Of a stretch of 64,000 nt of DNA, positions 1 to 64,000 are shown piece after piece. Where the stretch lies: positions 372,001 through 436,000 of the forward strand of contig NZ_RJTN01000001.1 in assembly GCF_005497185.1 (NCBI RefSeq), read 5' to 3'. Numbering within the stretch: position 1 is the stretch's first letter; the number at the start of each line of letters is the position of its first letter. The stretch comes from Pectobacterium polonicum. Lineage in GTDB: Bacteria > Pseudomonadota > Gammaproteobacteria > Enterobacterales > Enterobacteriaceae. Below the pieces are notes generated by a model. It had not been told where the DNA came from. It made no database searches and worked only from the letters and a program-made list of their open reading frames with translations. The translations under genes were made by a program, and so were the position numbers.

Positions 1-58
1 CTTACCTTTATCAATGAAATGTGTCTGTTGGCATCATCAATGGGAAACCGTATGTTCC

Positions 59-1381
59 CTACAAGGGGAAGACCCCGAAGATGACGCAGGCGAACGTCAT
101 GATGACGCTGGCGGCCCAGAGCACAGGAATAGAGAATTTCTGATGGTCGGCGAGATCGACACCCGCGAGACTGACCAGCAGGAAGGTGGCTGGCGTCAGC
201 GGACTAACCGGGAAGCCTGTCGTCATCTGTCCTAATACGGAAGCCTGCGCGACCTGAATCGGCGGTACGCCCAGCATGTCCACCGTGTGAGCAATGACTG
301 GCATGATGCCGAAGTAGTACGAGTCGGGGTCGAACACCAGGCTCAGTGGCATGGAGATCAGGCCGACGATAAACGGAATGTGGGAAGCAAAAGATTCTGG
401 CACAAAGCTGACCGCCGAGAGCGACATGGCTTTCAGCATGCCAGTACCGCTCATGATGCCGGTGAAGGCACCCGCCGCAAACAGGATGCTAGCCATCATC
501 AGCGCCGCTTTAGCATGGGCATTAATGCGTTCTTTCTGCATTTCAACGTTGGGGTAGTTGAACATCAACGCCAGCGTCAGGGCGATCATAAAGGCGACCG
601 TCGGTGAAATTTTGGTAAACACCATGGTGCCGATAACGGCAAGAACCAGTGCAATGTTGACCCAGAACATTTTCGGGCGGCGCAGCGCTTTTTCCGCATC
701 GGTCAGCTCTTTCACATGTGCTTCAGCCGTGATGGATTGCGTACCACCTGCTAGCGGATTACCTGATGCCAGCCCCAGGCGCTTCTCTTCTTTCTTACCC
801 CAGTAATAGCCCATGAGTACCATGAAGGTCAGGCCGCAAAGTTGCGCTGGGATGAGGGGGATAAATAGGTCGTGCGTGGTGGTGTTCAACGCGGCGGCAG
901 CACGGATCATCGGCCCGGTCCACGGCAGGAAGTTAACCCCCGCGCTGAGTGCAGTAATACCAACCAGGATGCGCTTATCCATGCCGAGCTTATTAAATAG
1001 CGGCAGCATCGCGGGAATGGTGATCAGGAAGGTGACGGCACCGTTACCGTCCAGGTGTGCAATCAGTGCTAACACGCCCGTACCGATAATGATTTTTACC
1101 GGGTTGGTGCCGACCATACGTAAGATCCCTTTGATAATAGGATCAAACATACCGGCATCGGTTACCACACCGAAGAAGGCGATGGCAAAAACAAACATCG
1201 CCGCCATCGGTGCTAGTTTGGTGATACCGTCCACCACGTATTTCGCAGTATCGGTGCCGCTACCTGCGGCGAGCGCACCGAGAACCGGAATAACGATGAG
1301 CGCCACCAGAGGCGACATTCGCTTTGTCATGATAAAAAAGAGCAGGGTGGCTATGGTTAGCACCCCGATGAGAGCTAGCAT
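59..1381 (-). CDS. CitMHS-family citrate/proton symporter
   Basis: A 440-residue, almost wholly hydrophobic protein beginning MLALIGVLTIATLLF, with about 11-12 predicted membrane spans and a charged cytoplasmic loop near residues 195-240. Layout and length resemble the CitMHS family (Bacillus CitM/CitH type), which imports citrate complexed with a divalent metal together with protons. Conserved-looking blocks include HLDGNGAVTF near residue 110 and FPVSPLTPATF near 390. The gene is divergent from a LysR regulator across 483 bases, a typical regulator-target arrangement, so induction by a carboxylate ligand is inferred. The TAG stop at 59-61 is intact; downstream sequence carries no recognisable gene before the window edge. 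The exact substrate could be another tricarboxylate or dicarboxylate. Confidence 0.8.
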   Translation of the reverse strand: MLALIGVLTIATLLFFIMTKRMSPLVALIVIPVLGALAAGSGTDTAKYVVDGITKLAPMAAMFVFAIAFFGVVTDAGMFDPIIKGILRMVGTNPVKIIIGTGVLALIAHLDGNGAVTFLITIPAMLPLFNKLGMDKRILVGITALSAGVNFLPWTGPMIRAAAALNTTTHDLFIPLIPAQLCGLTFMVLMGYYWGKKEEKRLGLASGNPLAGGTQSITAEAHVKELTDAEKALRRPKMFWVNIALVLAVIGTMVFTKISPTVAFMIALTLALMFNYPNVEMQKERINAHAKAALMMASILFAAGAFTGIMSGTGMLKAMSLSAVSFVPESFASHIPFIVGLISMPLSLVFDPDSYYFGIMPVIAHTVDMLGVPPIQVAQASVLGQMTTGFPVSPLTPATFLLVSLAGVDLADHQKFSIPVLWAASVIMTFACVIFGVFPL

Positions 1382-1864
1382 AAAAGTTCCTCTTTAATAA
1401 TATATTTGTATGTTGCCTATTTGTTTTATTTACAATAAATTAAACAACTCAATAACAATCCTTGTCATAACTAACAAAACAAATGAGTGCTTACCCCAGA
1501 GTCATTTGATTTTTTGTCTGCACTATTTTTATCACCCTCAACCCTCTTTATACTAACTCGTAATCGCAATGGTTTTATTCGTAAATCTGATGGGTTTATT
1601 TTATTTGTTAATGGTATTAACTGTTCCAATTTTCTTATCAATTTCTAATTGATTGATTTGGTTTGTTTAACTGAGTCTTTTTACGTAATTGTTTTTTATG
1701 ATTTGTGATATTTATCCAGAATGTCCATTTTTATGAATAGTGGGCAGTGCTTGAATGGAATTAAATAAATGCGGGAAGGATCATAAAAATGGCAGTTACT
1801 GTTTTTTTCTATTGAATTTGTTCCTTTCTTACCGGAAACTTAATTTTATTTATATAAAAACACT
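1382..1864. promoter_or_regulatory. Divergent intergenic region, transporter / LysR
   Basis: This 483-base stretch has no credible reading frame and is markedly AT-rich compared with both neighbouring genes. It must contain the two divergent promoters and probably the LysR operator, but I cannot place a convincing -35/-10 pair or a single T-N11-A site with confidence because the A+T bias produces many near matches. Confidence 0.5.
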
Positions 1865-2764
1865 ATGAACTTATCGATAAAACAATTACGAGCCTTTATC
1901 GCGTTGACGGAAACCGATAATTTCACGCGTGCTGCCCAGAAAATAAATCTCTCTCAGCCTGCATTTAGTTCATTAATTGCCGGGTTAGAAGAAGAGGTCG
2001 GCTATCGGCTATTTGACCGCGATACACGTAAAGTGCAACTCAATGCTGATGGTCTCCATTTCATTGATATTGCCCGTCGGCTGGTGCAAACCCATGATGA
2101 TGCCGTCGGTGAGATCAAGTCGTATGCTACGGGGTACAAAGGGAAGATTGTGCTGGCGGTATTGCCGTCAATGGCGGTGGAATGGTTGCCTCAGGTGCTG
2201 GCGCAATATCACCGTGCTTACCCCAAGATTAAGGTTGAACTGCTGGATACGCAGTGGGATCGCTGCCTGAAAGCGGTGCTGGACGGTCGCGCCGATCTGG
2301 CGCTGACGGCAGGACAGCCATCGCCGGGAACGTTCAGCTCTCGCATGCTGTTTGCAGACAGTTTTTATCTGATCTGCCAGAACTCGCACCCGCTGGCGCA
2401 GCGCGACAGTGTTGATGTGACCGATGTGGCGCAATACCCGTTTGTCGGGTTCTGTAAAGGCACCAGCATCCGGCAGTACACCGATCAGCTTATCGAGCCG
2501 GAGGGCTTTAACTATGTGCTGGAAGTACGCCAGTTGACCACCATGATGGGGCTGGTAGCGGCAAATTATGGTGTGAGTATTGTAACGGGGCTGACGCTGT
2601 TCCAGTTCCAGCACAAAGACATTGCGATTATTCCGTTCCGGGATTTATCGTTGCAGCGCGGCATCTATCTGGTGACGGATAAAGAACGCCGGCTGTCGGT
2701 GTGCGCGAAAGAGTTTTATGATTTTCTTCTGGAGCGGGCGGAAAGTTTTGTTCCCGCTGCGTGA
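1865..2764 (+). CDS. LysR-family transcriptional regulator
   Basis: A 299-residue LysR-type regulator of normal family length. Residues 1-60 form the winged helix-turn-helix (IKQLRAFIALTETDNFTRAA, then LSQPAFSSLIAGLEEEVG), and residues 90-295 form the periplasmic-binding-like effector domain. It reads away from the citrate-type transporter and most likely controls it and itself; that is inferred from the arrangement. The ribosome-binding site in front of the ATG is weak (AT-rich leader), suggesting low expression. The effector is unknown; citrate or a related carboxylate is the natural guess. Confidence 0.85.
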   Translation: MNLSIKQLRAFIALTETDNFTRAAQKINLSQPAFSSLIAGLEEEVGYRLFDRDTRKVQLNADGLHFIDIARRLVQTHDDAVGEIKSYATGYKGKIVLAVLPSMAVEWLPQVLAQYHRAYPKIKVELLDTQWDRCLKAVLDGRADLALTAGQPSPGTFSSRMLFADSFYLICQNSHPLAQRDSVDVTDVAQYPFVGFCKGTSIRQYTDQLIEPEGFNYVLEVRQLTTMMGLVAANYGVSIVTGLTLFQFQHKDIAIIPFRDLSLQRGIYLVTDKERRLSVCAKEFYDFLLERAESFVPAA

Positions 2765-2770
2765 GAATCC

Positions 2771-2813
2771 AAACCGCCCGCAGCGTGAGGCTTAACTCAC
2801 GTGCAGGCGGTTT
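2771..2813. terminator. Convergent hairpin between the LysR gene and ypfN
   Basis: AAACCGCC pairs with GGCGGTTT, and an inner GCGTGAG pairs with CTCACGT around a short loop. Both convergent genes end beside it, so it probably serves both strands, although neither side carries a long T run. Confidence 0.5.
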
Positions 2814-2827
2814 GGCGATGACAGATA

Positions 2828-3019
2828 TCAGGGTTTTTTCTGTGGCCAGTCGTCGTCTTCATTGTCCCATTTGTCGTTGTTGTCACGATGCGGGGGCAAT
2901 TTCGGTTTATTGAGCAGAAAACGCGTATGGTCAACGTTGCGCAATTCTTTGATGCCGTTAATCAGCATGCCTATCAGGATAATCAGGATTATCCACCAGT
3001 AATCAGCCAGCCATGCCAT
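2828..3019 (-). CDS. ypfN: YpfN-like small inner-membrane protein (UPF0370)
   Basis: A 63-residue protein with one membrane span near the N-terminus ([20 protein letters not shown]) followed by a hydrophilic tail rich in D, N, W and K. It matches E. coli YpfN in length and in the [16 protein letters not shown] segment. I start it at the ATG at 3019 because it aligns with YpfN and has GAGG seven bases upstream; an upstream GTG at 3025 overlaps the stop of the preceding peptidase gene but lies too close to that ribosome-binding site. It is the last gene of the yffB-dapE-peptidase-ypfN run. Function is unknown. Confidence 0.85.
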
Positions 3020-3021
3020 GG

Positions 3022-3696
3022 TCACGCCTCATCAACGTTATGAATGTAACGGGTAAACAGCTGCGGCAAGTGCTGGCAAAGCCAGTGGTAGCCTGCAATA
3101 TCTTCATCTTGCCAGGCGGCAAGGATGAGATCCGGTGTAAGCAGTTCTTCCGCATACTGCGCTAATGGATAATAGCTGATATGCCAGGGTTCGACTGCGA
3201 CACCGCCGAGATCGTGCGCATAAGGCCGATAAAAACCGTATTCATGCATGTGTGCACTCAGCCACGCATTCAGCGCGGTAAAATAACCGCCTTCTTCATA
3301 TTCCCACGGTTCCAACTGAAGCGAACGGCCTGAGGGTAATAAATCGGGATCGTAGACATCGAGATCGCTGCCCCAATGGTGACGGCTGGAGCCGGGCATG
3401 GCTGACCAGCGTAGAATAGCTTCACAGCGCTCGCCGTCGTCCATAGACGAGACATCCAGCGGCTGGCTGTTGGCATCCATGACGGGACGCTCGCCGCGAA
3501 ACTTGCTATTCCAGATCTGACGCTGGCGCTCAAAATCGCGAAACGTGCTGGCGGGCTGTAGGTTGAATCCTGCCGTTTTGGCCGCGTGCTGTAGTGCCAG
3601 AAACGCCATTACCGCCTCTGGCTGAAGACGATGGCGACCGTGTAAAGCGACCAGATGCTGGTCGCTTTTACCGGTTAACATAGCTGGCGTCATCAT
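3022..3696 (-). CDS. M15-family peptidase (D-Ala-D-Ala carboxypeptidase-like)
   Basis: A protein of about 224 residues starting [10 protein letters not shown]. It carries the two M15/VanY metal-binding motifs: [14 protein letters not shown] (HxxGxxxD type) and VEPWHISY (ExxH type). The family cleaves D-Ala-D-Ala or related peptidoglycan peptides. No signal peptide is apparent, so a cytoplasmic cell-wall recycling role or an unusual export route is possible. The ATG at 3696 overlaps the dapE stop as ATGA, indicating translational coupling; the next ATG (3693) is an alternative. E. coli has no gene at this place between dapE and ypfN. Coupling to dapE (diaminopimelate synthesis) suggests a peptidoglycan-related role, which is inference. 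Confidence 0.8.
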
Positions 3697-4820
3697 GCGA
3701 TGAGCTGCTCCATAATGCGCTGGTACATGCGGCTCAGTAGTTGCAGGTCTGCCGCGCTGACGCATTCGTCCACTTTATGGATCGTGGCATTGACGGGCCC
3801 CAGTTCAACCACCTGTGCGCCCATGCGCGCAATGAATCGGCCATCGGAGGTGCCGCCATTTGTCAGCAGCTCTGGGGTGACCTCGTTGTAATGCTCGACG
3901 GCATTCACCACGGCATCGACCAGCTCGCCGCGTGCGGTCAGGAATGGCTGGCCGGAGAGCTTCCAGTCAATGGTGTAATTAAGCTGGTGGCGATCCAGTA
4001 ATTCAGCTACACGCTGCTGAATTAACACATCCGTTAATTCGGTGCTGAAGCGGAAATTGAACTGTACAAACAGCTCACCTGGAATGACGTTATTGCTACC
4101 CGTACCCGCCTGAATATTGGCGATTTGCATGGTGGTTGGCGGGAAGAATTCGTTGCCCTGATCCCACTCGGTAGCGATCAGCTCGTTGAGTGCCGGTGCT
4201 GCACGGTGAACCGGGTTGTCTGCCAGATGAGGATAGGCAACGTGTCCTTGCACGCCGTGTACGCGCAAATTCGCGGTGATAGAACCACGGCGGCCATTTT
4301 TTACCACATCGCCCACGACATGCGTACTGGACGGTTCGCCGACCAGGCAATAGTCCAACCGCTCGTTACGGGCCATCAGCGCCTCGACCACTTTTACCGT
4401 GCCGTTAACGGCGCTGGCTTCTTCGTCCGACGTAATCAGAAACGCCAGACGCCCCTGATGGTTGGGATGGGCAGCGACGAAACGCTCGGCGGCAATCACC
4501 ATGGCGGCCAGTGAACCTTTCATGTCCGCCGCGCCGCGGCCGTACAACATGCCGTCACGAATGATGGGTTCAAACGGCGGATGCTGCCAGTGGCTTTCAT
4601 CGCCGCTGGGAACCACGTCGGTGTGTCCGGCGAAGGCCAATGTTTTTCCTGTGCCGCGCCATGCCCAGAAATTTTGGGTATCGCCAAAATCCATCGCTTC
4701 GACGGTAAAGCCGATCGCCGTCAGGCGTTCAATCATGAGTGCCTGGCAGCCCTCGTCATTTGGGCTGAGGGAAGGGCGTTTAATTAACTGTTGAGCGAGC
4801 TCTATGACTGGGCAAGACAC
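3693..4820 (-). CDS. dapE: Succinyl-diaminopimelate desuccinylase
   Basis: Hydrolyses N-succinyl-L,L-diaminopimelate in the lysine and meso-diaminopimelate pathway. At 375 residues it equals E. coli DapE. The M20 di-zinc site is visible: H66 and D68 in [10 protein letters not shown]99 in [10 protein letters not shown] and catalytic E133/E134 in ITSDEEASA. The start is GTG at 4820, matching the E. coli N-terminus (SCPVIEL) and preceded by GGAGA; longer in-frame extensions run into yffB and are rejected. It begins two bases after the yffB stop and ends in an ATGA overlap with the peptidase gene, so the run is clearly an operon. Confidence 0.97.
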
Positions 4821-4821
4821 G

Positions 4822-5199
4822 TTATTTGTTCTCCGCAATAAATTTCTGATAGCTGTCGATACTGAATCCAAGTAGCGCATTACCGTCATCGGCAATCAGC
4901 AACGGTCGTTTAATCACAGCTGGCTGTTCCAGCATCAGATTTTTGGCAGCTTCTGCGCTGTCACCGGTATCGCTGTTGATCCGTTCACGCAGTTCTTCGC
5001 TGAGTTTACGCCAGGTCGTTCCGCGCGTGTTGAGTAAGGCCTGAAAACCCAATTGGTCGATAAAACGCTGTAGTTGCTGTGCATCCAGACCATCGGCGCG
5101 ATAATCATGAAAATGGTACGCTACCTGTTGATCTTCCAGCCAGCGGCGCGCTTTCTTTATAGTGTCACAATTTTTAATGCCGTACATGGTCAGCGCCAT
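4822..5199 (-). CDS. yffB: ArsC-family reductase YffB
   Basis: A 125-residue thioredoxin-fold protein of the Spx/ArsC family. One redox-type cysteine (C11) lies in [13 protein letters not shown], and the ArsC-like segment VIKRPLLI appears near residue 95. It lacks the extra cysteines of true arsenate reductases, and E. coli YffB is a related protein whose physiological substrate is unsettled. It heads the dapE operon and is divergent from ypfM, as in E. coli. M5 is a possible alternative start. Confidence 0.88.
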
Positions 5200-5369
5200 A
5201 GAGGGAAAATCCTTTCTGCTTATTGGGTTGCATGACGATTGCTGTACTGGGCAGCATGGCTCGACGGAGCCTAATCGTGCGATAGCCCAGCATGCCGAAA
5301 AAAGGCGGGGAGATCTACTGTGAACTGTGTAGCAGAAATAGGTGCTAGTACACTTTTTATACTTTCATA

Positions 5370-5403
5370 ACACTTTTACCTGATTAAAAAGTGTGCGTAT
5401 AAT
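5370..5403 (+). promoter_or_regulatory. Candidate ypfM promoter with overlapping inverted repeat
   Basis: TTTACC at 5375-5380 and TATAAT at 5398-5403 are separated by 17 bases and lie about 30 bases before ypfM. A perfect 8-base inverted repeat, ACACTTTT (5370-5377) and AAAAGTGT (5387-5394), covers the -35 box and spacer, in the position of a repressor operator. The regulator is unknown. Confidence 0.5.
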
Positions 5404-5432
5404 GCGTCGCCGTTAATCACCAAGAGGTTCGC

Positions 5433-5492
5433 ATGGTAGAAGTAGAAGTGAGTACTTGGAAAGATTTTATTGAAGCAATGTTACGTAAATAA
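5433..5492 (+). CDS. ypfM: YpfM small protein (19 residues)
   Basis: A 19-codon reading frame, MVEVEVSTWKDFIEAMLRK, preceded by the ribosome-binding site AAGAGG. It closely matches the E. coli small protein YpfM, which shares the WKDFIE.MLRK core and the same place divergent from yffB. The sequence suggests a short amphipathic helix. Its function is unknown in any species I can recall. A strong terminator follows at 5546, so it is an independent transcription unit. Confidence 0.85.
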   Translation: MVEVEVSTWKDFIEAMLRK

Positions 5493-5545
5493 TAACGAGA
5501 AGTACTGTTAGTCATTGCATACCAGGAATAAAATCATACGAATAA

Positions 5546-5577
5546 GCAGTATTGAGTCTCTCAATACTGCTTTTTTT
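5546..5577 (+). terminator. Rho-independent terminator after ypfM
   Basis: A perfect 10-bp stem, GCAGTATTGA and TCAATACTGC, with a 5-base loop, followed by seven T residues. Confidence 0.9.
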
Positions 5578-5824
5578 CTATGTGAAAAGGGGAAACCTGA
5601 GTGAATAAAAGAGGGTATTATTAAATATTGGCTATGATTTTTAATATTTATTAAATTCAATAAATTATTGGATTCGTCTCGTTTCCCTTAGTGATGCAGT
5701 CACGATCGATATGGCGCTAAAAAAGAGGAAATTTATCTCAAATGACAGCTATTGTGCTATGAGCTTAGCTACTTTGGCTGATCCTGCATCTTACTGTGCT
5801 AGGACATGGGGCGATTCGGCGTGT

Positions 5825-5975
5825 GAGCATTTCAATGGCGGCGTTAACTTTCGCAGGGCGAAAGCGTGCGATAGGAAATACAGCATAAATATATCGCACC
5901 GCATTGATTGCGGCATTAACTGCGCGTTATCCTGATGTTAAATTGGATGTTGCGCTGCAAATCGGTGCGAAAGTA
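5825..5975 (+). pseudogene. Remnant of a LysR-family regulator gene
   Basis: Two frames here read like the start of a LysR effector domain. One gives KYSINISHRI (around 5877-5905), typical of the GxLRINISHRIA segment. The adjacent frame, from 5901, gives ALIAALTARYPDVKLDVAL, the next LysR block. They are joined only by a frameshift, and neither the helix-turn-helix region nor the rest of the effector domain is visible. I read this as a decayed regulator fragment beside the NTF2-like gene it may once have controlled. The remaining bases between the ypfM terminator and the fragment show nothing recognisable. Confidence 0.6.
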
Positions 5976-6007
5976 GCGACCAGCAAGATAAAATGGGGTT
6001 AATGGTT

Positions 6008-6397
6008 ATGACAACAAATTTGGATATTATTAAAGCGACCTATGAAGGGACGTCCGCAGAGAATGGTAAAAATCTACTGGCTGTTTTGGCACCGGATGCA
6101 ACATGGACAGAGGCGGCTGGCTTTCCCTATGCGGGGACTTATGTTGGGCCTCAGCAGATTGTTGATGGGGTCTTTCACCGGTTAGGTACGGAGTGGAAAG
6201 ACTATCAGGCCAAAGTACATACTTACTTGGCGGATGGCGATCGTGTTGCCGCATTTGGCGTGTATTCGGGTACTTATCTTAAAACGGGTAAATCCATGAC
6301 CGCAACGTTTGCGCATTTATATCATCTTCAAGATGGCAAGATCGTGAAAATGGAGCAGTATGTGGACAGCGAGAAGGTTCAAGAAGCCCTTCGTTAA
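6008..6397 (+). CDS. NTF2-like / SnoaL-like domain protein
   Basis: About 129 residues forming a single NTF2-like alpha+beta cone domain: a helical N-terminus (LDIIKATYEGTSAENGKNLL), the LAPDATWTEAAGFPYAGTYVG segment in two halves, and a sheet region ending ATFAHLYHLQDGKIVKMEQY. The family includes ketosteroid isomerase-like enzymes and many of unknown substrate. Starts at 5993, 6002 and 6008 are all possible; 6008 gives the usual family N-terminus, but no start has a strong ribosome-binding site. It follows the LysR remnant and ends toward the racemase gene. I cannot assign a reaction. Confidence 0.75.
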   Translation: MTTNLDIIKATYEGTSAENGKNLLAVLAPDATWTEAAGFPYAGTYVGPQQIVDGVFHRLGTEWKDYQAKVHTYLADGDRVAAFGVYSGTYLKTGKSMTATFAHLYHLQDGKIVKMEQYVDSEKVQEALR

Positions 6398-6503
6398 TGA
6401 TGTCGTCACTATAATTGCTACATTCTGGGCTAACGGTAAACAGATGGTAAAGGTTAGCCACAGTAGTAGGAATCTGTCTAACGCTTAGGCCGCGCTAATG
6501 AAC

Positions 6504-6553
6504 GTATCACCGGTGCCTATATTAGTGGCAACCGGGTGATACTGTTTGTTTTA
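6504..6553. terminator. Convergent terminator, NTF2-like / racemase genes
   Basis: GTATCACC pairs with GGTGATAC, extended by GGTGCC with GGCAACC, and is followed on the plus strand by TGTTTGTTTTAT. It lies between two convergent genes. Confidence 0.55.
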
Positions 6554-6576
6554 TCTGTATGCGCTATTACATCGGT

Positions 6577-7281
6577 TTACGCCATATTAAGCGCGAATTT
6601 CGCAGCGGCAATCGCGTGGAGCTTGCTGGTATCAAAAAGAGGAACTTTCGCATCTTCAGCGCCGATTAATAGTGGGATCTCTGTACAGCCAAGAATGATA
6701 CCTTCTGCGCCTTGCTGTTCAAGCTGCTGGATAATGTCCCGATACACCTGTCGCGAGGTGTCGTTAATGTTCCCCAGACACAGTTCGTCGTAAATGATGC
6801 GGTTAACGGCTTCTTTCCCCACCGGGTCGGGAACAATCACGTCTACGCCAAACCGTTCCTGAATGCGCTGGCGATAAAAGTCTTGTTCCATCGTGTAGCG
6901 GGTGCCGAGCAAACCGACTTTCTTCAATCCGTGCTGTTTCAGACTGGCTCCGGTAGCATCGGCAATATGTAAAAGGGGCCGCTGGCTGGCGCGTTCAACG
7001 TCATCAGCGACCTTATGCATCGTGTTGGTACAGATGATGATAGCGTCTGCCCCCGCCTGACGTAATCCTATGGCGATATTACCCAGCACGGTAGCGGCCT
7101 GCGCCCAATCACCTTGTGACTGCAACCGTTCGATCTCGTGAAAATCCACGCTGTGCAGGATGATTTTGGCGGAGTGCAGGCCACCCAGTTGGTTTTTCAC
7201 ATATTCGTTAATCATGCGATAATACGGGATAGTGGATTCCCAGCTCATGCCCCCGATCAGACCCAGCGTTTTGCTTACCAT
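6577..7281 (-). CDS. Aspartate/glutamate racemase family protein
   Basis: A 234-residue protein of the Asp/Glu/hydantoin racemase superfamily. The two catalytic cysteines are C84 in IIICTNTMHK and C199 in IILGCTEIPLL, with the family N-terminus LGLIGGMSWEST. Such enzymes interconvert L- and D-amino acids by a two-base mechanism; the nearest E. coli relative I recall is YgeA. The start at 7281 has GGGAGA six bases upstream; a 41-residue extension lacks family similarity. The gene stands alone. D-aspartate, D-glutamate or a broader amino-acid substrate are all possible. Confidence 0.88.
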   Translation of the reverse strand: MVSKTLGLIGGMSWESTIPYYRMINEYVKNQLGGLHSAKIILHSVDFHEIERLQSQGDWAQAATVLGNIAIGLRQAGADAIIICTNTMHKVADDVERASQRPLLHIADATGASLKQHGLKKVGLLGTRYTMEQDFYRQRIQERFGVDVIVPDPVGKEAVNRIIYDELCLGNINDTSRQVYRDIIQQLEQQGAEGIILGCTEIPLLIGAEDAKVPLFDTSKLHAIAAAKFALNMA

Positions 7282-7499
7282 CGTGTCTCCCTTCGATATC
7301 ATAAAAAGTAATGAATCAGCCAGAACTGAACTCTCCGCGTTCTGCATCGGATTAAAATAGGACAACGGGGGGACTCGGTATACATTTTTAGCGACTTTTA
7401 TCACTTTTTATCCAACTTCAACTGGACAAAAGGTCAATCTATTGTTGTACTGTACGTGACACAGATTTTGTGTCTTTCATTCATGTAAAGGTAAGTTTG

Positions 7500-7709
7500 A
7501 TGTCTAAGATTAAAGGTAGTGTTAAGTGGTTTAATGAGTCCAAGGGCTTCGGTTTCATTACTCCAGAAGATGGTAGCAAAGACGTGTTCGTACACTTCTC
7601 TGCCATCCAGAGCAATGGTTTCAAAACTCTGGCTGAAGGTCAGCGTGTAGAGTTCGAAATCACTGACGGTGCCAAAGGTCCTTCTGCTGCTAACGTTAAC
7701 GCTATTTAA
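7500..7709 (+). CDS. cspE: Cold shock-like protein CspE
   Basis: A 69-residue single cold-shock domain nearly identical to E. coli CspE. The RNA-binding motifs are KGFGFI (residues 15-20) and VFVHF (29-33). CspE is a constitutive RNA chaperone and transcription antiterminator. The start at 7500 gives the standard MSKIKG N-terminus; in-frame codons upstream are leader. The cspE-crcB-tatE-lipA neighbourhood matches E. coli. Confidence 0.97.
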
Positions 7710-7727
7710 TTATACCGATTTCGTGAA

Positions 7728-7754
7728 AAACCCGCCAATGGCGGGTTTTTTTTG
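7728..7754. terminator. Terminator between cspE and crcB
   Basis: AAACCCGCC pairs with GGCGGGTTT around AAT, followed by a run of T. The genes are convergent, and the A run before the stem lets it work on both strands. Confidence 0.9.
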
Positions 7755-7774
7755 CTTTATTTTTCATGATGGTG

Positions 7775-8158
7775 TCAGAGTGTTGCCACCCAAGTGACCA
7801 AGGCAAACGCCAGTGCGGTCATAAGCAATGAACCCGCCAGATTCAACAGCACGTGCAACCCCGCCGCCGCTAGCTGCCCGCTTTGCAGAAACATAATGAC
7901 TTCGGCAGAAAAGGTCGAAAACGTCGTTAAACCGCCGCACAGACCGGTGGTAATCAATATTTTCCAGTCTTGATCAAGATGAGGATGACGCAGGAAGAAG
8001 GCTAACGCGCCGCCAATAACGAAAGCACCAATCAGGTTGGCAAGCAGGGTACCTAAAGGCAACGTTGGATACAGATTGTTAAACTTAACGCCTAACTGCC
8101 AGCGCGCCACGCTACCGACTCCGCCACCAATAAATACTGCGAGTAATGTACTAAGCAT
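7775..8158 (-). CDS. crcB: Fluoride ion channel (Fluc)
   Basis: A 127-residue, four-helix membrane protein that works as an antiparallel dimer to export fluoride. Family marks include [10 protein letters not shown] at residues 11-20, the asparagine N41 in ANLIGAF, and the phenylalanine-box segment [10 protein letters not shown] at 75-84. The length is typical. A fluoride riboswitch lies in its 5' leader at 8251-8340, so expression is expected to rise when fluoride enters the cell. It converges on cspE. Confidence 0.96.
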
Positions 8159-8250
8159 AGAAACCTTTCTTGGATTGTTTTTTTACCTAGATTGTTTTTG
8201 CGATCTCGGAGAGTGTTGGGCAGGACGCTACGCCCTCTCTGCGAGGTGGA

Positions 8251-8340
8251 CGTAGACATCATTAGCCGAGTGGCGGTTGTACCCTGTTTTGAGGCTGTCA
8301 GCGCTTTGGCTGCGCCAGGGTAGGGAGGAATGTCATCTCC
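8251..8340 (-). ncRNA. Fluoride riboswitch (crcB motif)
   Basis: The minus strand from 8340 reads GGAGATGACATTCCTCC, then a variable stretch, then ACAACCGCCACTCGG and CTAATGATGTCTACG, ending at 8251. These are the conserved blocks of the crcB RNA: the 5' GGNGAUG...CCUCC stem, the AACCGCC pseudoknot strand and the 3' UGAUGAYNYCUACG block. An extra stem, TACCCTG with CAGGGTA, encloses about 32 bases between the first two blocks. About 90 bases separate the aptamer from the crcB start. Ligand binding of fluoride is established for the family; here it is inferred from the match and the downstream gene. Confidence 0.88.
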
Positions 8341-8491
8341 GCGTAGTGTGGGAAGTGTACGCCGTCAGACGGGATTTTTGTAGTGATGCAGAGGGGAAAG
8401 TTGTAAAGCAATCTGAATACGGGCGAAAACGCTCGTGCGCGTCTTACTTTGTTACAGATGGAGATTGTGTCGTGCTGCATAAGGTTTTACA

Positions 8492-8755
<264 letters not shown>

Positions 8756-8849
8756 AAGCGCTGAAGATTTTTTCTACAGCGTGCTTTGTAGAGAAGAGAA
8801 TAGTCTCGTTTGCTGGCGTCTCCAGCCTCTGTAAATCAGGTAGGTTTGT

Positions 8850-9047
8850 ATGGAAGGTATCAGTATTGCCAAGCTGTTGGTGATTGGCGCATTAATCATT
8901 CTGCTGTTCGGTACGAATAAACTTCGTAGCTTAGGCGGCGATTTGGGCGCGGCGATTAAAGGCTTCAAGAAGGCAATGAATGACGATCAACCGGCGAAAA
9001 CGGATGATACGACAGCGCTGAATGATTCTTCTCGTAAAGAATCCTGA
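8850..9047 (+). CDS. tatE: Twin-arginine translocase subunit TatE
   Basis: A 65-residue TatA-family protein: a short N-terminal membrane helix ([18 protein letters not shown]), the [20 protein letters not shown] hinge and amphipathic helix, and an acidic tail. It takes part in export of folded proteins with TatABC. The position between crcB and lipA, and the length, match E. coli tatE rather than the tatABC operon copy. Confidence 0.93.
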
Positions 9048-9063
9048 TCGCGCCTCACACAGC

Positions 9064-9094
9064 AAAACGGACGGCAATAGCCGTCCGTTTTTTA
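9064..9094. terminator. Terminator between tatE and lipA
   Basis: AAAACGGACGGC pairs with GCCGTCCGTTTT around AATA, with T and A runs on both sides, so it can serve both convergent genes. Confidence 0.9.
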
Positions 9095-9129
9095 TTCCAC
9101 ACAGAAAATGTGTAAATATGTATGAGCGC

Positions 9130-10095
9130 TTATTTTACTTCGATGCCCTTTGCCTGTAGGTCGGCATGGTAGGACGAGCGAACAAATGGACCGCAGGCCG
9201 CGTGGGTAAAGCCCATCGCCATCGCTTCGGCCTTCATTTCATCGAACTCATCTGGGCTGACGTAGCGCTGTACCGGCAGGTGATGACGGCTCGGCTGTAA
9301 ATATTGCCCCAGCGTCAGCATCGTCACACCGTGGCGGCGCAGATCGCGCATCACTTCCACGATTTCAGCATTGGTTTCCCCCAATCCAACCATCAGGCCA
9401 GATTTGGTTGGGATATCTGGATGCGCTTTTTTGAAGTTTTCCAGCAGCTTCAGTGACCACTCATAATTCGCGCCAGGACGAACCTGACGATAAACGCGTG
9501 GGACGTTTTCCAGGTTGTGGTTGAACACATCCGGCGGCGTGGCGGTCAGGATCTCTAACGCGCGATCCATACGACCACGGAAGTCTGGCACCAGCGTTTC
9601 GATACGGATATTCGGGTTCTTGCGGCGAATAGCGCTAATACAATCTGCAAAGTGCTGAGCACCACCGTCGCGCAGGTCATCACGGTCAACAGAGGTGATC
9701 ACGACATAACGCAAGCCCATGTCATGAATGGTCTGTGCCAGTTTCTCAGGCTCATTGGCATCCGGTGTAAGCGGGCGGCCGTGGGCAACGTCACAGAACG
9801 GGCAGCGACGCGTACAAATAGCGCCCAGAATCATGAAGGTGGCGGTACCGTGGTTGAAACACTCCGCCAGATTCGGACAGGACGCTTCTTCGCAAACTGA
9901 GTGCAACCCGTTTTTGCGCATGGCCGCTTTGATTCCCTGAATACGGCTTGAATCCGCCGGAAGTTTAATCTTCATCCATTCAGGTTTGCGCAGAAGCTCT
10001 TGGCGTTCGGTAACAACGGTACGTACCGGGATTAGCGCCATCTTATCGGCATCGCGGTATTTGACGCCGCGTTCGATCTGAATCGGTTTACTCAT
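9130..10095 (-). CDS. lipA: Lipoyl synthase
   Basis: A radical SAM enzyme that inserts two sulfurs into octanoyl groups on carrier proteins, completing lipoate synthesis after LipB. At 321 residues it equals E. coli LipA. Both iron-sulfur sites are intact: the auxiliary cluster cysteines C68, C73 and C79 ([12 protein letters not shown]) and the radical SAM motif C94, C98 and C101 (CTRRCPFC). The C-terminal RSSYHAD segment carries the serine that ligates the auxiliary cluster. lipB lies upstream on the same strand; the intervening ybeF of E. coli is absent. Confidence 0.98.
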
Positions 10096-10193
10096 GTTTG
10101 CGTAAGTTCCAGTTCTGAATCGTTTCTTTAAATTTATTATTAAAATTCAAAGGATTATGTTTTGGTTAAACTTTTTTTTAAAAAACTATAAAA

Positions 10194-10202
10194 ATTATAT
10201 CA
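10194..10202 (-). promoter_or_regulatory. Candidate extended -10 promoter for lipA
   Basis: The minus strand reads TGATATAAT, a full extended -10 element (TGnTATAAT), about 100 bases before the lipA start in the lipB-lipA gap. No strong -35 box is needed or seen. The rest of this 226-base gap is AT-rich with no reading frame. Confidence 0.5.
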
Positions 10203-10321
10203 TCTTGCCTAATCACAATCAGCCCTTGCGCGATCAAAATGAAGAAATTATGTGAATAAAATGTAATTTATCAAAAAATGATCGTCTAACCGACTGATTT
10301 TTATTGACAGGATGAAACAGA

Positions 10322-11005
10322 TTAACCAGAAAGCGGCTCACCCTGTGTGTCCAGATTCCAAGGAATATATTCGGGTGCGGAATAGCCGACTAACTGTAAA
10401 AAGGTGTTTACCAACACTGGCGCGGTATCATCCAGCGTGACGCCCGCCACCAGATCGCTGATTTGTGTCATCTCCATACCTGCGTAACCGCAGGGGTTAA
10501 TGCGCAAGAAAGGAGAAAGATCCATGGCGATATTCAGCGCCAGCCCGTGAAAAGAGCAGCCTTTGCGAATACGCAGTCCTAGCGAACAGATTTTACGCTC
10601 ACCTACATAGACGCCGGGTGCATCAGGACGCGCATGGGCGTCAATCTGGAAGTGTGCGAGTGTACCAATCACGGTATTTTCAATCGCGGTGACGAGCTGA
10701 CGAACGCCGAGCTTGCGACGCTTTAGGTCAATCAACACGTACATAACCTGCTGACCGGGGCCGTGGTAGGTCACCTGACCGCCTCTGTCGCTTTGAATCA
10801 CGGGAATATCGCCGGGCATAAGGACATGTTCGGCTTTGCCTGCCTGACCCTGCGTAAATACACGAGGGTGCTGAACCAGCCAGAGTTCGTCTGGAGTATT
10901 CTCATCACGTCGGTCGGTGAAATTATGCATCGCCAGAGAGACGGGTTCATACGGCTGTACGTCAAATTGGCGTACGATGATCTTATCCTGTAGCAAGTGT
11001 GTCAT
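10322..11005 (-). CDS. lipB: Octanoyltransferase
   Basis: Transfers octanoate from octanoyl-ACP to lipoyl domains, forming the substrate of LipA. The 227 residues hold the catalytic pair K138 ([12 protein letters not shown]) and C172 ([10 protein letters not shown]), and the [12 protein letters not shown] loop. Length and motifs are standard. It follows ybeD on the same strand. Confidence 0.97.
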
Positions 11006-11151
11006 CTTCAGGTTAAGGAAAGGTGGGGGGATTATAACGGCGGGAAGCCTCAGCGAACAGTACTATACAAAATTACGCAGTGCTATAGGGCAAAACTAGA
11101 CTGCACGTTGTAAAGCCATGCCGCACTCGCTAATGTTCCCGCTTGCTCTTC

Positions 11152-11415
11152 TTACAGCACCATACGCACGATGTCGATGTTGCCCAGTTCTTCGTACAGC
11201 GTTTCCACCTGCTCAATGTGAGTCGCCGTGATAGTGATAGAAACCGAGTGATAGTTCCCTTTGCTGCTGGGTTTGATCTGTGGGGTGTAGTCGCCAGGCG
11301 CGTGACGCTGTACCACTTCAACGACCAGATCGACTAACTCTGGTTTTGCCTCACCCATGACTTTGTAGGTAAAAACACACGGGAATTCAAGCAGTTCGTT
11401 TAATTTGGTTTTCAT
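11152..11415 (-). CDS. ybeD: YbeD / DUF493 family protein
   Basis: An 87-residue small alpha-beta protein with an ACT-like fold in the family. It matches E. coli YbeD ([13 protein letters not shown] and FTYKVMGEA). It lies between dacA and lipB, as in E. coli, where ybeD precedes the lipoate genes. Its biochemical role is unknown. A terminator at 11472-11506 separates it from dacA. Confidence 0.93.
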
Positions 11416-11471
11416 TTGCGCTCCAGAGAGGGTAATACGACGGTATTAGCACTGACATAACGACATTATAC

Positions 11472-11506
11472 TAAAAAATATCACTCCCGCGTTGTGCGGG
11501 AGTGAT
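11472..11506 (-). terminator. Terminator after dacA
   Basis: On the minus strand ATCACTCCCGC pairs with GCGGGAGTGAT around ACAAC, followed by ATTTTTTAG. Confidence 0.9.
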
Positions 11507-11550
11507 GGATGGTATTTATATGGGGGCGTTTTGGCCCCAGACAAGGGGGA

Positions 11551-12762
11551 TTAGCCGAACCAGTGGTGGAACATCAGTTTGATGTAGTCGATCATGCGGC
11601 CAAAGATCCCGCCTTCTTTCACTTCATTCATGACGACCAGCGGGCGCTGATCGATGGTTTTGCCATCCAGTTGGAAGTTGATGGAACCCACAACCTGATT
11701 TTTGGCTAACGGTGCATGCAGTTCTGTATTGTCCAGAACATAGCTGGCTTTCAGATCTTTCATACGGCCACGTGGAATGGTCAGATAGGCATCTTTCTCC
11801 ACGCCTAACGCAACGCGGTCGCTGTCGCCAAACCAGACGGGCTCAGAAGCAAATTCTTTGCCTGCTTTCAATGGTGCGACAGTTTCAAAGAAGCGGAAGC
11901 CCCAGGTCAGCAGTTTCTTACTTTCTGATTCGCGACCTTTGGCATTACGTCCACCCAGTACCGCTGAAATCAGGCGCATCTGGCCTTCTGTTGCCGAGGC
12001 AACCAGATTAAAGCCCGCTGATGACGTATGGCCGGTTTTGATACCGTCAACATTCAGGCTGGAATCCCACAGCAAGCCGTTACGGTTAGGCTGACGAATA
12101 TTGTTGAACGTGAACTCTTTTTCTTTGTAGGTCGCGTACTCTTCTGGAACATCTCGGATCAGCGCCTGGCCGATCAACGCCATATCACGCGCCGAACTGA
12201 ACTGACCCGGAGCATCAAGACCGTGTACGGTTTCAAAATTGGTGTTTTGCAGCCCCAGCGCTTTTACGTAACCATTCATCAGATTAACGAAAGCATCCTG
12301 GCTGCCTGCAACGTAGTCGGCCATCGCGACGCAGGCATCGTTACCGGATTGCAGGATAATACCGCGATTGAGTTGGGAAACAGGAACACGGTCGCCTGGC
12401 TTCAGGAACATCAGGGAAGACCCCTGGAAGGTCGGATTGCCGGTTGCCCAAGCATCTTTACCGACGGTAACGATGTCGTTCGGGCTGATTTTTCCTGATT
12501 TAATCGCCTGACCAATAACATAGCTGGTCATCATTTTCGTTAAGCTGGCCGGATCGCGGCGCGTGTCGGCATTCATTTCTGCCAACACTTTCCCAGAGTT
12601 GTAATCAATCAGGATGTAGGATTCAGCATCAATTTGCGGGACGCCGGGGATCATCGTTTTAAGATTGATATCTTCGGCATAGGCAAAGGAAGAGGCACTA
12701 ATGACGAGCAGTGCGCCAAGCGCAGTACGCTTAGTAAAACGAGACGTGTTTACAGTATTCAT
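11551..12762 (-). CDS. dacA: D-alanyl-D-alanine carboxypeptidase PBP5
   Basis: Removes the terminal D-alanine from peptidoglycan pentapeptides in the periplasm and helps maintain cell shape. The 403 residues begin with a signal peptide ending near SSFAYA (residue 29). The active-site triad is complete: S73-x-x-K76 in PASLTKMM, S139-G-N141 in LQSGNDA, and K242-T-G in [11 protein letters not shown]-terminal amphipathic anchor ([14 protein letters not shown]) tethers it to the membrane. Length and anchor favour PBP5 (dacA) over PBP6, as does synteny with rlpA and ybeD. Confidence 0.96.
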
Positions 12763-12928
12763 GATTGGAACAACAACATCCGTGGGTATGAGTTAAAAAA
12801 CGAGCCACACTATAGCAGATGGGGAATGGGCAGGCATCAGGCATTACGTTACGTGATTTTGCAAAAGGGCGGTATGTTCAATGCCATAGCCGCCGCTTTC
12901 GCTTCGTGAGCCTGCCGATTATCCGTGA

Positions 12929-14050
12929 CTAGAGAGTACCGGGTGCGGCGGTAATAAACGACTGCTGCTGAGCTTCGACTGACAAACGTTGTTGAAGTTC
13001 AGCGGCTTGCTGACGATTCTGGAATGGCCCCAGTTGGATACGGTACAGTCCACCACTCGCTGTGACTTTACCCGCCACGCGGAAGCGTTCACTCAGGCTA
13101 CGCTGCCAGGTTTGCGCGCGCTGCTGATCGCTCAACGCACCGACCTGAACGACATAGCGACCCGTAGAAGATGGTAGTGCGGCGGCGGGAACAGTAACCG
13201 CAGCAGCAGCTGGCGCGATGTTCATTGGTGCAGCGGATGACGATGGCGCGACTGTTGGCGTCATGCTGGACTCAACCACGCCAGCACGCAGGGCGGAAGG
13301 CGCACCCAAAAAACCGCCGCTGTGTGACGGCGCGCTGCTCTGCGGCTGTGTGCTTTCTGCTGGTGCACTCAGGCTGCTATTGCTGATCGGGCGTACGGCG
13401 CTGTTGGGTGTGGGTGACGTCGTTTCCATCATCGGTGTACCCAGCCCGCTGGCACCGAAGCTCGGACGTTCCGGCAGGGCGAAGCTTTGCTTGGCGACGG
13501 TGGTACCCACGGTCCCGGGACCGGAAAGCGTGCCGTCTGGCGCGACGTTGATGAAATCCACTTTCACTTTGGTATTGTTCGAGATATTCAGACGATCGCC
13601 TGCGGCCTTCGACAGATCGATAATTCTGCCCGGCGTGTATGGCCCGCGATCGTTGACGCGTACAACCAGACGACGGCCGTTGCTCAGGTTGGTGACGCGG
13701 ACATAGCTTGGCAGCGGCAGCGTTGGGTGGGCAGCAGTTATCGCGTTAGGGTCAAACGTTTCGCCGATTGACGTGCGGTTGCCGCTTGCTTCCTCGCCGT
13801 ACCATGCGGCTAAGCCTGTCTCACTAAAGTTTTGTGGATCTTTGACAATTTTATAGCTCTTGCCTTTGACGCTGTAGTCTTGCAGCGTACCCTGATTGTA
13901 GGGTTCATAACGCGGTTCCGCGCCGCCGATCTCTTCCGTCGGGCCGCTGTAAACCTGAGTAACGGGCGGTGCAGGCTGCCGCTGTTCCGTTGTGGTACAG
14001 GCCGCAAGCGCCAGAGTTGCTACGCCGACCCAAAGCCAATCCTTACGCAT
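12929..14050 (-). CDS. rlpA: Septal-ring lytic transglycosylase RlpA (lipoprotein)
   Basis: A 373-residue outer-membrane lipoprotein with lipobox ALAAC (acylated C18), a double-psi beta-barrel catalytic domain around residues 80-170 (TGLAAWYGEEASGNRTSIGE, RVNDRGPYTPGR), a long low-complexity linker rich in S, A, P and T, and a C-terminal SPOR domain (about 295-370) that binds denuded septal glycan. In some bacteria RlpA cleaves stripped glycan strands. It is 13 bases downstream of rodA. Confidence 0.94.
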   Translation of the reverse strand: MRKDWLWVGVATLALAACTTTEQRQPAPPVTQVYSGPTEEIGGAEPRYEPYNQGTLQDYSVKGKSYKIVKDPQNFSETGLAAWYGEEASGNRTSIGETFDPNAITAAHPTLPLPSYVRVTNLSNGRRLVVRVNDRGPYTPGRIIDLSKAAGDRLNISNNTKVKVDFINVAPDGTLSGPGTVGTTVAKQSFALPERPSFGASGLGTPMMETTSPTPNSAVRPISNSSLSAPAESTQPQSSAPSHSGGFLGAPSALRAGVVESSMTPTVAPSSSAAPMNIAPAAAAVTVPAAALPSSTGRYVVQVGALSDQQRAQTWQRSLSERFRVAGKVTASGGLYRIQLGPFQNRQQAAELQQRLSVEAQQQSFITAAPGTL

Positions 14051-14063
14051 CGCTCACCTCGTG

Positions 14064-15176
14064 TTATAAATTCTTGGATAGCAGTTTGCGGTGAGTATGT
14101 ATCGACATGACGATACCGAATCCCGCCATTAAAACGACCAGCGCCGATCCGCCGTAGCTGATTAGCGGTAGCGGCACGCCAACGACGGGAAGTATACCGC
14201 TGACCATCCCGATATTGACGAAAACATAGAAAAACAGAATTAACATCAGCCCGCCGACCATAACCCTGCCGAACGAGGTTTGCGCATTAGCGGCAATGAC
14301 CAGACCGCGCATAATCATGAACAGATACATCGCGAGCAGAATCAAGACGCCGATTAAGCCAAGCTCTTCTGCCAACACGGCAAAGATAAAGTCAGTGTGT
14401 CGCTCTGGCAGAAACTCTAACTGAGACTGTGTACCATGCAGCCAGCCTTTGCCAGACAGGCCACCTGAGCCTATCGCAATTTTCGACTGAATAATATGGT
14501 ATCCCGCACCGAGCGGATCGCTTTCTGGATCGAGCAGCATCATGACCCTGGCACGTTGATAATCGTGCATCAGGAAGAACCAGAGTATCGGAATAAACGC
14601 AGCGAGTAGCAGCACGGCGATGCCAATCAAGCTCCAGCTCATACCAGCGAGAAAAAGCACAAACAGGCCAGATAATGCAATCAGGATCGAGGTGCCTAAA
14701 TCCGGCTGTGCGGCAACCAGCAGTGTTGGAACAAAAATCAGGATCAACGCGATCGCAGTATTTTTTAGCGACGGTGGACACATATCACGGTTAATAAAAC
14801 GGGCAACCATCAGTGGCACGGCGATCTTGGCTATTTCCGATGGCTGGAAGCGAATAAAACCTAAATCCAGCCAGCGCTGTGCGCCTTTACTTATTTGTCC
14901 GAAAATATCTACGATCAGCAGCAAAATGACACAAACTACATAGAGGTAGGGAGCCCAGCCTTCATAGACGCGAGGAGGAATTTGCGCCATTACGATCATT
15001 ACCGTAAACCCTAGCACGATCTGAACGACTTTTCGCTCCATCATGCCGACGTCCTGTCCGCTCGCGCTCCATAAGACAAATAGACTATAGCCCAGCAGTG
15101 CCAGGATGCAGAGAAGGAACGGAAGGTCGATGTGGATTTTCGCCCAGAACGAACCTTTTTGTTGGCTATCGGTCAT
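14064..15176 (-). CDS. mrdB: Rod-shape SEDS glycan polymerase RodA
   Basis: A 370-residue SEDS-family membrane protein with about ten spans that polymerises lipid II for cell elongation together with PBP2. Family blocks include [32 protein letters not shown]-like [15 protein letters not shown], and the C-terminal [13 protein letters not shown]. It has the same length as E. coli RodA and begins nine bases after the mrdA stop, so the pair is co-expressed at fixed ratio. Confidence 0.97.
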
Positions 15177-15185
15177 GACTGTCTG

Positions 15186-17090
15186 TTACTCACTCTCACT
15201 ACCCGGCGGCGCAGGAGGCGCGCTAGGTAAATCGGTATTGTTATCACCCAGCAGGATATGATCAAGGATCTGGCGGGTGATAGCGCCCACGGTCGGACCA
15301 GCCCCACCGTTTTCCAGAATAATCGACATCGCGACTTTTGGGTCCTTATACGGGGCAAATGCGACCATTAATTTATGGTCACGCAGATGCTCTGCGATCT
15401 TGTGCGCATTATACGTTTCGTTTTCTTTCAGGCCGAAAACCTGCGCCGTACCGGATTTTGCCGCAATTTTATAAGGCGCATCATCGAAACTCTTGTGGGC
15501 GGTGCCGTTAGCGCGGTTAGCAACGCCATACATCCCGTCCTTCGCCACTTCCCAATAGCCCGAGTGGATATTGCCAATCTGTAGATTCTCAGTTTGTCGG
15601 AAAGGCACGATAACGCCATTTTCCCGCGAACTATAAAGCAGGTGTGGCGTTTTGACCTTGCCGTCGTTGATGAGCGTGACCAGTGCCTTATTCATCTGGA
15701 TAGGGGTTGCCGTCCAGTAACCTTGGCCGATCCCGACGGGAATGGTATCCCCCTGATACCACGGTTTCTTAAATCGCCTGAGTTTCCACTCACGGGTTGG
15801 CATGTTACCGGCGCTTTCTTCCGAAATATCAATGCCGGTTTTCTCGCCATAACCAAATTTATTCATCCATTCGGATAGGCGATCGATTCCCATGTCATAA
15901 GCGACCTGATAGAAGAAAGTATCCGCGGATTCTTCCAGTGATTTGGTGAGGTTAAGACGACCATGCCCCCATTTTTTCCAGTCGCGGAAGCGCTTTTCGG
16001 AGCCGGGTAATTGCCACCAGCCAGGATCGAACAGGCTAGTGTTAGTGGTGATAACGCCAGCAGTCAGGGCGGAAACCGCAATATAGGGTTTAACGGTGGA
16101 GGCTGGAGGGTAAATGCCCTGCGTTGCACGATTGATCAGTGGACGATCGGGATCGTTTTGTAGTTTGGTATAATTTTTGGTGGAAATCCCGTCGACAAAC
16201 AGATTGGGGTCATAGCTGGGGGTGGAAACCATCGCCAGAATACCGCCGTCGCGTGGGTCGGTGACAATGACGGCGGCGCGGCTGCCTTCCAGCAGTTTCT
16301 CGATGTAGATTTGTAGGCTCAGATCTAACGTTAGATAAATATCGCGCCCGGCCTGCGGTGGCTGTTCGTGAAGTTGGCGGATCACGCGGCCACGGTTGTT
16401 AACTTCAACTTCTTCATAACCGGGTTTGCCGTGCAGCAAATCCTCATAATGACGTTCGATACCCAGCTTGCCGATGTCACGCGTCGCGGCATAGTCTGCA
16501 ATTTTTTCTTCTTTGGTCAGCCGTTCTACGTCTTTATCGTTGATTTTGGAGACATAGCCCGTAACGTGCGTTAACGCAGAACCGTAAGGATAATAGCGGC
16601 GTTGATAGCCTTTAACCTCAACGCCAGGAAAGCGGTATTGGTTGACGGCAAAACGAGCGACCTGAATCTCATCAAGCCCAGTTTTTACTGGAATGGAGGT
16701 AAAACGGCGTGAACGCTTGCGTTCTTTTTCAAAATTTTCCAGATCGTCATCGGTCAGATTAACGATGGGGCGCAGTGCTTCCAGCGTTTCTTTCAGGTTG
16801 TCGACTTTGTCAGGCACCAGTTCTAATTGATAGATGGTGCGGTTCAGCGCCAACGGGGTGCCGTTACGGTCGTAAATGATACCGCGGCTGGGCGCGATAG
16901 GAACCAGCTTAATGCGGTTCTCGTTAGAGCGTGTGCGATAGTCATCGACACGCAAAATTTGCAGATGATAAAGATTAGCGACTAATACACCAGAAAGCAG
17001 CAAAATGCCCAGAAAGGCTACCAAAGCACGGCGCACGAACAGAGCGGACTCCGCGGTATAATCACGAAAGGGTTTGCGTTCTACTTTCAT
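15186..17090 (-). CDS. mrdA: Penicillin-binding protein 2
   Basis: The transpeptidase of the elongasome. The 634 residues comprise one N-terminal membrane helix (about 22-44), a dimerisation/pedestal region, and a class B transpeptidase domain. Active-site motifs are S331-x-x-K334 in PPASTVKPY, SAD in EESADTFFYQ, and KSGTAQ near residue 545. It is the likely target of amdinocillin, as in related species. It is followed by rodA and rlpA and preceded by rlmH and rsfS in one run. Confidence 0.97.
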   Translation of the reverse strand: MKVERKPFRDYTAESALFVRRALVAFLGILLLSGVLVANLYHLQILRVDDYRTRSNENRIKLVPIAPSRGIIYDRNGTPLALNRTIYQLELVPDKVDNLKETLEALRPIVNLTDDDLENFEKERKRSRRFTSIPVKTGLDEIQVARFAVNQYRFPGVEVKGYQRRYYPYGSALTHVTGYVSKINDKDVERLTKEEKIADYAATRDIGKLGIERHYEDLLHGKPGYEEVEVNNRGRVIRQLHEQPPQAGRDIYLTLDLSLQIYIEKLLEGSRAAVIVTDPRDGGILAMVSTPSYDPNLFVDGISTKNYTKLQNDPDRPLINRATQGIYPPASTVKPYIAVSALTAGVITTNTSLFDPGWWQLPGSEKRFRDWKKWGHGRLNLTKSLEESADTFFYQVAYDMGIDRLSEWMNKFGYGEKTGIDISEESAGNMPTREWKLRRFKKPWYQGDTIPVGIGQGYWTATPIQMNKALVTLINDGKVKTPHLLYSSRENGVIVPFRQTENLQIGNIHSGYWEVAKDGMYGVANRANGTAHKSFDDAPYKIAAKSGTAQVFGLKENETYNAHKIAEHLRDHKLMVAFAPYKDPKVAMSIILENGGAGPTVGAITRQILDHILLGDNNTDLPSAPPAPPGSESE

Positions 17091-17123
17091 CCAGTGTTAT
17101 TTCACATGTTTCATCGTATCGCC

Positions 17124-17594
17124 TTACTCCCGATGGTAAGGGTGATTAGTCGTAATGCTCCATGCGCGATACAGGCTCTCTGCCACCAGCACGCGAACGA
17201 GCGGGTGCGGCAGCGTTAATGGCGAGAGCGACCAGCTTTGTTCCGCCGCGGCTTTGCATTCTGGCGCCAGCCCTTCTGGTCCGCCAATCAACAGACTGAC
17301 ATCGCGCCCATCCTGTTTCCAGCGCTCAAGCTGTTGCGCCAACTGTGGCGTTTCCCAGCGAGTACCTGGAATATCCAGCGTAACAATACGGTTGCCTTTG
17401 CCCACCGCAGCCAGCATCTGTTCGCCTTCGCGCTCCAGAATGCGTTTAATATCGGCATTTTTACCCCGCTTCCCCGCCGGAATTTCGAGTAATTCGAAAG
17501 GCATGTCCTTCGGGAAGCGACGCAGATAATCGGTGAAACCAGTCTGCACCCAGTCGGGCATTTTGGTGCCAACGGCGACCAGTTGCAGTTTCAT
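17124..17594 (-). CDS. rlmH: 23S rRNA pseudouridine-1915 N3-methyltransferase
   Basis: A 156-residue SPOUT-class methyltransferase that acts on assembled 70S ribosomes. The C-terminal trefoil-knot sequence [11 protein letters not shown] and the tail [17 protein letters not shown] are diagnostic. The start at 17594 (MKLQLVAVG) matches the family; a longer frame would overlap rsfS. Only one base lies between the rsfS stop and this ATG, so they are coupled. Confidence 0.97.
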
Positions 17595-17595
17595 G

Positions 17596-17913
17596 CTAGC
17601 CCCACAGTTTTTCCAGTTCGTACAACTGGCGACTTTCTTCCTGCATGACATGAACCATCACGTCACCTAAATCGACAACAACCCAGTCAGCGGCGCTTTC
17701 GCCTTCTACTCCGAGTGGGATCAGACCCGCGGCGCGTGAGGATTGCACGACGTGATCGGCAATAGACGCGACATGGCGTGTAGAGGTGCCCGTACAGATA
17801 ACCATGTAATCGGTGATGCTGGATTTACCCTGGACGTTGAGTGCAACGATATCCTGGGCTTTTAAGTCATCGACCTTATCAATAACGAAGTCTTGGAGTG
17901 CTTGACCTTGCAA
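17596..17913 (-). CDS. rsfS: Ribosome silencing factor
   Basis: A 105-residue protein that binds ribosomal protein uL14 and blocks subunit joining under nutrient limitation. It carries the family signature [20 protein letters not shown] and the segment [16 protein letters not shown]. In E. coli phpB (cobC) lies between nadD and rsfS; here the 194-base gap has no gene and only a possible hairpin after nadD (AATCACCG with CGGTGATT). Confidence 0.96.
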
Positions 17914-18107
17914 AGGTTCCCCCTCAATGGCGTTCTATCAGTCACTGATGAACGCGTGTGGCGCTGAATTGTTTAAGAAAAACGTAAATCACCGAGTAAT
18001 TGCCGAGAATTCCCGCTTTTCCCGGTGATTGAAACCAGCCGCGGAGTATATCACGCACTTTTGCCGAGTGGTATAAAGCCCGTGGCTGATGGACGGGAAA
18101 ACCTGTG

Positions 18108-18767
18108 CTATTGGTACAGGCCGTGTTCGTCGATGTAATTGAGTACGATGGGAGGCAATAAATCGTGGCAGTTCAGACCGTGCTGTCGCCGCTGGCGAAT
18201 GTCCGTTGCGGAAATGGTGACCAGTGGCGTGTCTGCCAAAAAGATCCGCCCGTGCGAGTGCTGATGGAGAGCGTCCGGCGTGTGCGTCAGATGATCGTCC
18301 AACCACTGCTGTAATGCGGGTGTTTCCATCGTCGAGCGATAGCCGGGGCGAGCACACACCAGCAAATGGCAAACGCTGAGTAGATCTTGCCAGCGGTGCC
18401 AACGGTGTAGCGTCAGCAGTGAGTCCTGCCCGATGATAAATCCCAGCGGCGCATTGAAGCCTTTTTCCACCCGCAACGCTTCCAGCGTATCAATCGTGTA
18501 GGAGGGCGTTTGTCGCTGTAGTTCACGATCGTCCACGGTAAAGAGTGGATTATCTTCAACGGCAAGTTCAGCCATATGAAAACGCTGCTGGGAGCTGGCT
18601 TCGGGCTGCTGTCGGTGCGGTGGAACATTATTGGGCATCAGGACGACTTGAGTCAGCCCCACGAGTTTTGCCAGCGCGGTCACCGGTTGAAGGTGGCCGT
18701 AATGAATGGGATCGAACGTGCCACCAAAAAAGGCGGTCAACGATGGTGAAGTGGATGGCTTATTCAA
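18108..18767 (-). CDS. nadD: Nicotinate-nucleotide adenylyltransferase
   Basis: Converts nicotinate mononucleotide and ATP to deamido-NAD. The nucleotidyltransferase motif [11 protein letters not shown] is at residues 15-25, and ISATDIR lies near the C-terminus. I choose a TTG start at 18767: it overlaps the holA stop as TTGA, has GGAGG eight bases upstream and gives 219 residues, close to E. coli NadD. An ATG at 18797 lies inside holA upstream of that ribosome-binding site and is less likely. Confidence 0.95.
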
Positions 18768-19789
18768 ATGAATGCCTCCGGCAAGGTTTTGCCGCACAGC
18801 AGCATGGCAAGCGATTCAAGTTCAGGCCACACGGACTGGCCGTAGTCTTGCTTTAGGGTTATTTCCACCTGAGTCAGCAACCGCACGGCCTGCTGTAGTT
18901 GCTGAAGAGAGAGCCGCTGTAATGCCTGAGTGAGCAGGTCACGCCGGTTTTGCCACACTTTTTGCTGATCGAATAACGTACGCAGCGGTGTGTCTGACAT
19001 GTGTCGTTTCAGCGCCAACAACTGTAGCAGCTCGCGCTGTAGCGTACGCAGCAAAATGACAGGTTCGCAATCTTCCTGCTTCAGCTGCTGCAAAATGTGC
19101 CAGGCGCGTTTGGCTTTACCTGCCAGCAATGCATCAAGCCAGTGGAAAGGCGTGAAGTGAGCGGCATCGTTTACCGCATTTTCTACGCGCGGCAGCGTCA
19201 GCTTGCCATCGGGATACAGCAGCGCCAGCCGTTCTAACGCCTGAGACAGCGCGAGAAGGTTGCCTTCATAACAGTAACAAATGAGCTGCGTGGCCTGTTC
19301 ATCTAGCGTCAACTTCATGGCTTTGGCGCGTTGAGCAACCCAACGGGGGAGCTGTGCTTGTTCCGGCGTCAGGCAATTGATATAGACGCTGTCTTGTGCC
19401 AGCGCTTTAAACCAGGCGCTGTTTTCCTGCGCTTTGGTCAGCTTATGGCCGCGCAGAATCAGTAAAATATCGGGGTGCAATAATCCAGAAAGCTTGACTA
19501 GATTTTCGCTCATCGCCGCATTCGGGCCGTTTTCCGGCAAGACCAGTAGAAGCGATTGGCGCGAGGCGAACAGGCTGAGCGCCTGACAGGTACTGAAAAT
19601 CGCATCCCAGTCGGTATGCAGATCCAGAATGAAGCTGAAATGCTCGCTGAATTCGTGCTGTTGAGCGACGCGTTTGATGTTATCGAGGCTTTCTTGCAGC
19701 AGGAGAGGATCTGAGCCAAAGACCAAATAACAACCGCGCAGCCCCTCATGGAGCTGCGCGGTGAGTTGTTCGGGGTAAAGCCGAATCAT
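18764..19789 (-). CDS. holA: DNA polymerase III subunit delta
   Basis: The clamp-loader subunit that opens the beta clamp, 341 residues, with the family N-terminus [13 protein letters not shown] and [13 protein letters not shown] near residue 25. It overlaps lptE by ATGA at its start and nadD by TTGA at its end. This conserved, tightly packed order suggests translational coupling through lptE-holA-nadD. Confidence 0.96.
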
Positions 19790-20340
19790 GAACGCTTAGC
19801 GGAGGCAGTAGAATCAGTGGACTGCAACCGATTTTTGACTTCCTGACTACCGTTGATAGTCAGCAACTTACGTACCAACTGCTGAGCAGCCTGTTCACGC
19901 ATTTCCTGACGGACGATCTCCTGTTCGGCATCTTTCGCCAGTGCAGCCAGCGGGTTATCAAAGAACGTGCGGAACACCGTCACACTGAGTGGGTAAATAT
20001 CTTCACCCGGCATCAGCACCTGCGCCTGCAACGTTAGCACCATCTGGTACTCCGCTGTTTTACCGTCCTGAAAAATAGAGACAGTATCGCGCGTTTCGCT
20101 TGAGCCCAGTACCCGCAGAGACGGGATGTCCTGACGCGTCGCATCTTCAACGATTTTTACATCGCTGAGACGGAGCTGCTCACGTACCGCGCGTGTTAGC
20201 GGACCATAAGGATCATTGCTGTCGACGATGAGTGTTTGTAACTGCGCGGGCACTTGTGTCGTGCCGCGCAGATGAAAACCGCAGCCAGCGGTGATTAACA
20301 CCGCCAACCCCAGCAACAACGTGAATAGACGATGTCGCAC
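19786..20340 (-). CDS. lptE: LPS-assembly lipoprotein LptE
   Basis: The outer-membrane lipoprotein that plugs the LptD barrel during lipopolysaccharide insertion. The 184 residues start with a signal peptide and lipobox ITAGC (C20), followed by the typical GFHLRG. The charged C-terminal tail is ordinary. It begins 14 bases after leuS, as in E. coli. Confidence 0.95.
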
Positions 20341-20354
20341 AGTTCCTCCTTGCC

Positions 20355-22937
20355 TTAACCCACAACCAGGTTAAGCAGTTTGCCAGGGACATAAATCACT
20401 TTGCGAACCGTGACGCCGTCCAGATATTTCGCGACCAGCGGTTCCTGAGCAGCGCGTTCGCGAACCTGTTCTTCACTGGCGTCAGCGGCAACGGTAATTT
20501 TACCCCGTACTTTACCGTTAACCTGAACGACGACCAGTTTGGAATCTTCCACCATCGCGTTCTCATCCGCAACCGGCCACGGTGCAGTATCCACATCGCC
20601 TTCACCTTGCAGCGCCTGCCACAGTGTGAAGCAAACGTGCGGCGTGAACGGATAGAGCATACGAACGACGGCCAGCAGGGTTTCCTGCGTCAGCGCGCGA
20701 TCCTGATCGCTTTCCTGCGGTGCTTTCGCTAACTTGTTCATCAGTTCCATGATGGCGGCGATCGCGGTGTTGAAGGTCTGGCGACGGCCGATATCATCGG
20801 TCACTTTAGCGATCGTTTTGTGCAGATCGCGGCGCAGTGACTTCTGATCTTCAGTCAGTGTAGCGATATCCAGAGCCGTTACCGCACCTTTCTCGGTATG
20901 CTCGAAGGCTTGTCTCCAGACGCGTTTCAGGAAGCGGTTTGCGCCTTCTACGCCGGATTCCTGCCATTCCAGCGTCATTTCCGCCGGAGAAGCAAACATC
21001 ATGAACAGACGAACGGTATCTGCACCGTATTTCTCTACCATAACCTGCGGGTCGATGCCGTTGTTTTTGGACTTCGACATTTTGCTCATACCGGCGTAGA
21101 TCACGTCACGGCCTTCGTTATCGATGGCTTTGACGATGCGACCTTTCTCATCACGCTCAACGGTAACGTCGGTAGGTGAAACCCAGATGCGCTCGCCGTT
21201 ATTACCCAGATAGTAGAAGGCATCCGCCAGTACCATACCCTGACACAGCAGGCGTTTGGCGGGTTCATCCGACGTCACCAGACCCGCATCGCGCATCAGT
21301 TTGTGGAAGAAGCGGAAATACATCAGGTGCATGATGGCGTGTTCGATACCGCCGACATATTGGTCAACGGGCAGCCAGTAGTTGGCGGCAGCCGGATCTA
21401 ACATTCCTTGGTCGTACTGCGGGCAGGTGTAGCGCGCGTAGTACCAGGAGGATTCCATAAAGGTGTCGAACGTGTCGGTTTCACGCAGCGCTGGCTGGCC
21501 GTTAACGGTGGTCTTCGCCCATTCTGGGTTAGATTTCAGCGGGCTGGTGATGCCATCCATCACGACATCTTCCGGCAGGATCACCGGCAACTGATCTTCT
21601 GGCGTAGGGATGACGGTGCCATCTTCCAACGTCACCATTGGGATTGGAGCCCCCCAATAACGCTGGCGGGATACGCCCCAGTCGCGCAGGCGATAGTTGA
21701 CTTTACGTTCGCCAATGCCTTTTTCTACCAGCTTATCGGCAATGGCATTGAATCCAGTCTCGAAATCCAGACCGTCAAACTCACCAGAGTTGAACAGGCT
21801 GCCTTTTTCGGTCATCGCCTGAGCGGACAGATCGGGTTCGCTGCCGTCGGCATTCAGAATAACGGGCTTGATGGACAAGTCATATTTGGTGGCGAATTCC
21901 CAGTCACGCTGGTCGTGGCCCGGAACGGCCATCACTGCGCCCGTACCGTATTCCATCAGGACGAAGTTGGCGACCCAGATAGCGACTTTCTCACCGTTCA
22001 GCGGGTGAATAGCATACAGGCCAGTGGCCACGCCTTTTTTCTCCATCGTCGCCATATCGGCTTCGGCGACTTTGGTATTACGGCATTCAGCAATGAAATC
22101 GGCCAGCGCTGGGTTGGTTGCAGCAGCTTGCGCAGCGAGAGGGTGACCGGCGGCAACGGCAACGTAGGTCACGCCCATGAACGTATCCGGACGCGTGGTA
22201 TAGACAGTCAGTTTCTCTGCGCTGTCTGCCACGTCAAAGGTGATTTCTACACCTTCGGAACGACCAATCCAGTTACGCTGCATGGTTTTGACCTGCTCAG
22301 GCCAGCTTTCCAGCGTATCCAAATCGTTCAGTAGTTGGTCTGCATAAGCGGTGATTTTGATAAACCACTGCGGAATCTCTTTGCGCTCGACTTTAGTATC
22401 ACAGCGCCAGCAGCAGCCATCGATAACCTGTTCGTTCGCCAGTACGGTCTGGTCATTCGGGCACCAGTTAACGGCGGAGGTTTTTTTATACACCAGACCT
22501 TTTTCGTACAGCTTGGTGAAGAACCACTGCTCCCAACGGTAGTAGTCTGGTTTACAGGTCGCGACTTCACGATCCCAGTCATAGCCAAAGCCCAACAGTT
22601 TGAGCTGGTTTTTCATGTAATCGATGTTGGCATAGGTCCAGGGCGCTGGCGCGGTATTATTTTTGACCGCAGCACCTTCAGCTGGCAAGCCAAACGCATC
22701 CCAACCGATTGGTTGCAGAACGTTTTTGCCCAACATGCGCTGATAGCGGGAAATCACGTCACCGATGGTGTAGTTACGGACGTGGCCCATATGTAGTCGA
22801 CCAGAAGGGTAAGGTAGCATGGAAAGGCAATAGTATTTTTCCTTGCCAGGCTGTTCGGTGACTTTAAATGTCTGCTTCTCTTGCCAGTGAAGCTGGACGT
22901 CCGCTTCTATCTCTTCTGGGCGGTATTGCTCTTGCAT
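20355..22937 (-). CDS. leuS: Leucyl-tRNA synthetase
   Basis: An 860-residue class I synthetase, the same length as E. coli LeuS. The HIGH-type motif is in [11 protein letters not shown] (residues 42-52), the inserted editing domain (with [14 protein letters not shown] and the TTRPDTFMG block) lies near 225-415, and the KMSKS loop reads [10 protein letters not shown] near 620. It heads the leuS-lptE-holA-nadD run. Confidence 0.98.
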
Positions 22938-23247
22938 GGCTGCCAGGGGTCCTGTTTAGTGGAGAATCGCTACGTGAGTAGCCTGTTCTGATTCATAACA
23001 AAAGATCCGCATAGCATAGCCGTAAGCGACGCAGGCAACAACACCCAGCGCCTGACTGAGGAATATTTATGATTTGTGAGCGGCATACTGCGAGGAATTG
23101 CGCAAATTGACGACAATTTCCTCAGTTGTGCGGGAAAAATAATCTAAAATAGAGAGAGATAGGCAACATATCGGTTTTTGATTTGGTGCGCCAGACGGCG
23201 AATAGTCGTGCTTTATCGCCCCTCAACCCGCTTATTCAGGAGGAAGC
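22938..23247. other. Divergent intergenic region leuS / ybeL
   Basis: These 310 bases hold no credible gene. They must contain the leuS and ybeL promoters. An imperfect inverted repeat, GAGGAATTGCGC with GACAATTTCCTC, lies near 23092-23124. The ybeL ribosome-binding site AGGAGGA is clear just before 23248. I cannot place the promoters firmly. Confidence 0.45.
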
Positions 23248-23730
23248 ATGAATAAACTAGCCCGCTATTACCGCGAGTTAATGGCTTCAGTTACAGCTCG
23301 GCTGAACAACGGTGAACGCGATCTTGATAGTCTGGTGCAGAGCGCCCGCAAAACCTTGCAGGAAGGCTCGGAGCTGACGCAGAAAGAAATAGAACAGGTG
23401 ATTCAGGCTGTTCAGCGCGATCTCGAAGAGTTTGCCCGCAGCTATAACGAAAGTCAGGATGAGTTTACCGATAGCGTTTTTATGCGAGTCATCAAGGAAA
23501 GTCTGTGGCAGGAACTGGCGGATATTACGGATAAAACGCAGCTAGAGTGGCGCGAGATCTTCAAAGATGTGAATCATCACGGGGTGTACCACAGCGGTGA
23601 AGTAGTAGGGCTAGGTAATCTGGTGTGCGAGAACTGCCATCATCATATTGCGTTCTACACGCCGGAGGTTCTGCCACTCTGCCCGAAATGCTCGCACGAT
23701 CTGTTCCACCGCCAGCCGTTTCAGCCGTAG
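23248..23730 (+). CDS. ybeL: YbeL-like zinc-ribbon protein (DUF1451)
   Basis: A 160-residue soluble protein. The N-terminal two thirds is predicted helical and charged; the C-terminus has a zinc ribbon, CENCHHHIAFYTPEVLPLCP with a following KC pair (CxxC...CPKC). It matches E. coli YbeL in length and place beside leuS. The function is unknown. The strong AGGAGGA ribosome-binding site supports the start. Confidence 0.93.
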   Translation: MNKLARYYRELMASVTARLNNGERDLDSLVQSARKTLQEGSELTQKEIEQVIQAVQRDLEEFARSYNESQDEFTDSVFMRVIKESLWQELADITDKTQLEWREIFKDVNHHGVYHSGEVVGLGNLVCENCHHHIAFYTPEVLPLCPKCSHDLFHRQPFQP

Positions 23731-23745
23731 GGCTTTTGGGGGTAA

Positions 23746-23772
23746 ATAAGCGTGCCTTGCGGCACGCTTTAT
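23746..23772. terminator. Convergent terminator ybeL / gltL
   Basis: AAGCGTGCC pairs with GGCACGCTT around TTGC, with short A and T flanks on both sides. Confidence 0.8.
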
Positions 23773-23779
23773 CTGAGTA

Positions 23780-24508
23780 TTAATGCAGGATTTTCGCCAG
23801 GAAGTCTTTCGCACGTTCAGACTGTGGGTTGTTGAAGAAATCATCCTTGCGGGTATCCTCAACGATTTTGCCCTCATCCATAAAGATCACGCGGTGTGCC
23901 ACTTTACGGGCAAAGCCCATTTCATGGGTGACGACCATCATGGTCATACCTTCCTGTGCCAGTTCAACCATAACGTCCAGCACTTCGTTGATCATCTCTG
24001 GATCGAGCGCGGATGTCGGCTCGTCAAATAACATCGCGATAGGGTCCATACACAGTGCGCGGGCAATCGCGACACGCTGCTGCTGGCCGCCAGATAGCTG
24101 CCCAGGGTATTTGTTAGCGTGTGCCGCCAGCCCCACACGTTCTAACAGCTTCTGCGCTTTGGCTTTGGCGTCTTCGCGCTTACGCTTTAGCACTTTTACC
24201 TGCGCCAGCGTCAGGTTCTCGATAATCGACAAGTGTGGGAACAGTTCAAAGTGCTGGAACACCATCCCGACTTTGGAACGTAACTGGGCCAGATTGGTTT
24301 TTTTATCGTTAACAGCAGTGCCATTGACGGTAATTTCACCTTTCTGAATCGGTTCCAGACCGTTTACGGTTTTGATCAGGGTTGATTTACCAGAGCCAGA
24401 AGGCCCGCAGACGACCACAACTTCACCTTTTTTTACTTCTGTGGAGCAGTCGGCTAGCACCTGAAATTGGCCATACCATTTAGAAACATTTTTCAGGGAA
24501 ATCATCAA
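23780..24508 (-). CDS. gltL: Glutamate/aspartate ABC transporter ATPase
   Basis: The ATP-binding subunit of the GltIJKL importer. Its 242 residues contain Walker A GPSGSGKS at 35-42, the signature LSGGQ at 138-142, and Walker B AMLFDEP at about 158-164. It belongs to the polar amino acid (PAAT) group. It overlaps gltK by ATGA and ends the operon. Confidence 0.95.
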
Positions 24509-25179
24509 ACCGTCCTTTTTTTCAGGTAACTGACCAGCATTGAGGCAGTAATGCTGAAGAGAAAATAAATGAACCCAGCAAATAGGATCATTTCAACTTG
24601 TGTTCCGTCACGCTCGCCGATGGTTGAGGCGGTACGGAAGAAATCAGCGAGGCTGAGTACGTAAACCAGTGAGGTATCCTGAAACAGGACAATACCTTGC
24701 GTCAGCAGCAGCGGCACCATGGCGCGGAATGCCTGTGGCAGAATAACCAGCTTCATGGATTGCCAGTGTGTCATGCCTAATGCTAACGCCGCGGAAGATT
24801 GACCGCGTGACACGCTGAGAATACCCGCACGAATGATTTCCGAATAATAGGCTGCCTCGAACAGCGAGAAGGCTACCATAGCTGAAATCAGTCGAATATC
24901 GGTTTTCGGCGATAGCCCAAGCACATTTTGTAATAAGCTAGGAACCACCAGATAGAACCACAGCAGCACCATGACGAGCGGAACGGAGCGGAATAGGTTC
25001 ACATACAGTTTGGCGAACCAACTAATGGGCTTTATCGGCGACAGGCGCATTACTGCCAGAATCGTGCCCCAGACAATCCCGAATACCACCGCCGTTAGCG
25101 TAATTTTGAGTGTGACGACCATCCCCTGAATCAGGTACGGCATGCTTGGCCCAATTGAGCTCCAGTCAAATTCATACAT
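24505..25179 (-). CDS. gltK: Glutamate/aspartate ABC transporter permease GltK
   Basis: A 224-residue inner-membrane permease with about five spans and the EAA-type loop [20 protein letters not shown] that contacts the ATPase. It pairs with GltJ to form the channel. It lies between gltJ (three-base gap) and gltL (overlap), in the order known for gltIJKL. Confidence 0.95.
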
Positions 25180-25182
25180 GAT

Positions 25183-25923
25183 TTATTTGCTCCCCATGTT
25201 GCCCGGCAAACGGGTTTTTCGCTCAACGACTTGCATGATCAACATAATAATGGCGTTGATGCCAACGTATGCCAGCGTGATAGCGGTAAAAGATTCATAA
25301 GCGTGGGCGGAGTAATCCAGCAGCTTCCCTGCCTGTGCTGCCATATCAACCAGACCAATCGTGGAAGCGATAGCCGAGTTTTTTACCAGGTTCAGCATCT
25401 CTGACGTCAACGGCGGAACGATCACGCGATACGCATTGGGCAGTAACACATAGCGGTAGGTTTGCGGCAGCGTCAGGCCCATCGCCAGCCCGGCTGCTTT
25501 TTGCCCGCGTGGTAGCGACTGAATCCCCGCACGCACCTGCTCACACACACGCGCTGCGGTGAAGAGCCCTAGACAAATCATCGATGACAGGAAGAATTGA
25601 ATATTCGGGTCTAGCTCGGCTTTAAACCACATGCCGATGTTGACGGGAAGCAGCTCGGGAACCACCAGATACCAGGTAAAGAACTGGACAATCAGTGGGA
25701 CGTTGCGAAATAGCTCGACGTAGCAGGTGCCAATGCCTGCAAGGAAACGATTTGGGACGGTACGCAGGATTCCAAATAAAGAACCAATGAGAAAAGCGAT
25801 AATCCAGGCACAGATAGATAATGTGACGGTGACTTGCAGACCGGACAAAATCCACCCGAGGTAGGTTGTGTTGCCGAAGGGGGCGGCTTGTAGAAATATG
25901 CCCCAGTTCCAATCTATTGACAT
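25183..25923 (-). CDS. gltJ: Glutamate/aspartate ABC transporter permease GltJ
   Basis: A 246-residue permease with five to six spans and the EAA loop AAGLAMGLTLPQTYRYVLLP. The start MSIDWNWGIF has GGAG upstream, placed just after a terminator hairpin that separates it from gltI. It works with GltK, GltL and the binding protein GltI. Confidence 0.95.
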   Translation of the reverse strand: MSIDWNWGIFLQAAPFGNTTYLGWILSGLQVTVTLSICAWIIAFLIGSLFGILRTVPNRFLAGIGTCYVELFRNVPLIVQFFTWYLVVPELLPVNIGMWFKAELDPNIQFFLSSMICLGLFTAARVCEQVRAGIQSLPRGQKAAGLAMGLTLPQTYRYVLLPNAYRVIVPPLTSEMLNLVKNSAIASTIGLVDMAAQAGKLLDYSAHAYESFTAITLAYVGINAIIMLIMQVVERKTRLPGNMGSK

Positions 25924-25935
25924 AACGAACTCCGG

Positions 25936-25962
25936 TAAAAAAAGGGTAGCGAAGCTACCCTG
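25936..25962 (-). terminator. Internal terminator/attenuator between gltI and gltJ
   Basis: On the minus strand AGGGTAGC pairs with GCTACCCT around TTC, followed by a run of T, 13 bases before the gltJ start. This has all the marks of an intrinsic terminator but lies inside the operon, where partial read-through would make binding protein in excess over permeases. Confidence 0.75.
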
Positions 25963-26043
25963 AAGATTGATGAGCGGCCATATTCCCGTTCTGTTTCAAA
26001 CTACAGGCGTATTGTTTATTTTCCTGTTTATCGAAATTTCTCG

Positions 26044-26087
26044 GGACAACATGTGATGGGGAACGACCATCACATGCCTGTCTGTCC
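26044..26087. repeat. Long hairpin downstream of gltI
   Basis: CATGTGATGG (26050-26059) and CCATCACATG (26067-26076) form a perfect 10-bp stem with a 7-base loop; an outer GGACA/TGTCC extends it. It lies between the gltI stop and the gltJ-proximal terminator and could protect the gltI transcript 3' end. Confidence 0.6.
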
Positions 26088-26142
26088 TGCCACGAATCAG
26101 CAATCAGAGGACAGGTGATTCTGCCCTTATTCTCATTATTAA

Positions 26143-27039
26143 TTAGTTTAGCGCTTTGTCATTTGGCGCTTTGAACAGCGCTTTCATTTCGTCTGACAGG
26201 GCAAAGTTCAAGTTAAGATCTTTTGGTGGAATGGGCTGTTTGAACCAGCGATCGAACCATTTTTCAGCTTCACCGGAGGTCTGAACTTCGGCGATAGTGT
26301 CATCAACCAGTTTTTTGAATTGCGGATCGTCTTTACGCAACATACAGCCGTAGGCTTCTTCAGATTGCGCTTTACCGACGATATCCCACTGATCGGCGCT
26401 TTTCGCTTTCGCTCGTTCGCCAGCCAGCAGTGCATCATCCATCATAAAGGCGACTGCACGGCCGCTTTCCAGCGTGCGGAAAGAGTCGCCATGGTCTTTT
26501 GCACTGATGATGCGCATCTTCATCTGTTTTTCTTCATTCAGCTTATTCAGCAGAACTTCAGACGTTGTACCGGAGGTCACCACGACCGTTTTACCCGCCA
26601 AATCCGGGAAGTCTTTTACGCCGGAATCTTTTTTGGTTAACAGACGCGTACCGACCACGAAAATGGTGTTAGAGAACGCGGCTTGTTTCTGACGTTCCAG
26701 GTTGTTGGTCGTTGAGCCACATTCCAAATCGAATGTGCCGTTCTGTAACAGTGGGATGCGGTTTTGAGAAGTGATAGGGAGCAGTTTGACTTGCAGGTTA
26801 GGCGCATCCAGTTTTTTCTTAATCGCTTCGACAATTTTGTCAGAGTAGGCTTGGGAATAGCCGACGACTTTCTGCGTATTATCGTAGTAAGAAAAAGGGA
26901 CGGATGATTCGCGGTGACCAATGACGATCACGCCATTATCTTTGACCTTTTTCAATGTACCAGCCAGATCTTCAGCCTGAGCTACGCTGGCGGCGGTGCC
27001 AAGCAGAAGCAGTGATAATGCCAGTTTACGCATTTGCAT
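26143..27039 (-). CDS. gltI: Glutamate/aspartate-binding periplasmic protein
   Basis: A 298-residue solute-binding protein with a signal peptide (MQMRKLALSLLLLGTAASVA, cleavage after AQA near residue 22) and the type 3 binding fold. Cysteines in FDLECGSTTN and AYGCMLRKD probably form a disulfide. It is first in gltIJKL, and its long leader (435 bases to lnt) contains candidate NtrC sites at 27286-27329. Confidence 0.94.
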   Translation of the reverse strand: MQMRKLALSLLLLGTAASVAQAEDLAGTLKKVKDNGVIVIGHRESSVPFSYYDNTQKVVGYSQAYSDKIVEAIKKKLDAPNLQVKLLPITSQNRIPLLQNGTFDLECGSTTNNLERQKQAAFSNTIFVVGTRLLTKKDSGVKDFPDLAGKTVVVTSGTTSEVLLNKLNEEKQMKMRIISAKDHGDSFRTLESGRAVAFMMDDALLAGERAKAKSADQWDIVGKAQSEEAYGCMLRKDDPQFKKLVDDTIAEVQTSGEAEKWFDRWFKQPIPPKDLNLNFALSDEMKALFKAPNDKALN

Positions 27040-27285
27040 GTTCTAACTCCTTTGCTGTCGTTACAGTGCAATAGTTATAGCGCTGTCATTAATAACCGTA
27101 TGGTTACTGTGCCCGTTATCTTCAAGTTAACATCGTACCCGTGTCGCTGAATCATTCATGACGCTTTGCTACTTCTCTGTGATAACGCTGCACCGTTAAA
27201 GCGCGAAGTTACTGTCTATACAGTTAAAAAGTAGCTGATTGTAAATAGATTGAAATAGGAATGTTTGTTTTTTGCGATATCCGCC

Positions 27286-27329
27286 GCACCAAATAGCAGC
27301 AATGTCAGAGGGTGGCACCAATTTGGTGC
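27286..27329 (-). promoter_or_regulatory. Candidate NtrC-binding sites upstream of gltI
   Basis: GCACC-AATTT-GGTGC at 27315-27329 is a perfect match to the NtrC half-site pattern GCACC-N5-GGTGC. A weaker copy, GCACC-AAATA-GCAGC at 27286-27300, lies 29 bases away, nearly three helical turns. I could not find a GG-N10-GC sigma-54 promoter between the sites and gltI, so the link is incomplete. Confidence 0.5.
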
Positions 27330-27423
27330 GTCACTTGCCCCCTAAGAGAGCTTTAAGTCGACGTAATATCCAAAAAAATACAGAAACAACCCTTTACAGG
27401 GTAATAAGAGGCAAATAGCGTGC

Positions 27424-27458
27424 CAAAAATAAAAAAGGCATGCAAAAGCATGCCCTTA
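27424..27458 (-). terminator. Terminator after lnt
   Basis: The minus strand has GGGCATGC and GCATGCC around TTTT, followed by TTTTTTATTTTT. Confidence 0.88.
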
Positions 27459-27474
27459 GGAAAGTGAGGGGGGG

Positions 27475-29004
27475 TTATCGGCGACGTAAACCGAAGAAAA
27501 CGGCAGTGATACCGCCTAGTAGCGTAACGATCCAGAGCGGCCAGGAACCGAAACGGGCATAAGGTGTTATTCCCGTCGCGGGAACGACCTGCGTGTCCAG
27601 CACTGCACGCGTGAACTGCGGCAGACTGGCGCTGACCTTGCCATCTGGCGTAATCACCGCTGTGACGCCGTTGTTGGTACTACGAACCAGAGGGCGCCCT
27701 AATTCCAGCGCGCGCATACGTGCCATCTGGAAGTGTTGCCACGGGCCGATTGAGTGGCCGAACCAGGCATCGTTCGAGATGGTCAATAGCATATCGGTGT
27801 CTGGCCGGAAGTTATCACGCACCTGTTGGCCTAAGATGATTTCATAACAAATAGCGGCATTAAGCTTGAAGCCATGCACAGAAAGCTGGGGCTGAACATA
27901 GTCCCCTCGACTAAACGACGACATCGGAAGATCGAAGAACGGCGCTAGCGGGCGTAACAACGTTTCCAGCGGGACAAACTCGCCAAAAGGCACCAGGTGG
28001 TTTTTGTTGTAGCGGTTCGTCGTGGGGTAGCGGTATGGCTCTTTGTCGCCGAGTACGATAATTGAGTTATAGAAATCGGTCTTATTACCCTCACGCCGGA
28101 TATCAACGATACCCGTAATCAGGCTGCTGTTACGACTACGTAGAATATCGTCAATCTGCTTTAAATAAGCGTTCTGACGGCTTTCAATATCAGGAATTGC
28201 CGTTTCCGGCCAGATAACGATAGGTGCCTTGTCCATATAAGGCAGGCTGTTATCCAGATAGATCCTCAGCGTATTCAACAGCTCGTCTTGTTCCCACTTC
28301 ATAGCCTGCGGGATATTGCCCTGTACCAGCGCGACATTGACGGCACGTTCAGGTTGCAGGGTGTACCACTGCACGTTGCGCAGCGGCCATGATAAAACGA
28401 AAACGCCGATAGCAATGGCCGCCGGTACGATTTTTCGTTGGCTGATGGCATAAACGAACAGCCCGCTGAGGCTCATCAACAGGAAGGTAATGGTGTCGAT
28501 ACCCAGAATGGGCGCGATACCTTTCAGTGGGCCGTCAATTTGGCTGTAGCCGAATTGCAGCCACGGAAAACCGGTGAGCACCCAGCCGCGCAGAAATTCA
28601 GTTAACTGCCAGAGTACGGGAGCGGCAAGCGCCAGACGCCACAGCGTGGTTTTCGGCCACAGGCGTGAGAGCAGGGCAGAAAACAGCAGAGGATAGAGTG
28701 ACAAATAGGCGGCGAGCAGAATGACCAGCGCAACATTGACAGGGCCTGGCATCCCGCCGAATTGCGCGATACTGACGTAAACCCAGTTTACGCCGCTGCC
28801 GAACAGACCTAACCCCCAGCAAAATCCTATCCAGGCTGACTGGCGACTCGTGCGGTTGAGCGTCAGTGCCTGTAGACCCATGAGCGAGATAATCGCCGCA
28901 GGCCAGAAATCAAAGGGAGAAAATGCCAGCGTGCCACAAGCACCAAATAAGAGCGCCAGCAGGGCTTTAACCTGCTGGCGTTGTAGAAAAGAAGCGACAA
29001 CCAT
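27475..29004 (-). CDS. lnt: Apolipoprotein N-acyltransferase
   Basis: Adds the third acyl chain to lipoproteins at the outer face of the inner membrane. About 509 residues: several N-terminal membrane spans and a periplasmic nitrilase domain with the catalytic glutamate (IVIWPETAI), lysine ([13 protein letters not shown]) and cysteine ([10 protein letters not shown]). I start at 29004 ([11 protein letters not shown]), which aligns with E. coli Lnt; a 30-residue extension would overlap corC. Confidence 0.95.
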
Positions 29005-29011
29005 TGCCAAA

Positions 29012-29890
29012 TTATTCTTCCAATTTTGGTTGAGGGGCATTGTCAGGAATTCTGACATGAACCTGAATAATACGACGACTGTCTGCCATCGCAACCTTAA
29101 ACAGGTAACCTTCTATGTCGATGGTTTCGCCACGAGCAGGAAGATGGCCGAAAGACTGCATGACCAAGCCGCCGATGGTGTCGACTTCATCATCACTGAA
29201 CCGTGTGCCAAAAGCCTCATTAAAATCTTCAATATCGGTTAACGCACGAACGGTGTAAGTCTGGCGATTAAGCTGACGAATATCTCTGTCTTCTTCATCG
29301 TCGTATTCGTCTTCAATTTCGCCAACGATCAGCTCAAGGATATCTTCAATCGTGACCAGGCCAGATACGCCACCAAATTCATCAATGACAATCGCCATGT
29401 GATAGCGCAGTGAGCGGAACTCATTCAGCATCCGATCAACGCGTTTGCTTTCCGGCACAACCACGGCGGAACGCAGGACTTTATCCATACTGAACGGTTC
29501 GGAATCGCTGCGCATAAACGGCAGCAAATCCTTGGCCATCAGGATGCCTTCAATATGGTCTTTATCTTCGCTAATGACGGGGAAACGAGAGTGGGCGGAT
29601 TCGATAATCACGTCCAGACACTCTTCCAGCGTTTGATCGCGCTTGAGCGTAATCATCTGCGAGCGAGGGATCATGATGTCACGTACACGCTGGTCGGCGA
29701 TATCCATGACGCCTTCGAGCATATCTCGTGTTTCAGGATCGATCAGGTCATTCTGTTCGGAGTCACGAATCAGAGTAAGTAAACCGTTACGATCTTTTGG
29801 CTCGCCGTGAAAAAGCTGATTAAGAATAAGAGAAAAGAAGCCCTTTTTGGGACTGGGTGCATCGCTGTTTTGAGAATGGTCGTCGCTCAT
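29012..29890 (-). CDS. corC: CorC/YbeX family protein with CBS domains
   Basis: A 292-residue cytoplasmic protein with two CBS domains (about 70-190) and a C-terminal CorC/HlyC domain (about 205-285). It has been linked to magnesium/cobalt efflux and, in E. coli YbeX, to ribosome maintenance. It precedes lnt by seven bases and follows ybeY after a 127-base gap containing a GC-rich hairpin. Confidence 0.93.
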
Positions 29891-30017
29891 GCGTTTTAAT
29901 TAACATCACTCTTGTTAAAGGATTATTGCCAGCAACTGGAAGCGGCACAGTGGCTGATGTGTGAAGATAAATGCCCGGTATCTTCCCGATCTCGGGCTAG
30001 ACAAAATGTATTTCTAT

Positions 30018-30497
30018 TTATTCGGTGAGGCCATCTTTTTCTGCAAGATAGGGATCGGCATAACCCATACCTTGCATAATCTCGGTTTCCAGCGCTTCCA
30101 TTTCTTCGGCTTCGCTGTCCTCAATATGGTCGTACCCTAGCAGATGCAGGCTACCATGGACAACCATGTGCGCCCAGTGCTCTTCTACGGTTTTTTCCTG
30201 CTCGGCGGCTTCACGCTCGACAACCTGACGGCAGATGATTAAATCGCCAAGCAGAGGAAGTTCGACTTCAGGCGGTGCCTCAAAAGGAAACGACAGCACG
30301 TTGGTCGGCTTGTCTTTACCGCGATAGGTGTTATTCAGGTCGCGGCTTTCGGCCTCATCCACGATACGGATGGTGACTTCAGCGACTTCCTGAAACTGCG
30401 GCAGAACGCCTTCCAGCCAGCGCTGAAAGTCTTTTTCTTCCGGTAGCCCCTGTGCTTGCTCGCTGGCGATTTGTAAATCCAGAATCACCTGACTCAT
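30018..30497 (-). CDS. ybeY: Endoribonuclease / rRNA maturation factor YbeY
   Basis: A 159-residue UPF0054 protein with the zinc motif [11 protein letters not shown] near residue 119, needed for 16S rRNA 3' maturation and ribosome quality control. Its start overlaps the ybeZ stop by ATGA (30494-30497), showing coupling with ybeZ. Confidence 0.97.
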
Positions 30498-31552
30498 TTT
30501 TGCTCCTGATCTGATGCCGCAGCCTGTGCTTCACGCTTACGCTGTTCTGCTAAGGCATCTTTACGTTTCTGTTCGGCATTTTCCCACGCTTCATAGGCAT
30601 TCACAATCCGTGCGACCACCGGATGGCGCACCACGTCTTCGCTGTGGAAAAAGTTAAAGCTGATCTCTTCCACATCGGCCAGCACTTCTATCGCGTGGCG
30701 TAAGCCGGATTTCAGATTTTTCGGCAGGTCGATCTGCGTGACGTCACCCGTGATGACCGCTTTTGAGTTGAACCCGATGCGCGTCAGGAACATTTTCATT
30801 TGTTCGATGGTGGTGTTCTGGCTTTCATCCAGAATGATGAAGGCATCGTTCAGCGTTCGGCCACGCATGTAAGCCAGTGGCGCGACTTCAATCACGTTGC
30901 GTTCGATAAGCTTCTCGACGCGCTCAAAGCCCAGCATTTCAAACAGGGCATCATAAAGTGGGCGCAAATAAGGATCGACTTTCTGGCTGAGATCGCCAGG
31001 CAGGAAACCCAGTTTTTCACCCGCTTCGACTGCCGGGCGCGTTAACAGAATACGGCGAATATCCTGACGCTCCAACGCATCTACGGCGGCAGCGACAGCT
31101 AAGTAGGTTTTCCCCGTTCCCGCAGGGCCAACGCCGAATGTGATGTCGTGATCGAGGATATTGGCGACATACTGTGCCTGATTTGGCGTGCGCGGTTTGA
31201 TCACGCCGCGTTTCGTTCGGATATTGACCACTTTGCCATAATCAGGAACGTGTTCCGCAGACTGCTCCAGCACGCGAGATTCTTTAATCGCAAGGTGAAT
31301 TTGCTCAGGATCGATATCACCGATGACGCCACGTACCGGTGCTGTATCAACATACAGACGTTGCAGGATATCTGCCGCAGCCTGCGTCAACAGGCTTTTT
31401 CCGACCAGTTTGAACTGATTATCTCGGCGACTAATTTCGATGCCTAAGCGGCGCTCTAGCTGTTTAATATTGTCATCAAACGGACCGCAAAGGCTGAGTA
31501 GGCGTTGGTTATCTGCGGGTTCAAGGGCAATCTCTTTTGTCGTTACGTTCAA
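30494..31552 (-). CDS. ybeZ: PhoH-like ATPase YbeZ
   Basis: A PhoH-family ATPase of about 352 residues, a partner of YbeY. Walker A is [11 protein letters not shown] and Walker B is [11 protein letters not shown] choose the TTG start at 31552 because AAGAGG lies five to six bases upstream and the protein then begins [14 protein letters not shown], matching E. coli YbeZ. A frame open to 31600 would add 16 residues without similarity. Confidence 0.93.
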
Positions 31553-31757
31553 ATTATTCCTCTTGAGCGTTACTGTACAGGCGCTATTCTGCCCACACAA
31601 AATGAACTGTTGTCAGACGGCCTGATGTGCCCGCCCTATGAGTGAATTATTCATCGTGAATGCCCGATGGTGCAAGTCACAATAATGATATTGGGATGCC
31701 GCCTCGCAAAAGCAAATGTAAGCGCCATGAAATTGAAACTGACTGAAGGTTATCTCT

Positions 31758-31849
31758 GCCTGCCATAAAAAAATGCAGGGAACGTTTTTCAACGTTGCAG
31801 AGCAACGACCCGAAGGGTGGCAGGCAAGGATAGCCTGCCATAAAAAATG
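31758..31849. repeat. Three-hairpin intergenic repeat, copy 1
   Basis: Direct repeats GCCTGCCATAAAAAAATG (31758-31775) and the same with one A fewer (31833-31849) flank or overlap a core at 31776-31841. In the core CGTTGC/GCAACG, CCC/GGG and GGCAGGC/GCCTGCC form three consecutive hairpins. A second copy at 57208-57272 has the same three stems with different paired bases. Confidence 0.7.
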
Positions 31850-31865
31850 GGTGGCAAAGCCACCC
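31841..31865 (-). terminator. Terminator after miaB
   Basis: The minus strand has GGGTGGC and GCCACCC around TTT, followed by ATTTTTTATGG; the T run is shared with the end of the adjacent repeat. Confidence 0.8.
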
Positions 31866-31894
31866 ACAATAATATTCGAACGAATGAACGTCGG

Positions 31895-33319
31895 TTATGG
31901 CTGGTAGAATCCGACGCCGATCTCGTTCTCTTTACGGGTACGCGCAATCACGGAAGACGGTGATTCATGTACGCGCAGATCCATTTGCTCTTCGGTACGC
32001 ACCACGATGCCACGCAATGAGTTGGTATAAACGTCAACGATTTCAACATCGACAAATTTACCGATCATATCCGGCGTGCCTTCAAAGTTGACAACGCGGT
32101 TGTTTTCCGTACGGCCAGACAGCTCCATCACGCTCTTACGCGACGTGCCTTCCACCAGAATACGCTGGACGGTGCCCAGCATAAGGCGACTAAACCGCAT
32201 TGCCTGCTGGGTAATACGTTCTTGCAGAAGGTATAGACGCTGTTTTTTCTCTTCTTCCGGCACGTCATCGACCATATCCGCAGCCGGCGTTCCCGGACGA
32301 GCGGAATAGACAAAGCTGTAGCTCATGTCGAAATTCACATCGGCAATCAACTTCATGGTCTGTTCAAAGTCAGCCTGCGTTTCGCCAGGGAAACCGACGA
32401 TAAAGTCAGAACTAATCAGGATACCCGGACGCGCGTTGTGCAACTTACGAATGATGGCTTTGTATTCCAGCGCGGTATGACGGCGTTTCATCATCGTCAA
32501 TACGCGGTCAGAGCCGCTTTGTACCGGCAAATGCAGGAAGCTGACCAGCTCTGGCGTATCTTCATAAACGCTGATGATATCGTCTGTGAATTCAATAGGA
32601 TGGCTGGTAGTGAAACGGACACGATCGATCCCGTCGATGGCAGCGACCAGGCGCAGCAGCTCAGCAAAGGAGCAAATTTCACCGTCATAGGTTTCGCCGC
32701 GATAGGCGTTGACGTTCTGTCCTAAAAGGTTAACTTCACGCACGCCTTGCGCTGCAAGCTGAGCGATTTCGAACAATACATCATCACACGGGCGGCTGAC
32801 TTCTTCGCCGCGGGTATAAGGCACCACGCAGAATGTGCAGTATTTGTTGCAGCCTTCCATGATGGAGACGAACGCCGTCGGCCCTTCGGCGCGCGGTTCT
32901 GGCAGACGGTCAAATTTTTCGATTTCAGGGAAGCTGATGTCAACGATGGGGCTACGCGTACCCTGAACGTGATTAATCATTTCCGGCAGGCGGTGCAGGG
33001 TTTGCGGGCCAAAAATAACGTCAACGTAGTGCGCACGTTCACGAATATGTGCGCCTTCCTGCGAGGCAACGCAGCCACCGACGCCAATAATCAGGTTCGG
33101 ATTAAGATCTTTCAGCGCTTTCCAGCGACCAAGTTGATGGAAGACCTTTTCCTGCGCCTTTTCACGGATCGAACAGGTATTGAGCAGCAGGACATCGGCT
33201 TCTTCAGCGATTTCAGTCAGCTCATAGCCGTGCGTACTTCCCAGTAAATCAGCCATCTTTGATGAATCGTACTCATTCATCTGACAGCCCCAGGTTTTAA
33301 TATGCAGTTTTTTTGTCAT
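31895..33319 (-). CDS. miaB: tRNA-2-methylthio-N6-dimethylallyladenosine synthase
   Basis: A radical SAM methylthiotransferase acting on A37 of tRNAs that read UNN codons. The 474 residues hold the N-terminal cluster cysteines C12, C49 and C83, the radical SAM motif C157, C161 and C164 (CNKYCTFC), and a C-terminal TRAM domain. It is divergent from ubiF, as in E. coli. Confidence 0.97.
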
Positions 33320-33546
33320 CGACTTGCCATTACTCAGTGCGGATAAGAAAAATTCCCCTCATTTGGGGCGGGTATTGTAATCGTTCGCTGACGTTGTGAC
33401 CAGTGCTGGAAGTCGTGCTGATTTGATAACCCCTTACTTTCTATAAAAATGCGGCTTTTCTGAAAAATCCCCCGTAAATCCAGTACACTATTTTCATGCA
33501 TTTTTACTGGTGTGAATAAACCAGAATCAGAGGGGATAAAGCCAAT

Positions 33547-34713
33547 ATGCATTACGATGCGATTGTGGTTGGCGGTGGTATGGTCGGCGCGGCTGCGGCG
33601 CTTGGGCTAGCACAACAGGGATTTCAGGTTGCGGTCATTGAGCAGGATATGCCGGTGCCGTTTGATGCTGCCAGCCCGCCAGATTTACGGATCTCGGCGA
33701 TTGGCTACGCGTCGGTTGCGTTGCTGAAAGCGCTGGGCGTATGGCCGCGAGTGCAGCAGATGCGTAGTGCGCCTTATCGTCGGCTGGAAACCTGGGAATG
33801 GGCGAATGCCAGAGTGGTTTTTGATGCCGCGGACATTCACCTGCCTGAGCTGGGCTTTATGGTGGAAAATCGCGTGCTGCAACGGGCGCTCTGGGAAAGC
33901 TTACAGGAAGAAGAACATTGCCAATGTTACTGCCCGGCCACGCCGCATAACCTGCAACGCACAGATAATGGCTGGTGTTTACAGCTTGCTGATGGGCGAC
34001 AACTGACGGCTTCACTGGTGGTTGGTGCTGATGGCGCGAACTCTCAGGTTCGCCAGTGGGCGGGAATTGGTATCAGCGGCTGGCAGTATCGTCAGTCTTG
34101 TATGTTGATCGGCGTTGAGACTTCGCAACCGCAGCAGGATGTGACCTGGCAGCAGTTCACGCCGAGCGGCCCGCGTGCATTTTTACCGCTGTTTGACCAA
34201 TGGGGTTCGCTAGTGTGGTATGACAGCCCGCAGCGTATTCGCCAGCTTCAGGCTATGCCGCTGACACAGTTGGATAAAGAAATTGCGGCTGCGTTTCCAG
34301 AGCGCTTGGGTACGGTCAAGGCATTCTCCGCGGGGTCATTCCCTCTGGTCAGGCGTCATGCGCAAACCTATATCAAATCCGGTTTGGTGCTGCTGGGCGA
34401 TGCCGCGCATACCATTAATCCGCTGGCAGGGCAGGGGGTTAATCTAGGGTATCGAGATGTTGAGGCACTGCTGGATGTGTTGATAAACGCGCGTAATGCG
34501 GGGGAGGAATGGGCTTCTGAACGGATTTTACGCCGTTATCAGTGCCGTCGTATGCCGGATAACCTGATGATGCAAAGTGGGATGGATTTATTTTATAACG
34601 CGTTCAGTAACGCATTACCGCCGCTGAGCTTTGCTCGTAATATGGCGCTGATGGTCGCACAGCGCGCTGGCGTGTTAAAACAGCGCGCATTGAAATATGC
34701 CATTGGTGTTTGA
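33547..34713 (+). CDS. ubiF: 3-demethoxyubiquinol 3-hydroxylase
   Basis: An FAD monooxygenase of the UbiH/UbiF family, 388 residues, that performs a late ring hydroxylation in ubiquinone synthesis. It has the Rossmann motif VVGGGMVGAAAALG near the N-terminus and the second FAD motif GDAAHTINPLAGQGVNLG near residue 285. Synteny with miaB and the glutamine tRNA cluster supports ubiF rather than ubiH or ubiI. Confidence 0.94.
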   Translation: MHYDAIVVGGGMVGAAAALGLAQQGFQVAVIEQDMPVPFDAASPPDLRISAIGYASVALLKALGVWPRVQQMRSAPYRRLETWEWANARVVFDAADIHLPELGFMVENRVLQRALWESLQEEEHCQCYCPATPHNLQRTDNGWCLQLADGRQLTASLVVGADGANSQVRQWAGIGISGWQYRQSCMLIGVETSQPQQDVTWQQFTPSGPRAFLPLFDQWGSLVWYDSPQRIRQLQAMPLTQLDKEIAAAFPERLGTVKAFSAGSFPLVRRHAQTYIKSGLVLLGDAAHTINPLAGQGVNLGYRDVEALLDVLINARNAGEEWASERILRRYQCRRMPDNLMMQSGMDLFYNAFSNALPPLSFARNMALMVAQRAGVLKQRALKYAIGV

Positions 34714-34738
34714 TTGATGATAATGAGGACGCCGCCTG

Positions 34739-35353
34739 CTACCGCACTGGCTCGGCGGTAAAGATAATATCGGTGTCCTCATTAGTAGTTGCCGTAAAGC
34801 GAGTATTTCCTATCTGCCGAATGCCTTTAGCTGAGGTCCGGCTATCCTGAAGTAGGCCGTACATCATCTCGGTCACTTCACGGTTTTCGATATTATCTCC
34901 ACCCAATAGTGCAGAAAATGCGGCTGTGACGATTTGCAGGTTTTGTGTCGCGGTTTCGACGGATTCTGATGAAGCGCTAAATACTATGAGCCCCGTGAGT
35001 TGTTGATTTTTTTTCTCAGCCGATCCGATTAACCCGACGTGCTCATTGAAAATATGCTGAAAATCATCAACGGAATGCCCTTTCTCCAGATTAATGGTCA
35101 GTTTGAGAGGGATATTGAGTTGCGTCAGGTTGGCGTTCATTCTGTCAGCAAACTCTTGTGATGAAATCTTGAAAGAAGCGATATTAGCGGCATAAGTTGG
35201 AGCGGTGAAGCAAAACAGCAGGGCTAGACTGAGTAGCAAGGTGCTTAACTGCTCGCGTATAGCGGATTGCCACGATGGGTTGATGTGCTTTTGCCGCGAT
35301 GATACGGAGAGACTGAGATCGTGAGTAACAAAGAATGTAGATAAAACCTTCAT
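34739..35353 (-). CDS. Exported protein of unknown function
   Basis: A 204-residue protein I do not recognise. A long, polar N-region is followed by a hydrophobic core near residues 38-50 and an AxA site (TYAANIAS) near 55, so it is probably exported to the periplasm. The mature part of about 150 residues is mixed alpha-beta with no cysteine and no obvious catalytic motif. Starts nearer the hydrophobic core (non-ATG codons) are possible. It sits alone, convergent with ubiF, where E. coli has no gene. Confidence 0.65.
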   Translation of the reverse strand: MKVLSTFFVTHDLSLSVSSRQKHINPSWQSAIREQLSTLLLSLALLFCFTAPTYAANIASFKISSQEFADRMNANLTQLNIPLKLTINLEKGHSVDDFQHIFNEHVGLIGSAEKKNQQLTGLIVFSASSESVETATQNLQIVTAAFSALLGGDNIENREVTEMMYGLLQDSRTSAKGIRQIGNTRFTATTNEDTDIIFTAEPVR

Positions 35354-35440
35354 GCCGCCCTTTTGGGAAAATCGAATGATTGATTGGGATATGTTAGCAC
35401 CAGACTCTGTTAATCACAGACGATGTTAATACCAGACATA

Positions 35441-35479
35441 ACAAAACGGGGCGATGTCTTTCGACTATCGCCCCGTTTC
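35441..35479 (-). terminator. Terminator of the tRNA operon
   Basis: On the minus strand AACGGGGCGAT pairs with ATCGCCCCGTT around a ten-base loop, followed by TTG, just beyond the last tRNA. Confidence 0.8.
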
Positions 35480-35502
35480 TTCGCTGTTTTACCAGCTTAA
35501 TT

Positions 35503-35577
35503 TGGCTGGGGTACGAGGATTCGAACCTCGGAATGCCGGAATCAGAATCCGGTGCCTTACCGCTTGGCGATACCCCA
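35503..35577 (-). tRNA. glnV: tRNA-Gln (CTG)
   Basis: A 75-base cloverleaf with encoded CCA; acceptor TGGGGTA with TACCCCA, anticodon loop TTCTGAT. Last gene of the cluster. E. coli has a second copy (glnX) after this one; none is present here. Confidence 0.97.
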
Positions 35578-35583
35578 AAAATG

Positions 35584-35660
35584 TGGTGGCTACGACGGGA
35601 ATCGAACCTGTGACCCCAGCATTATGAGTGCTGTGCTCTAACCAGCTGAGCTACGTAGCC
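35584..35660 (-). tRNA. metU: tRNA-Met (CAT), elongator
   Basis: A 77-base tRNA with acceptor GGCTACG and encoded CCA; anticodon loop CTCATAA. It is identical in sequence to the Met tRNA at 36048-36124. The acceptor begins with G paired to C, as in elongator not initiator tRNA. Confidence 0.96.
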
Positions 35661-35714
35661 AAATGTACTGCTATTATCAATTCACTTCAAGAAAATCTTC
35701 TACTATCAAGTAGA

Positions 35715-35789
35715 TGGCTGGGGTACCTGGATTCGAACCAGGGAATGCTGGTATCAAAAACCAGTGCCTTACCGCTTGGCGATACCCCA
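35715..35789 (-). tRNA. glnW: tRNA-Gln (TTG), copy 2
   Basis: A 75-base tRNA with anticodon loop TTTTGAT and encoded CCA. It differs from copy 1 by a compensated pair in the anticodon stem (CTGGT/ACCAG against CCGGT/ACCGG). Confidence 0.97.
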
Positions 35790-35824
35790 ACAGAACAACA
35801 AATTTTTCAGCATGTGTTTTGAAA

Positions 35825-35899
35825 TGGCTGGGGTACCTGGATTCGAACCAGGGAATGCCGGTATCAAAAACCGGTGCCTTACCGCTTGGCGATACCCCA
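35825..35899 (-). tRNA. glnU: tRNA-Gln (TTG), copy 1
   Basis: A 75-base tRNA with anticodon loop TTTTGAT, stem CCGGT/ACCGG and encoded CCA; third gene of the cluster in transcription order. Confidence 0.97.
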
Positions 35900-35955
35900 A
35901 TCACTACAAAACACTAACAGGCTTCGAAAAGCGATGTTAAACCGAAAAGATAACA

Positions 35956-36040
35956 TGGTGCGGGAGGCGAGACTTGAACTCGCACACCTTGCGGCGCCAG
36001 AACCTAAATCTGGTGCGTCTACCAATTTCGCCACTCCCGC
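35956..36040 (-). tRNA. leuW: tRNA-Leu (TAG)
   Basis: An 85-base class II tRNA with long variable arm, acceptor GCGGGAG with CTCCCGC, anticodon loop ATTTAGG and encoded CCA. Confidence 0.97.
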
Positions 36041-36047
36041 AAAAAGA

Positions 36048-36124
36048 TGGTGGCTACGACGGGAATCGAACCTGTGACCCCAGCATTATGAGTGCTGTGC
36101 TCTAACCAGCTGAGCTACGTAGCC
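36048..36124 (-). tRNA. metT: tRNA-Met (CAT), elongator
   Basis: A 77-base tRNA, first of the cluster; identical to the copy at 35584-35660. The promoter lies 40 bases upstream. Confidence 0.96.
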
Positions 36125-36163
36125 ATCTTTTTCCGCGCCACCTTCATCGGCGTTGCGGGGCGC

Positions 36164-36192
36164 ATTATGCGTAGTTGGCCTAATTGCGTCAA
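36164..36192 (-). promoter_or_regulatory. Promoter of the tRNA cluster
   Basis: TTGACG (36187-36192), a 17-base spacer and CATAAT (36164-36169), followed by GCGCCCCGC. The near-consensus boxes and GC-rich discriminator are typical of stringently controlled stable-RNA promoters. Confidence 0.88.
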
Positions 36193-36298
36193 CTAGTTTT
36201 TTCCCGAAAAGTGCCCTCGGTGTATCGTTTGTTTGGGTTGTGAACAGTATGGTGAGAAAAGCGCCAAAAAGCACGTAATCCCAGCCAATTAAGCGTAC

Positions 36299-36323
36299 AA
36301 AAACGGGCCATGAAAGGCCCGTT
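36299..36323 (-). terminator. Terminator after asnB
   Basis: The minus strand has AACGGGCC and GGCCCGTT around TTTCAT, followed by a T run, just beyond the asnB stop. Confidence 0.85.
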
Positions 36324-36344
36324 GACTGAAGAAATTAAATCGAA

Positions 36345-38009
36345 TTATTTGTAGGCGGACTGGTGTACGCCAACCGCGCGGCCTGATGGATCATCCAGTT
36401 TCTTGAAGGATTCATCCCACTCAATCGCTTTCGCAGACGAACAGGCGACGGATGGGCCACCCGGTACGCATTCTGCCGCGCTTGGAACGGGGAACAGCTC
36501 TTCGAAGATTTCACGGTACAGGTACGCTTCTTTGGAGCCCGGCGTGTTGTACGGGAATCGGAAGCGTGCGGTTTCCAACTGTTGGTCGGTAACCTGATTA
36601 GCCGCCACTTCTTTCAACGTGTCTATCCAGCTGTAGCCCACGCCATCAGAGAACTGTTCTTTCTGACGCCATGCAACGCTGTGCGGCAGGTAGGATTCAA
36701 AGCACTCACGCAGGATGTGTTTTTCCATCTTGCCGTTGCCACACATTTTGTCGCGCGGGTTGATGCGCATCGCGACATCGAGGAAGTTTTTGTCCAGGAA
36801 CGGTACGCGAGCTTCCACGCCCCAGGCTGACATCGCTTTGTTGGCGCGGGCGCAGTCGTACTGGTGCAGTGCCAGCAGCTTACGCACGGTTTCTTCATGC
36901 AGTTCTTTGGCGTTTGGCGCTTTGTGGAAATAGAGGTAGCCGCCGAATACTTCGTCAGAACCTTCACCAGACAGCACCATCTTGATGCCCATCGCTTTGA
37001 TTTTACGCGACATCAGGTACATTGGCGTTGAAGCGCGAATCGTGGTGACGTCATAGGTTTCGATGTGATAAATCACGTCGCGAATCGCATCCAGCCCTTC
37101 CTGCACGGTGAAGTGAATTTCGTGGTGCACGGTGCCTAAGTGATTAGCCACTTCCTGCGCCGCTTTCAAATCTGGCGCACCTTCCAAACCGACAGCAAAA
37201 GAGTGTAACTGAGGCCACCAGGCTTCACTGCGCTCGTCATCTTCTACGCGACGTGCGGCATATTTTTTGGTGATTGCGGAGATAACGGAGGAATCCAGAC
37301 CGCCAGAGAGCAACACGCCGTATGGCACGTCAGACATCAGGTGGCTTTTCACCGCTTCTTCCAGCGCGTCGCGCAGCGCTTCTTTATCCGTTTCGTTGTC
37401 TTTTACTGCGTCGTAATCAAACCAGTCACGCTGGTAATATTCACGGATTTCCCCGTCTTTGCTCCACAGGTAGCTACCTGCTGGGAATTCTTTGATGGTG
37501 CGGCAAACCGGCACCAGCGCTTTCATTTCAGATGCGACGTAGAGGTTGCCGTGCTCATCGTAACCCATATACAGCGGGATGATGCCGAGGTGGTCACGGC
37601 CAATCAGGTAGGCGTCTTTTTCGCTGTCATACAGCGCAAAAGCGAACATGCCGCGCAGTTCATCCAGGAATTCTGGGCCTTTTTCCTGATACAGCGCCAG
37701 AATCACTTCGCAGTCGGAGCCTGTCTGAAACGCGTAACGGTCACCGTATTGCTGACGCAATGCTTGATGGTTATAAATTTCACCGTTAACGGCCAGAATG
37801 TGGGTGCGCTCGGCGTTGTAAAGCGGCTGTGCGCCCGTGTTGACGTCAACGATAGACAGACGTTCGTGAGCCAGAATCGCTTTGTCGCTGGCATAAACGC
37901 CGGACCAGTCTGGCCCGCGGTGACGCATCAAACGAGATAACTCCAACGCTTTTTTACGCAGTTCAACAGGATCGCTTTTCAGATCAAGCACACCAAAAAT
38001 AGAACACAT
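36345..38009 (-). CDS. asnB: Asparagine synthetase B (glutamine-hydrolysing)
   Basis: Makes asparagine from aspartate, ATP and glutamine. The 554 residues consist of an N-terminal glutamine amidotransferase with nucleophile C2 (MCSIFG) and a C-terminal synthetase domain with the PP-loop LSGGLDSS near residue 232 and SGEGSDEVFGGY near 346. Length equals E. coli AsnB. In E. coli it is followed by the nag operon, and the same is true here, though nagD is absent. Confidence 0.97.
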   Translation of the reverse strand: MCSIFGVLDLKSDPVELRKKALELSRLMRHRGPDWSGVYASDKAILAHERLSIVDVNTGAQPLYNAERTHILAVNGEIYNHQALRQQYGDRYAFQTGSDCEVILALYQEKGPEFLDELRGMFAFALYDSEKDAYLIGRDHLGIIPLYMGYDEHGNLYVASEMKALVPVCRTIKEFPAGSYLWSKDGEIREYYQRDWFDYDAVKDNETDKEALRDALEEAVKSHLMSDVPYGVLLSGGLDSSVISAITKKYAARRVEDDERSEAWWPQLHSFAVGLEGAPDLKAAQEVANHLGTVHHEIHFTVQEGLDAIRDVIYHIETYDVTTIRASTPMYLMSRKIKAMGIKMVLSGEGSDEVFGGYLYFHKAPNAKELHEETVRKLLALHQYDCARANKAMSAWGVEARVPFLDKNFLDVAMRINPRDKMCGNGKMEKHILRECFESYLPHSVAWRQKEQFSDGVGYSWIDTLKEVAANQVTDQQLETARFRFPYNTPGSKEAYLYREIFEELFPVPSAAECVPGGPSVACSSAKAIEWDESFKKLDDPSGRAVGVHQSAYK

Positions 38010-38169
38010 ACATGACTCCCAGTAATTACGAATTCGACCTCAGTGCTATTGATTTAGCATCAAAGTGCTATGGGAATTCAATATTATTTAATGAAAAAAG
38101 CGGTTGGTGTGGTGTTTCGATAATTCTTTAACGATTTTAGTGTTGATTCGTCAAATTAATGAAGGGGAA

Positions 38170-38204
38170 AGGCCGGATTTTTAGTGATTACATAATCCGG
38201 CCAG
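38170..38204 (-). terminator. Terminator after nagC
   Basis: GGCCGGATT pairs with AATCCGGCC around a loop of about 14 bases; on the minus strand it is followed by TTTCCCCTTC. It ends the nagBAC transcript. Confidence 0.7.
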
Positions 38205-38212
38205 AAAGGGAA

Positions 38213-39436
38213 TCAGGCGTTTTCGAGCAATTGCTGTAGCAGCACGCCGTTTAGCATCGCTCGTTTGACCAACGCGAACGCGCTGATAGCGGAAAGATGA
38301 TTGAGGCTGGAGACCTCAATCGGCAGGTTATGACGAAATTCTTTCAGCACTTGCGTGTTGATGCAGCGTTGAATTGCAGGAAGCAGCGTCTTTTCTGCTT
38401 CGGTAATTTCACCGGCAATCACGACTTTCTGAGGATTGAATAGATTGATCGCGATGGACAGTGCTTTGCCGAGATTGAGCCCAGCCTGTTCGATAACTTC
38501 ACGGGCGAGGGCATCACCTCGGTTTGCCGCTTTGCAAATCGTAGAAATGGTACAGTTATCGGTAGAAAGCTTGCTGGGGTAGCCCTGACCCAGCAGGTGT
38601 CGTACGCGCTGTTCAATGGCGGCGTTGGCGACGACGGTTTCCAGACAGCCGAAATTGCCGCAGTGGCAGCGATCGCCGAGCGGGTCGATCTGAATATGGC
38701 CGATTTCGCCCACGTTGCCGTTGCTGCCAAGAAAAATTTGCCCGTTGACGAGAATACCCGCACCTGTGCCGCGATGGACGCGTACCAGAATAGAATCCAG
38801 TGAATCGTGTGTGGCACCGAAATAGTGTTCTGCTAGCGCCAGGCTGCGGATATCGTGACCGACAAAGCTGGTAACATTGAATTGGCGTTGCAGGTTTTCG
38901 ACCAGTTGCCAGTTATCCACGCTGATGTGCGGCATATAGCGGACGATGCCTGCAACGGGATCAACCAGCCCCGGCAGCACAACGGAGATCGCAATGAGCT
39001 CGCGAATACGGCGTTGATGGCTGGTGATAAAGCCGCCGATGGCCTGAAAGAGTGCGGATTCCAGCGACTCCTGCGTTTTTTCTTGCAGTTCGTAGTGCGC
39101 TTCTTCCAGCGCTTTTCCCTGCAAATCGTACAGCGCAATAGTGGCGTCGTAACGGCCAAGGCGTACGGCGATGCTATGGAAAGGGCGGTTTTCGGTAATA
39201 ATCGAAATGGCGCGTCTGCCGCCGGTGGAAGCTTGCTGATCGACTTCTTTGATAAGCCCACGTTCCAGAAGCTGGCGGGTGATTTTGGTAACGCTGGCGG
39301 GGGCAAGCTGGCTCTGTTCTGCTATCTGAATTCGTGAGATCGGACCCTGCTGGTCAATCAGGCGATAAACCACGGCACTGTTTAATTGTTTAACCAGATC
39401 GACATTCCCTATCTGCGCTTGTCCGCCTGTGGTCAT
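38213..39436 (-). CDS. nagC: N-acetylglucosamine repressor NagC
   Basis: A 407-residue ROK-family regulator: an N-terminal winged helix-turn-helix (about 18-75), then a ROK sugar-kinase-like domain with the zinc motif HCGNFGCLE near residue 247. NagC binds GlcNAc-6-phosphate and represses nagBAC and nagE. It is the third gene of nagBAC here; E. coli has nagD next, but that is missing. Confidence 0.95.
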   Translation of the reverse strand: MTTGGQAQIGNVDLVKQLNSAVVYRLIDQQGPISRIQIAEQSQLAPASVTKITRQLLERGLIKEVDQQASTGGRRAISIITENRPFHSIAVRLGRYDATIALYDLQGKALEEAHYELQEKTQESLESALFQAIGGFITSHQRRIRELIAISVVLPGLVDPVAGIVRYMPHISVDNWQLVENLQRQFNVTSFVGHDIRSLALAEHYFGATHDSLDSILVRVHRGTGAGILVNGQIFLGSNGNVGEIGHIQIDPLGDRCHCGNFGCLETVVANAAIEQRVRHLLGQGYPSKLSTDNCTISTICKAANRGDALAREVIEQAGLNLGKALSIAINLFNPQKVVIAGEITEAEKTLLPAIQRCINTQVLKEFRHNLPIEVSSLNHLSAISAFALVKRAMLNGVLLQQLLENA

Positions 39437-39465
39437 TAAGAAGTTACTCGCTTAGGTTTAACTCA

Positions 39466-39500
39466 ACGTTGGGTAAACCTTATCGCAGTTTACCCAACGT
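39466..39500. repeat. Perfect 13-bp inverted repeat between nagA and nagC
   Basis: ACGTTGGGTAAAC (39466-39478) and GTTTACCCAACGT (39488-39500) are perfect complements with a 9-base loop. No T run follows on the minus strand, so it is not a normal terminator; it may stabilise the upstream nagBA message or be an operator. Confidence 0.75.
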
Positions 39501-39531
39501 ATTTCCGCTTTACCCCAAGGCGTTTCTCGTT

Positions 39532-40677
39532 TTATCCCCAAACAGGATTACCGTTAACAAACGTCTTGAGAATGTGATAGTCACGGTCAAAGACGGTCAG
39601 GTTGGCCACTTTACCGCTTTCAATACTGCCTAACTGCTTATCGACGCCGATAGCGCGAGCGGGATAGAGCGTTGCCATCCGAATTGCTTCATCCAGCGCA
39701 ATACCCGCATGTTCGACGCTATTACGCACGGCTTCGATCATAGTCAGTGCCGAACCGCTCAGAGTGCCGTGTTCATCGACACAAATACCATCGCGGTAGT
39801 ATATGGTTTTACCAGCAAAAATGAACTGGTCAATATCCGCACCGGCTGGTGCCGTGGCGTCGGTCACCAGCACCAGTTTATCGCCCTTGATACGTTTACT
39901 GTTGCGAATATTGGCCCAGTCAACGTGTCGTCCATCCGCGATAATACCGCAATAGACTTCCGGGGCGTCGTAAATCGCGCCGACCAATCCAGGTTCTCGG
40001 CCGGTCAGATACGGCATGGCGTTGAACAGGTGGGTAGCGAAACGAATACCGGCGGAAAAACCCTGCTTAGCCTGTTCCCAGGTGGCGTTGGAATGCCCAG
40101 CGGACACGATAATGCCCGCCGCCGTTAGCTGACGGATAACCGACGGTTCGACTTCTTCCGGTGCCAGCGTGATTTTCGTAATGGCGTCCGCGTTGGCGCA
40201 CAGGAAGTCGACCAACTCTTGCGTTGGTTTGCGGATAAAAGCAGGGTCATGCGTGCCTTTCTTTAGCACATTCAGCCATGGACCTTCGAGATGTAACCCA
40301 AGCGCCTGATACTGATTCTGAGCCAGCCAGTCTCTCATCACGCCGATGCTGTGCTTCATAAAGGCATCGCTGGAGGTAATCAGCGTAGGCAAAAAACTGG
40401 TACAGCCTGAACGCTCGTTTGCCTGCTGCATGATCTCCAATGTCTTGACGGAGATCGTGTCCAGCGAGTCGTTGAACTGCACGCCGCCGCAGCCGTTCAA
40501 CTGAAGATCGATAAATCCCGGGGAGAGGAATGCACTGCCCAGGTCATGTTGTTCAATGCCGGCAGGAAGTTCGGCAAGTGGGCAGATTTGTTCTATCAGC
40601 CCATCGGCAATCACGACGGCGTGATTATCCAGAATCTGATGGCCGGTGAAAATCCGGCTATGGGTTAACGCGTACAT
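39532..40677 (-). CDS. nagA: N-acetylglucosamine-6-phosphate deacetylase
   Basis: Removes acetate from GlcNAc-6-phosphate, giving glucosamine-6-phosphate for NagB and lowering the NagC inducer. About 381 residues with amidohydrolase motifs: [32 protein letters not shown] and [10 protein letters not shown]. The ATG at 40677 ([13 protein letters not shown]) aligns with E. coli and has GGAG six bases away; the ATG just before it is too close. Confidence 0.95.
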
Positions 40678-40695
40678 CATTGACTCCTGCATCGG

Positions 40696-41496
40696 TTAGA
40701 GATTTTTCATACTTTCCGTTTCTAATTCACGGAAGTATTTAACGGTTTTTACCTTCAGTTCCATTGTTGAAGGCTCGTCACAAACCATGATGGCTTTGGC
40801 ATGAAGTTGCAGGCAGCTAATGGTCCACATATGGTTAACATTGCCTTCTACCGCAGCCTGTAGTGCCTGTGCCTTGTTACGACCGGTCACCAGAATCATC
40901 ACTTCTTCGGCATCCAGCAGCGTACCGACGCCCACGGTCAGGGCAAATTTAGGCACCAGATTGACGTCCCCGCCGAAGAAACGGGAATTGGCGATACGAG
41001 TTTCTTCTGTCAACGTTTTGATGCGTGTGCGGGAGGCCAGAGAGGAGGCGGGTTCATTGAAGGCGATATGTCCATCATTGCCCACGCCGCCCATGAAAAG
41101 ATGAATTTTCCCGTAGGACTTTATTTTCTCTTCATAGCGGCGACATTCTGCTGTGGTGTCTTCTGCGTTGCCGTTCAACAGGTTAATGTTTTCACGCGGA
41201 ATATCAACGTGATTGAAGAAATTCTGATGCATGAAGGTATGATAGCTTTCTGGGTGGTCGGTCGGCAGACCGACATATTCATCCATATTGAAGGTGATGA
41301 CGTGTTTGAAGCTCACCAGTCCCGCCTTGTGCATGGCGACCAGCGATTTGTAGGCCTCCAGCGGTGAACTGCCTGTCGGCAATCCCAGAATAAAAGGGCG
41401 ATCTGCACTGGGCTTGAAAGCGTTAATTTTCTCAACGATGTGGCGGGCGGCCCATTTTCCGACGTCGGCGGCGGTGGTTAAAGGAATGAGTCTCAT
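40696..41496 (-). CDS. nagB: Glucosamine-6-phosphate deaminase
   Basis: Converts glucosamine-6-phosphate to fructose-6-phosphate and ammonia. The 266 residues match E. coli NagB in length, with [18 protein letters not shown] near residue 70 and the [15 protein letters not shown] loop near 136. First gene of nagBAC; divergent from nagE across a region with NagC and CRP-like sites. Confidence 0.97.
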
Positions 41497-41655
41497 CGGC
41501 GCTCTCCTGATTTTTAGTGGAATTAAATACGTTATTGCGCAAATCGCGCCAGCTGCGCGTTTTGTCTATGCATTAAAATTAGTCTACTCCGTTTTTTTTA
41601 ATCTTGAAATAAGTTGGGGTTTTATTCAGGTATAAACTTTTTGTATGCAGTTTTT

Positions 41656-41673
41656 TGGTGATTTTTATCACAT
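41656..41673 (+). promoter_or_regulatory. CRP-like site upstream of nagE
   Basis: GGTGA-TTTTTA-TCACA (41657-41672) matches the CRP pattern TGTGA-N6-TCACA at nine of ten positions. It lies between nagB and nagE, where E. coli also has a CRP site. Confidence 0.65.
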
Positions 41674-41683
41674 AATTACGGGG

Positions 41684-41706
41684 TTTAATTTGTGTAGCGA
41701 ATTATT
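41684..41706 (+). promoter_or_regulatory. NagC operator candidate
   Basis: TTTAATTTGTGTAGCGAATT plus ATT forms the AT-flanked palindrome of NagC operators (TAATT...AATTA around a GC-containing centre). A weaker AT-rich candidate lies near 41598-41612 and would allow looping between nagB and nagE. The whole 358-base gap (41497-41854) has no gene. Confidence 0.6.
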
Positions 41707-41854
41707 TTTCTTACACTCCCCCTAAGAACCACCGCTGCCACATTTTTTCGACAATGGCGTTTTTCGACAGCGACGTTCTTCGGCAGTGAAATTTATTGGC
41801 AGGTTTGTTTGCCCCACAACATTTCATTACCTCGCAAAGGTAAGAGAGGGAAAA

Positions 41855-43351
41855 GTGAGTACTCTGAGCTATTTACAAAAAGTCGGTCGGGCATTGATGG
41901 TGCCTGTCGCGACGCTGCCTGCTGCCGCTATCCTGATGGGGATAGGTTACTGGATTGATCCGGTTGGCTGGGGAAGCGAGAACGCGTTGGCGGCACTCCT
42001 CATCAAATCGGGTGAGGCGATTATCGGGCATATGGCCGTGCTGTTTGCCGTTGGTGTCGCATACGGTATGTCTAAAGATAAAGATGGTGCGGCGGCATTG
42101 ACCGGCTTTGTCGGTTATCTGGTGCTGACCACGCTGTGTTCGCCGGCCGTTGTTGCTATGATCCAGCGGATCCCCGTTGAACAGGTACCTGCTGCGTTTG
42201 GCAAGATTGAAAATCAGTTTATCGGGATTCTGGTCGGTGTCATGTCTGCTGAGCTGTATAACCGCTTCAGTCAGGTTGAACTGCCTAAGGCGCTGTCGTT
42301 CTTCAGCGGACGCCGCCTGGTGCCGATTCTGGTTTCTTTCCTGATGATTCTGGTCGCGTTCATTTTAATGTACGTATGGCCAGTCATTTACAATGCGCTG
42401 GTCGCGTTCGGTGAACATATTCAGCAGTTGGGTTCGGTTGGCGCTGGGGTTTATGCCTTCTTTAACCGTTTGCTGATTCCTGTTGGGTTGCACCACGCGC
42501 TGAATTCCGTGTTCTGGTTTGATGTCGCGGGTATCAACGATATTCCTAACTTCCTGGCTGGCCAACAGTCTATCGACTCTGGTAAAGCCGTAGTGGGGAT
42601 CACCGGACGTTATCAAGCGGGCTTCTTCCCGATTATGATGTTCGGCCTGCCGGGAGCGGCGCTGGCGATTTATCACTGTGCGCGCCCTGAAAACAAAAGC
42701 AAAGTGGCCGGGATTATGTTGGCGGCGGCATTTGCCTCCTTCTTTACTGGGATCACCGAGCCGCTGGAATTCTCCTTCATGTTTGTCGCGCCAGTGCTGT
42801 ATTTCCTGCATGCGTTGCTGACCGGTTTTTCCGTCTTTATCGCGGCCAGTATGCATTGGATTGCCGGATTTGGTTTCAGTGCGGGTCTGGTAGATATGGT
42901 GCTGTCCTCACGTAACCCGCTGGCCACTCAGTGGTACATGCTGCTTGCTCAGGGACTGGTATTCTTCGTCATTTACTATGTGGTGTTCCGTTTTACCATC
43001 ACTCGCTTCAATCTGTTAACGCCGGGGCGTGAACTGGCTGTGAGCGGTAGCGAAGCCGATGGCTATGACGTGAGTACAGCGTCTGCGGGCGAGAAATCAA
43101 GCGATGCAGCGGCGTTGGCGCGGGGCTATTTGCAGGCGCTGGGCGGAAAAGCCAATCTGACGGGCATTGATGCCTGTATCACACGCCTGCGTTTGAACGT
43201 GGCTGATTCCTCTCTGGTTGATGATGCACAGGCAAAACGTCTTGGTGCGGCGGGCGTTATTCGTCTGAATAAGCAGAGCGTACAGATTGTGGTGGGTACG
43301 CAGGCTGAATCGATAGCGACCGCGCTGAAAGCCGAGTATGACAAGATATAG
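41855..43351 (+). CDS. nagE: PTS GlcNAc transporter NagE, IIC-IIB only
   Basis: A phosphotransferase permease of about 498 residues: a membrane IIC domain (about 1-385, with RLLIPVGLHHALNSVFWFD and SFFTGITEPLEFSF) and a IIB domain with phospho-cysteine C441 (GIDACITRLRL). It ends at ALKAEYDKI, so the C-terminal IIA domain found in E. coli NagE (648 residues) is absent; glucose IIA (Crr) is the likely donor. The GTG at 41855 with GAGAGGG upstream is the chosen start; a longer frame from 41786 would add 23 unlikely residues. The closing IIB segment RLNKQSVQIVVGTQAESI favours NagE over PtsG. Confidence 0.88.
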   Translation: MSTLSYLQKVGRALMVPVATLPAAAILMGIGYWIDPVGWGSENALAALLIKSGEAIIGHMAVLFAVGVAYGMSKDKDGAAALTGFVGYLVLTTLCSPAVVAMIQRIPVEQVPAAFGKIENQFIGILVGVMSAELYNRFSQVELPKALSFFSGRRLVPILVSFLMILVAFILMYVWPVIYNALVAFGEHIQQLGSVGAGVYAFFNRLLIPVGLHHALNSVFWFDVAGINDIPNFLAGQQSIDSGKAVVGITGRYQAGFFPIMMFGLPGAALAIYHCARPENKSKVAGIMLAAAFASFFTGITEPLEFSFMFVAPVLYFLHALLTGFSVFIAASMHWIAGFGFSAGLVDMVLSSRNPLATQWYMLLAQGLVFFVIYYVVFRFTITRFNLLTPGRELAVSGSEADGYDVSTASAGEKSSDAAALARGYLQALGGKANLTGIDACITRLRLNVADSSLVDDAQAKRLGAAGVIRLNKQSVQIVVGTQAESIATALKAEYDKI

Positions 43352-43413
43352 TATGACAAGGCGTAATATGACGATGTGATCGTTTAACGTGGTGTTATAC
43401 CGATGAAATGGAT

Positions 43414-43445
43414 AGGGCGAGATAGCAATCTCGCCCTTTTTTTTC
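43414..43445 (+). terminator. Terminator after nagE
   Basis: AGGGCGAGAT pairs with ATCTCGCCCT around AGCA, followed by eight T residues. Confidence 0.92.
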
Positions 43446-43540
43446 GTTATGAATAATTAAATGAAACTAACGGTTGTTTCCCAGCGTAGCTTGTTGGATC
43501 ATTGTCGGTTATACGTCGTTTTAGCATTGAGGAATGAAGA

Positions 43541-45199
43541 ATGAGTGAGGCTGAAGCCCGCCCAACCAACTTTATCCGTCAGATTATCGATGAAGATCTG
43601 GCGTCCGGTAAACATGACCATATTCAGACGCGTTTCCCGCCAGAGCCGAACGGCTACCTGCATATTGGGCATGCAAAATCTATTTGCCTGAATTTTGGTA
43701 TCGCGCGTGACTATCAGGGGCAATGCAACCTGCGTTTTGACGACACCAACCCGGTAAAAGAAGATATCGAATACGTTGAGTCGATCAAACGTGACGTCGA
43801 GTGGCTGGGTTTTTCATGGAGCGGCGACGTTCGCTATTCTTCTGATTATTTCGATCAACTGCACGCTTATGCGGTTGAGCTGATCGGTAAAGGGCTGGCT
43901 TACGTTGATGAACTGACGCCCGAGCAGATCCGTGAATACCGCGGTACGCTGACGGCACCGGGTAAAAATAGCCCTTACCGTGACCGTACCGTGCAGGAAA
44001 ACCTGTCGCTGTTTGAAAAAATGCGCAACGGCGGATTTGCTGAAGGTACTGCTTGTCTGCGTGCAAAAATCGATATGGCATCATCCTTTATAGTGATGCG
44101 CGATCCGGTGTTGTATCGCATTAAGTTCGCCGATCACCACCAGACGGGCAATAAGTGGTGCATCTACCCGATGTATGACTTCACCCACTGCATTTCCGAT
44201 GCGCTGGAAGGGATCACGCATTCGCTGTGTACGCTGGAATTCCAGGATAACCGCCGTCTGTATGACTGGGTGCTGGATAACATCACGATTCCTTGCCACC
44301 CACGCCAGTACGAATTCTCCCGTCTCAATCTCGAATACGCGATTATGTCCAAGCGTAAGCTGAACCAATTGGTCGTGGAAAACGTGGTTGAAGGCTGGGA
44401 CGATCCGCGTATGCCGACCATCTCAGGCCTGCGTCGTCGTGGCTATAGTGCGGCCTCGGTCCGTGAATTCTGTGTGCGTATCGGCGTAACGAAGCAGGAC
44501 AATAACGTGGAAATGGCCGCGCTTGAATCCTGTATCCGTGACGATCTGAATGAAAATGCTCCGCGTGCGATGGCAGTACTCGATCCGGTCAAAGTTGTGA
44601 TCGAGAATCTGTCTGCTGAGCACGAAGAGTTTGTTGCGATGCCAAATCATCCTAATAAGCCGGAAATGGGTTCACGTCAGGTGGCATTCAGCCGTGAAGT
44701 TTACATCGATCGCGCTGACTTCCGCGAAGAAGCCAACAAGCAGTACAAACGTCTGGTGTTAGGTAAAGAAGTGCGTCTGCGTAATGCCTATGTGATCAAA
44801 GCAGAGCGCATTGAGAAAGACGAGCAGGGTACCATCACCACGATCTATTGCAGCTATGATGCGGAAACGCTGAGCAAAGACCCGGCTGACGGCCGTAAAG
44901 TGAAAGGCGTCATCCACTGGGTTTCCGCTGCGCATGGCGTCCCTGCGGAATTCCGCTTGTACGATCGCCTGTTCAGTGTGGCAAACCCTGGCGCGGCGGA
45001 TGACTTCCTGTCGACGATTAACCCAGATTCACTGAAAGTTACGCAAGGTTTTGTCGAGGAGAGCTTGGCACAGGCGGAAGTAGAGAAAGCGTATCAGTTT
45101 GAGCGCGAAGGTTACTTCTGTGCCGATCGTGTTTACTCCAGTACAGAACATCTGGTATTTAACCGAACGGTCGGGCTGCGCGATACCTGGGTTGGCTAA
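43541..45199 (+). CDS. glnS: Glutaminyl-tRNA synthetase
   Basis: A 552-residue class I synthetase with [14 protein letters not shown] (HIGH at 41-44), the KMSKS-like IMSKRKL near 268, and the two C-terminal anticodon-binding barrels. Synteny with nagE matches E. coli. The chitoporin gene that follows in E. coli is not here; fur follows in convergent orientation. Confidence 0.98.
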
Positions 45200-45220
45200 C
45201 GCCACGAGGTAAAAGACAAA

Positions 45221-45252
45221 AATAAAACCGCCTCGGCGGTTTTATTTTTTGA
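45221..45252. terminator. Convergent terminator glnS / fur
   Basis: AATAAAACCGCC and GGCGGTTTTATT around TC, with T and A runs on both sides. Confidence 0.92.
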
Positions 45253-45262
45253 TGCGGTCGAT

Positions 45263-45712
45263 TTATCGTGTGGACTCATGCAGAGTTTCGTCTTCTCGAC
45301 AATCCCCTTCACTGCAATGCCCATAGAGATACAAACTGTGGTTGGTCAGTTTAATACCATGTCTTTCTGCGATCTCACGCTGACGTGCTTCGATAGATTC
45401 ATCGCGGAATTCAATGACTTTGCCACAGTCGAGGCAAATTAAGTGATCGTGATGATGTTGCTGCGTCAGTTCAAAGACGGATTTACCCCCTTCGAAGTTA
45501 TGACGGGTTACGATGCCTGCATCATCAAACTGGTTGAGTACGCGATAGACGGTAGCAAGCCCGATCTCTTCGCCCATATCAATCAGTCTCTTATATAAAT
45601 CTTCCGCACTGACGTGATGACAGACCGGGTCCTGTAGCACTTCCAGTATTTTCAGTCTTGGAAGAGTGACTTTCAGGCCGGCCTTCTTTAATGCGGTATT
45701 GTTGTCAGTCAT
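45263..45712 (-). CDS. fur: Ferric uptake regulator
   Basis: A 149-residue iron-dependent repressor. N-terminal winged helix (residues 1-80), the metal-site cluster HHHDHL at 87-91 and the zinc cysteines C93 and C96 (CLDCGK), plus the HCSEGDC tail. It follows fldA on the same strand with a 329-base gap. A TATAAT at 45798-45803 is the likely main -10 box. Confidence 0.97.
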   Translation of the reverse strand: MTDNNTALKKAGLKVTLPRLKILEVLQDPVCHHVSAEDLYKRLIDMGEEIGLATVYRVLNQFDDAGIVTRHNFEGGKSVFELTQQHHHDHLICLDCGKVIEFRDESIEARQREIAERHGIKLTNHSLYLYGHCSEGDCREDETLHESTR

Positions 45713-46041
45713 GCGGGTTTAGTCCTGTTGCTTACTTATCAATGGAGGCTGCCTAGCCTATGACATCGGTCGGCTCAAAAAATGTAATTGCGTCTCAATT
45801 ATAGAACCGCGCATACAAAATGAAAACAAGGGAATGTTAACAATATTGTCCCCATTCATACTACTGATATACAGCGCAGTCCATTGTTGATGAATGAAGA
45901 AAGGATGAAGCACGTATAAAACCGATGGGATTATTGTACAGGTTTACTGATAGAAGTTAAAAAAATGTATCAATTATTATGAAAGGTTTTACCTATCGAT
46001 ACTATTTTGGCCCTGAACGAAATTATCAGGGCCAAAATGGC
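45713..46041. other. fldA-fur intergenic region
   Basis: These 329 bases contain the fldA terminator (46004-46038) and a probable fur promoter on the minus strand: TTTTCA (45821-45826), 17 bases, TATAAT (45798-45803). I searched the fur leader for a coupled upstream peptide like E. coli uof and saw an early stop instead. No other gene is visible. Confidence 0.55.
46004..46038 (-). terminator. Terminator after fldA
   Basis: TTTTGGCCCTGA pairs with TCAGGGCCAAAA around a nine-base loop just beyond the fldA stop. Confidence 0.85.
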
Positions 46042-46569
46042 TTAGCCAACCAGCTCTTTCAGATTCAGTTCATCACCGATCTGTTTTACCCACGTCGTTA
46101 CGCGCTCGCTGGTCAGTTCAGGCTGACGGTCTTCATCGATAGCCAAACCAATGAAGTGATTGTCGTCGGCGAGCCCTTTAGAGGCTTCAAAGTAATAGCC
46201 TTCAGTTGGCCAGTGGCCGACAATCGTCGCGCCGCGAGGCTCAATGATGTCACGAATGGTGCCCATGGCATCACAGAAGTATTCCGCATAGTCTTCCTGA
46301 TCGCCGCAGCCAAACAAGGCAACCAATTTTCCGGTGAAATCAACTTCTTCCAGCGAAGGGAAGAAGTCATCCCAATCGCACTGAGCTTCACCGTAATACC
46401 AGGTTGGAATACCCAGCAGCAGAATATCAAAACCTTCGAGGTCTTCTTTGCTGCTTTTGGCGATGTCATGAACATCAGCAACGTTGGTGCCTAACTGCTG
46501 TTGGATCGTTTTGGCGATGTTTTCCGTGTTGCCCGTATCACTGCCAAAGAATATTCCGATGAGTGCCAT
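46042..46569 (-). CDS. fldA: Flavodoxin 1
   Basis: A 175-residue FMN electron carrier needed for activation of several radical SAM and other enzymes, probably including LipA and MiaB encoded in this window. The FMN phosphate loop is GSDTGNTENIA near residue 10; the aromatic FMN contacts lie in PTWYYGEAQCDWDD and GDQEDYAEYFCDA. The start at 46569 (MALIGIFFGS) matches E. coli; a 17-residue extension has no support. Confidence 0.96.
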   Translation of the reverse strand: MALIGIFFGSDTGNTENIAKTIQQQLGTNVADVHDIAKSSKEDLEGFDILLLGIPTWYYGEAQCDWDDFFPSLEEVDFTGKLVALFGCGDQEDYAEYFCDAMGTIRDIIEPRGATIVGHWPTEGYYFEASKGLADDNHFIGLAIDEDRQPELTSERVTTWVKQIGDELNLKELVG

Positions 46570-47458
46570 GAATTGAATAACCTCTTGATTCCTAATGGTA
46601 TGGTGTAATATTTCACCCACTTATCTGTTAATAATAACAGACACTCACATCAGGAGAAACTCGTATCGGTATAGAGACGTAAATCAAGAGTATGCGAAAT
46701 GCTGAGGGCAATAAAAGAAACGAAAAACCCTCTCCGCAGGCGTTAAAATACCCATCTTAATTGTGTGAGTATGATGTCTTCTGAGATTAGGCACATACGC
46801 CCTTAGTATTATAAAGGTTGTTTATTTGCAACGTCGTTTCATTTTTTATGAATGATGTTTTTATTTTATGGTTTGTTTCGATTGTAATTAAAAGCAGACT
46901 TCTGTTTGTGAGAAATAAAAGTCACGTAGCGGTACATCCCTATTCAGGGAAATTAAAATGCATACAAAAGATAATGTTTTATCGAATTGAAGGCTTGTAA
47001 CATTTCGCGGGAAAATTCCTAATAAAGAAGATAAGAATTATAACCATTTACAGCTGAAACGATGCAACCTTAAAGAGAAAAATTTTAGCTTTTTGATGTT
47101 AAAGAATAAAATGAAAATGATGCCCAAATTGCTTTACCAGCCTGGCTGCATACCCACGCCAATCCGCGTGGGAAGCGGGTGACAGTCGGTTTGCTTTCAA
47201 CCCTATGATTAAAAACCTTATATTTATAAAAATAGGCTAATTTATTAGCCGTGCGAAAAATTATATTAATAAATATAGCAAGAGTGCTAAATATTCTCTG
47301 TATTTAGCCGATGAGTTAGCGTGGTTTTTGAGTTTTCAACTCGGTGAAATGTGAACGCTAGGGAGAAGTGACCTGTTTCATGGTGTGAATTTTCTGATTC
47401 ATATCGGTTGATTAGCGATAAAAATCTTTTTAACCATTTTCCTGATTTGGAGTGAGCG
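46570..47458. other. Long AT-rich region upstream of fldA and of the chemoreceptor gene
   Basis: 889 bases with no credible gene; a 60-codon frame at 46818-47000 has no ribosome-binding site or recognisable protein. It contains the fldA promoter area with a LexA-like CTG-N10-CAG (46625-46640), a hairpin CCCACGC/GCGTGGG at 47153-47172, a perfect GGCTAA/TTAGCC palindrome near 47235-47250 and the sigma-28 promoter at 47288-47314. E. coli has no such gap between fldA and ybfE, so this is probably inserted or rearranged sequence. Confidence 0.55.
47288..47314 (+). promoter_or_regulatory. Sigma-28 (FliA) promoter of the chemoreceptor gene
   Basis: TAAA (47288-47291), exactly 15 bases, then GCCGATGA (47307-47314): a near-perfect match to the flagellar sigma-28 pattern TAAA-N15-GCCGATAA, about 135 bases before the start codon. 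Confidence 0.85.
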
Positions 47459-49126
47459 ATGAGACTTATTAAAAATATTGCCATCAGAACCGCTATGCTA
47501 TGGGTGCTGGGCATTTTTTGTGTTCTTTGGGGGGGCGTATCAATATATACCATGTTCTCTTTTAAAGAGATGACAGCGACCTCGAAAACCAGCACTTTGC
47601 TGGTTCAGAACATGAACTTTATCAACCAGGGCAACGATCAATACTTCCGTATGGTCACTCGTCTGGCGCGTGCCGTAGATGCGCGTCGCAGCGGTGATAA
47701 TGCAACCGCAGATAAAGAGCAGGCCTCCGCGCTCGTCGCGCTGGATAAACTGAAATCTGACTTGGTGGCGTTTAATGCTATCGATCATGCGAGCCTGGAT
47801 GATGCTCTGGTGCAGGCTGTCAGTCGTGACTGGAATAATCTGGTTGTTCAGGGAGTTGAACCGCTTTATCAAAAGGCCGCTGCCAACGCGCTGGATGATT
47901 ACCAAAATCAGGCCAAAAACGTTGTGCCGCCATTGAGCCGTCAGTTTGGTGCCTCTCTTTCCGCATTCAGTAACGCCAGCGCTGAAAAATTCGATGCGGC
48001 GGGTGTCCGTTTCGAACAAATCACCACGATTGGACAGAATATTTTGCTGAGCGGGTTGGTTATCGGTCTGATCATGCTGTTCCTGACCGACCGCTATCTG
48101 GTGGTGTGTCTGGTTCGTCCGTTAAACGATCTGCGCTATCACTTTAGCGTGATTGCTTCTGGTCACCTGGGTAAGCCGATTCTGGACTTTGGTAATAACT
48201 GCGTGGGTCGCTTGTTCCCACTGCTGCGTGACATGCAGGGGAGTTTGGCTAGCACCGTTAGCACCATTAGAAACAGCACGGATTCCATCTATCAGGGCGC
48301 TTCTGAAATTGCCGCAGGCAACAACGATCTGTCTTCACGTACCGAAGAGCAGGCTTCCGCGCTGGAAGAAACCGCGGCCAGTATGGAGCAACTGACGGCA
48401 ACGGTGAAACAGAACGCCGAAAACGCCAACCATGCCAGCCAACTGGCATTACAAGCCTCGACAACGGCGAAGAAGGGCGGTGAAATCGTTGAGAACGTGG
48501 TGAAAACCATGGCAGAGATCTCCGGCAGTTCGAGAAAAATCGCAGAGATCACCACCGTGATTAACGGCATCGCGTTCCAGACCAACATTCTGGCGCTGAA
48601 CGCGGCGGTAGAAGCGGCGCGTGCGGGTGAACAAGGCCGTGGGTTTGCCGTGGTGGCGGGCGAAGTACGCAGTCTGGCGCAGCGTAGTGCACAGGCGGCG
48701 AAAGAGATTGAAGGGCTGATTTCTGAGTCTGTTCGCTGTGTGGATACCGGTTCCAATCTGGTTAGTGATGCGGGTGACACGATGCAGGATATCGTCCGTG
48801 CGGTGACTAACGTGACGGATATCATGGGTGAAATTGCGTCGGCATCGGAAGAACAGAGCAAAGGCATCGCACAGGTGGGTCAGGCCGTGGCGGAAATGGA
48901 CAGCGTAACGCAGCAAAACGCCGCGTTGGTTGAACAGGCCTCGTCAGCCGCTTTGTCGTTGGAAGAGCAGGCGGCGCTGTTGAACCAGACCGTATCGCTG
49001 TTCCAACTGTCCGATACGCAGTCAGGGCTGCAAGTGGCGGCAAAGCCAGTGCAGAAAACGCCGGTGATTGCCCCGCGTGCCGGCAAGGCGCTACCGCCCA
49101 GTAACGACAACTGGGAAAAATTCTAA
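47459..49126 (+). CDS. Methyl-accepting chemotaxis protein
   Basis: A 555-residue chemoreceptor with membrane helices near residues 10-32 and 190-212, a four-helix periplasmic ligand domain between them, a HAMP linker, and the signalling coiled coil with its hairpin tip (NGIAFQTNILALNAAVEAAR, then GFAVVAGEVRSLAQRSA). It ends NWEKF, a variant of the NWETF tail that tethers CheR and CheB. Upstream GGAG and a sigma-28 promoter support the start and place it in the flagellar regulon. The ligand is unknown; Tar/Tsr-like receptors usually bind amino acids. It lies between fldA and ybfE, where E. coli has no receptor, and ends in a GC-rich hairpin near 49170-49198. Confidence 0.93.
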   Translation: MRLIKNIAIRTAMLWVLGIFCVLWGGVSIYTMFSFKEMTATSKTSTLLVQNMNFINQGNDQYFRMVTRLARAVDARRSGDNATADKEQASALVALDKLKSDLVAFNAIDHASLDDALVQAVSRDWNNLVVQGVEPLYQKAAANALDDYQNQAKNVVPPLSRQFGASLSAFSNASAEKFDAAGVRFEQITTIGQNILLSGLVIGLIMLFLTDRYLVVCLVRPLNDLRYHFSVIASGHLGKPILDFGNNCVGRLFPLLRDMQGSLASTVSTIRNSTDSIYQGASEIAAGNNDLSSRTEEQASALEETAASMEQLTATVKQNAENANHASQLALQASTTAKKGGEIVENVVKTMAEISGSSRKIAEITTVINGIAFQTNILALNAAVEAARAGEQGRGFAVVAGEVRSLAQRSAQAAKEIEGLISESVRCVDTGSNLVSDAGDTMQDIVRAVTNVTDIMGEIASASEEQSKGIAQVGQAVAEMDSVTQQNAALVEQASSAALSLEEQAALLNQTVSLFQLSDTQSGLQVAAKPVQKTPVIAPRAGKALPPSNDNWEKF

Positions 49127-49241
49127 GCGTCGTTTTAATCTGAGATAGCGTATTTAATCTTGGGTGAATGTTCAGGCGGCGTCAGAAATGGCGCCGCACA
49201 AGATGTGAATACTGCATTATGTGAATATCGCGTTAAGCCAA

Positions 49242-49523
49242 TCAGGACTGTTGTTCGGCCAACTGTGCCAGCAGCATCTCTTCAATCAATTCACTGCGGC
49301 TAATGTTCCGCTGTTCAGCAAGGCTGTTCAGGATATCGACGGCGTCGCTATTAATCTTTAATTCAACACGGCGCAAGCCACGCACTTTATCGCGACGTAG
49401 TTGATTACGCTTGTTAATTCTTAGTTGTTCGTCACGTGTGAGCGGGTTGGTCTTGGGGCGGCCCGGACGACGCTCATCTGCGAACAGATCCAGTGTAGTG
49501 CGATCCGTTTGTTCTTTTGCCAT
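49242..49523 (-). CDS. ybfE: YbfE, ribbon-helix-helix-like protein
   Basis: A 93-residue basic protein matching E. coli YbfE, which is LexA-controlled there. The C-terminal half (VELKINSDAVDILNSLAEQR, then NISRSELIEEMLLAQL) reads like a ribbon-helix-helix DNA-binding domain; the N-terminal half is basic. I see no good LexA box in front of it here. Target unknown. Confidence 0.85.
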   Translation of the reverse strand: MAKEQTDRTTLDLFADERRPGRPKTNPLTRDEQLRINKRNQLRRDKVRGLRRVELKINSDAVDILNSLAEQRNISRSELIEEMLLAQLAEQQS

Positions 49524-49815
49524 AAGTAATGATACTGCAAGGTATTCGGACCAAAATACACCGCGTTGCCCGTTCTGTCCTACAGATAAAGTCGATGCCT
49601 ACTCTCACTCTGCAATAGGATTGTCAGGGTGCGGTTTGGCTATCTGTTGAACATGCCGGGAAATTACGCGTGCACTTTGATGAAGTGGTTACAATGACTT
49701 GTGGCTGAATCAGCCGTCCCTCTACTGCGAGCGCCATCATACCCTAGCCGCACTGGCGGCGACAACGGTTAACTACCGCTGTTGCCATGAATCCGCCAGT
49801 GTGAGTATGGTCTGG

Positions 49816-50583
49816 TTAATTCGCGTCCAGAAAACGGTGGATAGCGCGCAAAACGGCATCGGGTTTTTCTGAATGAACCCAGTGACCCGCTCCACTGACA
49901 ACATGCGCCCGTGCCGCCGGGAACTGACGCAGCAGCGAATCACGGTAGCGATCGTCCAGATAGGGGGAATCGCCGCCGCGGATGAACAATATTGGCCCTT
50001 GCCAGGCCGGGACCTCTTGCCAGCCAACAATGTTTTCGTACTCATCCCACAAGACCGGTACGTTAAAACGCCACTCTCCCTGCTGGAAAGATTTCAGCAA
50101 AAACTGAATCACGCCCTCTTCTTTTATGTGTTGACGCATGAGGGCTGTCGCTTCGGTTCGTGATGTCAGGCCTGCTTCCGTTACGGCACGTAGTGCAGCG
50201 AAAATGGTGTCGTGGCGGCGCACTTGATAATCCACCGGGGCGATATCAATCGCGACCAGTTTGTCCAGTCGTTCAGGAATGAGTGCACTGAGCGCCATGG
50301 CGACTTTTCCGCCCATCGAATGGCCAATAACGATAGCGCGTTCGATATGCAATTCATCTAACAGTGCCAACACATCCTCTGCCATGGCGGGGTAGTTCAT
50401 CTGTGATGAACGTGGCGACAAACCGTGGTTGCGTAAATCGATTTGCAGGATGTCATGCGTATTTTGCAAATCCCGCCCTAATACACCAAGGTTATCTAAT
50501 GTGCCAAACAGGCCATGAATCAAGACAACAGGACGTTTATCTGTGGACTGGTGCGCATTTTGCCAGCGATGATTCAATTTCAT
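49816..50583 (-). CDS. ybfF: Alpha/beta-hydrolase esterase YbfF
   Basis: About 255 residues of alpha/beta-hydrolase fold with oxyanion segment LIHGLFGTLDN, nucleophile S89 in VIGHSMGG, and catalytic histidine in GAGHWVHSEKP. E. coli YbfF is an esterase with preference for short or medium acyl thioesters and esters. The start MKLNHRW matches E. coli; an ATG four codons upstream is also possible. Divergent from seqA; in E. coli it adjoins ybfE, but here a 292-base gap without a gene (49524-49815) separates them. Confidence 0.92.
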   Translation of the reverse strand: MKLNHRWQNAHQSTDKRPVVLIHGLFGTLDNLGVLGRDLQNTHDILQIDLRNHGLSPRSSQMNYPAMAEDVLALLDELHIERAIVIGHSMGGKVAMALSALIPERLDKLVAIDIAPVDYQVRRHDTIFAALRAVTEAGLTSRTEATALMRQHIKEEGVIQFLLKSFQQGEWRFNVPVLWDEYENIVGWQEVPAWQGPILFIRGGDSPYLDDRYRDSLLRQFPAARAHVVSGAGHWVHSEKPDAVLRAIHRFLDAN

Positions 50584-50867
50584 GGTGAAGTTCATTCAGA
50601 GAGACATAGGCTTAGGGTATCATGACTTTAGAAGCAATGTTGTCACTGAAGGAATGGTAAGGGACACGTATAGCTACTTGAATGGATGTGAAAGGCATTG
50701 GGGCATAGTCTGACTTTTGGTATTGTCCCATTATGCCGCTGTTCGATAATGTTTGAACGCCTGTATAATCCTTTTGATTTGAGTCATCTACCCATCGATG
50801 TCGGGTTGCAGAAGGGAAGCGTCTCTGTAATTTGCACGGTAATGGGTAAAAACAGCACTGGATAAAG

Positions 50868-51407
50868 ATGAAAACTATTGAAGTCGACGAAGAGCTTTAT
50901 CGTTATATTGCCAGCCACACACAGCATATTGGTGAGAGCGCATCGGATATTTTACGGCGTATGCTGAAATTTACTGCTGGGCAGCCTGTCACAACGCCAG
51001 CGGTAGCGGCTGTTGCAACAACGACGACGTCTCAGCCTGCCGCTGCGCCGAGCCCGCGCGATCGGGTACGAACCCTGCGTGAACTGCTGCTGTCGGATGA
51101 ATACGCTGAACAGAATAAAGCCATCAATCGCTTTATGCTGGTTCTGTCCACGCTGTATACCTTATCGCCGCAGGAATTTGCTGCCGCGACAGAATCCCTT
51201 CATGGCCGCACCCGCGTCTATTTCGCGGGCGACCAGCAAACGTTGCTTCAGCATGGCACACACACCAAGCCCAAACATATTCCGGGCACGCCATACTGGG
51301 TGATTACCAACACGAATACCGGTCGTAAACGCAGCATGGTTGAGCACATCATGCTGACGATGCAGTTCCCAGCGGAACTGACAGAAAAAGTGTGCGGAAC
51401 CATCTAA
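50868..51407 (+). CDS. seqA: Negative modulator of replication initiation SeqA
   Basis: A 179-residue protein that binds hemimethylated GATC and delays re-initiation at oriC. N-terminal oligomerisation domain MKTIEVDEELYRYIASHTQH, a low-complexity linker rich in A, T and P (residues 40-62), and the C-terminal GATC-binding domain with GRTRVYFAG and NTNTGRKRSMVEH. Coupled to pgm, as in E. coli. Confidence 0.97.
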   Translation: MKTIEVDEELYRYIASHTQHIGESASDILRRMLKFTAGQPVTTPAVAAVATTTTSQPAAAPSPRDRVRTLRELLLSDEYAEQNKAINRFMLVLSTLYTLSPQEFAAATESLHGRTRVYFAGDQQTLLQHGTHTKPKHIPGTPYWVITNTNTGRKRSMVEHIMLTMQFPAELTEKVCGTI

Positions 51408-51454
51408 TTATTTATTAACTACTTATCTAACTACAGCGTTAGGGAGAAGCGCCA

Positions 51455-53098
51455 ATGGCTAATCACCCAAGGGCCGGACAGCCTGCCCAGCAGAGCGATT
51501 TGATTAATGTGGCACAGTTAACGTCACAATATTATGTGCTGCGCCCGGAAGTCGGCAACACAGCGCACGCGGTGAAATTCGGTACGTCTGGTCATCGCGG
51601 TAGCGCGGGGCGCCATAGCTTTAATGAACCGCACATTTTGGCAATTGCGCAGGCGATTGCTGAAGAGCGTAAAAAGCAAGGTATCAGCGGCCCGTGCTAT
51701 GTCGGTAAAGATACTCACGCGCTCTCCGAGCCGGCGTTTATCTCCGTGCTTGAGGTGCTGGCTGCCAACGGCGTGGATGTGATCGTTCAGTTGGATAATG
51801 GCTTTACCCCAACGCCTGCGGTGTCTAACGCGATACTGGTTCACAATCGTCAGGGCGGTGCGCTGGCGGATGGCATTGTAATTACGCCGTCCCACAACCC
51901 GCCGGAAGATGGTGGCATTAAATATAATCCGCCAAACGGTGGCCCGGCAGATACCAACCTCACCAGTGTGATTGAGACGCGTGCCAATGCGCTGCTGGCG
52001 GATGAACTGCGTGACGTGAAACGTATTACGCTGGATCAGGCGTTGAAAAGCGGACACGTCCATGAACAGGATTTGGTTCAGGCCTATGTAGAAGGGCTGG
52101 CTAGTGTGGTGGACATGGCGGCGATTCAACGCGCGGGTCTGAAACTGGGCGTCGACCCGCTGGGTGGTTCCGGCATTGCCTACTGGCAGCGTATCGCAGA
52201 GCACTACAAGCTGGATCTGACACTGGTTAACGATGCCGTCGATCAGACATTCCGCTTTATGTCGCTGGATCACGACGGTGTGATCCGTATGGACTGCTCG
52301 TCAGAATTCGCTATGGCTGGGCTGCTGGCGCTGCGTGACAAGTTTGATCTGGCATTTGCCAACGATCCTGACTATGACCGCCACGGTATTGTTACCCCGG
52401 CAGGGCTGATGAACCCGAACCACTATCTGGCAGTGGCAATCAACTATCTGTTCCAGCATCGCCCACAGTGGGGGCAGTCTGTTGCCGTCGGCAAAACGCT
52501 GGTATCCAGCGCAATGATCGACCGCGTGGTGGCAGATTTGGGTCGTAAGCTGGTGGAAGTGCCGGTTGGCTTCAAATGGTTCGTTGACGGCCTGTATGAC
52601 GGCAGCTTTGGCTTCGGTGGTGAAGAAAGTGCGGGGGCGTCTTTCCTGCGTTTCGATGGCACGCCGTGGTCGACGGACAAAGACGGCATCATTCTGTGTC
52701 TGCTGGCGGCGGAAATTACGGCCGTGACGGGTAAAAACCCGCAGCAGCACTATGATGAGCTGGCACAGCGCTTTGGTGCACCGAGCTACAACCGTATTCA
52801 GGCTTCTGCGACACATGCACAAAAAGCGGCGCTGTCTAAGCTGTCGCCTGAGCAGGTGTCGGCCAGTACGCTGGCGGGCGATCCGATTACTGCACGTCTG
52901 ACCGCTGCACCGGGTAATGGGGCATCGATTGGTGGCCTGAAAGTGATGACGGAGAACGGCTGGTTTGCCGCGCGTCCTTCCGGTACAGAAGAAGCCTACA
53001 AGATCTACTGTGAAAGTTTCCTCGGGGTGGAACACCGCGAGCGTATCGAGAAAGAAGCGGTAGAGATTGTTAGCGCGGTTCTGGCAACGGCTAAATAA
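51455..53098 (+). CDS. pgm: Phosphoglucomutase
   Basis: Interconverts glucose-1- and glucose-6-phosphate. The 547 residues include the phosphoserine S146 in [12 protein letters not shown], the metal loop NDPDYDRHG near residue 305, and the sugar-binding [10 protein letters not shown] and phosphate-binding [10 protein letters not shown] motifs. Forty-seven bases after seqA and ended by a strong terminator. Confidence 0.97.
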
Positions 53099-53102
53099 GT
53101 GG

Positions 53103-53130
53103 AAAGGCGCTGCTTGCAGCGCCTTTTTTA
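53103..53130 (+). terminator. Terminator after pgm
   Basis: AAAGGCGCTG pairs with CAGCGCCTTT around CTTG, followed by T residues. Confidence 0.92.
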
Positions 53131-53161
53131 ATCTTGTGCAGCGATAAAACGTAGAGTGTAT

Positions 53162-53590
53162 TTATCCCAAGGCAACCAGCAACGCTCCCACAGAAATCAG
53201 TGCCACACCGGCTCCTGCCATCAGCGAAATTTTTTCTCCCAGCAGTATGACCGCCAGCACGACGGCAAATACCACGCTGAGCTTATCGATCGGCGCGACC
53301 TGTGCAACGTTGCCGTTCTTCAACGCGACAAAGTAAAACAGCCACGATAGCGCTCCCGCGACGCCGCTGAGCACAATGAACAACAGCGCTTTCTTATTCG
53401 CGATAACTTCACCGACCAGCGCCAGCTTACCTTGCGCGACCACTACCCCCACCAGAAAAAGTGCCATGATGACGGCACGAATCGCGGTCGCCGTATTGGC
53501 GTCCAAATTTTGCAGACCGATTTTGCCAAATATTGCCACCATCGCGGCACATACGGCAGACAACAAAGCATAAATTAACCAACTACTCAT
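53162..53590 (-). CDS. Small EamA/DMT-family transporter
   Basis: A 142-residue protein of about five membrane spans, half the size of normal EamA transporters, with the family segment VAPIDKLSVVFAVVLAVILL and GEKIS. Such single-domain members work as dimers to export small metabolites; the substrate is unknown. The start at 53590 (MSSWLIYALL) has AGGGA upstream; a longer frame adds 18 hydrophilic residues. Convergent with pgm. Confidence 0.85.
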   Translation of the reverse strand: MSSWLIYALLSAVCAAMVAIFGKIGLQNLDANTATAIRAVIMALFLVGVVVAQGKLALVGEVIANKKALLFIVLSGVAGALSWLFYFVALKNGNVAQVAPIDKLSVVFAVVLAVILLGEKISLMAGAGVALISVGALLVALG

Positions 53591-53672
53591 GACGGCGTAT
53601 CCCTGAAGAGAAGGCAGGCGCGTACCGTGGGAGAAGTTCGCCAAGGACGCTGCCTGATACAGAAGGATGATT

Positions 53673-54353
53673 TTACGGTATAAATCGATAACCGATAGCG
53701 GTTTCAGTCAAGAGATGGCGAGGTCTTGCCGGGTCGCTTTCCAGCTTCTGGCGTAGGTGCCCCATATAAATACGCAGATAGTGGCTGTGCTCGACGGCGT
53801 TTGGCCCCCAGACCTGCGTCAGGAGTTGGCGCTGCGTCAGCACTTTGCCGGGGCTGGCGAGCAAGGTTGCCAGCAGACGAAATTCGATGGGCGTCAGGTG
53901 CAGTTCCTGACCGTCGCGATTCACCTGCCGATTAAGCAAATCTACGGTGATCGCACCGAAGCTCACCAGCGGCGTTTCCTGCTGGGTATGGCTGTGGCGA
54001 CGGAGCGCAACGCGCAACCGTGCCAGCAGCTCGCCGATGCCAAACGGTTTGGTTAGGTAATCATCGGCACCGGCATCCAGCGCATCTATTTTATCCTGCT
54101 CGTCGGTACGGGCAGATAGCACAATAATGGGCAGGCTGCTCCACTGACGTAAATCGCGGATGTAGTCGATACCGTTGCCGTCTGGCAGGCCCAAATCGAG
54201 AATAATCAGATCGGGTTTGCGCGTGGCCGCTTCTAACAGGCCGCGCTGCATCGTTTCTGCATCAAACACGCGGCAACCTTCGCCTTCCAGCGCCTGACGT
54301 ACAAAACGACGGATCTCTTTTTCATCTTCAACGATCAGAATAGTGGCCTGCAA
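53673..54353 (-). CDS. kdpE: Response regulator KdpE
   Basis: A 226-residue OmpR/PhoB-type regulator: receiver domain with phospho-acceptor D53 (LIILDLGLPDGNG) and the KPF lysine, then a winged-helix DNA-binding domain (about 125-225). Activates kdpFABC when potassium is scarce. Five bases after the kdpD stop. Confidence 0.95.
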   Translation of the reverse strand: MQATILIVEDEKEIRRFVRQALEGEGCRVFDAETMQRGLLEAATRKPDLIILDLGLPDGNGIDYIRDLRQWSSLPIIVLSARTDEQDKIDALDAGADDYLTKPFGIGELLARLRVALRRHSHTQQETPLVSFGAITVDLLNRQVNRDGQELHLTPIEFRLLATLLASPGKVLTQRQLLTQVWGPNAVEHSHYLRIYMGHLRQKLESDPARPRHLLTETAIGYRFIP

Positions 54354-54358
54354 TGGAT

Positions 54359-57088
54359 TTAGTGCTCCTCAATATCTTCTGGTGCGAGATCCGGCGGTGC
54401 TGAGAGCGGTAGCGTGAAATGGAAAGCGGCACCGCCACTTTCTGCATTTGTTGCCCAGATATGACCACCGTGAATTTCCACGATTGCCCGACAGATCGCT
54501 AGCCCCAGCCCCACGCCGGGAATCGATGACTCTTTGTGACCACGGGAAAATTTATCAAAAATCATACTTTCCTGGCCGGGCTCAATTCCCGGTCCATTGT
54601 CCTGCACGATGATTTCCAACGCATTTTCCTGCGTATCGGCCTGCGGGATAGCGTGTGCCGTAATGACGATGGTGGCCTGCTCTCCGGCATACTTTAGCGC
54701 GTTCTCCAACAGGTTAATGAACACGCGTTCCACCAGCCCTGCATCACAATAAACCAGAACCATCTCACCAGGTAGATTAACCTGAATGGTGTTTTTCGCC
54801 AGCGCGTTTTCCAGCTGTTGCAGGGCGCTGCCGATTAACTCCTCGGGGGTTTGCCACTCTTTGCGCAGGTTAAAGCCATCCGACTGAATACGTGCCATGT
54901 CGAGCAGATTATTAACCAATCGCGTCGTGTTCAAAATGTGCTGGCGAATCTGATTGGCCTGCTGAGCGTAAGGTGACCCTGCGCTCGCCAGATTCAACGT
55001 CAGAATCTCAGCCTGACCAAAAAGTACCGTCAGCGGCGTGCGCAGATCGTGCGAGAGTGCGGCAAGCAGCGAGTTACGCAACTGCTCACGTTCGGCATCC
55101 AGCCGGGCATTTTCTGTACTTTGCATCAGGTGCAGACGCTCCAGCGCATTAGCGATCAGCACGGTAAAGGTTTCCAACAGCCGCTGCTGCTCAGGAATCA
55201 TCAACTGCCTAGCGTTATTAGGCTCGATCGCCAGCACGCCGAAGATTTGCTGTGTGGTGGTGAGTGGCAGAACCTGATACGACACACCGGGCAGGGTGGA
55301 CGTTCCCGCACCAGCAGGCGCACGATGATCGAAGCTCCAGCGCGCGATAGCGTTATCGACAATCAAGGACTGGCTATCGCGCGTAGGCTGTTGGCGGTCG
55401 GGCGAGGGGGGCAGGCTATCGGCCAACAGAACGGCGATCTTGGCCTGAAACGTGGTGCTGAGAAAATGCTGACTGGTCTCGACGATATCCGCGCTGGACA
55501 GGCTGCGGTTCAGCGCCTTGGACATCTCATACAGATGGCGGACGCGCTGCTCACGATAACGAGCGACTCTGGCCTGATAGCGCACGCCTGCCGTCAGATT
55601 ACCAACCAGCAGGCCGACGCCGAGCATCACGGCAAAAGTAAGCAGATATTGTGCATCCGATACGGCAAACGTACCGCGCGGCAGAATGAAAAAGAGATCG
55701 AAACTGGCGACGTTAATCACGGCAGCGAACACCGACGGCCAACGACCGAAGAATAGCGCGACGATGACGACAGCCAGCAGATAAATCATCACCAGATTGA
55801 CCGATTCCAGCATGGCAAACGGTGACCACGAGGCAAGCAGGGTGATAAAGGCGCACAGCAGCGTTGCCAGCCCGCAACCGAATAGCTGCATGCGCCATTT
55901 TTCTACCAGTCCGCGGGCATCCGGTGTTTTAATCGGTGCGGCTGGCGCATCATCCTGTACGGCGACGACGACCAGATCGAGATCCGGCCCCAGCCTGCCG
56001 AGCCGTTCGGCAAAGCGCGTGCGCCACCACCAGCCGAAGCGCTGCTCCACATGGCGACCAATGACGATTTTGCCGAGGTTGTGCTCACGCGCATAGCGCA
56101 GGACGGCAAGCTCTTCGTCGGGTTCCGATAGCGTAACGGTTTCAGCCCCAAGATCCTGTGCTAGCTTGAGAGCCCGCAAGATGGCACGCCGCTGCGGTTC
56201 GGGTAACCGGTGCAAGCGCGGCGTTTCGACGTAAACCGCGTGCCAGACACTCCCCAGCCGTGCCGCAAGCCGTGCTGCCGTGCGTACCAGCTTTTCATTG
56301 CCCGTGCCGTGGCCGATGCATAACAGAATGGCATCGCGCGTATGCCAGACCTGCTCGCGCCCTTGTCCCGCACGCATAGCGCGCATTTGATCGTCAACCC
56401 GATCTGCCATGCGCCGCAGCGCTAATTCACGCAGGGCGATCAAATTGCCTTTACGAAAAAAGTTCTCGACGGCGCGTTCGGCCTGTAGCGGCAAATACAC
56501 TTTGCCTTCATTTAAACGCTGGCGCAGATCGTCCGGCGGCAGATCCACCAAAATGACTTCGCTGGCCTGATCGAAGATGGGGTCCGGCACGGTTTCCCGG
56601 ACTCTGATGCCAGTTACGCCGCCGACCACGTCGTTCAGGCTTTCCAGATGCTGGACGTTCACTGTGGTAAAGACATCGATTCCGGCATCGAGCAGTTCCT
56701 GTACGTCCTGCCAGCGTTTGGGGTGACGAGATCCATTCACATTGCTGTGCGCCAGCTCATCGATCAGAATCAGTGCCGGACAGCGTGCCAGCGCGGCATC
56801 CAGATCGAATTCGACAGTGTGACGACCGTGATGGCGAAGATGCTTGAGTGGCAACTGCGGCAATCCATCCAACAGCGCGGCGGTTTCGCTACGGCCGTGG
56901 GTTTCGACCACGCCGACAAGAATATCCAGTCCTTGCGCCCGCAGCCGCTGGGCTTCCTGCAACATGGCATAGGTTTTCCCTACGCCCGCACAGGCGCCAA
57001 AAAAGATTTTCAGCTTGCCACGCGGCGGCGCACCGATCTGTGCCAGCAGGTTATCGGGGTCTGGGCGACGATCTTCACCGTCAATCAT
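54359..57088 (-). CDS. kdpD: Potassium-sensor histidine kinase KdpD
   Basis: A 909-residue sensor: an N-terminal KdpD domain with a Walker-like GACAGVGKTYAML at 31-43, a universal-stress-like domain (about 250-375), four membrane spans (about 400-500), a GAF-like region, an H-box with ALSHDLRTP near 680, and a C-terminal ATPase (NLLENALKYA, DNGPGIEPG, GVGLGLAI). Signals low potassium to KdpE. A 302-base gap with a hairpin repeat separates it from kdpC, where E. coli has almost none. Confidence 0.96.
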   Translation of the reverse strand: MIDGEDRRPDPDNLLAQIGAPPRGKLKIFFGACAGVGKTYAMLQEAQRLRAQGLDILVGVVETHGRSETAALLDGLPQLPLKHLRHHGRHTVEFDLDAALARCPALILIDELAHSNVNGSRHPKRWQDVQELLDAGIDVFTTVNVQHLESLNDVVGGVTGIRVRETVPDPIFDQASEVILVDLPPDDLRQRLNEGKVYLPLQAERAVENFFRKGNLIALRELALRRMADRVDDQMRAMRAGQGREQVWHTRDAILLCIGHGTGNEKLVRTAARLAARLGSVWHAVYVETPRLHRLPEPQRRAILRALKLAQDLGAETVTLSEPDEELAVLRYAREHNLGKIVIGRHVEQRFGWWWRTRFAERLGRLGPDLDLVVVAVQDDAPAAPIKTPDARGLVEKWRMQLFGCGLATLLCAFITLLASWSPFAMLESVNLVMIYLLAVVIVALFFGRWPSVFAAVINVASFDLFFILPRGTFAVSDAQYLLTFAVMLGVGLLVGNLTAGVRYQARVARYREQRVRHLYEMSKALNRSLSSADIVETSQHFLSTTFQAKIAVLLADSLPPSPDRQQPTRDSQSLIVDNAIARWSFDHRAPAGAGTSTLPGVSYQVLPLTTTQQIFGVLAIEPNNARQLMIPEQQRLLETFTVLIANALERLHLMQSTENARLDAEREQLRNSLLAALSHDLRTPLTVLFGQAEILTLNLASAGSPYAQQANQIRQHILNTTRLVNNLLDMARIQSDGFNLRKEWQTPEELIGSALQQLENALAKNTIQVNLPGEMVLVYCDAGLVERVFINLLENALKYAGEQATIVITAHAIPQADTQENALEIIVQDNGPGIEPGQESMIFDKFSRGHKESSIPGVGLGLAICRAIVEIHGGHIWATNAESGGAAFHFTLPLSAPPDLAPEDIEEH

Positions 57089-57390
57089 GTTCTATCCCTT
57101 ATTAGCGCGGCCTGAACGGTGGCCAGGCCGCAGATAAAGCGATGTATGGAACGAAAACGGTGGTAATGGATAGAAGAGTAAAGCGTTTGCGCCATGGACA
57201 AAAACGTCAGGAACGTTTTTGAACGTCGCTTGCGACGGCCCTGAAAGGGTGAATCTCAGGGATGAGATTCATATCTGCGCAATCCGAGCGTACAGGGACG
57301 TATTCACAGCGTCTTTACGATCTACCCATTACCACCGCTCTGCAGCCTCGGCGGGGTTCCGTATAATAATTAATAGTAACGCACTGTCGA
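57089..57390. other. kdpC-kdpD intergenic gap holding a repeat
   Basis: 302 bases with no gene. The centre (57200-57272) is a palindromic repeat described separately. The rest, 57273-57390, is ordinary sequence ending in an AT-rich stretch (57361-57375) on the kdpC side; I see no certain promoter. Confidence 0.6.
57200..57272. repeat. Three-hairpin intergenic repeat, copy 2
   Basis: AAAAACGT (57200-57207) pairs with ACGTTTTT (57213-57220). Then come CGTCGC/GCGACG (57224-57237), CCC/GGG around TGAAA (57239-57249) and GAATCTCA/TGAGATTC (57251-57270). The last three stems match copy 1 at 31776-31841 in order and spacing, and most stem differences between copies preserve pairing. Confidence 0.75.
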
Positions 57391-57966
57391 TTAAGGCAGT
57401 GGCTTTTCCTTATCCAGCGCCAGATTTAACAACAGGACATTGACCGTCGGCTGTCCAATGAACGCAGGCTTGCTGGTCTCGGTAAAGCGATCGATCAATT
57501 GTTGTATCTGCTGGAGCGACAGCCCTCTGGCCTGTGCGACGTAAAGTGCCTGATAGCGTGCCGCCTCCGGGGAAATCTGTGGATCGAGTCCGCTGCCGGA
57601 TGCGGCCAACAGCTCGGTAGGAATGGGCTGCTGATTGCCGACGACCTGATGCCAATGAATGGCGCGTTCGCTTATCTGCTGATCGAGCACCGGATTGCTG
57701 GCGGCCAGATTGCTACCGCCGGACGCCAGTGCGTTATACGGGGCATCTGACGTGGCCGACGGACGCCCCTGAAAATAGCCAGCACGATTGAACGGCTGCC
57801 CGATCAGGGATGAACCGACGACGGCATTCTCACGGTAAATCAGCGATCCGTTTGCCTGTGTCGGGAACAGCCACTGTGCCAGCACGGTGGTCAGCAGCGG
57901 GTAGGCCAGACCGGTAAACAGCAGTAATAACAAGAATAAAAACAAAGAAGAACGTAAATAGCGCAT
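57391..57966 (-). CDS. kdpC: Potassium-transporting ATPase subunit KdpC
   Basis: A 191-residue subunit with one N-terminal membrane helix (SLFLFLLLLLFTGLAYPLL) and a periplasmic domain; the family segments GRPSATSDAPYNALASGGSN and DPQISPEAA are present. It stabilises the KdpFABC complex. Twelve bases after kdpB. Confidence 0.96.
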   Translation of the reverse strand: MRYLRSSLFLFLLLLLFTGLAYPLLTTVLAQWLFPTQANGSLIYRENAVVGSSLIGQPFNRAGYFQGRPSATSDAPYNALASGGSNLAASNPVLDQQISERAIHWHQVVGNQQPIPTELLAASGSGLDPQISPEAARYQALYVAQARGLSLQQIQQLIDRFTETSKPAFIGQPTVNVLLLNLALDKEKPLP

Positions 57967-57978
57967 ACCCGTCAGTCC

Positions 57979-60120
57979 TTAAGCCAAACTCAGCCCGGTC
58001 AGTAACATATCGATGAGCTTGATACCGAGGAACGGCACCAGCAGCCCGCCAAGACCATAAATCCACAAATTGCGGCTTAGCTGTGCCGCCGCGCTCATGG
58101 GGTGATAGCTAATCCCTTTGAGCGCCAGCGGGATCAGAAACACGATAATCAGCGCGTTGAAGATCACCGCTGACAGCATGGCCGAGGTAGGGGAGTGCAG
58201 TTGCATCACGTTTAGCGTATTGAGCTGCGGATAGGTAGCAGCAAAAGCGGCCGGGATAATGGCGAAATATTTTGCCACATCGTTGGCGATACTGAACGTC
58301 GTCAGCGAACCGCGCGTCATCAGCATCTGCTTGCCGATATGCACCACTTCGATCAGCTTGGTCGGGTTGGAATCCAGATCGACCATGTTGCCTGCTTCTT
58401 TTGCTGCCTGCGTGCCGGAGTTCATCGCCACCGCGACATCGGCCTGCGCCAGTGCGGGCGCATCATTAGTGCCGTCGCCGGTCATCGCCACCAGTCGCCC
58501 TTCGGCTTGATACTGGCGAATCAACGCCAGCTTGGTTTCCGGTGTCGCTTCTGCCAGAAAATCATCGACGCCCGCTTCTGCGGCAATCGCTGCCGCCGTG
58601 AGCGGGTTGTCGCCGGTGATCATCACGGTTTTGATCCCCATACTGCGCAGCTCGGCGAAGCGCGCCTTGATGCCGCTTTTGACGATATCTTTCAGCTCCA
58701 CCACGCCAAGCACGCGTTTGCCTTCTGCAACGACCAGCGGTGTGCCCCCGCTGCGTGCGACGTTGGATACCGCCTCTTCGACCTGATGCGGAAAATCGCC
58801 ATTGTTCGCTTCAATGTAGCGACGCAAGGCATCGACAGCGCCTTTACGAATGGTACGTTGGCCGAAATTGACACCACTCATGCGCGTCTGGGCGGTAAAG
58901 GGAACAAAGGTAGCGTCCAGCGACGTTAAGTCCTGCTCCGGCAGGTTAAAGCGCTGCTTTGCCAGCACCACGATGCTGCGGCCTTCTGGCGTTTCATCGG
59001 CTAAAGAGGCAAGGCGCGCGGCGTCAGCCAGTGCCTGTTCGGTCACGCCCGGCGCGGGCAGAAAAGCGGAAGCCTGACGGTTACCCAGCGTAATGGTGCC
59101 GGTTTTATCCAGCAGCAGAACGTCGATATCGCCCGCCGCTTCAACAGCGCGGCCGCTGGTGGCGATCACGTTAGCCCCCAGCATCCGGCTCATCCCCGCT
59201 ACGCCGATCGCTGACAGCAGGCCACCGATAGTGGTCGGGATCAGGCAGACGAGCAGGGCGACAAGCACGGTCACACCGACGACATCGCCACTGTTATTCG
59301 CCTGTACGCCGAACCAGGAGAACGGGTAGAGCGTGGCAGTCACCAGCAAGAAGATGAGCGTAAGCTCGATCAGCAGAATGGTTAAGGCGATTTCGTTCGG
59401 CGTTTTTCGACGCTGTGCACCTTCAACCATAGCAATCATTCGGTCGAGGAAGGTTTCTCCGGGGTTAACGCTGCACTGAATCACCAGCCAGTCGGACAGC
59501 ACGCGGGTGCCACCCGTGACGGAAGCGAAATCACCGCCGGACTCGCGGATCACCGGCGCGGATTCCCCGGTAATGGCGCTTTCATCGACGGATGCGCCGC
59601 CTTCCAGCACTTCACCGTCGCACGGAATGGTTTCACCCGCACTGACCAGCACGATATCGCCTTTACGCAGGCTGTCTGCTGGTACCGATTCTGAACTGGC
59701 ATCGTGATTCGGCGCGGAGAGCTTGTTAGCCCAACTGGTTTTCTTGACGCCTTTCAGCGCGTTTGCCTGCGCTTTGCTGCGGCCTTCCGCCAGTGCTTCG
59801 GCCATGTTGGCGAACAGCACGGTAAACCACAGCCAGAGTGACACCAGCCCGGTAAACACGGCATTTCCTTCCGTTTTACCTGCCAGAATAGTCAGCCAGA
59901 CAAGGGTGGTCAGCATACTGCCGAGATACACCACAAACATGACCGGGTTGCGCCACTGTATGCGCGGGTCGAGTTTCTTCAACGCATCTTTCAGCGCCGA
60001 ACGGATTAACGTGCTGTCAAACAGCGTTTGTTGTTTACGTTTGCCAATGTGGCGAGCCTCACCCTGTTGGGCTGAGGTCGGTTCCTGTGTTGCCTGATGA
60101 TTCATCGTGTGACGAGTCAT
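57979..60120 (-). CDS. kdpB: Potassium-transporting P-type ATPase subunit KdpB
   Basis: The ATP-hydrolysing subunit, with phosphorylation motif [12 protein letters not shown], phosphatase loop [12 protein letters not shown], nucleotide-binding and hinge [12 protein letters not shown]. At 713 residues it is about 30 longer than E. coli KdpB (682); the extra part is mainly a hydrophilic N-terminal tail ([19 protein letters not shown]). GGAG lies seven bases before the chosen ATG. Sixteen bases after kdpA. Confidence 0.96.
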
Positions 60121-60135
60121 AAAGAGTCTCCAGCC

Positions 60136-61824
60136 TTAGTGAGTCAGGCCGAACTGTAAATGTTCAGCAACTGGCCCTAACGCCAGTGCAGGGATAAACG
60201 TCAGCGCACCAATCAGCAGAACGATGGCGATGAGCATGCCGATAAACAGCGGGCTGCGCGTTGACAGTGAGCCTTTGCTTTCCGGCTGACGCTTTTTCAC
60301 GACCAACGAGCCAGCGATTGCCAGCACGGGCACCATGACGGCAAAGCGGCCCAGCAGCATGGCGACAGCGAGCAGGACGTTATAGAACGGCGTGTTAACG
60401 CTGAGGCCAGCAAACGCACTGCCGTTGTTGTTTGCGGCGGAAGACACCGCATAGAGCACTTCGCTAAAGCCGTGCGCGCCGGGGTTCAGAATGCCGCTGC
60501 GCCCCGCTTCCGTACTCAGCGCCAGCGCCGTACCGAGCAACACCAGCGCAGGGGGAATCAGAATCGCCAGCGCCGTCATCTTCATCTCATAGACTTCGAT
60601 CTTTTTGCCCAGATATTCCGGCGAACGACCAATCATTAGGCCGGCAATAAAGACGGTCAGAAGCACGAATAGCAGCATGCCGTACAGGCCAGAGCCGACG
60701 CCGCCGAACACCACTTCGCCAATTTGCATCAGCCACATGGGAACCATGCCGCCGAGTGCCGTGAAGGAGTCATGCATGGCGTTTACCGCGCCTGTCGAGG
60801 TGGCCGTGGTGACAACGGCATACAGGCTGGACGTCAGGACGCCAAAGCGCGTCTCTTTACCCTCCAGATTCGCTACGTTGTCCGAGCCTAATGCCAGCAG
60901 ATGCGGGTTGCCGTTGACCTCCATTTTCATCACCACAGCCGCCGCGACGATAAAGATCAGCGTCATCGCCCACAGCAGTGCGTGGCCTTGCCGCTTATCG
61001 CTGACGGCTTTGCCAAAGGCGAAGCACAGCGCAGTAGGGATCAATAGGATCGCCAGCATTTGTACCATGTTGCTGAGTGCCGTCGGGTTTTCAAACGGAT
61101 GTGCCGAGTTGGCACCAAAGAAGCCGCCGCCGTTGGTGCCTAGCAGTTTAATCGCTTCCTGTGAGGCAACAGGCCCCATCGGCAGCGTTTGGGCTGCGCC
61201 GTCTAGCGTGGTCAAATGCTGATAAGGCAGCAGGTTCTGCAATACGCCCTGACTGACAAAAAACAGCGCCAGCAGCAGAGACAATGGCAGCAACACGTAC
61301 AGCGTGATGCGAAATAGATCGAGCCACGCATTGCCCAGCGTATCGACGCAGCGACGGGAAAACGCGCGGATTAACGCGAAAGCCACCGCCATGCCGCTGG
61401 CGGCAGAAAGGAAGTTTTGTACCGTTAGCCCGACCATCTGACTCAGGTAGCTCAGCGTGTTTTCGCCGCTGTAAGCCTGCCAGTTGGTATTGGTGACAAA
61501 GCTGACTGCCGTGTTTAACGCCAAATGCCACGACAGCCCCGGCATATTTTCTGGGTTAAGCGGCAGAGCACCCTGCGCCATTAACAGCACAAACAGCACG
61601 AGAATGCCGATCAGGTTAAGTGTCAGAATGGCCGCCGCATACTGCTGCCAGCGCATTTCCGTTGTATCCAAAGCGAAAAGGCGCGTCGTTCCCGCTTCAA
61701 ACTTTTGCAGGAGCGCACCTGTTTCGCCCTCAATCAGACGGGCCAGCCCGCTACCCAACGGCTGGGCGACGATCAGCACGGTGAGCAGCAGACCAAAGAT
61801 CAGTAAAAAAGCATCAGCGGCCAT
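60136..61824 (-). CDS. kdpA: Potassium-transporting ATPase subunit KdpA
   Basis: The 562-residue potassium channel-like subunit with about ten spans and selectivity-filter-type loops, including [37 protein letters not shown] and [11 protein letters not shown]. The ATG shares its A with the kdpF stop (TGATG), so the two are translationally coupled. Confidence 0.97.
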
Positions 61825-61913
61825 CAGAATTCCTCCGCCTTCAATAAGGCATAAACCAGATAGACCAGTAACAGCAGCACGAGTAGGCCGCCTAAGACGA
61901 TGCTAAGCGTCAC
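61824..61913 (-). CDS. kdpF: KdpF, small stabilising subunit
   Basis: A 29-residue single-span peptide starting at GTG (61913) with GGAGG six bases upstream, reading (M)[19 protein letters not shown] then [10 protein letters not shown]. coli KdpF has the same length and YLVYAL..AE.F core. It stabilises KdpABC and is coupled to kdpA by overlapping stop and start. Confidence 0.92.
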
Positions 61914-62335
61914 AACACACCTCCAGAACAAAATAGACAGCGTCAGGGTAGGAAAACGCAGGAAAAGAAGGTGCAAATTTCCCATCTGCGAGCGTAAAAA
62001 AAGTATAAAAATGGGATGAAAAGTAGGCGATGGAAGGGGGAGTGGCGTTATGGGATTAACAAAATCGTCTGCGGCAAGAAAAGGGTATTAAGCGGAAGGA
62101 ATGAATTGATCCAATCTAAAAACTATAAATTAACCAATGGTAAATTTATTATTAACGTTATTGTAACTTAATGACACGATGGCGAAAAAATTGGCGATTA
62201 TTTCATCTTTTACTGGTCAGATGAGTAGTAAACTTTCAGGAAAGGCGGTAAAATTTTAACCAATGTCACAGTTCTTATTTTATCGTTATGAAAAGCGCCG
62301 CTGAACAAGGGTGCTTATCCCAGAGGAGGATCGTT
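61914..62335. other. Divergent region kdpF / ybfA
   Basis: 422 bases with no gene. It contains the KdpE operator (61993-62011) and an AT-rich stretch (62100-62180) likely to hold the ybfA promoter; I cannot place its boxes with certainty. The ybfA ribosome-binding site GAGGAGG is clear at 62323-62329. Confidence 0.6.
61993..62011 (-). promoter_or_regulatory. KdpE operator of kdpFABC
   Basis: The minus strand reads TTTTTATACTTTTTTTACG, the same T-rich core as the KdpE site before E. coli kdpFABC, about 80 bases upstream of the kdpF start. Confidence 0.88.
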
Positions 62336-62542
62336 ATGTCGCTTTATACTACTTATCCCTTGCACCGTATTCTCCTGCGTCGCACCGCCGTGGTTGCCAT
62401 CGGCGTGTTGGCATTACCGGTGATGCTGTTCCGCCGCGATCGGGCGCGTTTTTACAGCTATTTACACCGTGTCTGGCTGAAAACCAGCGATAAGCCGGTA
62501 TGGATGGCGCAGTCCGAAGCCGCCGCCTGCGATTTCTATTAA
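62336..62542 (+). CDS. ybfA: YbfA small membrane protein (DUF2517)
   Basis: A 68-residue protein with one hydrophobic segment ([16 protein letters not shown]) and the highly conserved [12 protein letters not shown] and KTSDKPVWM motifs of E. coli YbfA. The start at 62336 follows a strong GAGGAGG; an upstream in-frame ATG at 62288 lacks support. Function unknown; divergent from kdpF as in E. coli. Confidence 0.92.
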
Positions 62543-62795
62543 GGCCAGCGTGTAAGATCTGTCGTGTTTATCTGCTGTATACCTGAAACGGGAATGGCAG
62601 ATAAGCACGAAAAATGAACCGCATTTTATTGCTGGGGTAGCGGTTAAGCGATCTTCCGATGCTGTCTGTCCGTTTCCTTTCCCGCCAGCTATCCCATTAT
62701 CCCTCTCCAATCTTATGATTTATTACTTTATTCTTTGCTGTGACTGCACTGAATCGCGGTGAAATCCGCTATGCTGGTCAGAGGGTTTGCAGAAT

Positions 62796-62831
62796 GCCAA
62801 CGCACATGCAGCTTGAACTATGACGGGTATA
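62796..62831 (-). repeat. End fragment of the 264-bp inverted-repeat element
   Basis: On the minus strand this matches the left end of the element at 8492-8527 in 34 of 36 positions (TATACCCGTCATAGTTCAAG onward). The outer TATA end touches the AAGGA ribosome-binding site of ybgA at 62831-62835. No partner end or hairpins follow, so this is a partial copy. The rest of the 299-base ybfA-ybgA gap shows nothing clear. Confidence 0.75.
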
Positions 62832-62841
62832 AGGATAAATC

Positions 62842-63801
62842 ATGACGCTCGAACTCATCCCTGTTGGTATCAGCGCCTGCCTGCTCGGTAACCCCGTGCG
62901 GTTTGATGGCGGACACAAGCGTTTGACGTTTGCCGCTGAACAATTGGCACCCTATTTTCGTTTTGAGCCGGTCTGCCCGGAAATGGCAATTGGTTTACCG
63001 GTACCGCGTCCGGCACTCAGACTGGTGCGCGAAGGGGAAAGCCACATCACACTACGCGCCAGCAATGGTTCGCCGCTGGATGTTACCCAGCAGATGACGG
63101 TGTTTTCCGCTGATAAAGTCAGTCAGCTTCAGCACTTATGCGGTTATATCGTCTGCGCCAAATCGCCGAGCTGCGGTATGGAGCGCGTGAAGGTTTACAA
63201 TGAAACGCAAAAGGATGCGCGTAAAAGTGGTATCGGCCTGTTTACGCAGGAGCTGATGCGGCAAATGCCTTGGCTACCGGTTGAGGAAGACGGACGACTG
63301 CAAGATCCCGGCTTGCGGGAAAATTTCATTGAGCGCGTTTATGCGCTGCACGAACTGAATCAGCTATGGCAAAACGGGCTGAGCCGTGGTGCGCTTATTG
63401 CCTTTCATAGCCGCTATAAGTTACTGCTGTTGGCGCACTCCCAGCCGGAATACCGTGAGTTGGGACCGTTTGTTGCGGGAATCGATAAGTGGGAATCGCT
63501 GGAAGACTACATTGTTGAATACCGGATGCGGTTGATGAAGCTGCTATCGACACCTGCGACGCGACGCAACCACACCAATGTGCTGATGCACGTGCAAGGT
63601 TACTTCCGACGTCAGCTAAATTCTCAACAGCGACAGGAACTGGCGCAGCTTATCGATCGCTATAGACAGGGTTTGCAGCCGCTATTGGCACCTATCACGT
63701 TGCTAAAACATTACATGGCGGAATATCCCGATGCGTATCTGGCTCAGCAGCGTTACTTTGAGCCGTACCCAGAAGCATTGCGCCTGCGTTATGGACACTA
63801 A
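62842..63801 (+). CDS. ybgA: YbgA family protein (DUF523 + DUF1722)
   Basis: A 319-residue two-domain protein. The N-terminal DUF523 half has cysteine motifs (GISACLLGNPVRFDGG, PVCPEMAIGLPVPR, CAKSPSCG), and the C-terminal DUF1722 half contains FHSRYKLLLLAHSQPEYRE. E. coli ybgA likewise precedes phrB. Function is not established; a link to thiouridine turnover or photorepair has been suggested for relatives. It starts 10 bases after a repeat fragment. Confidence 0.92.
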   Translation: MTLELIPVGISACLLGNPVRFDGGHKRLTFAAEQLAPYFRFEPVCPEMAIGLPVPRPALRLVREGESHITLRASNGSPLDVTQQMTVFSADKVSQLQHLCGYIVCAKSPSCGMERVKVYNETQKDARKSGIGLFTQELMRQMPWLPVEEDGRLQDPGLRENFIERVYALHELNQLWQNGLSRGALIAFHSRYKLLLLAHSQPEYRELGPFVAGIDKWESLEDYIVEYRMRLMKLLSTPATRRNHTNVLMHVQGYFRRQLNSQQRQELAQLIDRYRQGLQPLLAPITLLKHYMAEYPDAYLAQQRYFEPYPEALRLRYGH

Positions 63802-63822
63802 TTTGATCGCCTGAGGGGTTTC

Positions 63823-64000
63823 ATGACCACGCCTGTCGTTACACATGTTGTCTGGCTGCGCAATGACCTGCGCGTTACCGATAATCTGGCACTGTATGCG
63901 GCCTGTCAGAATCCGAATGCGACCGTGCTGGCGGTATTCATCGCGACGCCTGCGCAGTGGAAGCAGCATGATATGGCACCGCGTCAGGCGACTTTTCTGT
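63823..64000 (+). CDS. phrB: Deoxyribodipyrimidine photolyase (5' part)
   Basis: The first 59 codons of CPD photolyase, cut by the window edge. VVWLRNDLRVTDNLALYAAC and VLAVFIATPAQW match the N-terminal photolyase domain of E. coli PhrB. GAGGGG precedes the ATG, and the gene lies 21 bases after ybgA, as in E. coli. Confidence 0.92.
   Translation, partial: MTTPVVTHVVWLRNDLRVTDNLALYAACQNPNATVLAVFIATPAQWKQHDMAPRQATFL

Follow-up and report, generated by a model that had tools for sequence, protein, structure and literature searches.

The window, a 64,000-nt stretch of the Pectobacterium polonicum genome (NCBI RefSeq GCF_005497185.1, contig NZ_RJTN01000001.1, positions 372,001 to 436,000), holds four copies of a non-coding module about 74 nt long. 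All four were located with R1, a covariance model built from this genome's copies. Copy 1 (31767-31842, plus strand; 82.0 bits, E = 3.9e-17) lies between miaB and a phoH-like gene and is antisense to both, the flanking ORFs being on the minus strand; MiaB was recognised above the cut-off and the PhoH family below it. Copy 2 (57198-57273, plus strand; 92.7 bits, E = 1.4e-19) lies between kdpC and kdpD, again antisense to both (KdpC and KdpD above cut-off), and is embedded in a larger inverted-repeat element, a MITE at approximately 57157-57339 (no strand assigned) with inverted ends ACGGTGGTAATGGATAGAAGAGTAAAGCG and CGTCTTTACGATCTACCCATTACCACCGCT. Copy 3 (8576-8645, minus strand; 40.5 bits, E = 1.3e-7) and copy 4 (8661-8728, minus strand; 32.5 bits, E = 9.3e-6) occupy site 2 and site 1, respectively, of a single element at approximately 8491-8756 on the minus strand, which we take to be ERIC from its sequence.

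The module consists of four hairpins in fixed order: hairpin 0 with an A-rich stem and the loop CNGGA or similar, hairpin 1, hairpin 2 with a CCC/GGG stem, and hairpin 3 with the loop ANGGA. In copy 2, hairpin 0 reads AAAAACGT-CAGGA-ACGTTTTT. GGA is present in loops 0 and 3 of copy 1 (31779-31781 and 31828-31830), copy 2 (57210-57212 and 57260-57262) and copy 3; copy 4 is without GGA. By reading, modules start with ACAAA or AAAAA, end mostly with CATA or GTA, and have no terminal inverted repeats of their own. We call copies with an A-tract at both start and end A-type (copy 1) and those in a MITE B-type (copy 2); the others lie in ERIC elements. The preliminary description had reported a two-copy repeat with three stems at 31776-31841 and 57208-57272. 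Both copies do lie there, within the longer units delimited by the covariance model, and the three stems are as described; the 5' hairpin, revealed by an alignment of 16 same-genome copies, had been missed. The four window copies folded better than their shuffles (z = -3.8, -4.2, -4.5 and -4.2), and none of 200 shuffles was as good in any case. A short string search is weak alone, as 13 of 100 window shuffles also gave at least two matches at three or fewer mismatches. The models, the genome-wide copies, the covariation against slid controls and the folds against shuffles together exclude a chance origin.

Two is also far too few for the genome as a whole. Results showed at least 105 R1 matches at E ≤ 0.001 and at least 115 at E ≤ 0.1, both lower bounds with 150 of 2596 candidates scored. 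Eleven units about 74 nt apart form a tandem array behind eno (named by NCBIfam), convergent to it, at G000:C4:82511-83324 (L114 2012-2825, minus strand). R1 matched at the eno site in 17 of 25 genomes of the genus, and the core count there was one unit in 11 genomes, two in 3, three in 2, none in 8, and 11 units in this genome. Since 16 of the 24 other species hold one to three units, the array represents a local expansion. A scan of its surroundings predicted no terminator on either strand, nor any promoter on the strand of the array; a T-ending stem was seen by eye 3' of the array.

The carriers were compared with and without their modules. Internal insertions of about 70 bp are known in ERIC. 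The right arm of ERIC gave at least 41 matches in the genome (40 of 162 candidates scored). Among the best 30 of these that were read, 24 were empty, three carried the module at site 1 (CAGG^AAGGCGG), one at site 2 (AAGG^AATCCCG) and two at both sites, the window element being one of these two. The kdpC-kdpD site was matched in 20 of 25 genus genomes, with MITE and module in 3, the MITE without the module in 3 and neither in 14, three of which held a plain ERIC instead; the apex of the MITE without the module reads GCGCCAGGG^ATGGCGC. The insertion point G^A is common to these sites; the ends vary by a few bases and gave no consistent rule of target-site duplication. Because ERIC and the MITE each occur with and without it, the module behaves as an insertable unit. 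Filled and empty sites are a MITE-like trait, and they uphold the mobile family that the preliminary description had offered beside a selected RNA fold or a cruciform. ERIC, IRU, RU-1 and other MITEs are likewise intergenic, dispersed and non-coding, and they carry the module here; in contrast to MITEs, the module is about 74 nt, lacks terminal inverted repeats of its own and sits in several different carriers. At the miaB site, matched in 13 of 25 genomes, a clean single junction was found in two and the other ten had diverged, decayed or been replaced; loss by recombination between direct repeats is as likely there as late insertion. Carriers nest or abut: at L249, an eno-orthologous site, a module-carrying ERIC-like sequence adjoins the eno-linked module.

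The preliminary description recognised no named family. In E. coli K-12, however, the spacer between T1 and T2 of rrnB (L090 439-512) matches the module in sequence and structure over its full length (R1 80.8 bits, E = 7.5e-17), with all 24 module pairs formed. This spacer is the sRNA RrB, which, according to the sections consulted of Stenum and colleagues (PMC8144298), is read through from the rRNA operon and binds CsrA and Hfq. The same sections report CsrA binding by affinity purification and EMSA, with an affinity of about 100 nM, reduced when three GGA were mutated; they count five GGA in RrB, two of them predicted in stem-loops, and trace RrB, in the same place behind 5S, through at least 31 species from 12 genera. 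There, CsrA binding is scored as unlikely for the remaining 19 E. coli repeats linked to tRNA, the RrB phenotypes are modest, with deletion and overexpression looking alike, and RrB is treated as rrn-linked, not as a dispersed family; the rrnB double terminator that carries the module is noted as widely used on cloning plasmids. RrA, RrB and RrF (rrn double-terminator spacer, TLR family; PMC8144298, same sections) share the four hairpins in order with GGA in loops 0 and 3, as copies 1, 2 and 3 do and copy 4 does not. They differ in place: RrA, RrB and RrF follow 5S or tRNA between two terminators and precede a 3'-end repeat, whereas the copies in the window lie scattered outside tRNA and rRNA operons, within MITEs or next to terminator-like stems. 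They differ also in number, since 3,914 of 5,426 complete E. coli genomes had matches, the median number of places in these being 2, against the at least 105 copies here.

Relatives were found well beyond the genus. At E ≤ 0.001, R1 matched 83 of the 295 order genomes, from 35 of 99 genera. R2, a second model in which N replaces each letter of loops 0 and 3, matched at the same threshold in 124 of the 369 class genomes, from 101 of 272 genera, and in 58 of the 299 phylum genomes; 37 of these 58 are from other classes and mostly from one family. Loci from these searches are the best matches of each search, not a random sample. An exact-pattern scan of named genomes returned three stretches only, in Serratia symbiotica and Raoultella ornithinolytica. 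One query with the copy 1 region gave no match in phages, and one query of plasmids with the copy 2 region matched only 26 Pantoea records, which aligned with part of the query; identity was 60-80%, and 66% in the ten listed as H6-H15. Plasmids as the main route are unsupported by these partial matches.

The loop-masked model allowed the loop letters to be counted without having been searched for. Outside this genome, 29 class loci supplied 33 distinct copies, of which 32 had GGA in loop 0, 31 in loop 3 and 30 in both, against 7.4 and 12.1 expected for loops 0 and 3 from shuffled loops; loops 1 and 2 had it in one copy and none, respectively. ANGGA lay within loop 3 in 26 of the 33, and the sections consulted of a 2026 preprint give ANGGA as the CsrA motif in hairpins (PMC12889724). 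The 93 distinct copies of this genome had GGA in loop 0 in 41, in loop 3 in 42, in both in 35 and in neither in 45, so some lineages drop GGA and keep the fold. We had expected the presence of csrA to track the module across the class, which failed: of the 124 module genomes, 110 had a csrA match and 14 had none, compared with 203 matched among the 245 others (p = 0.17).

Neighbours of the relatives point to stable RNA genes. In 10 of the 29 class loci (L257, L261, L263, L264, L269, L272, L275, L276, L279 and L281) a tRNA gene of the same orientation ends 68-95 nt before the module start; the distance from 5S to RrB is similar, at 81 nt. Reading of the junctions showed that the module often splits the T-loop, as ...GGTTCG [module] AATCC..., and that the tRNA 3' end is then repeated behind it. 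An exact repeat (18-31 nt) of the stable RNA 3' end stood after the module at 8 of the 15 loci checked for it among those linked to stable RNA, including E. coli RrB. Of the 34 class copies 14, and of the 44 order-level copies 7, have TTCG in the 6 nt just before the module. Without any model, the pattern GGTTCG plus module start was found in 71 of 369 genomes at no more than one mismatch, and among the matches listed it had 123 places versus 31 for the backwards control (counted by hand). A tRNA or 5S neighbour on the opposite strand was seen at the order-level loci L066, L077, L087 and L088; at L088 the module stands between the genes for 5S and 23S rRNA and reads in the direction opposite to them. 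The module recurs in tandem about every 175-176 nt at L074 and L257; the repeat at L257 comprises terminator, module and tRNA 3' end. As strong flank complementarity (z below -2.5) was confined to a minority of copies, we do not claim a general outer stem.

The module also occurs next to csrA. Among the places listed, at least ten genomes had csrA followed, at a distance of about 160-1240 nt, by a module in the same orientation (by eye), and none was seen near csrA in the other orientation. R2 matched all ten csrA-linked stretches, L326 weakly (E = 2.5e-4); its 13 matches there had GGA in loop 0 in all 13 and in loop 3 in 12. Eight of the ten stretches contain tRNA-Ser(GCT), and six of those eight also tRNA-Arg(ACG). 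Given these tRNA genes, the linkage may simply follow the csrA-serine-arginine tRNA order, without csrA itself having to play a part.

Stem changes that keep pairing, as the preliminary description had read from two copies, were upheld in alignments across the genome, the order and the class. The covariance-model search it proposed as a check returned many copies instead of two only, and paired instead of unpaired changes. Identical rows were entered once in all counts. The 16-copy own-genome alignment was made without fitting to a model; 97.7% of its cells are paired, and double changes occur at 9 of the 24 pairs, versus 1-3 in slid controls. Alignments A2, A3 and A7 are model-fitted and so lean towards the models: the own-genome alignment A2 (88 distinct copies) was 95.2% paired with 22 of 24 pairs doubly changed (471 cells versus 38-65 slid), the cross-genus A3 (42 distinct) 97.5% with 21 of 24 (255 versus 14-50) and the class alignment A7 (33 distinct) 94.2% with 18 of 24 (177 versus 15-46). 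Since cmsearch discards overlapping neighbours, alternate units of the array are absent from A2 and A8. At the miaB site, 13 orthologues had 94.4% of cells paired versus 93.2% in shuffles (12 of 500 reached the observed value) and 5 doubly changed pairs versus 1.7 shuffled (2 of 500) and 0-3 slid, which we read as modest evidence that selection or gene conversion has acted at this site. G-U cells significantly outnumbered A-C cells on the GGA strand in only three of seven alignments (A1 13:3, A2 58:20, A8 55:24; not significant in A3 8:3, A7 7:2, A4 11:9 and A5 17:11). This excess supports an RNA on the GGA strand weakly, because the models themselves favour G-U. Covariation by itself fits both RNA selection and template-switching repair of DNA palindromes, and does not settle the choice between them.

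Taken together, the sequence evidence suggests that the module is probably an insertable, RrB-type CsrA-binding RNA unit of about 74 nt that has been amplified here, and CsrA binding is predicted for these copies. It would encode an RNA of four hairpins, the first and last offering a GGA loop (mostly CNGGA and ANGGA). It may move as a unit into hairpin or loop sites between G and A; candidate entry sites are the T-loop TTCG^AA, CAGG^AA, AAGG^AA and CAGGG^AT. In this genome it would have multiplied inside MITEs and beside terminator-like stems, and the array would have grown behind eno. The copies linked to tRNA or rRNA are likely the functional form. The dispersed copies here, many of them without GGA, are probably mostly passengers, and copies 1 and 2 are likely passengers too. 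Against a role for every copy stand the antisense position of copies 1 and 2, the GGA-less copies, the lack of strand bias in GGA-bearing copies and the non-significant csrA comparison. A larger reading, possible though on the doubtful side, would make this a mobile RNA module free of coding sequence, entering structured nucleic acids at G^A in their apical loops (copies of the tRNA T-loop and of 5S, and the apices of ERIC and the MITE) and thereby spreading ready-made CsrA-binding sites over the phylum, next to csrA as well, with the 11-unit array as a decoy acting as a CsrB-like sponge.

Dispersal with filled and empty sites would also be left by a purely DNA-level mobile element, whose transposase recognises single-stranded DNA hairpins as in IS200/IS605 or REP systems and for which CsrA binding is incidental. 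The low stem G-U content of A3 and A7 fits such an element, as does the loss of GGA from both loops, with the fold kept, in nearly half of the copies here. So do the strands in this genome, where we had expected GGA-bearing copies to sit sense to the upstream gene and found 26 such clusters sense and 20 antisense (p = 0.46). This context work covered 94 of the 105 matches at E ≤ 0.001, omitting ten of the eleven array units and the contig-end match C12:455-529. With a lower ORF limit, 12 of 87 clusters fell inside small, probably spurious ORFs; in the strand count, one cluster per group was without a flanking ORF, and ORFs below 300 aa overlapping a module were ignored. Yet a DNA-level element does not account for a loop-blind search that, outside this genome, keeps GGA at exactly two of four loops, nor for the sense orientation behind the tRNA in all ten class loci with a tRNA, and RrB binds CsrA experimentally (PMC8144298, sections consulted). 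We regard it as somewhat unlikely.

The GGA-less clusters behaved differently, 26 being sense and 10 antisense to the upstream gene (p = 0.011). This bias would suit an element acting chiefly on mRNA stability or at 3' ends like ERIC or REP, its hairpins protecting or exposing upstream transcripts independently of CsrA, and seven of nine A-type sites lie directly before a terminator-like stem (by eye). Effects of ERIC on upstream mRNA have been reported (PMC2229807, sections consulted). Such an element does not, however, predict two conserved GGA loops or the linkage to csrA and tRNA, and we hold it to be unlikely. Very improbable, finally, is that the compensatory changes come from mutation, template switching at quasi-palindromes copying one arm onto the other so that covariation would appear in any DNA hairpin of sufficient age: hairpins like these are plausible substrates and pairing is near perfect with G-U rare (8 of 989 cells in A3, 7 of 765 in A7), but loop conservation, the phylum-wide fixed hairpin order and the tRNA link are left unexplained, and G-U exceeds A-C in A1, the alignment not fitted to a model.

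As an RrB-type unit, the module resembles the sponge RNAs CsrB/CsrC and RsmX/Y/Z, which also present GGA in hairpin loops. It differs from CsrB/CsrC in being a four-hairpin insertable unit, and the array, if transcribed, would offer about 22 GGA-type hairpin loops. The module is not CsrB itself: RF00018 matches only C1:99454-99809 in this genome, which is not a module. A sub-threshold match to RF02144 rsmX occurs at L078 (44 versus 56 bits). RF02902 (AaHKsRNA22), an Aggregatibacter sRNA by its Rfam description, scores 40.0 against a gathering threshold of 39.8 on the copy 4 region (8664-8735), stays below gathering on copies 1-3 and 20 class loci, and is sub-threshold on L074 and L011.

CsrA/RsmA is a global regulator whose sponge RNAs, in the usual account, come from a handful of dedicated genes in each genome. 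If the favoured reading is true, CsrA titration could be coupled to the synthesis of stable RNAs and carried about by mobile elements, the module being present in 124 of 369 class genomes, and insertions inside ERIC would gain a function-bearing identity. Within the open-licence literature on dispersed repeats, ERIC insertions, CsrA elements and tRNA-linked repeats, a family member is described only in the sections consulted of PMC8144298, and those of PMC2229807, PMC10969869, PMC2267715, PMC11882849 and PMC12889724 describe none; within that literature, the dispersed family is unpublished.

Elsewhere in the window, Rfam models identified a fluoride riboswitch (8246-8349, minus strand) and a cspA thermoregulator (7324-7754, plus strand), both above gathering, and six tRNA genes are clustered at 35506-36124 on the minus strand.
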